From a virus: a stretch of DNA of 33,176 nt. Every line of letters starts with the position of its first letter. Position 1 is the stretch's first letter. Position numbers and translations under genes: made by a program. Positions 1 through 33,176 of this stretch are shown in pieces. A model generated the notes under the pieces. The model did not search any database. It worked only from the letters and a program-made list of their open reading frames with translations, and was not told the DNA's origin. Location of the stretch: positions 1 to 33,176 of IMG/VR virus record IMGVR_UViG_3300010883_000212. One strand, given 5' to 3'.

Positions 1-384
1 ACTATGGTTAAGAAATATGGTGATGCTTCAATCTTTGCTTCTGGTTTAGTTGTTGATGCGCTTAAAGTATATCCAAATCTATGGGATGCATGTTCAACTG
101 CTCAAGGTTTTGGTATAGACATATCATTAGAGTCTTCAGAAAACTCTGCTAGAAAAGATTGGATACGTAGATTTGAAAACTTCGCAGATAATTACTGTGA
201 TGGTGATCGAAAAGTATCTGAAGGTTGTTTAAAAGATGCTTACCTATTGCATAAGTGGAAAAAAATTCAATCAAACTTAAAGCAGATTGATTGGAAAGAA
301 GATATAACAGAAAAGAAGTATACTGATGTTGATACCCTCGCAGCGGCTGCGTGTGCAGGCGGTGAATGTGAAATTGACTTCTAA
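1..384 (+). CDS. Unidentified protein, C-terminal part (cut by window edge)
   Basis: The frame is open from the first base, and the first ATG (position 4) has no visible ribosome binding site, so this is probably the 3' end of a longer gene. The visible 127 residues are rich in Trp, Lys and Asp. They end in a short flexible tail with the motif CAGGEC (CxxxxC) three residues before the C-terminus. A C-terminal CxxxxC pair is typical of the redox-shuttle tail of ribonucleotide reductase large subunits (class I NrdA and monomeric class II enzymes). That is the only reason to suggest this role; the preceding sequence does not match any reductase I can recall. Its end overlaps the next gene by 17 nt. 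Identity is therefore left open. Confidence 0.6.
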   Translation, partial: TMVKKYGDASIFASGLVVDALKVYPNLWDACSTAQGFGIDISLESSENSARKDWIRRFENFADNYCDGDRKVSEGCLKDAYLLHKWKKIQSNLKQIDWKEDITEKKYTDVDTLAAAACAGGECEIDF

Positions 385-532
385 TATAATTTCTCCTTGC
401 GTAGAAGTATGCAAAGTAGAAAATAAAGTATGTATTGGATGCGGAAGAACTACTCATGAAATAGCTGAGTGGTTCAAAGCGTCTGACAAAAGAAAGAGAG
501 AGATCATTGAAGGATTACCAAATAGAATGTGA
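368..532 (+). CDS. DUF1289-family small iron-sulfur/zinc-type protein
   Basis: This 54-residue protein matches the DUF1289 pattern: SPCVEVC near the N-terminus, then CIGCGRTTHEIAEW and a basic helix ending in GLPNR. The four cysteines (CxxxC and CxxC) suggest a bound metal or Fe-S cluster. The molecular function of the family is unknown. I chose GTG at 368 because GGCGGTGAA lies just upstream and the family usually starts only a few residues before SPC. The longer ATG at 326 would add residues that are merely the upstream gene read in another frame. The gene overlaps its upstream neighbour by 17 nt and the next gene by 26 nt, so the three are probably translationally coupled. Confidence 0.8.
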   Translation: MKLTSNIISPCVEVCKVENKVCIGCGRTTHEIAEWFKASDKRKREIIEGLPNRM

Positions 533-632
533 AGAATGTTATGAAACATCATTCGTTGCAGTTGAAGAAAAACCATCATATTGTCCAATGTGCGGAAGAA
601 GAGCAGAGCCAGAGGAAGTTGATAAATCTTAA
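507..632 (+). CDS. Short zinc-ribbon protein
   Basis: A 41-codon gene starting at TTG (507) overlaps the end of the DUF1289 gene. It encodes two knuckles, CEEC near residue 9 and CPMCGRRAE near residue 27, about 17 residues apart, followed by an acidic tail. This is the layout of the small zinc-ribbon proteins found beside replication genes in T4-like marine phages. The purine-rich AAAGAGAGAGA just upstream can serve as ribosome binding site. No ATG exists in this frame and an in-frame TAG lies at 462-464, so TTG 507 is the best start. Function unknown; DNA or protein binding is inferred from the fold only. Confidence 0.6.
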   Translation: MKDYQIECEECYETSFVAVEEKPSYCPMCGRRAEPEEVDKS

Positions 633-643
633 TAAATAACATT

Positions 644-1045
644 ATGTGGTATTATAATGACAAGCTTTATGAAGCAACACCAGAAGAATTTCAAGGATTC
701 GTTTATGAGATCACAGAACTCGATACTAACAAAAAGTATATTGGAAAAAAGAATTTCTGGAAACCTAAGACTCTCCCCATTACTAAAAAACGTAAGAGAC
801 GAGTACGAACACGTGCAGAGTCTGACTGGAAACAGTATTACGGATCGTCCAATGAAGTATGCACACTTGTGGAAGAACGTGGAACCGACAAGTTTAAAAG
901 AGTAATATTAAGACTATGCAAAACTAAAGGCGATATGTCATATCATGAAGCTAAATTACAATTTGCCAATGATGTGCTATTACGTGAAGATTATTACAAC
1001 AACTTTATAGGTTGTAAAATACATTCTAAGCATTTAACAGGTTAA
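644..1045 (+). CDS. SegE-like GIY-YIG endonuclease
   Basis: This 133-residue protein carries a GIY-YIG-type core: FVYEIT followed by KKYIGKK, a basic stretch KKRKRRVRTR, then DWKQYYGSS, and a helix YHEAKLQFA whose Glu is a candidate metal-binding residue. The order and spacing match the SegE-type GIY-YIG domain found in T4-like phages (homing or free-standing endonucleases). No separate DNA-binding domain is present at this length. It sits between the small zinc-ribbon gene and the first early promoter. No strong ribosome binding site is visible; the nearest GGAAG is about 26 nt upstream. Whether it still cuts DNA, and whether it helped bring in the neighbouring cassette, cannot be told from the sequence. 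Confidence 0.75.
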   Translation: MWYYNDKLYEATPEEFQGFVYEITELDTNKKYIGKKNFWKPKTLPITKKRKRRVRTRAESDWKQYYGSSNEVCTLVEERGTDKFKRVILRLCKTKGDMSYHEAKLQFANDVLLREDYYNNFIGCKIHSKHLTG

Positions 1046-1056
1046 TCACTTTTTCC

Positions 1057-1085
1057 TTTACATTTACGTAAAACTGTAGTATAAT
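1057..1085 (+). promoter_or_regulatory. Early sigma70-type promoter P1
   Basis: TTTACA (1057-1062), a 17-bp spacer and TATAAT (1080-1085) form a near-consensus sigma70 promoter. The TATAATAGATCTATAAA block that follows also occurs at P2. The leader to the first ATG (1171) is about 80 nt. It drives the two small genes at 1171 and 1343 and probably the three-gene module after them, which has no promoter of its own. Confidence 0.85.
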
Positions 1086-1170
1086 AGATCTATAAAGTAA
1101 AAAAGTATTTAGAACACATCTGAACCAGCAATTGGTGCAGGAGCATTGTAACTAAATACAGGAGAAACTA

Positions 1171-1362
1171 ATGCCTAAAAAATCAAATGTTATAAATTTC
1201 AAAAAAGAAAAATTAAAAAAATTTAACGAAGAAAAAGAAATAGTCTTTACCGTTGATGATGATAACTATACTCTAGGAGAATGTGTTCATGAATCTCATA
1301 ATGATAACGGTATGGAGTTTGTATTCGAACTGGAGATAGAAGATGACGAAACCGTTCACTAA
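1171..1362 (+). CDS. Small acidic protein of unknown function
   Basis: 63 residues: a Lys-rich N-terminus (KKEKLKKF) then a strongly acidic C-terminal half (FVFELEIEDDE). AGGAG lies 7 nt before the ATG, so translation should be strong. It is the first gene after promoter P1. No domain recognised. Small early phage proteins of this kind are often host-takeover factors, but nothing here proves that. Confidence 0.75.
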   Translation: MPKKSNVINFKKEKLKKFNEEKEIVFTVDDDNYTLGECVHESHNDNGMEFVFELEIEDDETVH

Positions 1363-1525
1363 TATAGATCTACTTAAAAAGCAACTAGCCGAAGAGACTA
1401 AAGAAAAGTATATTTTATATGCACGTATAAAAGATCTGAGAGCTCAACTAGGTGCATTGCAAAATAAAAGTCCAGAGTTATCCCCTAACTCTGGACCAGA
1501 TCAAATACAAAGAGATAAAACGTAG
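1343..1525 (+). CDS. Small coiled-coil protein of unknown function
   Basis: 60 residues. Residues about 8-40 (LLKKQLAEETKEKYILYARI onward) look like a heptad coiled coil; the tail is Pro/Ser/Asn-rich. It overlaps the previous gene by 20 nt with GGAGA just upstream of the ATG. Its 3' end contains an 11-bp perfect hairpin (1470-1496), and its last codons lie in the outer direct repeat that flanks the following three-gene module. The stop is TAG at 1523-1525. Confidence 0.65.
   Translation: MTKPFTNIDLLKKQLAEETKEKYILYARIKDLRAQLGALQNKSPELSPNSGPDQIQRDKT
1470..1496 (+). other. Perfect 11-bp hairpin inside a coding sequence
   Basis: GTCCAGAGTTA, loop TCCCC, TAACTCTGGAC: an 11-bp stem with a 5-nt loop and no mismatch. 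It lies within the 3' end of the coiled-coil gene and just before the three-gene module. No T-run follows, so it is not a classic intrinsic terminator. It could be an attenuator, an RNA processing site or a 3'-end protector. Confidence 0.75.
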
Positions 1526-1533
1526 TTAATATG
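1511..1533. repeat. Outer direct repeat, left copy
   Basis: AGAGATAAAACG followed by TAGTTAATATG. The right copy at 4261-4284 differs only by GT versus AAT at the centre. This left copy spans the stop of the coiled-coil gene and the ATG of the next gene. The two copies enclose exactly the three-gene module. Confidence 0.8.
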
Positions 1534-2397
1534 ACAACTTTTTTTGTAGAATTTGAGGAAAACAATAATAAATTACTTTTAGAATTTATTACCTATGAAA
1601 CTCCTATAGGAATTAAGTGGGCTGAAGAACTTAAAGCGCAACTCCTTAGAACAGAAGAACTTAATGAAAATGACAGGTTGTATAATTTTGGAAATAATTG
1701 GCCAATAGAACGAATTGTTTCTAAACTTAATGACTGTATTCAATCTATCAATGAATGGAGAGAATTTATTCCATATAAACTAGGTATTCCAGTAAATCAA
1801 GAAATACTTAATAAACTACACAAATATTTTGAAGACATGCGTGGTGGAACACTTTCTCCAGCAGAATTTTGGAAAGAAGCTCCAGAAAATATAAAAAGAT
1901 GTATTACTGATTACAACGTATTAATACATAGACTAGAAGATAAAAATAATAAACCCAGAATAGTTATTACATTCAAAAACCGGGTTAGACATTTACTAAG
2001 TGATAATGATTATGATTATTTTTCTACAAATAGAAATTTTGGAGAAGTTTATGTAAATTACTGCGAAGTAGGAAAACCTTTATGGGACGTCTTTAAAGAC
2101 AATGATGATGTAGTAGGTGATGATAATATTAGACCATTAAATTATTATGCAGCTGATATGTCTATATCTTTTGGTACAAGCTCAATGGATTCTCGAATGC
2201 ATTTATTTGATCAATGGTGGCACCGTAATGAAAATTTTCTTAACTCTTTAGGCTTTCACAGAGGGGATAAAAACCTTGCTATAGGCCATCTTCCAGTTGC
2301 TAAAATGGTTAAAGATCCTGCATTAAGTAATCAATATTATATTGATGAAATTTCTAAATATAATACAATTTCTAAAGTGAGTATACACACTGAGTAA
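1531..2397 (+). CDS. Unknown protein, first gene of three-gene module
   Basis: 288 residues, soluble and aromatic-rich, with no signal peptide or membrane segment and no fold I recognise. Regions that look constrained are LHKYFEDMRGGTLSPAEFW (about residues 97-115), a strand-rich centre around PRIVITFKNR, NYCEVGKPLWDVFKDNDD, and a C-terminal NLAIGHLPVAKM. The last codons (VSIHTE) are encoded by the left copy of the inner 26-bp repeat, so the natural C-terminus may once have been different. No ribosome binding site of note precedes the ATG at 1531. It stands before a nitroreductase-fold gene and a radical SAM gene and is probably transcribed from P1. A role as substrate carrier, recognition subunit or partner of those enzymes is an inference from context only. 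Confidence 0.75.
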   Translation: MTTFFVEFEENNNKLLLEFITYETPIGIKWAEELKAQLLRTEELNENDRLYNFGNNWPIERIVSKLNDCIQSINEWREFIPYKLGIPVNQEILNKLHKYFEDMRGGTLSPAEFWKEAPENIKRCITDYNVLIHRLEDKNNKPRIVITFKNRVRHLLSDNDYDYFSTNRNFGEVYVNYCEVGKPLWDVFKDNDDVVGDDNIRPLNYYAADMSISFGTSSMDSRMHLFDQWWHRNENFLNSLGFHRGDKNLAIGHLPVAKMVKDPALSNQYYIDEISKYNTISKVSIHTE

Positions 2398-2400
2398 TTT
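2375..2400. repeat. Inner 26-bp direct repeat with palindromic core, left copy
   Basis: AAGTGAGTATACACACTGA then GTAATTT. It matches the right copy (3211-3236) at 25 of 26 positions. Its core AGTGAGTATACACACT is palindromic at 14 of 16 positions, centred on GTATAC. The repeat overlaps the stop of the upstream gene. Confidence 0.85.
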
Positions 2401-2426
2401 TAACATTTATTAGAGAATACAAATCA

Positions 2427-3212
2427 ATGCATATACCTAACGATTATTTAGAAAAAATAATTAAGAAATCTCAAAGATGTCAACGAAATTGGGATTTATC
2501 TCGTTCTATTCCGGCCGAAGACATCGAAACAATGAAAGTGGCTGTAACGGATTGTGCGTCAAAACAAAATAGAGTTTTTTATAAATGTAAGTTTATTACT
2601 AATAGAGACGTAATTGAGCAAATTTACGATTGTACAGAAGGTGCTGGATACTCGAGTAATAATATAAGTGATTGGCACACACTAGAAGCACTAGGATTTA
2701 AAAACACACAAGAGGCGATTAGTAGTGGATATTATTATAAAGAGTCTCGACGTGGTATTGATTATTTTTCTAAAAGACTTATTGATAAAAATCCACAAGT
2801 ACTAGCTAATTTATTAGTTGCATTTATACGTGATAGAGATCCAGCAGAAGGTGTTAGAACAGATGAAGAACATGTACGTGGAAAACACACTGGACAAAAT
2901 GAACATAGATATACCCAACGTGATGAATCGATTGCACTTGGAATTGGCTCAGGTTATCTAACCTTAGTTGCTAATATGCTAGGTTATTCTACTGGCTTTT
3001 GCCAATGCTTTGGCAATTTCACAGGAATGGCTATAAATACAAAGCCTAATAAAAGACATCTAATAAGTAATATACTAGGCGAAACTAAAGATACATTACT
3101 ATTAGTAGGAATTGGTTTTCCAGATACAAATCTTTCTAGGCGTATTCACCACGTTACTGGAAGACTATTCAACACCTATGATAAAGATATTATTATTGAA
3201 GATATTTTATAA
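2427..3212 (+). CDS. Nitroreductase-fold (probably FMN-dependent) oxidoreductase
   Basis: 261 residues with the nitroreductase-family layout: an N-terminal CQRNWDLSRSIP segment, a helix and strand with DCASKQNRVFYKCKFI (the SKQN loop is where Arg/Ser residues contact FMN phosphate in this family), an extended middle, then IALGIGSGYLTLVANMLGYS (the conserved helix with small residues at the dimer/FMN site), and LLLVGIGFPD, equivalent to the family's terminal GxP segment before the last helix. Such enzymes reduce nitro groups or quinones, or oxidise azolines in peptide maturation; the substrate here is unknown. The gene lies exactly between the two inner 26-bp repeats, forming an 836-bp unit, which suggests it was inserted between its neighbours. 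The overall family call is fairly secure, the cofactor is inferred. Confidence 0.75.
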   Translation: MHIPNDYLEKIIKKSQRCQRNWDLSRSIPAEDIETMKVAVTDCASKQNRVFYKCKFITNRDVIEQIYDCTEGAGYSSNNISDWHTLEALGFKNTQEAISSGYYYKESRRGIDYFSKRLIDKNPQVLANLLVAFIRDRDPAEGVRTDEEHVRGKHTGQNEHRYTQRDESIALGIGSGYLTLVANMLGYSTGFCQCFGNFTGMAINTKPNKRHLISNILGETKDTLLLVGIGFPDTNLSRRIHHVTGRLFNTYDKDIIIEDIL

Positions 3213-3236
3213 GTGAGTATACACACTGATTAATTT
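3211..3236. repeat. Inner 26-bp direct repeat with palindromic core, right copy
   Basis: AAGTGAGTATACACACTGA then TTAATTT, one mismatch to the copy at 2375-2400. It contains a seven-codon micro-ORF, GTG AGT ATA CAC ACT GAT TAA (3213-3233), and covers the region where the radical SAM gene should begin. Confidence 0.85.
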
Positions 3237-4260
3237 AGCTCTAGACCACTGGCACATAGAAGTTAGTAGTATATGTACATTAAAATGTCATAGATGTACT
3301 AGAACAGAAATGCCCGAAACACTAGTTAACCGTCAACTTACACTGGATTTTTTCCGTACACATATAGGCGAATCACGTATTAAAAAGATACGTAAAATAA
3401 CTTTTTGTGGAGATGACGGTGATCCAATCTATGCAAAGGACTTTTTACAAATTGTAGAATGGATAAAAGAAGTTAATCCTACACTACAACTACTAATTAT
3501 TACAAATGGTAGTTATAAAAATGCAGATTGGTGGCATAAGTTAGCAACTTTACTAAACGAACATGATGAAATACACTGGAGTTTAGATGGTTGGGATCAA
3601 GAAAGTAATAGTAAGTATCGTGTAAACTGTAATTGGAAAAGTATTATGTTAGGTCTAATTACTTTTCGTGTTTATAATAAAATTACATATACTGTAGTAG
3701 CAACTATAGCATTTAGATTTAATGAAAACAATCTAAAAAATATAAACCAAATAGCAGTAGACAACGAATTTGATTGTTGGCAACTAACAAAAAGTACAAA
3801 ATTTGGAAGTAAATATCCTGATGTATTCGGTAATGACGACTTATTAGAACCATTAGACAAAACATTAATTGCTAGTGGACTCAGATATGAACGTGAACAA
3901 ACGTATATAACTACTAAAGCCCGTCCAGGTGTAGACTTAAAAGAGATATTTTGGGAACGTGCTAAACAACTACAAAATAGTAAAGAATATCCTGCGCTAT
4001 GTTATATAGGAAACAAAGGCGTATTTTTAAAAGCAACAGGTGAATTTTATCCCTGTTGTTGGGTTGCTAACAGATATCCTCATAATAAACAAATAATAGA
4101 GTTAGCAAAGACAAAATTTAATTTGTATAATACAACAATAGAAAATATAATTAACGATAGTTATTGGACAAATGAGTTCAAAACTTTTGATAATCATCAG
4201 TGTAAAGCAAAGTGTACCAAAGCGAAACTATATGATAAACAGCATGCAACAGAGTGGTAA
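3226..4260 (+). CDS. Radical SAM/SPASM-type protein, start codon unclear
   Basis: The frame upstream of the first ATG (3310) stays open back to a TGA at 3214-3216. It encodes the radical SAM cluster motif CTLKCHRC (CxxxCxxC, codons at 3274, 3286 and 3295), so the ATG at 3310 would remove the catalytic cluster and cannot be the functional start. No ATG, GTG or TTG exists in this frame between the TGA and the motif; CTG 3226 or ATT 3229 are the only near candidates. Further features are FCGDDGDPIY (the GGE-like SAM-binding strand), LLIITNGSY, IHWSLDGWD, and a C-terminal twitch/SPASM-like set of cysteines (ALCYIG, YPCCW, CKAKC) for an auxiliary Fe-S cluster. Family knowledge says such enzymes often modify peptides or small molecules; the substrate is unknown. 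It is the last gene of the module and ends just before the outer repeat. Confidence 0.8.
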   Translation: MINLALDHWHIEVSSICTLKCHRCTRTEMPETLVNRQLTLDFFRTHIGESRIKKIRKITFCGDDGDPIYAKDFLQIVEWIKEVNPTLQLLIITNGSYKNADWWHKLATLLNEHDEIHWSLDGWDQESNSKYRVNCNWKSIMLGLITFRVYNKITYTVVATIAFRFNENNLKNINQIAVDNEFDCWQLTKSTKFGSKYPDVFGNDDLLEPLDKTLIASGLRYEREQTYITTKARPGVDLKEIFWERAKQLQNSKEYPALCYIGNKGVFLKATGEFYPCCWVANRYPHNKQIIELAKTKFNLYNTTIENIINDSYWTNEFKTFDNHQCKAKCTKAKLYDKQHATEW

Positions 4261-4284
4261 AGAGATAAAACAATAGTTAATATG
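4261..4284. repeat. Outer direct repeat, right copy
   Basis: AGAGATAAAACAATAGTTAA then TATG, matching 1511-1533 except for a small central difference. Here it is non-coding and directly follows the stop of the radical SAM gene. The left copy is coding, which suggests that this copy is the derived one. Confidence 0.8.
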
Positions 4285-4319
4285 TTAATCACTTTTTTTA
4301 AATTAAATGCATTTTTTCC

Positions 4320-4348
4320 TTTACATCTGCTAAAAACTATGGTATAAT
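4320..4348 (+). promoter_or_regulatory. Early sigma70-type promoter P2
   Basis: TTTACA (4320-4325), 17 bp, TATAAT (4343-4348), followed by AGATCTATAAAATG as at P1. The 20 bp ATGCATTTTTTCCTTTACAT (4307-4326) are identical to those at P4. It drives the G-depleted gene at 4380. Confidence 0.85.
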
Positions 4349-4379
4349 AGATCTATAAAATGAAAAAAGGAAATATATT

Positions 4380-4586
4380 ATGACATTTACACTTACAACT
4401 TATACACCACAACCACATCTAATCAACTTTAATTCTATTCAATCATTACTTAACTATCTTAAAAATACTAATAAAAACTATCAACATTTTATATCTAATA
4501 ACTTACCCAATCCACTCCATATAGGAAATACCTTTATCATTTCTTACAATCAAATTCTTAAAAATCCATCTATTTTACTTAATTAA
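4380..4586 (+). CDS. G-depleted small gene of unknown function
   Basis: 68 codons preceded by AAAAAAGGAAATATATT and promoter P2, so it looks expressed. Within 207 nt there are only 3 G residues (one in the start codon) against 46 C. The encoded protein therefore lacks Asp, Glu, Ala, Val, Arg and Trp and is rich in Asn, Ile, Leu, Thr, Ser and Pro, with no acidic residue at all. No domain recognised. The depletion continues downstream to about 4624. Either the transcript itself is the functional product and the reading frame is incidental, or G avoidance is selected in a coding RNA. Confidence 0.55.
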   Translation: MTFTLTTYTPQPHLINFNSIQSLLNYLKNTNKNYQHFISNNLPNPLHIGNTFIISYNQILKNPSILLN

Positions 4587-4623
4587 ATCACATAATAATT
4601 TAATTAAACCTTTACTATATAAC

Positions 4624-4641
4624 TGTGACAAATATATCACA
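4624..4641. repeat. Small inverted repeat upstream of P3
   Basis: TGTGA, 8-nt spacer, TCACA. It lies about 37 bp before the -35 box of promoter P3 and could be an operator. The spacer is 8, not the 6 of a CRP site. Function unproven. Confidence 0.3.
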
Positions 4642-4677
4642 TACATTAATTAAAATTCATTTAAGTGTAATTAATGG

Positions 4678-4706
4678 TGTACATTCCTTATAATCTATGG
4701 TATAAT
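4678..4706 (+). promoter_or_regulatory. Early sigma70-type promoter P3
   Basis: TGTACA (4678-4683), 17 bp, TATAAT (4701-4706), followed by ATACTTATAAAATGAAAAAA, very like the region after P2. The -35 hexamer is the weakest of the four. It drives the genes from 4741 to 5510. Confidence 0.8.
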
Positions 4707-4740
4707 ATACTTATAAAATGAAAAAAGCGGAGAAACTAAA

Positions 4741-4938
4741 ATGCAATTTACTAAAGAAATCAAAGATATTCAATTCGATAATGATGGCGTATCAGAAGCT
4801 ATCATTATGGCCTCAGCTGCCGGTTGGTATGTCGGTAAGATAGATAATTCCGAAGGATTTATCCAGCCCTACAATCGGTATAGCGAGTATTTCGCTACAT
4901 CTGAGGAAGCACAAAAGGAGCTAGCGCTATATGCCTAG
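4741..4938 (+). CDS. Small protein of unknown function
   Basis: 65 residues, mixed alpha/beta character with an aromatic centre (AAGWYVGKI, YNRYSEYF). AGCGGAG precedes the ATG. First gene after P3, overlapping the next gene by 8 nt. No domain recognised. Confidence 0.75.
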   Translation: MQFTKEIKDIQFDNDGVSEAIIMASAAGWYVGKIDNSEGFIQPYNRYSEYFATSEEAQKELALYA

Positions 4939-5179
4939 TCCTTCTGAAATACAATCAATGCTACCACTATATTTTCAACTCCTCTTCTTCGCAGTAGCTG
5001 GAGCATTGATTGTAGGCGTATTCTTTTCCATAGTTGGTTGGTTCTTTCGTAACGCAGTTGTTATTATGATAATAGTTGCAATACTGTTTGCCATCAACTA
5101 TGGTTATGTCGATTTAAATAAATTATTTGGAGCTGTGAAAAATGACAATGCATTTATTACCAATTTACTACAACAATAA
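4931..5179 (+). CDS. Small membrane protein, two predicted TM helices
   Basis: 82 residues. Two hydrophobic stretches, LYFQLLFFAVAGALIVGVFF (about 13-32) and NAVVIMIIVAILFAINYGYV (about 41-60), are separated by a short polar turn with Arg. It therefore probably spans the inner membrane twice. GGAG lies upstream of the ATG, within the end of the previous gene. The role is unknown; small early membrane proteins in phages can be superinfection-exclusion or lysis-related factors, but no motif supports either. The last 38 nt overlap the next gene. Confidence 0.7.
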   Translation: MPSPSEIQSMLPLYFQLLFFAVAGALIVGVFFSIVGWFFRNAVVIMIIVAILFAINYGYVDLNKLFGAVKNDNAFITNLLQQ

Positions 5180-5510
5180 TAGTACTAAAAAGAAAAAGCC
5201 TTTTCGTAAAGCAGGTTGGCAAAAAGCTCAAGCTGAACACGATAAGTGGCTTATTGATAGAGGTGTACATTCATCGCAGCTTAAGAATAAAAATAAAGAT
5301 TCAGGTATTAGTGCTCCTAATTATAAAGAGCATTCACGTTCTCTACCAACAAGCGATTACGTAGGTCGTGGTCGTGTTGCTGGTAAGTCTAAAGCAAATG
5401 CATATACAGGCACGTTCATCACTGGTATTGCCACCATGCATAAATCTAACATGGTACCTGTAACTAAAGATACAGATCCTAAAGAGTACTCAACAATGCG
5501 GAGAAATTAA
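5142..5510 (+). CDS. Basic protein of unknown function
   Basis: 122 residues, Lys/Arg/Ser-rich, with PFRKAGWQKAQAEHDKWL near the N-terminus followed by a low-complexity polar region. It overlaps the membrane-protein gene by 38 nt, so the true start may be slightly later. I believe similar proteins occur in other marine T4-like phages but know no function. The high charge would fit nucleic-acid binding (inference). Confidence 0.65.
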   Translation: MTMHLLPIYYNNNSTKKKKPFRKAGWQKAQAEHDKWLIDRGVHSSQLKNKNKDSGISAPNYKEHSRSLPTSDYVGRGRVAGKSKANAYTGTFITGIATMHKSNMVPVTKDTDPKEYSTMRRN

Positions 5511-5512
5511 TT

Positions 5513-5531
5513 TGCATTTTATGCATTTTTT
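5513..5531 (+). terminator. Weak terminator-like stem followed by six T
   Basis: TGCAT, TTT, ATGCA, then TTTTTT, right after the stop at 5510 and immediately before the -35 box of P4. The stem is only 5 bp, so termination would be leaky. A stem-loop joined to an early promoter resembles the PeSL elements (promoter early stem-loop) described in T4-type phages. Confidence 0.4.
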
Positions 5532-5533
5532 CC

Positions 5534-5562
5534 TTTACATTTCTGTAAAACTGGTATATAAT
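5534..5562 (+). promoter_or_regulatory. Early sigma70-type promoter P4
   Basis: TTTACA (5534-5539), 17 bp, TATAAT (5557-5562), followed by ACTATAAAATTAAAAA. Positions 5521-5540 are identical to 4307-4326 at P2. It probably drives the genes from 5595 through gp33. Confidence 0.85.
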
Positions 5563-5594
5563 AATACTATAAAATTAAAAAGGGAGTTTAATTT

Positions 5595-5798
5595 ATGGCT
5601 AATTTAAATAGAATGATAGATGATCTAGAAATGTTATCAATAGAAGAGCAAGACGAACTTGCTCAAAGACTTCTAGATAGAAACAGTGGACTGGCTGTTA
5701 CCCTATCAACTAAGATTAACATCGCACACCAAGATAAATTCTATACGAATAGCGAGGCGATGGATGAATCTCTTCAGTCAAGAGGTCATATGCAATGA
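5595..5798 (+). CDS. Small protein of unknown function
   Basis: 67 residues. The N-terminal 30 are helical and acidic (MIDDLEMLSIEEQDELAQRL), a short pattern also seen in small bacterial antitoxin- or addiction-like proteins, but too short for a safe call. AGGGAG lies upstream of the ATG. The stop overlaps the next start (ATGA). Confidence 0.75.
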   Translation: MANLNRMIDDLEMLSIEEQDELAQRLLDRNSGLAVTLSTKINIAHQDKFYTNSEAMDESLQSRGHMQ

Positions 5799-6040
5799 AG
5801 AACCCTATTGCAAAATATCTAATGTGTTCTTATGCTTATTACAAGCTTGATACAAATCTTATAACTGATCATGAGTTTGATCAGTTAGGTAAAGATATAT
5901 TAGCTGACTATGATAATATTAATCACATGCATAAACATTTAGTTACTAAAGACATGTTGAAAGCTGGTACATACCTTGGAGAATATCCAAATATGGTTAT
6001 AGGCGCAACACGCAATTATATTAAAACATATAACATATAA
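5795..6040 (+). CDS. Small protein resembling NAD-ligase domain Ia
   Basis: 81 residues. YAYYKLDTNLITDHEFDQL resembles the segment of domain Ia in NAD-dependent DNA ligases (YY..D.P.ISD.EYD.L), the part that grips nicotinamide mononucleotide. No adenylation domain follows, so it cannot be a ligase by itself. Translation is coupled to the previous gene by an ATGA overlap. The homology is suggested by the motif only. Confidence 0.65.
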   Translation: MKNPIAKYLMCSYAYYKLDTNLITDHEFDQLGKDILADYDNINHMHKHLVTKDMLKAGTYLGEYPNMVIGATRNYIKTYNI

Positions 6041-6053
6041 ATGGGAGTTTAAT

Positions 6054-7199
6054 ATGGGACTACAAGCACTAAAAGGTAAAAAATTTAAAAAGAAAACAAT
6101 GAGAGCTCGAGCTCGTACTGGCTTAGCAGGTGTTCCTTTAGATAAAGGTTTTGACACAGTGAAAGATTATTTTCATCTTCATGTAGATAAAAAAGCCTGT
6201 ATCAATCAAACTAAAACTTGGGTTAAGAAAAACTTTCCTAAACCTTCTAAGTATATACTAGCTAATCCAGAATGGAAGTTTACTATGACTCACCATGCAG
6301 CCACTGCTTTCTGGTATAATAATAATTTAAACAAAACTTCTGATTCAGAAACAGCGGCAAGTTATTTAAGTCATTTATTCGAAAAAATGACACCACTCAT
6401 TGAAGAAGGTAAAGTTATATTTGATGAAAAGAAAAAAGAACAAAAAGAAAAACGTAATATAATTACTTTATCGCCTATAGAAAAATTAAAAAGAAAAATT
6501 AACAATACTATTATGCAAGAATTACTTGAACTAGAAGATCAGTGGATCAATGGTGACGATACTACTATTAATATATACGATAGATTCAAGTTTCATGGCT
6601 TAACAAATGCTGCAATAAGTTACGTTAAGCCTTGGATTGAGGGTTGGCTTCTTGACTATGAGGATGCTTATCATAAACGATGTGACCAAGCAGTTGAAGG
6701 TTACTCCCACCTAAAAAGGTCAACTCTCAATTACCGAATAAAAGCATGTAAAGCAATGCTTGAAGATCTTGAAAGAATAAGATCAGCAACTAAAGCATCG
6801 CGTAATGTCAAAGTTAAAAGTGTCACAGCCGCTGATAAACAAGTTGCTAAAATGCAATACAAAAAAGAAGACAATGATTTTAAGATTGTCTCGGTTAACC
6901 CAATTCAGGTACCAACTAAAACCAGATTGTATACGTTCAATACTAAAAGTAAGATGGTTACTGAATATGTTACTGATAGCACCAATGGTTTTGAAATATC
7001 AGGTTCAACTATAAAGAACTTTACAAAAGGTTTAAGTAGAACTGTATGTTTACGTAAACCGCTGGATTTATTACCAGTGTTTTTACAAAAGACGCCAAAA
7101 CAAATTGATGATACTTGGAATGATTTTAAAACAAAAACAAAAGTGCCTAACGGCAGAATCAATAAAGATACAATTTTACTAAGGGTTTTAGACAAATGA
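6054..7199 (+). CDS. Conserved-looking phage protein of unknown function
   Basis: 381 residues, basic at the N-terminus (KGKKFKKKTMRARARTG), with a Lys/Glu-rich central helix region (about 130-155) and a beta-rich C-terminal third. GGGAG precedes the ATG. It overlaps the gp33 gene by 4 nt and precedes gp32, the place occupied in T4 by gene 59 (helicase loader). It is much longer than T4 gp59 (217 aa) and I see no shared motif, so it is not called gp59. A role in replication or late transcription is suggested by the neighbours alone. Confidence 0.75.
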   Translation: MGLQALKGKKFKKKTMRARARTGLAGVPLDKGFDTVKDYFHLHVDKKACINQTKTWVKKNFPKPSKYILANPEWKFTMTHHAATAFWYNNNLNKTSDSETAASYLSHLFEKMTPLIEEGKVIFDEKKKEQKEKRNIITLSPIEKLKRKINNTIMQELLELEDQWINGDDTTINIYDRFKFHGLTNAAISYVKPWIEGWLLDYEDAYHKRCDQAVEGYSHLKRSTLNYRIKACKAMLEDLERIRSATKASRNVKVKSVTAADKQVAKMQYKKEDNDFKIVSVNPIQVPTKTRLYTFNTKSKMVTEYVTDSTNGFEISGSTIKNFTKGLSRTVCLRKPLDLLPVFLQKTPKQIDDTWNDFKTKTKVPNGRINKDTILLRVLDK

Positions 7200-7438
7200 A
7201 AATAGAAGAACAATTTCTAACAAAGTCTAAATTTACAAAGCTTATTGAAAGTACCGCTGTTGATATGAAAATACCTTATATAGATGCAATATTAAAAGTT
7301 TGTGAAACAAATAATATTGAACCTGAAGATGTAAAAAAATTCATATCACCAGTTATTAAAGATAAGCTTGAAGCAGAGGCAATGGATTTAAACTTTTTAC
7401 CTAAAAAGAATTCCATTGACTCATCACTATTTGAGTAG
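7196..7438 (+). CDS. 33: Late promoter transcription accessory protein gp33
   Basis: 80 residues. The helix-rich body with PYIDAILKVCETNNIEPEDV and KDKLEAEAMDLNFLPKKN matches the gp33 form found in T4-like marine phages. The C-terminus SLFE is an acidic-hydrophobic tail of the type that in T4 gp33 and gp55 binds the sliding clamp. In T4, gp33 bridges RNA polymerase and gp45 and activates transcription from TATAAATA late promoters, several of which are present in this window. It is located directly upstream of gp32, as in T4 where 33, 59 and 32 are clustered. Confidence 0.8.
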   Translation: MKIEEQFLTKSKFTKLIESTAVDMKIPYIDAILKVCETNNIEPEDVKKFISPVIKDKLEAEAMDLNFLPKKNSIDSSLFE

Positions 7439-7445
7439 TCGTATA

Positions 7446-7451
7446 TATAAT
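7446..7451 (+). promoter_or_regulatory. Possible -10 element before gp32
   Basis: TATAAT lies in the 66-nt gap before gp32 in the context GTATATATAATAC. A TTGACT at 7416-7421 is 24 bp away, too far for normal sigma70 spacing, so this may be a middle or weak promoter. It is not comparable to P1-P4. Confidence 0.3.
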
Positions 7452-7504
7452 ACTACACAATGCAATAATACAGTTAATATTTCAGCAAATAAGGAGACAA
7501 TACA

Positions 7505-8392
7505 ATGTCATTTGAAACATTAAAACGCAATCGCGGTTCAAACATCAATAAAATTATAGAAGCAGCAAAATCTGTCGGCGGAGGAGAACAAAAGTCTTAC
7601 GTAGATGAAAGAGTGTGGAAACCCACAGTTGATAAAGCAGGTAATGGTTATGCCATTATCAGATTTCTTCCAGGTAAAGATGGCGCAATACCATTTGTAA
7701 GGTATTGGGATCACGGCTTTAAAGGTCCAACTGGTTTATGGTATATTGAAAATTCACTTACGTCAATAGGTCAAACTGATCCAGTTGGTGAATTAAATTC
7801 AAGGCTTTGGAATTCTGGCATTGATGCCGACAAAGAAAAAGCAAGATCTCAAAAAAGAAGATTACATTATGCTACAAACATATACGTAGTTCAAGATCCA
7901 TCAGCACCTCAAAACGAAGGTAAGGTATTCCTATATAAATTTGGAAAGAAAATCTTCGATAAGATTATGGATAAAATGAATCCAGAGTTTGCAGATGAAA
8001 CTCCAATAGATGCATTTGATTTTTGGGAAGGTGCTAACTTCAAACTTAAGATAAGAAATGTTGAAGGTTATAGAAACTATGATAAGTCAGAGTTTGCTTC
8101 TGCATCTCCTTTCCTTGAAAGTGATGAAGCTAAACTTGAAGAAGTGTACAAGCAAATGCACGATATCAATGAGTTCACTAATCCAAAGAACTACAAAACA
8201 TACGATGAGCTTAAAGCTAAATTGATGAGAGTTCTTGGTGAAGAAATGAATGCAGGTTCATATTCAGTAAAAGAAGAAATCAAGATGAATGATCCAGTAG
8301 CTGCAATGGAACCTGTTACTGTTGAAGAAATCAGCAGTGAGGATGAAGACACTATGTCTTATTTTGCTAAGTTAGCGAAAGAAGATGCTTAG
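7505..8392 (+). CDS. 32: Single-stranded DNA-binding protein gp32
   Basis: 295 residues, close to T4 gp32 (301). The N-terminus has a basic motif (LKRNRGSN) for cooperative binding. The OB-fold core holds IIRFLPGK, RYWDHGFKGPTGLWYIEN, VFLYKFGKKIFDKI and FDFWEGANFKLKIRN. The C-terminus is acidic (EEISSEDEDT) and ends in a helix that in T4 recruits replication proteins. T4 binds zinc with His64, Cys77, Cys87 and Cys90; here His70 remains but the cysteines are Ser84, Asp92 and Gly95, so the zinc site is lost. AAGGAG lies before the ATG. The 3' end overlaps the convergent tape measure gene by 4 bp. Confidence 0.95.
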   Translation: MSFETLKRNRGSNINKIIEAAKSVGGGEQKSYVDERVWKPTVDKAGNGYAIIRFLPGKDGAIPFVRYWDHGFKGPTGLWYIENSLTSIGQTDPVGELNSRLWNSGIDADKEKARSQKRRLHYATNIYVVQDPSAPQNEGKVFLYKFGKKIFDKIMDKMNPEFADETPIDAFDFWEGANFKLKIRNVEGYRNYDKSEFASASPFLESDEAKLEEVYKQMHDINEFTNPKNYKTYDELKAKLMRVLGEEMNAGSYSVKEEIKMNDPVAAMEPVTVEEISSEDEDTMSYFAKLAKEDA

Positions 8393-10113
8393 AATAAATT
8401 ACTAGGATTTCTAATCTGATTACTTAGATTATCTTGTCTATCAATAGCTCCGGAGTTGTCTAATACCATTCCGGAGCTATTGTTTGTAACCACATTTCTA
8501 TTATTAGAATTTACCATATTAACATCGCCACCATAAATTCCGTCATCAGGACCTTGATTACTATATCCATTTGTTGTATTAGATCCATTATACCGCGGTG
8601 TTATTTCAGGTGCTGTTGATGTTTTTCCAAGAGTAAAATTAATCTTTTGTACTTGTTTTACTAAATCATCTGTCTTTAATGCAGGATCTAAGAGTCCACC
8701 GCTTCCTTCTTTTCCAAATTCTATAGTTCCGCCAAAACCTAGCGTTTGTGCTATTTTATTCATGAATCCAGGTTTTTTAAATTCACCACCGTTAGCCATA
8801 GCAAAAACCAAATTACGAGTCATAGATAATGTAGCTCCGAGTTCTAAAAATGTTTTAGTAATCTTTTTTATATCTAAATCGTTAGCAGCTTTATTGAATG
8901 ATTTAACAAACTTTAGTAAACCAGAGCTCAATAAGTCGAGTTGAGTTCCAAGATTATCGGGTATTTCATTTAAAGGCTTCATCGCATCTACAAGATCTCG
9001 AATCATTCCTTTTCGTGCAGTGGCTTGGTCTTCTAATCCAGCTGTGCCAAAGGTTATAAAGTTTATAACTTTCTTTGCACCATTTATTAATCCATCGAGC
9101 AATTGAACTGAAGTAGTTCCTATCATTGCTGATATAAGTGCAGGGCCTAATCCAGCAAGAGCACCAACTTTTTTAAGCAAACCTTCACTATTAACTTTAG
9201 CGAGTTCTTGTAAACCTGCAGCCATGTTTCCCATTACTACTTTAAATGAACTACCATCAACACCTAGCACAGAACCGAGTTTTGATATACCGCCTAAAGC
9301 AAGAATAAATGCACCAATACCAACACCTATAGCTCCTATACCAATTGCTGCAGGACCTGCTAATCCAGTTGCACCAAAAATAGCTCCGGCACCAAGTAAA
9401 CTTCCAAGCATTGTGAATGTTTCTAAATTAAATGCACCTAAACCTTCAGCAAAGTTTATCATCAACGCTTTTAAATTAGCACCTTGATCACCGTCCATCA
9501 TTTTAATTAGTTTATCTGAACCAGCCATTGCTGTAAAAAAACCAGCTAATCCTAATCCTACTGCAGGTAAACCTACTGCAGTTCCTTTAGGAAATATAAC
9601 TCCTGCAGCTAGTACAGAACCGAACGCGATAAATTCTTTTTTTCCAAATGCGCCAAGACCTTCTGCTAAATTCTTTAGTAAATCTCTTATGCCTGAACCT
9701 GCGTCTTTTGATGCAAATTTTTGTATGATAGCTTCAGCACTAGCCAAACCTATGAAGAAAGCACCTAAACCAACACCGGCCGGTCCTAATGCTTTTAATA
9801 TACCAATTGCACCGAGTGTGATACCACCTGCAATTGCTCCAAGCATACCCATAAATCCAAGGTTTTTTAATTTGCCTAATCCGCCTAAAAACCCTCCGCC
9901 GCCACCACTACTACTTTTCAATGGTGCAACTTTAGCATTTTGACGTGCCGATTTAGCTTCTCTACTATCTTCTAGCTGTCGTCTCTTTAAATCAGTAAAG
10001 AATCTTCCAAATTGATTTTCTAAACCAGCTATACCTTGACTAATGTCGACAGATGTATCATTATTAGCTTTTAATTGTTCAACGACATCATTTAAAGTTT
10101 TTCTTGGTGCCAT
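8389..10113 (-). CDS. 29: Tape measure / baseplate hub protein (gp29-like)
   Basis: 574 residues, close to T4 gp29 (590), the tail-length ruler packed inside the tail tube. The protein is Gly/Ala/Leu-rich. A polyglycine stretch (69-75) follows a charged N-terminal helix. Then come three approximate repeats of about 72 residues, each with a small-residue membrane-like segment and then (F/L)AEGLGAF or AAGLQEL (about 109-156, 181-228, 252-304). The C-terminal 100 residues are polar and Asn/Ser-rich. It is the last gene of the minus-strand late operon. It follows the gp26 gene and its frameshift extension by 3 nt, the usual place of a tape measure behind its chaperones. Assignment rests on length, composition and position rather than a diagnostic motif. 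Confidence 0.75.
   Translation of the reverse strand: MAPRKTLNDVVEQLKANNDTSVDISQGIAGLENQFGRFFTDLKRRQLEDSREAKSARQNAKVAPLKSSSGGGGGFLGGLGKLKNLGFMGMLGAIAGGITLGAIGILKALGPAGVGLGAFFIGLASAEAIIQKFASKDAGSGIRDLLKNLAEGLGAFGKKEFIAFGSVLAAGVIFPKGTAVGLPAVGLGLAGFFTAMAGSDKLIKMMDGDQGANLKALMINFAEGLGAFNLETFTMLGSLLGAGAIFGATGLAGPAAIGIGAIGVGIGAFILALGGISKLGSVLGVDGSSFKVVMGNMAAGLQELAKVNSEGLLKKVGALAGLGPALISAMIGTTSVQLLDGLINGAKKVINFITFGTAGLEDQATARKGMIRDLVDAMKPLNEIPDNLGTQLDLLSSGLLKFVKSFNKAANDLDIKKITKTFLELGATLSMTRNLVFAMANGGEFKKPGFMNKIAQTLGFGGTIEFGKEGSGGLLDPALKTDDLVKQVQKINFTLGKTSTAPEITPRYNGSNTTNGYSNQGPDDGIYGGDVNMVNSNNRNVVTNNSSGMVLDNSGAIDRQDNLSNQIRNPSNLF
8442..8482. terminator. 13-bp perfect hairpin at the convergent gp32/gp29 ends
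   Basis: CAATAGCTCCGGA (8442-8454), 15-nt loop, TCCGGAGCTATTG (8470-8482): a perfect 13-bp stem about 50 bp past the gp32 stop and within the 3' coding end of the minus-strand tape measure gene. It can form on both strands. The following T-run is weak (TGTTTGT), so it may be a bidirectional attenuator or 3'-end stabiliser of gp32 mRNA rather than a strong terminator. Confidence 0.65.
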
Positions 10114-10116
10114 TTA

Positions 10117-10308
10117 TCAAACTCCTCTTTGTGATTCTTTCATCCGCATTTCTTCTTCTTTAAGATAATCCACCAACATGTTGATATATACATCTCTTTC
10201 CCATGGTATTAATCCGTCTATCTCACTCAATGAATATTTATGATGCTGCATTAAATCAAAATTTGTTTTGTAATGATTCTGCAGGGATGTGTGAGATAGA
10301 CTAACTAT
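10117..10308 (-). CDS. Frameshift extension of gp26 (T-like segment, gp51-like position)
   Basis: Read on the minus strand, this frame is open from the slippery site at the end of gp26 to TGA at 10117-10119, giving 63 residues. It contains KYSLSEIDGLIPWERDVY and a charged helix DYLKEEEMRMKE. The only ATG is 23 codons in and has no ribosome binding site, so a -1 frameshift on T TTT TTA (plus-strand 10308-10314) is the simplest route of expression, giving a 301-residue gp26 fusion. It ends 3 nt before the tape measure ATG. The pattern (short protein, frameshifted longer form, tape measure) is that of the lambda G/GT tail chaperones. The IPWE helix segment is typical of such T domains (family memory, not tested). 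Confidence 0.65.
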   Translation of the reverse strand: MVSLSHTSLQNHYKTNFDLMQHHKYSLSEIDGLIPWERDVYINMLVDYLKEEEMRMKESQRGV

Positions 10309-11021
10309 AAAAAACTTTGCAGACCTTCAACTGTTACTATATTATCTTCGTGACATTTTTCACATTTAAAATTAATATCATGAGTAAGTTTTGGAATGTT
10401 TTCAATATATTTTCTAATATGGTTAAACTGCTGCTGAGTCATAGACTCTAAAAATTCTTGAAACTCATCAAGTCCTACTTCTTTCATATCAATTCTATTT
10501 TCACCACTCATAACTGCAACTACCGATTCTTTTATCAATGCAAATATTTGATCTGTAGTAGTTGCTTTTTCGCCAATTATGTTTTCATTATTTGCTAATG
10601 ATGTAAATGACGGATGCTTCATTTCTAATGCGATATCATCTGTTACTTTAATTTTATTTCCAATAGTTTTAACGTTCATTTTAATATCATTTAAGTTAAA
10701 ATTTATTTTATTTTCATGTGTGCAATGCCTGCACTTTAATAATAAATCTGTTGTTTCTCCTACCGACTTACATCTCAGTTGTAAAAATAGGTATTCAACG
10801 TCATATGAAGTAAGTAAGTCTACGTGTATGTCTTCTAACATACAAGATCGTACAGTGTCTAAAACACCACCCGCAATTTGTTTTGGATCTTGTGATTCCA
10901 AAGCTATTAGCATTATTTTTTCTTCTTTAACTAAAAAAGGTCTTACAGATATCTCTTTATTGTTTGAAGGTATTGTAATGCTATACTTTGGAACATTATT
11001 TAGTTTTGGCAATAAGCTCAT
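10305..11021 (-). CDS. 26: gp26-like baseplate/tail assembly protein
   Basis: 238 residues of the T4 gp26 base-plate protein family. The N-terminus LNNVPKYSITIPSNNKEISV and FLVKEEKIMLIALES, then a first CxxC (KCRHC) and a second CxxC (KCEKC) near the C-terminus could together bind zinc. The central DLLTSYDVEYLFLQLR is a conserved-looking helix. In T4, gp26 takes part in hub assembly. Here it directly precedes the tape measure gene, and its stop codon lies on the sequence AGT TTT TTA TAG, a canonical -1 slippery site, preceded by an SD-like GAAGGT about 9 nt upstream. It follows the gp54-like gene by 10 nt. Confidence 0.8.
   Translation of the reverse strand: MSLLPKLNNVPKYSITIPSNNKEISVRPFLVKEEKIMLIALESQDPKQIAGGVLDTVRSCMLEDIHVDLLTSYDVEYLFLQLRCKSVGETTDLLLKCRHCTHENKINFNLNDIKMNVKTIGNKIKVTDDIALEMKHPSFTSLANNENIIGEKATTTDQIFALIKESVVAVMSGENRIDMKEVGLDEFQEFLESMTQQQFNHIRKYIENIPKLTHDINFKCEKCHEDNIVTVEGLQSFL
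10308..10314 (-). promoter_or_regulatory. Candidate -1 ribosomal frameshift site (T TTT TTA)
   Basis: On the minus strand the zero frame reads AGT TTT TTA TAG. The heptamer T TTT TTA fits X XXY YYZ exactly and is directly followed by the stop. The -1 frame is then open for 63 codons. GAAGGT upstream could act as a stimulatory SD-like element. No strong downstream stem was seen. Confidence 0.65.
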
Positions 11022-11031
11022 TCATTCGCTC

Positions 11032-11712
11032 CTATAATATATCAATTCCGCCAAAGGGCGTATCAATGTCCATGTTAATAAAATTTTGTACACCAGATGC
11101 TCTTTTCCAATTAGTATATGCAAATGTCACAGTCAATTGCACTAAACCATCAAGATCGTTATTCAATTCAATTGCACTAGATGCTATTGGAAAAGCTTCA
11201 AGTAAATCTACTGAATAGACACTTCCACCACCAACACCTGCATTAAATCTTATAGGTCCTAATTGTTTGCTAAAACCTTTCAACGGTTGTCTTAATTGAT
11301 GTATTGTTACTGTTTTAGCATATTCATTTTTATAGTTAGATGCTTGTCCTGTTTCGTCAAGTATAGTGCTTCTCCAACTATCAAAATAATCTTTTACTCC
11401 ATAATCGTTCATTAAATAAAAAGTCATACTTACGTCATCAACTGCATAACCGTAAGCTACTTTTTGAAATTCCATTCCAATTCTTCTATCATTAGTTAAT
11501 ATCTGTTTTGCAGGCATAGTTGCATTTGAACACAAGATGTTCAATTCTCTTGGACTCGCTCCGCCACCCATTCCGCTGAATGCTCCTACTATACCATTAA
11601 GTAAACCACCACCAACTCCTACACTAGGTAATGTAACTAAAAATTTATTTGGTCTAGCAAAACCCAACTTAGTGTTTACTAATGCTTTAATATCTTCAAT
11701 ACTATTAGCCAT
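11032..11712 (-). CDS. Tail tube-baseplate junction protein (gp54/gp19-like)
   Basis: 226 residues. RPNKFLVTLP, a Gly-rich loop, ILCSNATMPAKQI, GYAVDDVSMTFYLMNDY, DYFDSWRSTIL and a C-terminal VQLTVTFAYTNWKR follow the order of tail-tube fold proteins (gp19, gp48, gp54). gp48 is encoded separately at 12869, so this is most likely gp54, which starts tube assembly on the baseplate; it is shorter than T4 gp54 (320 aa), and an extra tube-like protein is the alternative. The start overlaps the upstream gene by 8 nt. Belongs to the minus-strand late operon. Confidence 0.65.
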   Translation of the reverse strand: MANSIEDIKALVNTKLGFARPNKFLVTLPSVGVGGGLLNGIVGAFSGMGGGASPRELNILCSNATMPAKQILTNDRRIGMEFQKVAYGYAVDDVSMTFYLMNDYGVKDYFDSWRSTILDETGQASNYKNEYAKTVTIHQLRQPLKGFSKQLGPIRFNAGVGGGSVYSVDLLEAFPIASSAIELNNDLDGLVQLTVTFAYTNWKRASGVQNFINMDIDTPFGGIDIL

Positions 11713-12295
11713 TTACTTTCATCCTTGAATTCTGATAAACTTTTCCTGCTGATGCTTTCTCCCATTGAGCAGTAGGTAAAAATGCTGCTATTTCCCATTC
11801 AGGTGATGGCACTTCAGCAAATCGTGATTTAACGTGTGCAAGCAAATAATGCTTGAAACACGGTTGAAAATATCTCATTTTTCGTGCACTTTTTAACAAA
11901 TTGTATGTTAATTTGAATTTTGTCGATTCATCATATTTTTTGTTATTAGTTGCATCTAATAATGCATCTAAGAACTTTGCTCTTAACACTGGAGGAAGAT
12001 AATGTAAATTTATTCCTCTAAATCCGCCAGGAGCTGGTTCAACTGGTATTGTTAATGGAAACCTATCATAAAAAGGTAATTTGTCTTTATGCTTTGGATC
12101 ATAAAAATACATAAACATAGAACCATAACTATGAGATGCTCTACGATTAACTTCAGCTTCTTTCATTAAAGCGCCACGATTAACTCTCGTAAGTCTTTGA
12201 ATTCTTTTACGAAACCAATCGCGCGATTCTTGTGTACGAGGATTAATACCTGCACGAAAAGCTTCAAGTTCTAATTTTTGAAATAAGTTACTCAT
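11705..12295 (-). CDS. Conserved T4-superfamily phage protein of unknown role
   Basis: 196 residues, Arg/Lys- and aromatic-rich. A helical N-terminus (DWFRKRIQRLTRVNR) is followed by MFMYFYDPKHKDKLPFYDRF, then GINLHYLPPVLRAKFLDAL and a C-terminal SPEWEIAAFLPTAQW. I recall similar proteins in many T4-like marine and Vibrio phages, usually of uncertain function and probably involved in virion assembly. It lies between gp4 and the gp54-like gene. A late promoter octamer ends 6 nt before the ATG. Confidence 0.75.
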   Translation of the reverse strand: MSNLFQKLELEAFRAGINPRTQESRDWFRKRIQRLTRVNRGALMKEAEVNRRASHSYGSMFMYFYDPKHKDKLPFYDRFPLTIPVEPAPGGFRGINLHYLPPVLRAKFLDALLDATNNKKYDESTKFKLTYNLLKSARKMRYFQPCFKHYLLAHVKSRFAEVPSPEWEIAAFLPTAQWEKASAGKVYQNSRMKVNG

Positions 12296-12300
12296 GAATC

Positions 12301-12308
12301 TATTTATA
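12301..12308 (-). promoter_or_regulatory. T4-type late promoter, minus strand
   Basis: TATAAATA on the minus strand overlaps the gp4 stop codon. If used with T4 geometry (octamer -13 to -6), transcription would begin at about 12295, the A of the next ATG, giving a leaderless mRNA. It could also be a chance overlap of AAG ATA TAA ATA. Confidence 0.5.
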
Positions 12309-12807
12309 TCTTTTTCTTACGCTTTTTTCGAAATGGTTTCATTGGAGTATACTTCTTAAGTTTTCCAGGAACTGGCTTATGCAATAGTTTCATTTCTTGT
12401 AAAGTTTTTTCAGTCCACACGTGAAACTCCCAACCACGATCCTTTGCGTATTCATTAGCAGCTTCCCATTTGTTCATATTCTTAACGTAAGTAAGACCTT
12501 CAGTTATATATCGCTTAGTTCTTTTTTCTCCAATAGGAGGTACCGTTTCTTTTTCAGGTTTTATCTCTACGAGTATGGTTTTCTCTTTAAATACTATCTT
12601 TAAATCAACATAGTACTTATGATAACGCTTATCAACATCATAATAATATGGAATAACAACTTCTTCTGAACCCCATCGTTTTACTTTATCGTTATTATCG
12701 CACCACTGAAACACCGCCTTTTCCCATAAAGACCTGTATATTATATTATTAGCATCACCTTTATACTTAGATGCATTTTTGATTGTATATCTACCTGAAT
12801 AAGCCAT
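12304..12807 (-). CDS. 4: Head completion protein gp4
   Basis: 167 residues from the ATG at 12807, which gives the family start MAYSGRYTIKN; the 21 extra upstream residues from ATG 12870 are hydrophobic noise from an AT-rich gap. Core: NIIYRSLWEKAVFQWCD, KRWGSEEVVIPYYYDVDKRY, KYYVDLKIVF and VEIKPEKET. The order E...D...ExK is that of a PD-(D/E)xK/TnsA-like nuclease fold, which T4 gp4 (150 aa) shares. In T4, gp4 is needed to finish heads before tail joining. The C-terminus is very basic (KPFRKKRKKKI). First gene of the minus-strand late operon, divergent from gp48. Confidence 0.88.
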   Translation of the reverse strand: MAYSGRYTIKNASKYKGDANNIIYRSLWEKAVFQWCDNNDKVKRWGSEEVVIPYYYDVDKRYHKYYVDLKIVFKEKTILVEIKPEKETVPPIGEKRTKRYITEGLTYVKNMNKWEAANEYAKDRGWEFHVWTEKTLQEMKLLHKPVPGKLKKYTPMKPFRKKRKKKI

Positions 12808-12815
12808 GTTTTTGT

Positions 12816-12823
12816 TATAAATA
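12816..12823 (+). promoter_or_regulatory. T4-type late promoter before gp48
   Basis: TATAAATA, 45 nt before the gp48 ATG, in the 61-bp divergent gap between gp4 and gp48. It should be recognised by the gp55/gp33/clamp system; gp33 is encoded at 7196. Confidence 0.75.
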
Positions 12824-12868
12824 GAAAAATAATATTTAATAATAATAATAGTATCTATAAGGATTATC

Positions 12869-14251
12869 ATGTCAGATATAGGATTAGCAGGAATTTCAAC
12901 AACATCTCTTAATAAAGTAGGACCTAATGGTGAAATGTTAGCTGGAAGTGCTTTTCCAGGGTTAGATGCTTTTGGCGGAAGTGTACCGAAGGTAGGAACA
13001 ACTACAGCAGGTGACGGATTTAGAAACTTAAATTTTGATGATTTATCTGGTCAAGTTAAAACAGCTACAAAATCATTAGAAGGATTGCTAAACGGATTGT
13101 TTAGCTCAAAACGAAGATCTGATTTAAAATATCCTCTTGAAACTGACAGTCCAGCGTATCAAGCCAGAGTTCAATTTAGAATGTTTTCACTGCAACCTAT
13201 GATTGATGGTGAAAGCCAAAAAAACTTTGATAAAGTTGCAAATGATAATTTAAAAAGTTTATTAGAATCCTCTGCAAAAACTCAAGATGTACGAGCTCAA
13301 GTTGATAGTTTTGGCTATGCTGGAAGAAATAGTGGTACAGCTAAAGCAGGAATAGATGGACCATCATCTGCTGCAGCGTCTGCTACAGGCAGTTCGGCTG
13401 CAACTGGAGCAAACAAGACGGCATCGAAAGAAAGTGGTCAAGATTTAGAAAAAACTATAACAGATAAACTTGCAGGATCACAATTTGTGAAGCAAGCTAG
13501 CAAACATATTATGGGAGGTGTTGAGTTTAAACCTGTAAGAAACACTCCAATAGTAGATATGTATTTTCCTATCACTATGCAATTTAATGATAATGCGCAA
13601 TATGATAATGCATCATTAGGTGCTTTTGGTGGAGCTGTTGAAGGAGCAATGCAGCAAGGTGGTGGAGCTCTTGAATCAGTATTAGGAGAATTTAATAACG
13701 GTTTGGTAAGTATGTTTGATGCTGTATCAGGTAATAAAAAACTTTCAGAAGCTGCTTTTAGAGTAGGCTTGGCTCGAGTTATTGATAAAGCTACTATGCT
13801 AAATTCCGGTGTAGCTAATGCATTGACACTTCAAAATAGAACAATAATTAATCCAAATATAAGAGCTTTATTTAGAGGCGTGGGTTTACGTGAATTTACA
13901 TTTCAGTTTAAGATGATTGCTCGTTCTCAATTAGAGGCAGAAGTAATAAGACAAATAGTTCAGCACTTTAGAGAAGAAATGTACCCTGGAACTTTTGATA
14001 TTGATCAATTAGGCGGCGCCGATATTGGATTTAAATTTCCTAATGTTTTCCAAATACAATTTAATTATAACGGCGTGCCTAATAGAAATATTCCAAAAAT
14101 AGAATATTGTTATTTACGTAATGTTAGTACTTCAATAAATCCAACTGGAGGAGCTTTTAGAAGAGACGGTCAACCGAATGAAGTTGATTTAACATTAAGT
14201 TTTGTTGAATACAAAACTCTAAATAAAAAAGATATAAGGGCAGGATACTAA
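12869..14251 (+). CDS. 48: Baseplate tail tube cap protein gp48
   Basis: 460 residues. The C-terminal third is the gp48 signature: RTIINPNIRALFRGVGLREF, FQFKMIARSQLEAEVIRQIV, HFREEMYPGTF, FPNVFQIQFNYNG, IEYCYLRNVSTSINPTG and DLTLSFVEYKTLNKKDI. In T4, gp48 joins gp54 on the hub and starts the tail tube. T4 gp48 is 364 aa; the extra length here comes from a Gly/Ala/Ser-rich region (about 145-180) and a longer N-terminus. AAGGA precedes the ATG. The stop overlaps the gp53 ATG by 1 nt. First gene of the long plus-strand late operon. Confidence 0.88.
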   Translation: MSDIGLAGISTTSLNKVGPNGEMLAGSAFPGLDAFGGSVPKVGTTTAGDGFRNLNFDDLSGQVKTATKSLEGLLNGLFSSKRRSDLKYPLETDSPAYQARVQFRMFSLQPMIDGESQKNFDKVANDNLKSLLESSAKTQDVRAQVDSFGYAGRNSGTAKAGIDGPSSAAASATGSSAATGANKTASKESGQDLEKTITDKLAGSQFVKQASKHIMGGVEFKPVRNTPIVDMYFPITMQFNDNAQYDNASLGAFGGAVEGAMQQGGGALESVLGEFNNGLVSMFDAVSGNKKLSEAAFRVGLARVIDKATMLNSGVANALTLQNRTIINPNIRALFRGVGLREFTFQFKMIARSQLEAEVIRQIVQHFREEMYPGTFDIDQLGGADIGFKFPNVFQIQFNYNGVPNRNIPKIEYCYLRNVSTSINPTGGAFRRDGQPNEVDLTLSFVEYKTLNKKDIRAGY

Positions 14252-15009
14252 TGAAATATTTTAAAGATTTTCAAGACGTCTTTTATAATTTTGGCAATGA
14301 AGCACAACCAACTTTAATTCAAAATATATCAAAATATGTAGATATAATAGATCAAGTAAAAGATGATATTGCATTTTTAACTTTTTATACTATACAAGAA
14401 GGAAATAGGCCTGACCAAGTTTCTATTGAATTGTATGATACACCATTGTATTATTGGACCTTATATCTGTTAAATGATAACATAAGACAACAAGGCTGGC
14501 CTTTAAACAATGTTGAGTTTCAAACCTATATTAAAAAAATATTTCCTAATACAGTAATAACTACAAGACAAAACATTTCAACCAACTTTAAAGTTGGTCA
14601 AACTCTAACTGGCAATACATCTGGCGCTAGCGGAACAATTATAAGAAGAAATCTAGATTTAGGTCAAATCGTCGTTGAAGGTAAACCATCTTTCAGAACA
14701 TCAGGTGAAACTATTACATCTACTAATTCAAGTGGCGTTTTAGAATCTATTATAGCAGTATCAAGTTCTGATGAACATAACGCTGCAAATTACTATACTG
14801 ACACATCTGGCGGCATAGTTGATTTAAGTGTTGATAGTGCAAATGGAGCTAACCCTGGTGATTTACTTGCGCCAGGTGCACTAAAAAATGAAATTACAAA
14901 TGAACAAGCTTACTACAATGTTAATGAAAGCCTTAGACAAATAAGAGTCATTAGACCTAACTTAATAAATAACATTGTATCTGGTTATAAAAAAGCAGTA
15001 AGAGAATAA
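14251..15009 (+). CDS. 53: Baseplate wedge protein gp53 with inserted beta module
   Basis: 252 residues. The N-terminal half contains the gp53 motif DTPLYYWTLYLLND and QQGWPLNNVEFQTYI; the C-terminus NESLRQIRVIRP is also typical. Between them (about 110-160) is an inserted beta-rich module, FKVGQTLTGNTSGASGTI ... TSGETITSTNSSG, which explains the excess over T4 gp53 (196 aa). In T4, gp53 staples neighbouring wedges together around the hub. It is coupled to gp48 by a 1-nt overlap. Confidence 0.85.
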   Translation: MKYFKDFQDVFYNFGNEAQPTLIQNISKYVDIIDQVKDDIAFLTFYTIQEGNRPDQVSIELYDTPLYYWTLYLLNDNIRQQGWPLNNVEFQTYIKKIFPNTVITTRQNISTNFKVGQTLTGNTSGASGTIIRRNLDLGQIVVEGKPSFRTSGETITSTNSSGVLESIIAVSSSDEHNAANYYTDTSGGIVDLSVDSANGANPGDLLAPGALKNEITNEQAYYNVNESLRQIRVIRPNLINNIVSGYKKAVRE

Positions 15010-15010
15010 C

Positions 15011-16369
15011 GTGTCTGAATTAGCAATTGAAACGAGAAGTGACTATCAGCTACTATCTGCTGAAATAACAAACAGTGATAGAACTGTTGACTTATCTGTT
15101 GACATAAAGCGTTTGATATCGTCATTTCAAATATTTGAACATATCGAAAAATCATATTTGACTGCAGAAGTTGTCTTTGCTGATACTGCAAATCTTTTGC
15201 AAGATATAGATTTTCAAGGTGGTGAGAAATTAACTTTAGAAATATGTCAATCAGAAGAAAGAAATGAAGGCTTTACTATCAAAAAAGACTTTTTGATCAA
15301 TAGAATTGAAAGTGTTACAAGAGCTGATGAAGCTACTGATGCTGTTATGTTACATTGTGTCGAATACCATGTATTTAAATCTTCATTGCAAAATATAAGT
15401 AGATCATATATCGGTTCTGCAAGTAAAATTATTTCTAAGATATTAAGTGAATACACAGAAAGAGATTTGTTGTCTTTAGGCACTGAATCTGTGAATGATT
15501 TAAAAGTTATTATACCAAATTTAAATCCTCTTGAGGCATGCGATTGGTTAAAGAAAAGAGCAGTAAGTGAAACTGGAATGCCTTATTATCTTTATTCGGT
15601 TTTAGGCGTAGATAATTTAATTATGAGAGATTTAGGTAGCATGCTAGAAGATCCAGTAATTAATAAAAGTGTTCCTTTTATATACGCACCTAGTTTAAAT
15701 ACAGCTCAGCTCGGGCCACGAAAATACTATAATATAATGGATTTCAAAATTTCTGATAATGAAGATTTACGCTCAATAATTAGTGAAGGTTTAGTCGGAG
15801 GTGAATATTATTTCTATAATACTATGACAGCTGTTCCATATAGAGTAAAGTTTGATGTTGAAGAAGTCTTTCAAGATTTAGCTAGAAAAAATTTATTAGG
15901 TGGAGAAAATGAAAGATTTGTTTATGCACCCGATTATAAAATAAAAGATCAAAAAATTTCAAAATATAATTCTCGTTCGATAACACAGATATCACAAAGT
16001 GGTGCATATGAAAATGGATTAAGAAGTAACTTTAGAAGTTACCAAGACGACAATTCTGCAAGTAATCATAAAAGAAAAATAATAGCAGCATCTTTAAAAT
16101 CATTCTTATCAAAAGCGCCGATTCAGATTACTGTAAAAGGTAGAGAATTTTTAACAGCTGATGAAAATTACACTATAGGTAAAGTTATTAGAATATTATT
16201 TATTGATACTGTTAGTTCATCTACAAATCAAAAGAAATTGTCATTTGATAGTAAGAAATCTGGAGATTACGTAATATGTGCAGCAAGGCATGTTTTTGAC
16301 GATGAAAATTACAACACTACTTTATTGTGTGGTAAACTTGGTTCACTAACTGAGGATATAGTATTATGA
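15011..16369 (+). CDS. 27: Baseplate hub protein gp27
   Basis: 452 residues from a GTG start, 1 nt after the gp53 stop. The sequence is rich in strands and matches the gp27/gpD-type hub fold: EHIEKSYLTAEVVFADTANL, KDFLINRIESVTR, LHCVEYHVFKSSLQNISRSY, LNPLEACDWLKKRAV, and a C-terminal KGREFLTADENYTIGKVIRI. T4 gp27 (391 aa) forms a trimeric ring adapting the six-fold wedge to the three-fold gp5 spike. It is followed, by a 4-nt overlap (ATGA), by the gp5 gene, its binding partner, which supports the call. Confidence 0.85.
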   Translation: MSELAIETRSDYQLLSAEITNSDRTVDLSVDIKRLISSFQIFEHIEKSYLTAEVVFADTANLLQDIDFQGGEKLTLEICQSEERNEGFTIKKDFLINRIESVTRADEATDAVMLHCVEYHVFKSSLQNISRSYIGSASKIISKILSEYTERDLLSLGTESVNDLKVIIPNLNPLEACDWLKKRAVSETGMPYYLYSVLGVDNLIMRDLGSMLEDPVINKSVPFIYAPSLNTAQLGPRKYYNIMDFKISDNEDLRSIISEGLVGGEYYFYNTMTAVPYRVKFDVEEVFQDLARKNLLGGENERFVYAPDYKIKDQKISKYNSRSITQISQSGAYENGLRSNFRSYQDDNSASNHKRKIIAASLKSFLSKAPIQITVKGREFLTADENYTIGKVIRILFIDTVSSSTNQKKLSFDSKKSGDYVICAARHVFDDENYNTTLLCGKLGSLTEDIVL

Positions 16370-17211
16370 GTCAAATGTTTTATGGTGATCACAATCGATG
16401 GTTCGTAGGTTTAGTCATAGATGTTAATGATCCTCTTAAGCTCGATAGAGTAAAAGTAAGAATACAAGGGATACACACACATGATACAACATTGATTCCT
16501 AATGCAGATTTACCTTGGGCTCAAGTAACAATACCTGTTACAGAAGGTGGCAGTTCTGGCATAGGCGCTAATAGCAGTATAAAGCCAAGAGCACAAGTGT
16601 TTGGATTTTTCTTAGATGGAAAAAACTCGCAATTGCCATTAGTAATAGGCTCTATACCTAAAATTGAATCTTACGCTAATCAAAGCGGAGATGAAGACAA
16701 TAGGCTTCCATCATTTGATAAAAAATCTGGAGTTGGCAATATTGATTTAGATTTAGATGGTAATTCGAATATAGAAAAAGCTTTTAACTTTTTTGTTTCA
16801 GAAGAAGGCGGTAATTACAGTATGGAACAAGCATGTGGAATAATAGGTAACTTTTGTCAAGAGTCTGGTCCTACTGTAGATCCAAGAGCAGTTGCACCAA
16901 CTGAAGGCTCTACGGGCATAGCGCAGTGGAATCCAGCTGCAGCCGCTGGAAACAGATTAGGCCAACTAATAGAATATTCAAACGCATTAGGTTTAGATCA
17001 TTTAACATTAGGTGCACAACTACTTTTTACTAAGTATGAGTTAGAAACATTTAACTACTTAGGTGATGGCCAGTTAAGAAAATCAACTACAGTCAAGAGA
17101 GCAGCTGAGTTATTTCAAGATAATTATGAAAGACCTAATAAGCAATTTGCACATACAGAAAAAAGAATAAGCTACGCAAAAGAAGTATTCAATAAATTGG
17201 TGAACGTATAA
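16366..17211 (+). CDS. 5: gp5-like hub protein: OB fold plus tail lysozyme
   Basis: 281 residues. Residues 1-105 form the gp5 OB domain (WFVGLVIDVNDPLKLDRVKV, DLPWAQVTIP, FFLDGKNSQLPLVIGSIP). Residues about 130-275 form a phage tail lysozyme domain: YSMEQACGIIGNFCQESG with the candidate catalytic Glu, DPRAV, STGIAQWN. It would cut peptidoglycan during injection. Unlike T4 gp5 (575 aa) the protein stops after the lysozyme; the beta-helical spike is on a separate gene (19340), two genes downstream. It overlaps gp27 by 4 nt and the next gene by 1 nt. Confidence 0.88.
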   Translation: MSQMFYGDHNRWFVGLVIDVNDPLKLDRVKVRIQGIHTHDTTLIPNADLPWAQVTIPVTEGGSSGIGANSSIKPRAQVFGFFLDGKNSQLPLVIGSIPKIESYANQSGDEDNRLPSFDKKSGVGNIDLDLDGNSNIEKAFNFFVSEEGGNYSMEQACGIIGNFCQESGPTVDPRAVAPTEGSTGIAQWNPAAAAGNRLGQLIEYSNALGLDHLTLGAQLLFTKYELETFNYLGDGQLRKSTTVKRAAELFQDNYERPNKQFAHTEKRISYAKEVFNKLVNV

Positions 17212-19340
17212 TGACAATTAAAATATTTTTAAATTCTAATAAGCTTCAAATACCACCCGGATCTTTACTTCATAGTGTGAAGTTAAGAACTGATTTTACT
17301 CCAGAACAAATAGCTATAGGTATAAAAAGTCCTACGTATGTGAATCTGACAGATTCACTATACAAATATAATGACGTTGCAGGCATAATAAACATAGCTC
17401 GTGTATACGATAAAATTGAAGTTGATTTTACTGATAGTGGATTGGCCAATTATGACAAGTTTGGCCGATTGGTTTCAAAGGAAGATGTCAATAAAGCTGC
17501 TAAAAATAATCAACCTTTTTTCTCTACTAAATTAGAAGCACAACAAGAAAGCAAAATTAGTAACGAAGGAACAATAATAGGAGACTTCAAACAAGTAGGA
17601 GGGTTTAAGTCTTTATCCCCATTTGCTAAAGAAGGTGAAGCAATAAGTAAAAGAGCTATGCCCGTAAAATTAACTTCATCAGTCGGCGATGGAAGTTTAG
17701 CTGCTATAGCCACAAATACATCTCAACTTACATCAATTCTTGGTAGTAATCCAGCCGCAACAGGTACGTTAAAAAGAATTGTTACGAGTGGAGCTCCAGC
17801 TTCGTTGCTTAAACAAATGCAAAGAAATTTACCTAAGCTTTCACCGCAAAAATTAAGAACATTTGCAGCTAACGTTTCTGTTAGTCCTTCAAATAGTATC
17901 GAAGCACTTAAGCCAGAAAAGAGTCCGTCTCTAGTTTCGGTACAAGCTGCATCTAAGATTTACAAAGATAAATTAAAATTAAAGTTAAATTCTGGAGGAT
18001 TTGATTTAAATCCACTTAATAGATTTCCAGGAATGGGCAGAACTAAACAAAATTTAGCTGCACAACTTGTAGGTACACTATTAAATAAAGTAGGAAGTGC
18101 ATTTGGCAACATATTAAATGGACTTAAAGTTTTTGGTGATAATCCAGCACCATCTATAATTTCAGCGTTTGGAGGAAACATAAAAGACTTGATTGAAGTC
18201 GGAGGATCTCAAACTAATGTTTCAAGCTATATGAATAAAGGAAATTTAGTAAACATCAAAACACCCAAAATTCAATATATTTTACAAGATCGAAATGCTT
18301 TCTTAGGATATGCTACTCCAGACGACTACGAATTTACATTTGTTAATTCTACTGAAGAGCTAATACAAGAATTTAAGTTAAGTGCAAGAGGCCCAAACAA
18401 TGAAAATGATGACGCAATCGGTGGATTGTTTGTTCATGAAACTCTAAAATTCACTGGTCCTCCAGAGAAAGCTAATGCCAAAGCTATGAATGATGGTGTT
18501 AAAAGAGCTCAATTAAAATTTCTTACAAAAGAAATAAAAGACACTAATACTGCATCAGATGACAAAACGGCTGCAGAAACAGCACTTGAAAGAATATCAA
18601 TTAAACCTAATGATTATGGATTGAATTCACATTATCTAATATTAACAGATGGCTCTTTGCAAAGAGGCAGACCTATAGGCAAAACTCGTACGCCTATATC
18701 ATATCCGAGATTTTATAAAACTGGCCTTCAACTTACTTTTTGTTCAGGCGGCAAAACTCCGAATTCGAAAATGTTTGAAACTTATGATAGATTTTTAAAA
18801 GCTTGGTTCGCAGTATTTCCAGATTGCGGTGTGTATGGCAATAATGAAGTAAGTGATCGTACACAAAATTCTTTTGATGTAAGACAAAGTGTAAAATCAA
18901 AATTTAGATTTGTTTATCGCTACGATGATTTATCTGAGCTAGATGAGTTTCCAAGTAAAGTTGAAAGAGTAATTACAAAACCAACAACTATAGCTAAAAC
19001 TTCATCTACAATAACTAAACCAGTAACTTTTGCTGAAGCAAATCAAAATATTAAAGAAGTATTAGAAAGTAAAGAATTTAATGATGATATAGACAGTGCG
19101 TTTAATAAAGCTGGAGCTGCATTAGCACAATTAAACGGTGAAGAAAGAAATGCAATTGCAACTAAATTCGGAGCTGAAAATTTACCGCAAAGTGATTTAA
19201 AGGCAAAGATGGATACGGATTTTAAAAATGCTCAATCATTCATGAAAGAAAAAAATAAACAACTTAATAGTATTATCGGCAAAACAAATACAGATAATAC
19301 AAGTGTGAAGACGTTTGCAGATAAGTTAAGGAGACCATAA
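17211..19340 (+). CDS. Large hub-associated protein with degenerate amidase_2-like domain
   Basis: 709 residues. The N-terminal 70 residues are strand-rich, then a long Ala/Ser/Lys linker. Residues about 400-570 resemble an N-acetylmuramoyl-L-alanine amidase (amidase_2): GLFVHET supplies the first zinc His, NSHYLILTDGSLQRGRPI is the typical hairpin, GLQLTFCSGG the central strand, and GVYGNNEVSD ... SFDV the final loop. In active enzymes that loop reads GHNE...C/D-PG; here the second His is Asn and the last Cys/Asp ligand is missing, so the zinc site looks lost. The C-terminus is helical and charged. Located between the lysozyme and spike genes, it probably belongs to the hub or spike, with a structural or cell-wall binding role. 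Confidence 0.7.
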   Translation: MTIKIFLNSNKLQIPPGSLLHSVKLRTDFTPEQIAIGIKSPTYVNLTDSLYKYNDVAGIINIARVYDKIEVDFTDSGLANYDKFGRLVSKEDVNKAAKNNQPFFSTKLEAQQESKISNEGTIIGDFKQVGGFKSLSPFAKEGEAISKRAMPVKLTSSVGDGSLAAIATNTSQLTSILGSNPAATGTLKRIVTSGAPASLLKQMQRNLPKLSPQKLRTFAANVSVSPSNSIEALKPEKSPSLVSVQAASKIYKDKLKLKLNSGGFDLNPLNRFPGMGRTKQNLAAQLVGTLLNKVGSAFGNILNGLKVFGDNPAPSIISAFGGNIKDLIEVGGSQTNVSSYMNKGNLVNIKTPKIQYILQDRNAFLGYATPDDYEFTFVNSTEELIQEFKLSARGPNNENDDAIGGLFVHETLKFTGPPEKANAKAMNDGVKRAQLKFLTKEIKDTNTASDDKTAAETALERISIKPNDYGLNSHYLILTDGSLQRGRPIGKTRTPISYPRFYKTGLQLTFCSGGKTPNSKMFETYDRFLKAWFAVFPDCGVYGNNEVSDRTQNSFDVRQSVKSKFRFVYRYDDLSELDEFPSKVERVITKPTTIAKTSSTITKPVTFAEANQNIKEVLESKEFNDDIDSAFNKAGAALAQLNGEERNAIATKFGAENLPQSDLKAKMDTDFKNAQSFMKEKNKQLNSIIGKTNTDNTSVKTFADKLRRP

Positions 19341-20713
19341 TGGCAGAAGTTGATCAAATTGATCCTAGTGAATTAGAATCGATACAGAACCCAGATGATG
19401 GAAGATCTGACCCAGATAAAAGATTTCCTAAGAAAGAATATGTTGGTGTTTCATCTGTAAACAATATTGCACGTGGCACACGTGTTAAAAATGTTTATAC
19501 TGGGGGGAGTATTCCAGGTATGGACCTCGAATTAAACGACGAGCCGTCAACACAATATCCAGAAAACCAAGTGAAAGAAACATCATCTGGTCATGTTGTC
19601 GAGTATGATGACACTAATGGCCGTGAACGAGTAATGATAAGACATAGAACTGGATCTGGCGTTGAAATGAGAGCGGATGGAACTGTTATATTAAGTTCAA
19701 CAAATAACACGTTAAGAATAGTTGCAGCTAATGAAAAAGTCATAGTTGAAGGCGATGGTGAGGTTGTATACAATGGCAATTTAAAAATGAGAGTTGCAGG
19801 TGATTTTGATTTAGAAGTTGGTGGTGATTTTAATGTTAATGTCACAGGCAACAAAGAAGAAATAATTAAAAGTTCTCTAATAGAATCTGTATCTAAAAAC
19901 AAAACTATGACTGTAGGAGAAAATAAAGCCGAAACTATTGTAGGTGCTGATGTACTAACTGTTTTAAAAGATAAAGATATAATGGTTAAAGGTGCTTTTG
20001 AAACCAATGTTCAAGGCGCGATAGAATTAGATGCTGGTGGTACTTTAATGATGAGTAGTGAATCTAGAATTATCTCGTCTTCACCATACACGAACATTAG
20101 TGCAGATGAGATTTCAGTGGCCGCACCTGTTGGAACAATTGGAGGTGATGAGATTGTAATGTATGCTAAAGCTGCTCACATACCAAGAATTAATTCTACA
20201 TCAATGCATGCTACAACATTTCATGGCACTTTAAACGGTAAAGCTTCTTTTGCTGCAAAAGCAGATCAAGCTGGTTCTGCACCAACAGGACCAGGTTCAG
20301 GTGGTGGAAGTCAAACTGTTGAGACAGCGACAGACAAAACAACAGAACAGCCAACCGCATCATTGTTAAATTCTATATTAAACACTTCGCCATCATTTGG
20401 TGTAAGACAAGTTGAAGTCGATACATTTCAAGATTTAAAGCATTCAGTTGACAGAAGTAGATCTTATGGAGGTATATCTAAAGATGATTTGACTACAAAA
20501 TCTGCAAGATCAAAATTAAGAGATCCTAATAATATTTCTAATGAAACATTTATGGGAGAAATACTTTCAGATGGAACTGTGTCAAAAGATGCAACAAATG
20601 CCATACCTCCAAAATTTGGTAGATCAGTTAGTGCAAACAATACATCGCAAAGAGGCACAGAAGCAATAGGCCCATCAAATCCGAAAGCAAAGGTATACCA
20701 AAGTGGCACGTAA
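19340..20713 (+). CDS. gp5-type beta-helix spike protein
   Basis: 457 residues. After a short N-terminus and SGHVVEYDDTNGRERVMIRH, residues about 105-280 are a run of short alternating strands (AANEKVIVEGDGEVVYNGNL, MRVAGDFDLEVGGDFNVNV, MTVGENKAETI) that form the triple beta-helix needle in gp5 C-terminal domains. The tail is Gly/Ser/Thr-rich with TGPGSGGGS and includes an undefined C-terminal 120 residues. It pierces the outer membrane in T4. Here it is encoded apart from the OB and lysozyme domains. It overlaps the next gene by 11 nt. Confidence 0.8.
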   Translation: MAEVDQIDPSELESIQNPDDGRSDPDKRFPKKEYVGVSSVNNIARGTRVKNVYTGGSIPGMDLELNDEPSTQYPENQVKETSSGHVVEYDDTNGRERVMIRHRTGSGVEMRADGTVILSSTNNTLRIVAANEKVIVEGDGEVVYNGNLKMRVAGDFDLEVGGDFNVNVTGNKEEIIKSSLIESVSKNKTMTVGENKAETIVGADVLTVLKDKDIMVKGAFETNVQGAIELDAGGTLMMSSESRIISSSPYTNISADEISVAAPVGTIGGDEIVMYAKAAHIPRINSTSMHATTFHGTLNGKASFAAKADQAGSAPTGPGSGGGSQTVETATDKTTEQPTASLLNSILNTSPSFGVRQVEVDTFQDLKHSVDRSRSYGGISKDDLTTKSARSKLRDPNNISNETFMGEILSDGTVSKDATNAIPPKFGRSVSANNTSQRGTEAIGPSNPKAKVYQSGT

Positions 20714-21338
20714 AATAAATGTAATTCCAGACGCGCAATACGATCCTACATTTCAGCCAGAAATAACTGGTCGTACAAGATTAGCACATAGCGTAACATT
20801 ATCTAAATTTTTAGGTAGTTACAATGATCCTGTGAGTATAAGTCATTTAGATAGTGATGATAAATTATTACTAGCAAAACAATATTATTTGCATACTCAA
20901 GTGTTGCAATCTATCAATTCGTCACCTGGACTAAGAGGCATAGCATTATTTGAAAAGTTTAGAATGATTGTTTCTGAAGGATTTTATAGAGAAGGCCCAA
21001 ATGAAGATTTAGACGTTACTGATGGTATTAATTATTTAAAGACAAATGGAAGAGCTGTTGTTTATGAACTTATCGGTGAAGATGGACACATAGCATTTGA
21101 TAAAACATTTGATCTAGCTGTTTACTTAAAGAACAACATAGACTTTGATAAGATCATATTAAATTATGATAGTTATAATCCAAACGGATCTTTGCACGTG
21201 GATATAGTATTAATTATGCCAGAAATAATATCACCATGGAGCGTTTCATATAACAATATCATTGAAACAAGATTTAACAATTCGGTGCAGTCTACTGGTG
21301 AATTATTAGAAATCGGTGATGAGCAAACTGACGAATAA
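20703..21338 (+). CDS. Possible M15-like (degenerate) phage protein
   Basis: 211 residues from a GTG start overlapping the spike gene. The segment LAVYLKNNIDFDKIILNYDS ... GSLHVDIVL resembles the end of M15 D-Ala-D-Ala carboxypeptidase-type domains (FDqlI.E... W.HvS), including the third zinc His. The first motif SxHxxGxAxD is not evident; only GEDGHIAFD is present. It may therefore be an inactive relative or another fold. Located between the spike and gp25, so probably part of the hub or wedge. A late promoter for gp25 follows its stop. Confidence 0.6.
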   Translation: MARKINVIPDAQYDPTFQPEITGRTRLAHSVTLSKFLGSYNDPVSISHLDSDDKLLLAKQYYLHTQVLQSINSSPGLRGIALFEKFRMIVSEGFYREGPNEDLDVTDGINYLKTNGRAVVYELIGEDGHIAFDKTFDLAVYLKNNIDFDKIILNYDSYNPNGSLHVDIVLIMPEIISPWSVSYNNIIETRFNNSVQSTGELLEIGDEQTDE

Positions 21339-21342
21339 ATTG

Positions 21343-21350
21343 TATAAATA
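21343..21350 (+). promoter_or_regulatory. T4-type late promoter before gp25
   Basis: TATAAATA 19 nt before the gp25 ATG; with T4 geometry transcription starts near 21356, leaving a short leader with AAAGGAAA as ribosome binding site. Confidence 0.75.
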
Positions 21351-21368
21351 ATCAATAAAGGAAACACT

Positions 21369-21842
21369 ATGCCAACAAGAGTTTTTGCAAATGAAGATGG
21401 AAATATTAGTAAGAAGTCTATTATGGTTTCAAGAACACGTGAAGACAAAGACATAGATGCAACGTTTAGTGCTAAGTTTGTTGGATTAGATGCTAATGGT
21501 AATAATTTACCAGGTGATATTTTTAAAAAAACAAACGCCGCAGCTGTTAAGCAATCATTAAGAAATTTACTATTGACGAATTTTACCGAGAGACCTTTCA
21601 TGCATAGGTTTGGTGGAAATTTGACAGATATGTTATTTAGATTAAGCACTGAAATAGATGATGCCAATTTAGAGAATGATATAACTTCGTCAATACAAAC
21701 TTATGAGCCGAGAGCTCAAGTTTTAAGCATAAATAGTATTATAGGTGCAGACAACAATGAAGTAAGAGTAACAGTAAGATTTTTAGTAATATCTACATTA
21801 CAACAAGATACTGTAGAAATAAATTTAACAAGGTTAAGATAA
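21369..21842 (+). CDS. 25: Baseplate wedge protein gp25
   Basis: 157 residues of the GPW/gp25 family. KTNAAAVKQSLRNLLLTNF, ERPFMHRFGGNLTDMLF and IQTYEPRAQVLSI are the family motifs (the EPR is nearly invariant). It is longer than T4 gp25 (132 aa) by an N-terminal extension. gp25 joins gp6 and gp53 in the wedge and contacts the sheath; the family resembles a lysozyme-like fold in name only. It abuts the gp6 ATG without a gap. Confidence 0.92.
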   Translation: MPTRVFANEDGNISKKSIMVSRTREDKDIDATFSAKFVGLDANGNNLPGDIFKKTNAAAVKQSLRNLLLTNFTERPFMHRFGGNLTDMLFRLSTEIDDANLENDITSSIQTYEPRAQVLSINSIIGADNNEVRVTVRFLVISTLQQDTVEINLTRLR

Positions 21843-23690
21843 ATGTCAACTACAATTCAATCAACAGATTTAGATTTTGATACAATAAAAGCAAGGCTAA
21901 AGGATTATTTCAAGCGTCAAAGTGAATTTACTGATTATGATTTTGAAGGTTCTGCTTTAAGTAATATACTAGATGTATTGGCTTATAACACTCACTTTAA
22001 TGGCTTAACATCAAACTTTGCTCTTAATGAAAGTTTTTTAAACACTGCACAGTTGAGAAGTTCTATAATATCTCATGCAGAAGCTTTAGGATATGTACCA
22101 AGATCATATGCATCTGCATTAGCAAAACTAACATTATCTATTACAGTCGCAGCTGCAGATAGACCAACTTCAATTGAACTACCCAGAAATAGTAAATTTA
22201 CTACGTCATTAAATGATATAAGTTATACATTTCGAACAAGAGAAAAATACATTGCAATTCCTAGTAGTGCCGGTGTTTATATTTTTAAAAATTCTGAAGG
22301 TTCTTCAGATATACCAGCTTATGAAGGAATAGAAAAAACTAAAACATTTTTTGTCGGTGAAACAACAGATTCACAAATATATGTCATACCAGATTTAACG
22401 ATTGACACTACAACAATAAGAGTACAAGTTTTTGATACTTCAGTAAGTCCTACTTTTACCATATACACTAATATCAATAAAGCAACTCGAATTGCGTCAA
22501 CGTCTGCACATTATCAAATTAAAGAAGTGCCTAATGGTTACTATGAAATAATATTCGGCGATGGAACGAGTACAGGAACAGCTCCAATTGCAGGAAATAA
22601 AATAGTAATAGATTACTTGTCTACTGTAGGGCCTGAAGCTAATGGATCTAGTGTGTTTTCTACAGATGTTCAAGTAGAAGGTGTTAATTTAGAAGTTGTT
22701 ACGAGTGGCACTGCAGCAGGTGGGTCATTTAGAGAAGGCATAGAATCTATAAGACAAAATGCACCATTGTACTTTACATCTCAAAGACGAATGGTTACAG
22801 CTGAAGATTACACAGCTCAAGTATTAACTAACTATGGTTCATTTGTTGATGATGTTACTTCATGGGGAGGACAAGATAATGATCCACCTAAGTTTGGTTG
22901 TGTTTATGTGGCATTAAAATTTAAAACAGATGTTGATGACGCTACACAGTTAGATGTACAAAATAATATCATAAATGATTTGTCTGATAATTTTGCTATT
23001 GCAAGTATAGACACTAAATTTGTAGATGTAAATACTTCTTATTTAGAAATTTTAAGTACATTTAATTTTGATCCAGATTTAACAAGTTCAACTTCAAGTG
23101 CAACAGAAACTGTAATTCAAGATACAATTAACACGTATTTTTCAAATAATTTACAAAGATTTGGAAAAGTGTTTAGACGATCAAATTTACTAGCAATTCT
23201 TGATGATATTGACGAATCAATATTAAACACTAAAATTAGCATTAAGATACAAAAGAGATTCACACCTACTTTAGGCCTTTCAAGAGATTATCAGATAAAC
23301 TTTCCAGTTGAGATTGGTGGCGCTACTGGCATAGGTGGTGTTGACAGAATCATTACATCTTCTAGATTTACGTTCAATTCAAAGCCTTGCACTATTAGAA
23401 GTAGACTCAATTCAACCACTTTAGAAATAATTAATAGTTCAGAAGGTGTTGAAGTAGACAATATCGGTTCATTTGATTCAAAATCAGGTAGAGTTAATTT
23501 AGTAGGATTTAATCCTACTGCACTAGAAAGTGGCCAAATAAAAATATCAGCTAGACCTGCCAACGAAAGTACAATAAGACCTTTAAGAGCAAGTATAATT
23601 GATATTGATATTGTGGCATCTAAAGCTAATGCTGTTCTTGATTATCAAGATGTCCAAGCATCATTATCATCAAGCGGTTCTAGTTACTAA
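21843..23690 (+). CDS. 6: Baseplate wedge protein gp6
   Basis: 615 residues (T4 gp6: 660). The N-terminus DFDTIKARLKDYFKRQSEF, DYDFEGSALSNILDVLAYNT and RSSIISHAEALGYVPRSYAS is the diagnostic start of the gp6/baseplate J family. The central part contains EIIFGDGTSTG and KIVIDYLST, and the C-terminal part is strand-rich. gp6 dimers form the ring of the baseplate with gp7 and gp25. Overlaps the next gene by 1 nt. Confidence 0.92.
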   Translation: MSTTIQSTDLDFDTIKARLKDYFKRQSEFTDYDFEGSALSNILDVLAYNTHFNGLTSNFALNESFLNTAQLRSSIISHAEALGYVPRSYASALAKLTLSITVAAADRPTSIELPRNSKFTTSLNDISYTFRTREKYIAIPSSAGVYIFKNSEGSSDIPAYEGIEKTKTFFVGETTDSQIYVIPDLTIDTTTIRVQVFDTSVSPTFTIYTNINKATRIASTSAHYQIKEVPNGYYEIIFGDGTSTGTAPIAGNKIVIDYLSTVGPEANGSSVFSTDVQVEGVNLEVVTSGTAAGGSFREGIESIRQNAPLYFTSQRRMVTAEDYTAQVLTNYGSFVDDVTSWGGQDNDPPKFGCVYVALKFKTDVDDATQLDVQNNIINDLSDNFAIASIDTKFVDVNTSYLEILSTFNFDPDLTSSTSSATETVIQDTINTYFSNNLQRFGKVFRRSNLLAILDDIDESILNTKISIKIQKRFTPTLGLSRDYQINFPVEIGGATGIGGVDRIITSSRFTFNSKPCTIRSRLNSTTLEIINSSEGVEVDNIGSFDSKSGRVNLVGFNPTALESGQIKISARPANESTIRPLRASIIDIDIVASKANAVLDYQDVQASLSSSGSSY

Positions 23691-24673
23691 TGGCAAATAT
23701 TCAATATCATCATAATAGAAGACCAAGAAACTTTTTACATAGAAAAGTTCGTGAGGCTTTGCCTGAATTTTTTACTCAAGATTACCCAAATCTTGTAACA
23801 TTTTTAGAGAAATATTACGATTATTTAGATTCAGACGGAGCTAGTTCATTTGATTACAAATTAAGAAAAATATATCAAACGAGAGATACACAAGAAACTT
23901 CTTCAGATTTATTGAAATTTATAATACAAGAAATTACAGCTGGAAATACTGGAGGTAATTTTATTGATCCAAGTTTTTACGCTCAGAGAATTCATGAATT
24001 ACATAGAACTAAAGGTAGTAGATTTTCAATTGAAGAATTCTTTAGAGCATTCTTTCAACAAAATGTAGAAGTTGAGTATCCTAAGAAAGATATCTTCACT
24101 TTAGGGCACGGTTTAGCTGGGCCTTTAAGTAGAATTGGTGCTGAATCAAATAAATTTATTAGAAATGATGCACTATATCAAGTTTTTTCAATACTAATTA
24201 AGAGTTCTATATCACAAACCACATGGATAGAATTATATAAAAAGTTTGTGCATCCTGCAGGATTTCATATTGCTGGGACTGTTGTAACAGATGTTGAAGC
24301 TGTTGGGAATGCATCTGCACCATTAGCACTACTCGATAGTGCATCTAGAGTACTAGAAGGCATTGGAATTGCATCAGCAATTGCACCATTTACACAATTG
24401 ACTGCGTTAATAGATTCTGATGGAACACTAGTCAGAGCCGGCCTTGACCAAAAAGTTAGTGTATATCAGTCACTCACAGCTACACAACTTCAAGGATTTT
24501 ATAGAAACGTTGAAGAACTTATTACACCTAATTCATTTACATTTGATGATAGTGGCCAAGGACAAGACTTTGTTGGCACATTAGGTGATAGCGCAGAAGC
24601 AGCTGCACCAGATTTCTCACTTACTTTTGAGACAATGGATAACGCACAATTTGATTCATCTTTTAACACATAA
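23690..24673 (+). CDS. Baseplate wedge/structural protein in gp7 position
   Basis: 327 residues. FFTQDYPNLVTFLEKYYDYL, LRKIYQTRDTQETSSDLL, RIHELHRTKGSRFSIEEFF and KFVHPAGFHIAGTVV are a set I recall from structural proteins of marine T4-like phages, always next to gp6. T4 gp7 is much longer (1032 aa); a shortened gp7 equivalent or a gp7 N-terminal-like module is likely. The last 80 residues are polar and Asp/Ser-rich. Part of the late operon, in front of a new late promoter. Confidence 0.7.
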   Translation: MANIQYHHNRRPRNFLHRKVREALPEFFTQDYPNLVTFLEKYYDYLDSDGASSFDYKLRKIYQTRDTQETSSDLLKFIIQEITAGNTGGNFIDPSFYAQRIHELHRTKGSRFSIEEFFRAFFQQNVEVEYPKKDIFTLGHGLAGPLSRIGAESNKFIRNDALYQVFSILIKSSISQTTWIELYKKFVHPAGFHIAGTVVTDVEAVGNASAPLALLDSASRVLEGIGIASAIAPFTQLTALIDSDGTLVRAGLDQKVSVYQSLTATQLQGFYRNVEELITPNSFTFDDSGQGQDFVGTLGDSAEAAAPDFSLTFETMDNAQFDSSFNT

Positions 24674-24687
24674 CGATTATTTTTATG

Positions 24688-24695
24688 TATAAATA
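24688..24695 (+). promoter_or_regulatory. T4-type late promoter before fibre-like gene
   Basis: TATAAATA followed by GAAC, in the 42-nt gap after the gp7-position gene. The predicted start near 24701 leaves a leader with AGGAAG before the ATG at 24716. Confidence 0.75.
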
Positions 24696-24715
24696 GAACT
24701 TATTAGGAAGATTAA

Positions 24716-25663
24716 ATGACTAGACAAAACATTGGTATAGGCAGTTCAGCTAATGACGGTAATGGTGATACATTACGACAAGCCGGAACAAAAATAAATT
24801 CAAACTTTGCTGAAGTATATGCATTACTTGGTGGAGGAGATAGCAGTAACTTATCATCACAAATTACTCTAGAAACTGATGCAGTTACCTTTGAAGGAAC
24901 AGGTGCAAATGATTTTGAAACAAGATTAAAAGCAACGAATCCATCACAAGATAACATTATAACATTACCAGATTCTACAGGAATCGTTACACTTAATAAC
25001 ACAATTCAAACATTAACGAACAAAACACTAACATTACCAACTATTGCTACAATAAAGAATACAGGAACATTAACTCTGCCTACATCAACAGATACTCTTG
25101 TAGGAAGAGCTACAACAGATACATTAACAAATAAAACATTAACATCACCTATAGCGTATAGGCCAATCATTCAACAAAGCATTAATGATTCTTCTGGAAG
25201 TGAATTAATAAAATTAGTTAAAACAGCAAGTGCAGTAAATGAAATTACTATTACTAATAAAGCAAATAATGGTCATCCTTCAATAGCGGCAACCGGAAAT
25301 GGTGCTAATACGAATGTTAACTTATCATTGGCCGGACAAGGTAAAGGTTCTGTGGCTATCAGTAAAGCAGCTTTTGCATCAAGTGAAATATCAGCTGATG
25401 GTCGAGCCGATTCAGCTTCTTCACTGATAATATGCAATAAGAATACAGCATTTGCAGTATCATTAGATCCTGGTACTACAGTCGGCGAGTTTAAGATTTT
25501 TTCAAATAAAGGATCCGGTTTAGCGACTATAACACCTGCGCCTTTTGCTAATGGAAGCACAATACGACTACCACAAAACACTGCAACTCAGTGTATATGG
25601 GATGGAACTAATTGGTTTATGCTTAGTGGAAATGATTCAGCTAATTCAATTATAATATCATAG
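24716..25663 (+). CDS. Fibre/structural protein with LTNKTL repeats
   Basis: 315 residues. N-terminal IGIGSSANDGNGDTLRQAG and KINSNFAEVYALLGG is a common attachment segment of phage fibre or appendage proteins. TLTNKTLTLP (about residues 100-109) and TLTNKTLTSP (about 137-146) are a repeated strand-turn motif found in phage fibres. The C-terminal domain is beta-rich (ATITPAPFANGSTIRLPQNT, CIWDGTNWFML). Probably a baseplate-attached short fibre or its adaptor, lying between gp6 and gp8. Preceded by its own late promoter. Confidence 0.75.
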   Translation: MTRQNIGIGSSANDGNGDTLRQAGTKINSNFAEVYALLGGGDSSNLSSQITLETDAVTFEGTGANDFETRLKATNPSQDNIITLPDSTGIVTLNNTIQTLTNKTLTLPTIATIKNTGTLTLPTSTDTLVGRATTDTLTNKTLTSPIAYRPIIQQSINDSSGSELIKLVKTASAVNEITITNKANNGHPSIAATGNGANTNVNLSLAGQGKGSVAISKAAFASSEISADGRADSASSLIICNKNTAFAVSLDPGTTVGEFKIFSNKGSGLATITPAPFANGSTIRLPQNTATQCIWDGTNWFMLSGNDSANSIIIS

Positions 25664-25672
25664 GAATAGAAA

Positions 25673-27049
25673 ATGTCAGCAATAATTACAGATCCGTTTA
25701 AAAAACAATTCATGCAAAAAATATTAGATGAAGCCTCAAGTTTGTCTGCAAGATATTACGTAGGTATTGGAAAAAATGATGAATGGAACTCAACCGAAAC
25801 TGTTCCAACACCGACAGATACACCTAAAACAATAAGACAAGCTCAAAATGCTTTACAATCAGTAAAAGCTGTAGGCTCAACATCCTTTGTAATACCAAGA
25901 CACAATTGGAGCTCCGGTAGCGAATATAGTGGTTATGATGACAACTATACTACAATACCATCAAATACTTATTATGTTCTTACTGAAGATAATCATGTTT
26001 ATATTTGTTTACAACAAAGTAAAAGCGGAACTGGTGCTAATAATAAATCAACAGTTAAACCTACTGGCACATCACCAAAACCATTTAAAACTTCAGATGG
26101 ATACACTTGGAGATTCTTATATGCAATATCTGGTGCTGAGACTGCTGCATTCTTAACGGCTAACTTTATTCCAATTAAATTTGTAACTACTACTAGCGAT
26201 GCATTTGAAATACAACAAAAAGCTGCGCAAGACTCTGCTGATGCAGGTAGAATACCAAACATTGTAGTAGAGAATCAAGGGTCAGGGTATACAGGCACTC
26301 CTACTGTTACAATAACAGGAAACGGCGGCGCTATAGGCGATAGTGCACAAGCAACTGCATTTGTATCAAGCAACAAGATTGTTAAGATTGATATGCTGAA
26401 TGAAAGTGCAGGTTCTGGAAATAATTTTGTAAATGCAACAGTTACAATTTCTGGAGGAGGCGGAAGCGGTGCAACAGCAAGAGCAGTGGTTGGTCCTCTT
26501 AATGGAATTGGTGCAGATCCAAGAGATGAGTTGAAAGCTACATCACTGATGTTTAATTCTAAACCAGCTGGAACGGAAAATGGAAACTTCTTAACAGGAA
26601 CTAATCAAGATTATAGACAAGTAATGTTGATTAGAAATCCACGTACTGACTCAGCTGGGCCAACTGGAACAATTCTTACTGCAACTACTGCTAAAGCTTT
26701 AAAATATCTAATAGCAGATTCAGCTTTTGCAAGTCAATTACAAGCTGACGAATTAATGACAAACAACGGAACGCCTCCAGCCAAAGCATATTTTAACGAA
26801 TTTGTAAATCATACTGCAGCTGGTGCAAAGATATATTATCATCAAACTGACAGTACTGGTTATACACCGTTTTCAGTAGGAAACACTCTTACAGATGAAG
26901 CAGGTCAAACTGGTACAATTGCTGTAGTTGCAGATTCAAATGAGTTATACATTAACACTTCTGGAGAAGTTTTATATATAGAGAATAGAGCACCAGTTAT
27001 TAGAACTAGTTCTCAAACAGAAGATATTAAAGTAGTAGTTACACTATAA
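25673..27049 (+). CDS. 8: Baseplate wedge protein gp8 with beta-rich insertion
   Basis: 458 residues. The N-terminus ARYYVGIGKNDEW, FVIPRHNWSSGSEYSGYDDN, YYVLTEDNHVYICLQ and DGYTWRFLYAISG is the gp8 signature. Residues about 198-270 are inserted Gly-rich repeats (NQGSGYTGTPTVTITGNGG and VTISGGGGSGATA) absent from T4 gp8 (334 aa). The C-terminus contains a second beta module (FSVGNTLTDEAGQTGTIAVV). gp8 dimers link gp7 and gp10 in the wedge. AGGAATAG precedes the ATG. Confidence 0.88.
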   Translation: MSAIITDPFKKQFMQKILDEASSLSARYYVGIGKNDEWNSTETVPTPTDTPKTIRQAQNALQSVKAVGSTSFVIPRHNWSSGSEYSGYDDNYTTIPSNTYYVLTEDNHVYICLQQSKSGTGANNKSTVKPTGTSPKPFKTSDGYTWRFLYAISGAETAAFLTANFIPIKFVTTTSDAFEIQQKAAQDSADAGRIPNIVVENQGSGYTGTPTVTITGNGGAIGDSAQATAFVSSNKIVKIDMLNESAGSGNNFVNATVTISGGGGSGATARAVVGPLNGIGADPRDELKATSLMFNSKPAGTENGNFLTGTNQDYRQVMLIRNPRTDSAGPTGTILTATTAKALKYLIADSAFASQLQADELMTNNGTPPAKAYFNEFVNHTAAGAKIYYHQTDSTGYTPFSVGNTLTDEAGQTGTIAVVADSNELYINTSGEVLYIENRAPVIRTSSQTEDIKVVVTL

Positions 27050-27061
27050 TAGGATATTAAT

Positions 27062-30000
27062 ATGGCGACAACATTTACAAAGACTAGCTTATCGACAACT
27101 TATAAAGATGATTTTCGTGATAGTGATAACTATCATAGAATATTATTTAATTCAGGTGTAGGATTACAAGCAAGAGAATTAACACAACTCCAAACTATAT
27201 TGCAAAGACAAATATCAAGATTCGGTAATAATGTGTTTAAAGAAGGAGCAGTTGTAAAACCTGGTGGCGTAAATATAAATCCAAAATATGAATTCATTAA
27301 GTTAGATGAAACTAGTCACAGTTTGCCAGAGGTTTTAACTCTTGTAGGTAAAACTGTAACTGGTCAAACATCAACTGTTATTGCAACTATCATAGAAGCA
27401 GTGGCAGCAGCTGGCAGTGATCCAGCTACACTTTATGTAAAATATGTAAATACTAAAGATGCACAAGCTTCAGGCGATACTACCACAACAAAAAGAATGG
27501 CTTCAGAGGAATTGATGAATATTTCTGGCGGTGGTGTTTTAAAGGTTAAACAAGCAACATCGAGTGATCCTAATGTTGTCGGTGCAGGTACTCAAATTAC
27601 GATACGCAGTGGTGTTTATTACGCACGTGGAAATTTTGTATTTACTCAAGATCAAAGTAAAATTATATCTAAATATACTGATTTTCCTAGCACAGACGTT
27701 GGATTTAAATCAGTAGAAGATGTAGTAACTGCAAGTGATAATTCTGCTTTATATGACAACCAAGGGAGTGCTCCAAATGTAAGTGCACCTGGTGCCGATA
27801 GATATCGAATTACACTTACTATCGCAGAACGTAATGAATTAACATCAAGTGATAATTTTATACATGTTGCAACAATAGTTAATGGCGCAATTTTTGAAAA
27901 TGTTGATACAAATCAATCCTACAATATTCCAGCTGATATGATTGCGACTAGAATTAAAGAAAATTCTGGTGACTATGAAGTAAAACCTTTTACTGCTAAA
28001 TTTGAACTGGATTCAGAAAATACACATTTGTTATTAAAAGTGAGTGATGGCACAGTAGTGATTGATGGATATAGATCTACTAGACCTTACCCTACTACAA
28101 TAAGAGTAAAAAAACCAACTGCAACTTTAGAAATAAATAATGAACCAGTAAGTGCCGTTCTTGCACATCATGTAATTATAACACCATCAATAAACGCTGC
28201 AGGTCAGACTCAAGGTATTCCAAATATTGATACTATGGAAGAAATGAATTTAAGAAGTGCAGTTGATCATGGCGGTAGCACTATTGGTACAGGCCGTGTA
28301 AGAGCTCTTACAAAAAATGGATTAAGCATTAAAGCACATTTAACTGATATACAAATGAACAGCGGCCAAGCATTTCGTAATGTTAAAAGTATTGGTACAA
28401 GCTCTAGTAATTATTTTGACATTACTTTAGATAATTCAAAGGCTGTTGTCAAAGAACCTACTAATGATTATAGTTTTTTTGGATTACCTAAGAGCAGACC
28501 TTCTACTATAACAGATTTAATTTATACTGCACAAAGAAAGTTTTCAAATAAAAGTGCAGACGGTTCAGGTGTAGTTGGATTAGGATCAATATCTGGAAAT
28601 CCAGGTGAAACTTATACGTCAACTTCAAATTTCATATTTGCAAAAGCAGATAGTGATATATCTACTATTTCACCGACAGTCAACCTTGCAGCAAATACGG
28701 CTACTTTTGGAACAGGTAATACAATAGTTAGTTCATCAAACATAGAGTATGCTGGATACGTTACAAAAACTCAAACAACGGCAAAAGAAAAAACATTAAC
28801 AGATTTCGCTCTGTCGGCTGGTATGGAATCCGATGGTGCTGGGCTAAAATTCATTAATTTGAAAAGAGCTGACATTTTTAATGTACAAGAAATTGTTGAT
28901 GCAGGAGATAGTGCTCACGACTTATCATCAAGATTTATAATTGATGATGGCCAAAGACCTTCAAGGTACGAACCCGGCAGATTAATTTTGAAAAATGGTG
29001 TTTCTGCGCCAACTGGAAATGTATCTATTAAATATAAGTTTTTAAATCCAAGTTCTAGTGGTGATTACTTTTCTGTGAATTCATATTCATCACAAGTAGA
29101 ATATGACAAAATACCATCATTTAGAACTCCTGAAGGTAGAACAATCAATTTAAGAGATGTACTTGATTTTAGATCGGTTGCTGATTCAGCTGGAAACTTT
29201 GGAACTTCTGGTTCAACTATGATAGAGCTTCCTCAAAGTGGAACAACTATTACTGCAGATATTACATATAATCTTGCTCAGTCGGCAAAATTATCTATTG
29301 ATAATAATTCTGCATTATCTTTAAATTTTGGTCCATCTGCATTTTATCCTATACCGCCATCAAGACAAGACGGAAAATTACCTTTATATGATATAAATTT
29401 GAACGCCAAAACTCTTAATGATTCTGACGTCGATATTAATAAAATTAACTTTAGAAGATTTACTATGAAAGACATTGGAAATCTTGAAAAAAGAATTGAT
29501 AGATTAGAAGAATTTACTACTTTAAATTTGTTAGAAGTTGACACTAAAAATCTTGAAGTTTTAGACTCTGCTGGCAATAACAGAACAAAGGCTGGATTTT
29601 TTGTTGATGATTTTAAAGATCATAGATTTTCATCTATAAGTACACCTACACAACACAGAGCTTCAATTGACCTTATCGATAAGCAAATGAGAGCATTACA
29701 GCGAGAAGATACAATAAGAATGATTTATGATTCTGCTGCATCAACTGATACTGTATTAAGAGGTGACAATATATACATTGATTATGATGAAGTTTCTTTC
29801 ATCGATCAATCTACTGCAAGTAAAGCCGTTCAAATAAATCCTTTTGCGGTTACAATTTACAATGGTAACATTACGCTATCTCCATCGACTGACGAATGGA
29901 GAGACACTGAAAGATTACCCGATAAAATTATACAAAAAGGATCACAAGTTTCACGTAGGCCCGCTTACTTATTTAATAACCATGTAAGTGGCTGGAGTGG

Positions 30001-30694
30001 ATCTACTGGAAGACGAGCTCAACAATCAGTAGTAACAAATGATGCCATTTTAGAATTAGTTGATGACAGATTAATTAATACAACTCAATCAGCTTTTATG
30101 AGATCAAGAAAGATATTTTTTAAAGCTACAGGTTTAAGGCCTAATACTAGAGTATTTACTTTCTTAGATGGTATTAACATATCTGCTTTCACTAACGGTA
30201 CAGACGGTGAAGGTGGATTTAGTTTTTATTCTAGTACATCAACAGATCCTGGCAATACTTTTAAAGGATTGACTGCACACCCTGATGGCGCTACAGCATT
30301 ACTAGTAACAGATGACATGGGAACTGTTTCTGGTTCATTCGTAGTTCCAAATAATGATGCAATTCAAATTGCTACAGGAACTCGAGAATTTAAAATTTTA
30401 GACATCAGTGTAGATAACGATGCAGATGCAGGAAGCGTTTCATCAGCACCTTACACTGCAAAAGGGTATTTAGATACTAAGCAAGCTGAATACACATCAA
30501 CAAGAATTGTATATATGCCATACTATTATAATGGCGGTGATGGCGGCGAACACAGTCACGGAATGGGCACAAGTATAGGTGATGCTACAAGCACTGGTAA
30601 TGGCGGCTTTAGTAACAGTGTTAACGGAATTAATGGCCATGAAACAAGTTCGAATGATGATAATGATAATGGTATGGGAGGAGAAGACGTATGA
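27062..30694 (+). CDS. Large virion structural protein (DUF4815-like)
   Basis: 1210 residues, the largest gene here. The N-terminus FRDSDNYHRILFNSGVGLQA and ELTQLQTILQRQISRFGN is the DUF4815 start known from baseplate-region proteins of marine T4-like phages. A beta module (LVGKTVTGQTSTVIATII) lies near residues 95-115. RRFTMKDIGNLEKRIDRLEE (about 800) is a coiled-coil section. The last 60 residues are Gly/Asn/Asp-rich with GEHSHGMG. The protein probably replaces the gp9/gp10/gp11 appendages or forms the baseplate rim (inference). Its stop overlaps a micro-ORF. Confidence 0.8.
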   Translation: MATTFTKTSLSTTYKDDFRDSDNYHRILFNSGVGLQARELTQLQTILQRQISRFGNNVFKEGAVVKPGGVNINPKYEFIKLDETSHSLPEVLTLVGKTVTGQTSTVIATIIEAVAAAGSDPATLYVKYVNTKDAQASGDTTTTKRMASEELMNISGGGVLKVKQATSSDPNVVGAGTQITIRSGVYYARGNFVFTQDQSKIISKYTDFPSTDVGFKSVEDVVTASDNSALYDNQGSAPNVSAPGADRYRITLTIAERNELTSSDNFIHVATIVNGAIFENVDTNQSYNIPADMIATRIKENSGDYEVKPFTAKFELDSENTHLLLKVSDGTVVIDGYRSTRPYPTTIRVKKPTATLEINNEPVSAVLAHHVIITPSINAAGQTQGIPNIDTMEEMNLRSAVDHGGSTIGTGRVRALTKNGLSIKAHLTDIQMNSGQAFRNVKSIGTSSSNYFDITLDNSKAVVKEPTNDYSFFGLPKSRPSTITDLIYTAQRKFSNKSADGSGVVGLGSISGNPGETYTSTSNFIFAKADSDISTISPTVNLAANTATFGTGNTIVSSSNIEYAGYVTKTQTTAKEKTLTDFALSAGMESDGAGLKFINLKRADIFNVQEIVDAGDSAHDLSSRFIIDDGQRPSRYEPGRLILKNGVSAPTGNVSIKYKFLNPSSSGDYFSVNSYSSQVEYDKIPSFRTPEGRTINLRDVLDFRSVADSAGNFGTSGSTMIELPQSGTTITADITYNLAQSAKLSIDNNSALSLNFGPSAFYPIPPSRQDGKLPLYDINLNAKTLNDSDVDINKINFRRFTMKDIGNLEKRIDRLEEFTTLNLLEVDTKNLEVLDSAGNNRTKAGFFVDDFKDHRFSSISTPTQHRASIDLIDKQMRALQREDTIRMIYDSAASTDTVLRGDNIYIDYDEVSFIDQSTASKAVQINPFAVTIYNGNITLSPSTDEWRDTERLPDKIIQKGSQVSRRPAYLFNNHVSGWSGSTGRRAQQSVVTNDAILELVDDRLINTTQSAFMRSRKIFFKATGLRPNTRVFTFLDGINISAFTNGTDGEGGFSFYSSTSTDPGNTFKGLTAHPDGATALLVTDDMGTVSGSFVVPNNDAIQIATGTREFKILDISVDNDADAGSVSSAPYTAKGYLDTKQAEYTSTRIVYMPYYYNGGDGGEHSHGMGTSIGDATSTGNGGFSNSVNGINGHETSSNDDNDNGMGGEDV

Positions 30695-30735
30695 TTGAAA
30701 ATATTAGACGAAACATATTCGTAGGAGAAATATAA
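30691..30735 (+). CDS. 14-codon micro-ORF with strong ribosome binding site
   Basis: ATG (30691) overlaps the preceding stop by ATGA and is preceded by GGGAGGAGAAGACGT, one of the strongest SD sequences in the window. It encodes MIENIRRNIFVGEI and ends 1 nt before the next ATG (30737). It may be a true micropeptide or a coupling device that hands ribosomes to the 530-codon gene. The SD lies within the acidic/Gly tail (GMGGEDV) codons of the upstream gene, so its strength might be coincidental. Confidence 0.45.
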   Translation: MIENIRRNIFVGEI

Positions 30736-30736
30736 T

Positions 30737-32329
30737 ATGGGACAAACGTCAACAGGATATAGAGTAGGTAAACAACCTATAGCACAATCGTTTTTTGTAA
30801 GAGAAGTGTCAGGTATTTACGTTACAAAAGTTGATCTATTTTTTGAAACTGCTGATGAAACTGCTCCAGTTTCTATAGAAATAAGACCAATGGTTAATGG
30901 AGTTCCATCATCAAGTTTTGTACTACCGGGCAGTGTTAAATCATTATCGGGAAGTACTTTTGCTGGAGGTAGTTCAGTTTCAGCTAATGCAACAACGGCC
31001 ACACCTTTTACTTTAGATGAACCTTTATTTTTAAAAGGCGGTAATGAATATGCTTTAGTTGTTACTGCAGATTCGAAAGACTATCGAATTTATGTTGCAG
31101 AAATAAACGAATTTACTGTAGCATCTACAGAAAAAAGAGTGAATAAACAACCTACATTAGGTAGTTTATTTTATTCGCAAAATGGTAGAACGTTTACTCC
31201 TGATCAGAATCAAGACTTAACATTTAGAATGCACCGAGCAAAATTTAAAAAGAATAGTGCTAAAGCTATACTTAAAAATGCTTCTGTGCCTAAACACCTT
31301 TTGCAACCTAATCCTATTTCTGTTGATAGTGGATCGAATGTGGTCACAGTGTTTCATCCTCATCATGGCTTGCAAGTAGCGCAAGGTGTTACGCTTTCAG
31401 GAGTTGATTCAGTGGGTGTTGGAGGTATATCTGCAGCTACGTTAAACAAAAAATATAATATAACATCTATAGATTTTACTGGTTATAAATTTACTGCAGA
31501 TTCTTCTGCAACTGCAAGTATTAGAGCTGGCGGATCACTTATTCAATCTACAAAGAATATAAGCTATAACACTGTATTTCCTAATATACAAACAAACATT
31601 CCAGTAGGAACAGACATACAAGCTGCAATAAAAACAACCACTAGTAGATCATACGCACAAAAAGAAGAAAATGAATTTCAAAAAGAAGGTTCGTTCAGCA
31701 GTGTACCTTTACTTGAAAATAGTTCATTTGAAAATTTAAAATTAGTAGCAAATGATAGTGCTGAAACAAATCAAATAGGCCAAGTTGGTGTTCAAGTAAA
31801 GTCATTAGAAATGGAAATTACTATGCTTGGAGATTCAGATAGAGCTCCAATGATCGATATGCAAAGATCATCTGTCGGATTAATATCAAATGTTATTGAT
31901 AAGCAAGCATCATCTGCAACAGATAATTTTAATGTTCCTCTTAATTTTGTTGATGAAACTGCAAAAACAGAAGGAAGCTCGGCATCTAAGCATTTAGCTC
32001 GAGAAGTTGTACTTGAAGAAGCGGCAGTAGGATTAAAAATTCTAATTGATGCTAATAGGCCAGTGGCTACTGATTTCCAAGTTTATGTAAGAACATGTGA
32101 TATTGATGATTTGCTTGAAGAAGAAGATTTTGTTTTAGTTCCTCAAGAAGCTGATATACCTGCAGACGATAATGTAAATGTTTTTAGACAATACACATAC
32201 TTATATGGTGGATTAGGCGGAGATATTTTAGATTTTAAAAAGTATCAAGTAAAAGTTGTACTAAGAAGTACCAATCAAGCTTTTTCACCAGTTCTTGATA
32301 ATTTAAGAGTTATTGCTTTGAGTACATAA
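30737..32329 (+). CDS. Virion structural protein, beta-rich
   Basis: 530 residues. GKQPIAQSFFVREVSGIYVT, KVDLFFETADETAPVSIEIR and GNEYALVVTADSKDYRIYVA show strand-rich domains like those that follow DUF4815 proteins in T4-like marine phages. The middle holds KKNSAKAILKNASVPKHLL and VFHPHHGLQ. The C-terminus DFQVYVRTCDIDDLLEEED and VKVVLRSTNQ is a second conserved-looking domain. Function: virion appendage or baseplate, by position. AGGAG precedes the ATG. Confidence 0.78.
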   Translation: MGQTSTGYRVGKQPIAQSFFVREVSGIYVTKVDLFFETADETAPVSIEIRPMVNGVPSSSFVLPGSVKSLSGSTFAGGSSVSANATTATPFTLDEPLFLKGGNEYALVVTADSKDYRIYVAEINEFTVASTEKRVNKQPTLGSLFYSQNGRTFTPDQNQDLTFRMHRAKFKKNSAKAILKNASVPKHLLQPNPISVDSGSNVVTVFHPHHGLQVAQGVTLSGVDSVGVGGISAATLNKKYNITSIDFTGYKFTADSSATASIRAGGSLIQSTKNISYNTVFPNIQTNIPVGTDIQAAIKTTTSRSYAQKEENEFQKEGSFSSVPLLENSSFENLKLVANDSAETNQIGQVGVQVKSLEMEITMLGDSDRAPMIDMQRSSVGLISNVIDKQASSATDNFNVPLNFVDETAKTEGSSASKHLAREVVLEEAAVGLKILIDANRPVATDFQVYVRTCDIDDLLEEEDFVLVPQEADIPADDNVNVFRQYTYLYGGLGGDILDFKKYQVKVVLRSTNQAFSPVLDNLRVIALST

Positions 32330-32544
32330 TGAATTACATTAAAGTAAAAGGACACAGTAACTTAGCAAGAAATGGATCTTATGGAAGTATAGTGAATATA
32401 AATAAAGAAGAGATACAAGCCGCTAGAAAAAGAAAGCTTGAAAGAAAACAAAAAGAAAAAGATTTTGAAGATTTAAAAAACGATGTTACTGAAATGAAAT
32501 CTATGTTACAAAAATTAATAGAGGGAAAAGATGGCAGTCACTGA
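32329..32544 (+). CDS. Small coiled-coil phage protein
   Basis: 71 residues. N-terminal YIKVKGHSNLARNGSYGSI then a charged coiled coil (IQAARKRKLERKQKEKDFED, LKNDVTEMKSMLQKLIE). Similar short proteins accompany tail genes of T4-like cyanophages; possibly a fibre assembly factor or minor structural protein. Overlaps neighbours by 1 nt and 14 nt. Confidence 0.75.
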   Translation: MNYIKVKGHSNLARNGSYGSIVNINKEEIQAARKRKLERKQKEKDFEDLKNDVTEMKSMLQKLIEGKDGSH

Positions 32545-33022
32545 AATATTATTATCGGATCCAATAACTACTCTAGTTACTAAGACAAATACAGTATCTA
32601 GTGATTTAGGTGACAAAGCAGCCTTAACCACTACAGATAAATCTAGTTTAGTTGCAGCATTAAATGAGATCAATACTCAAGTAAATAAAGTTGATTCAGC
32701 TGATGTTATAAGTTTAATTCAATCTAACGCTATGGACTCAGCTGAAGTGCTTGCTTTAATCAGAGGAGATTCTGGTGAAACAAGTATCATGTCTAATTTT
32801 ATAAAAGACAGTGCAAATGGAATTGGCTTTGATTCCAGTCAAGGTAGATTTTTTATTCCGTCAAACACTGTTAATGCTTCTATGATTGAGCCGAATGCAG
32901 TAACTGAAGCAAAAATGGCGGATGATGCTATAAGTTCGGTAGAATTAAAAAGTTTATCAACTCTCTTAATAAAGGATTCATCAGGTAGTACACTAAAGAC
33001 GATACACGGCGCAGGGGTCTAA
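32531..33022 (+). CDS. Short fibre-like protein
   Basis: 163 residues. Ala/Asp/Ser-rich with helical N-terminus (SSLVAALNEINTQVNKVD) and VNASMIEPNAVTEAKMADDAI, a motif common in phage fibre or appendage proteins (repeats that announce trimeric helices). GAGGGAAAAG precedes the ATG within the previous gene. Followed by the next structural gene after 4 nt. Confidence 0.7.
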   Translation: MAVTEILLSDPITTLVTKTNTVSSDLGDKAALTTTDKSSLVAALNEINTQVNKVDSADVISLIQSNAMDSAEVLALIRGDSGETSIMSNFIKDSANGIGFDSSQGRFFIPSNTVNASMIEPNAVTEAKMADDAISSVELKSLSTLLIKDSSGSTLKTIHGAGV

Positions 33023-33026
33023 TATC

Positions 33027-33176
33027 ATGGCAGTAAGAAGGCCACTATATAATGATGGAGGGAATCTCAGAGAGATGACCGCAGCCATGATTACTCAAAT
33101 AGTAAATAGATGCATATATGTGTATGGCGGCAATCCAAGTGTTACATTAAGTGTAGTTTCAAATAATGGTTTTTTG
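33027..33176 (+). CDS. Fibre/structural protein, N-terminal part (cut by window edge)
   Basis: The first 50 codons from an ATG at 33027 are open to the window edge. AVRRPLYNDGGNLREMT and IVNRCIYVYGGNPSVTLSVV resemble the N-terminus of fibre-region proteins of T4-like marine phages. The rest lies outside the window. Confidence 0.65.
   Translation, partial: MAVRRPLYNDGGNLREMTAAMITQIVNRCIYVYGGNPSVTLSVVSNNGFL

Follow-up and report, generated by a model that had tools for sequence, protein, structure and literature searches.

A predicted programmed -1 frameshift at the end of gene 26 would add a gp51-like tail to the short tail assembly chaperone of a T4-like phage

Introduction

In phage lambda, ribosomes that shift to the -1 frame close to the end of the short gene G make a long form, gpGT, with a C-terminal extension, and the locus lies between the genes for the tail tube and the tape measure. 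The slippery site of lambda is G GGA AAG. The G-T frameshift was reviewed as conserved in long-tailed phages, with T4 as the exception (Atkins 2016, PMC5009743). Phage Adele, which belongs to other families (Vandenendeviridae/Andersonviridae), is likewise reported to have a conserved -1 frameshift, with a GTTTTT motif, ahead of its tape measure gene (PMC12846349). Both gp26 and gp51 of T4 are counted among the chaperones of hub assembly, but according to some studies gp26 is part of the hub (PMC3004832).

For T4-like phages, the study of Vladimirov, Gautam and Davidson 2022 (Virology 566:9) is known to us through the papers that cite it. PRFect cites it for T4-like phages in which one chaperone gene is short and the other is a fused long one (PMC10885494), and the Adele paper cites it for poly-T -1 signals in the short chaperone genes of T4-like phages (PMC12846349). 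As far as these citing papers convey, the principle and the family are already known for T4-like phages, and the locus described here is a further member with an ordinary and well supported mechanism. Our literature search, in which Vladimirov 2022 was represented by its citing papers, found no description of the downstream stem, the clade survey or the stop-start variant presented below.

Here, we analyzed a stretch of DNA of 33,176 nucleotides from a marine T4-like phage (IMG/VR record IMGVR_UViG_3300010883_000212; hereafter, the window). The locus shares with lambda G/GT a -1 frameshift, predicted here, near the end of the short gene, a long form with a C-terminal extension, and the position between the tail tube and the tape measure, the latter being putative in the window. 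The slip site differs, since the family of the window uses U UUU UUN instead of the lambda sequence, and the short protein (238 aa) is larger than the N-terminal protein of lambda.

Results

Organization of the gene 26 locus

Gene 26 occupies positions 10305..11021 of the minus strand, including the stop codon. Its product, gp26, matched the Pfam family PF12322 (T4_baseplate; E=1e-55, 189 bits against a cut-off of 24.5) and PHROG 150 (baseplate hub; 1.7e-57). Together with an AlphaFold2 model (pLDDT 92.9), these matches point to a short tail assembly chaperone (TAC-N, lambda gpG-like). The first ~90 residues of the model aligned with 3fgx (Z 8.4) and 2ob9 (Z 7.5), and the next chain reached 4.3; Z values of 7 to 8 can be chance, but these two entries stand apart from the rest. 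The alignment with the HK97 tail assembly chaperone (PDB 2ob9) covers 86 residues with an rmsd of 4.1 and 8% identity, and gp26 carries about 145 residues beyond the aligned region. A Foldseek search of the model against the PDB gave nothing below E 0.001. The resemblance of the modelled N-terminal fold to the HK97 chaperone is supportive of the assignment, not conclusive.

The last codons of gene 26 are CAA AGT TTT TTA TAG. The slippery heptamer, T TTT TTA in the 0 frame, lies at 10308..10314 of the minus strand, and the 0-frame stop codon TAG follows immediately. The -1 frame reads TTT TTT ATA GTT AGT CTA and stays open to a TGA at 10119-10117. This extension (10117..10308, minus strand) comprises 63 codons after the slip plus the TGA, and the predicted frameshift product has 238 + 63 = 301 aa. 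The extension matched PHROG 634 ('baseplate hub assembly catalyst'; E=8e-28, positions 57-117 of 121) and the end of PHROG 150 (positions 232-277, E=5e-4). By tblastn, relatives of the extension were found in 537 phage records and relatives of gp26 in 705. The extension would be the C-terminal part of a long form (TAC-NC), that is, a gp51-like tail. When modelled alone, it gave two helices with low confidence (pLDDT 68). The first-pass annotation of this DNA had described the heptamer at the stop codon, the 63 open codons ending 3 nt before the ATG of the tape measure gene, and an IPWER stretch in the extension. All of these were found at the locus.

The putative tape measure gene (8389..10113, minus strand) begins with the ATG at 10113, separated by 3 nt from the TGA of the extension. 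Its ribosome binding site, AGGAG at 10122..10126 of the same strand, lies inside the end of the extension, with an anti-Shine-Dalgarno (anti-SD) energy of -8.5 kcal/mol. The encoded protein of 574 aa is Gly/Ala-rich; profile searches gave no PHROG match and no accepted Pfam family, and its assignment, based on position and composition, is putative. In Sinorhizobium phage phiM12, the gene just downstream of the equivalent pair is annotated as tape-measure-like. Directly upstream of gene 26 lies the tail tube gene (11032..11712, minus strand; PHROG 45, E=1.1e-27), which gives the order tail tube, chaperone, putative tape measure. On the same strand, upstream of the tail tube gene, are genes for a DNA end protector (11705-12295; PHROG 429) and a head closure protein (12304-12870; PHROG 218, with a TnsA-like Pfam domain). 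Elsewhere in the window, the protein encoded at 16366-17211 matches tail lysozyme hub proteins with its N-terminus, and tape-measure and endolysin profiles with its C-terminal half.

Conservation of the slip site

The exact 10-mer of the slip site occurs once in the window. Because 38 of 100 shuffles of this AT-rich DNA also contain it, the string by itself proves nothing, and the case for the site has to be made from its conservation. The in-frame pattern U UUU UUN occurs 8 times in the 9913 codons of 28 ORFs, and only once at a gene end.

We gathered loci from IMG/VR and from named phages, and the extension cores were located with queries that omitted the slip site. The survey set comprised the 324 loci in which a long frame lies upstream, and these formed 137 clusters at 80% identity. 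An in-frame NNT TTT TTN at the end of gp26, together with the -1 extension, was present in 322 of the 324 loci and in 137/137 clusters. The heptamer was TTTTTTC in 83 clusters, TTTTTTT in 41, TTTTTTA in 10 and TTTTTTG in 3. The codon before the TTT of the heptamer encodes S, D, N, A or T and ends in T in every cluster (log10 P -29 from codon usage, with clusters treated as independent). The F codon of the slip site is likewise TTT in every cluster (log10 P -21 under codon usage, ignoring kinship). In 129 clusters, the 0-frame stop is reached within 1 to 3 codons; in the remaining 8 clusters it takes 9 to 10. The heptamer was found in Kyanoviridae, Sinorhizobium phage phiM12, Pootjesviridae, schizoT4 vibriophages and Emmerichvirinae, as well as in Citrobacter phage Ci1, Pseudomonas phages pf16 and Milchi, and Stenotrophomonas phage YB07. 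A plasmid search found no relative.

The two exceptions, both of the Ackermannviridae type, were Limestone (Ackermannviridae) and Vibrio phage D504, where a TAATG stop-start overlap takes the place of the heptamer. In these phages (L099:3292-3306 and L100:3166-3180), the TAATG puts an ATG in the frame of the extension, and translational coupling has probably replaced the frameshift. The expectation of the first-pass annotation that the T run is kept wherever both frames persist held in the 322 loci and failed in these two. Loci L087, L088, L089, L090, L091, L092, L097 and L098 carry the heptamer plus an overlapping TAATG or TGATG. Phages of this kind may make a free extension alongside the fusion.

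We consider it very probable, from this conservation, that gene 26 ends in a site of programmed -1 ribosomal frameshifting and that two tail assembly chaperones result, a short one as the major form and a long one as the minor form. Slipping back by one base on U UUU UUA would carry a minority of ribosomes past the neighboring UAG and lengthen their product by 63 residues. The products would be a major chaperone of 238 aa and a minor one of 301 aa, the T4-like counterpart of lambda gpG/gpGT. A reading as a frameshifted tail chaperone of the lambda G/GT type had been offered before this survey, and both conservation and gene order support it. The slip site, the open -1 frame, the coding conservation, the stem described below and the homology to T4 gp26 and gp51 come from sequence and conservation. 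We infer from them the slip, which most likely occurs, and its rate. The long form may link the tail tube and the tape measure.

Translation of the -1 frame

The -1 frame contained no stop codon within 45 codons in 137/137 clusters, whereas the 0 frame has stops in 137 and the +1 frame in 136. In codons 4-19 of the extension, 262, 195 and 569 differences fell on -1-frame codon positions 1, 2 and 3, respectively, mostly on the third. In the survey loci, the conservation of the extension starts at the slip site.

Database annotations treat the extension as a separate small gene (gp51, 'baseplate hub assembly catalyst'), and such a gene would need its own start through reinitiation or translational coupling. 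In some phages the overlapping TAATG or TGATG does supply an ATG in the -1 frame, and in Limestone and Vibrio D504, where the overlap occurs without the heptamer, coupling is likely. In the window, however, the first ATG, GTG or TTG of the extension is the ATG of codon 20. The anti-SD energy upstream of it is +0.6 kcal/mol, against the strongly favorable value at the tape measure start, and no ribosome binding site for the extension was found in the window by this measure, as the first-pass annotation had noted. Moreover, a conserved region, LSH..L..YY.TNF, precedes codon 20. That the relatives might have a normal start with a ribosome binding site did not prove general: their mean anti-SD energy was -0.12 kcal/mol at the first start-like codon, compared with -4.1 at the tape measure start and -1.4 at random positions. 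In the -1 frame, 104/137 clusters had no ATG, GTG or TTG close to the gp26 stop, and 33 had one. Since there is no ribosome binding site, conserved residues lie before the first start, and a start near the stop occurs in only 33 of the 137 clusters, these sequences indicate that separate initiation is not the general rule. A separate gene also leaves the invariant T6 in the upstream gene unexplained. We regard this explanation as improbable for the window.

A candidate stimulatory stem downstream of the heptamer

Frameshifting at the heptamer would probably be raised by an RNA structure that begins 6 nt downstream of it. In the window, an 11-bp stem can form between GTCTATCTCAC (5' arm, 10291..10301, minus strand) and GTGAGATAGAC (3' arm, 10216..10226, minus strand), with a loop of 64 nt; the 3' arm falls within the extension codons S-E-I-D. 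The fold z of this stem was -5.1, and synonymous-codon shuffles gave a z of -5.6. Across the family, the mean folding z peaked at -1.41 right after the heptamer, against about -0.4 in gp26. With synonymous-codon shuffles, the region after the heptamer had a mean z of -1.87, and 68/137 clusters were at p 0.05 or less. The corresponding values in the gp26 control regions were z -0.33 to -0.55 and 19-30/137 clusters.

The clade of the window (15 members) was defined from the gp26 tree alone, independently of the stem. The stem, with 9 or more of the 11 pairs, was present in 14/15 members. Outside the clade, at most 8/11 pairs were found, except for L047, which has 9 in one listing; other clades fold different stems. 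Silent-site constraint in the extension of the 15 members peaked at L4 and S5 and at E29, I30 and D31, which correspond to the two arms; smaller maxima at L27 and I34 adjoin the 3' arm. Across the clade, the rare codons GAG, ATA and GAC of the 3' arm hardly vary (log10 p -7.5 to -8.9 for each). Pairing of the arms in the clade was 94.5%, compared with 22-53% when the arms were slid. The stem is nearly invariant within the clade and its covariation is weak. Because only one of the 11 pairs has changed on both sides, the case for the stem rests on silent-site conservation. These results suggest that the 11-bp stem is likely, though not proven, to be real in the clade of the window. A search against Rfam gave no match.

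SD-like codons upstream of the slip site were enriched across the family: GAG accounts for 42/73 E codons against a usage of 27%, and GGG for 17% against 5%. In relatives, an SD-like GAGGG is over-used ~8-20 nt upstream of the slip site, as in the dnaX stimulator. The window has GAAGGT there, which was no better than synonymous shuffles (p 0.94), and we do not propose an upstream SD-like stimulator for it. In relatives, a second peak of RNA structure was seen at +200 to +240 past the heptamer, at the start of the tape measure gene.

The fusion could also arise from RNA polymerase and not from the ribosome, if transcriptional slippage on the T run gave a mixed mRNA. Such slippage is conceivable at the run length of 8 T found in 33/137 clusters. 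However, the run is exactly 6 T in 96/137 clusters, including the window, and 6 T is short for known transcriptional slippage. What is conserved is, moreover, a heptamer in frame register, with a downstream stem at a distance typical of ribosomal frameshift signals. We therefore consider transcriptional slippage very unlikely. A homopolymer error in sequencing or assembly that split one gene in two, to which such runs are prone, is refuted by the relatives, since hundreds of isolates and metagenomes that are independent of each other and come from unlike hosts are arranged identically.

Relationship to T4 gp26 and gp51

The first-pass annotation had guessed that the locus might show how T4 gp26 and gp51 relate, and this guess was right. 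Both T4 proteins belong to PF12322 (8.8e-64 and 3.9e-52, respectively), and they match each other with E 2e-6. A profile of the -1 extension hit the C-termini of five gp51-type proteins, those of 44RR (1e-10), JS98 (4e-8), T4 (8e-8), EC-F2 (2e-7) and Acj61 (4e-5), whereas it gave no match to gp26-type proteins. T4 gp26 is the counterpart of the short form, and T4 gp51 joins the short form and the extension in frame. In T4 gp51, PF12322 and the extension stand in one frame; the parts in the window lie in two frames and are equivalent only via the frameshift. T4 has two separate genes on opposite strands, in contrast to the overlapping frames of one locus in the window. The end of T4 gene 26, GAG TTC TTT GAG TTA CTA TAA, lacks the heptamer. 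Thus, where the window would use a frameshift, T4-type phages have two genes, one for the short form and one in which the long form is already fused.

In the tree, a single branch (92/96) set the two-gene copies apart, and the long forms made one group (100/99); long branches and the missing root limit what this grouping can show. The simplest reading of these sequences is that one duplication replaced the frameshift in T4-type phages, although the direction is not proven. We tentatively suggest, with somewhat less than even confidence, that T4-related phages make the chaperone pair by three routes: a -1 frameshift with clade-specific stems, a stop-start overlap of the Ackermannviridae type, and a duplicated gene 26 with a fused gene 51. 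The phages with both heptamer and ATG may make short, fused and free-extension forms.

On the frameshift reading, the wider T4-like family would retain the tail frameshift that the 2016 review (PMC5009743) says T4 lacks. The small 'gp51' gene of hundreds of cyanophages is most likely the tail of the frameshift product and not a gene of its own. It also becomes possible to see the hub chaperones gp26 and gp51 as short and long forms, and the role of T4 gp51 becomes testable by simple reporter and complementation assays. In Enterobacter phage EC-F2 (Pseudotevenvirus; L330:1501-2794), long and short PF12322-like genes lie in tandem on one strand, whereas the T4 pair is opposed.
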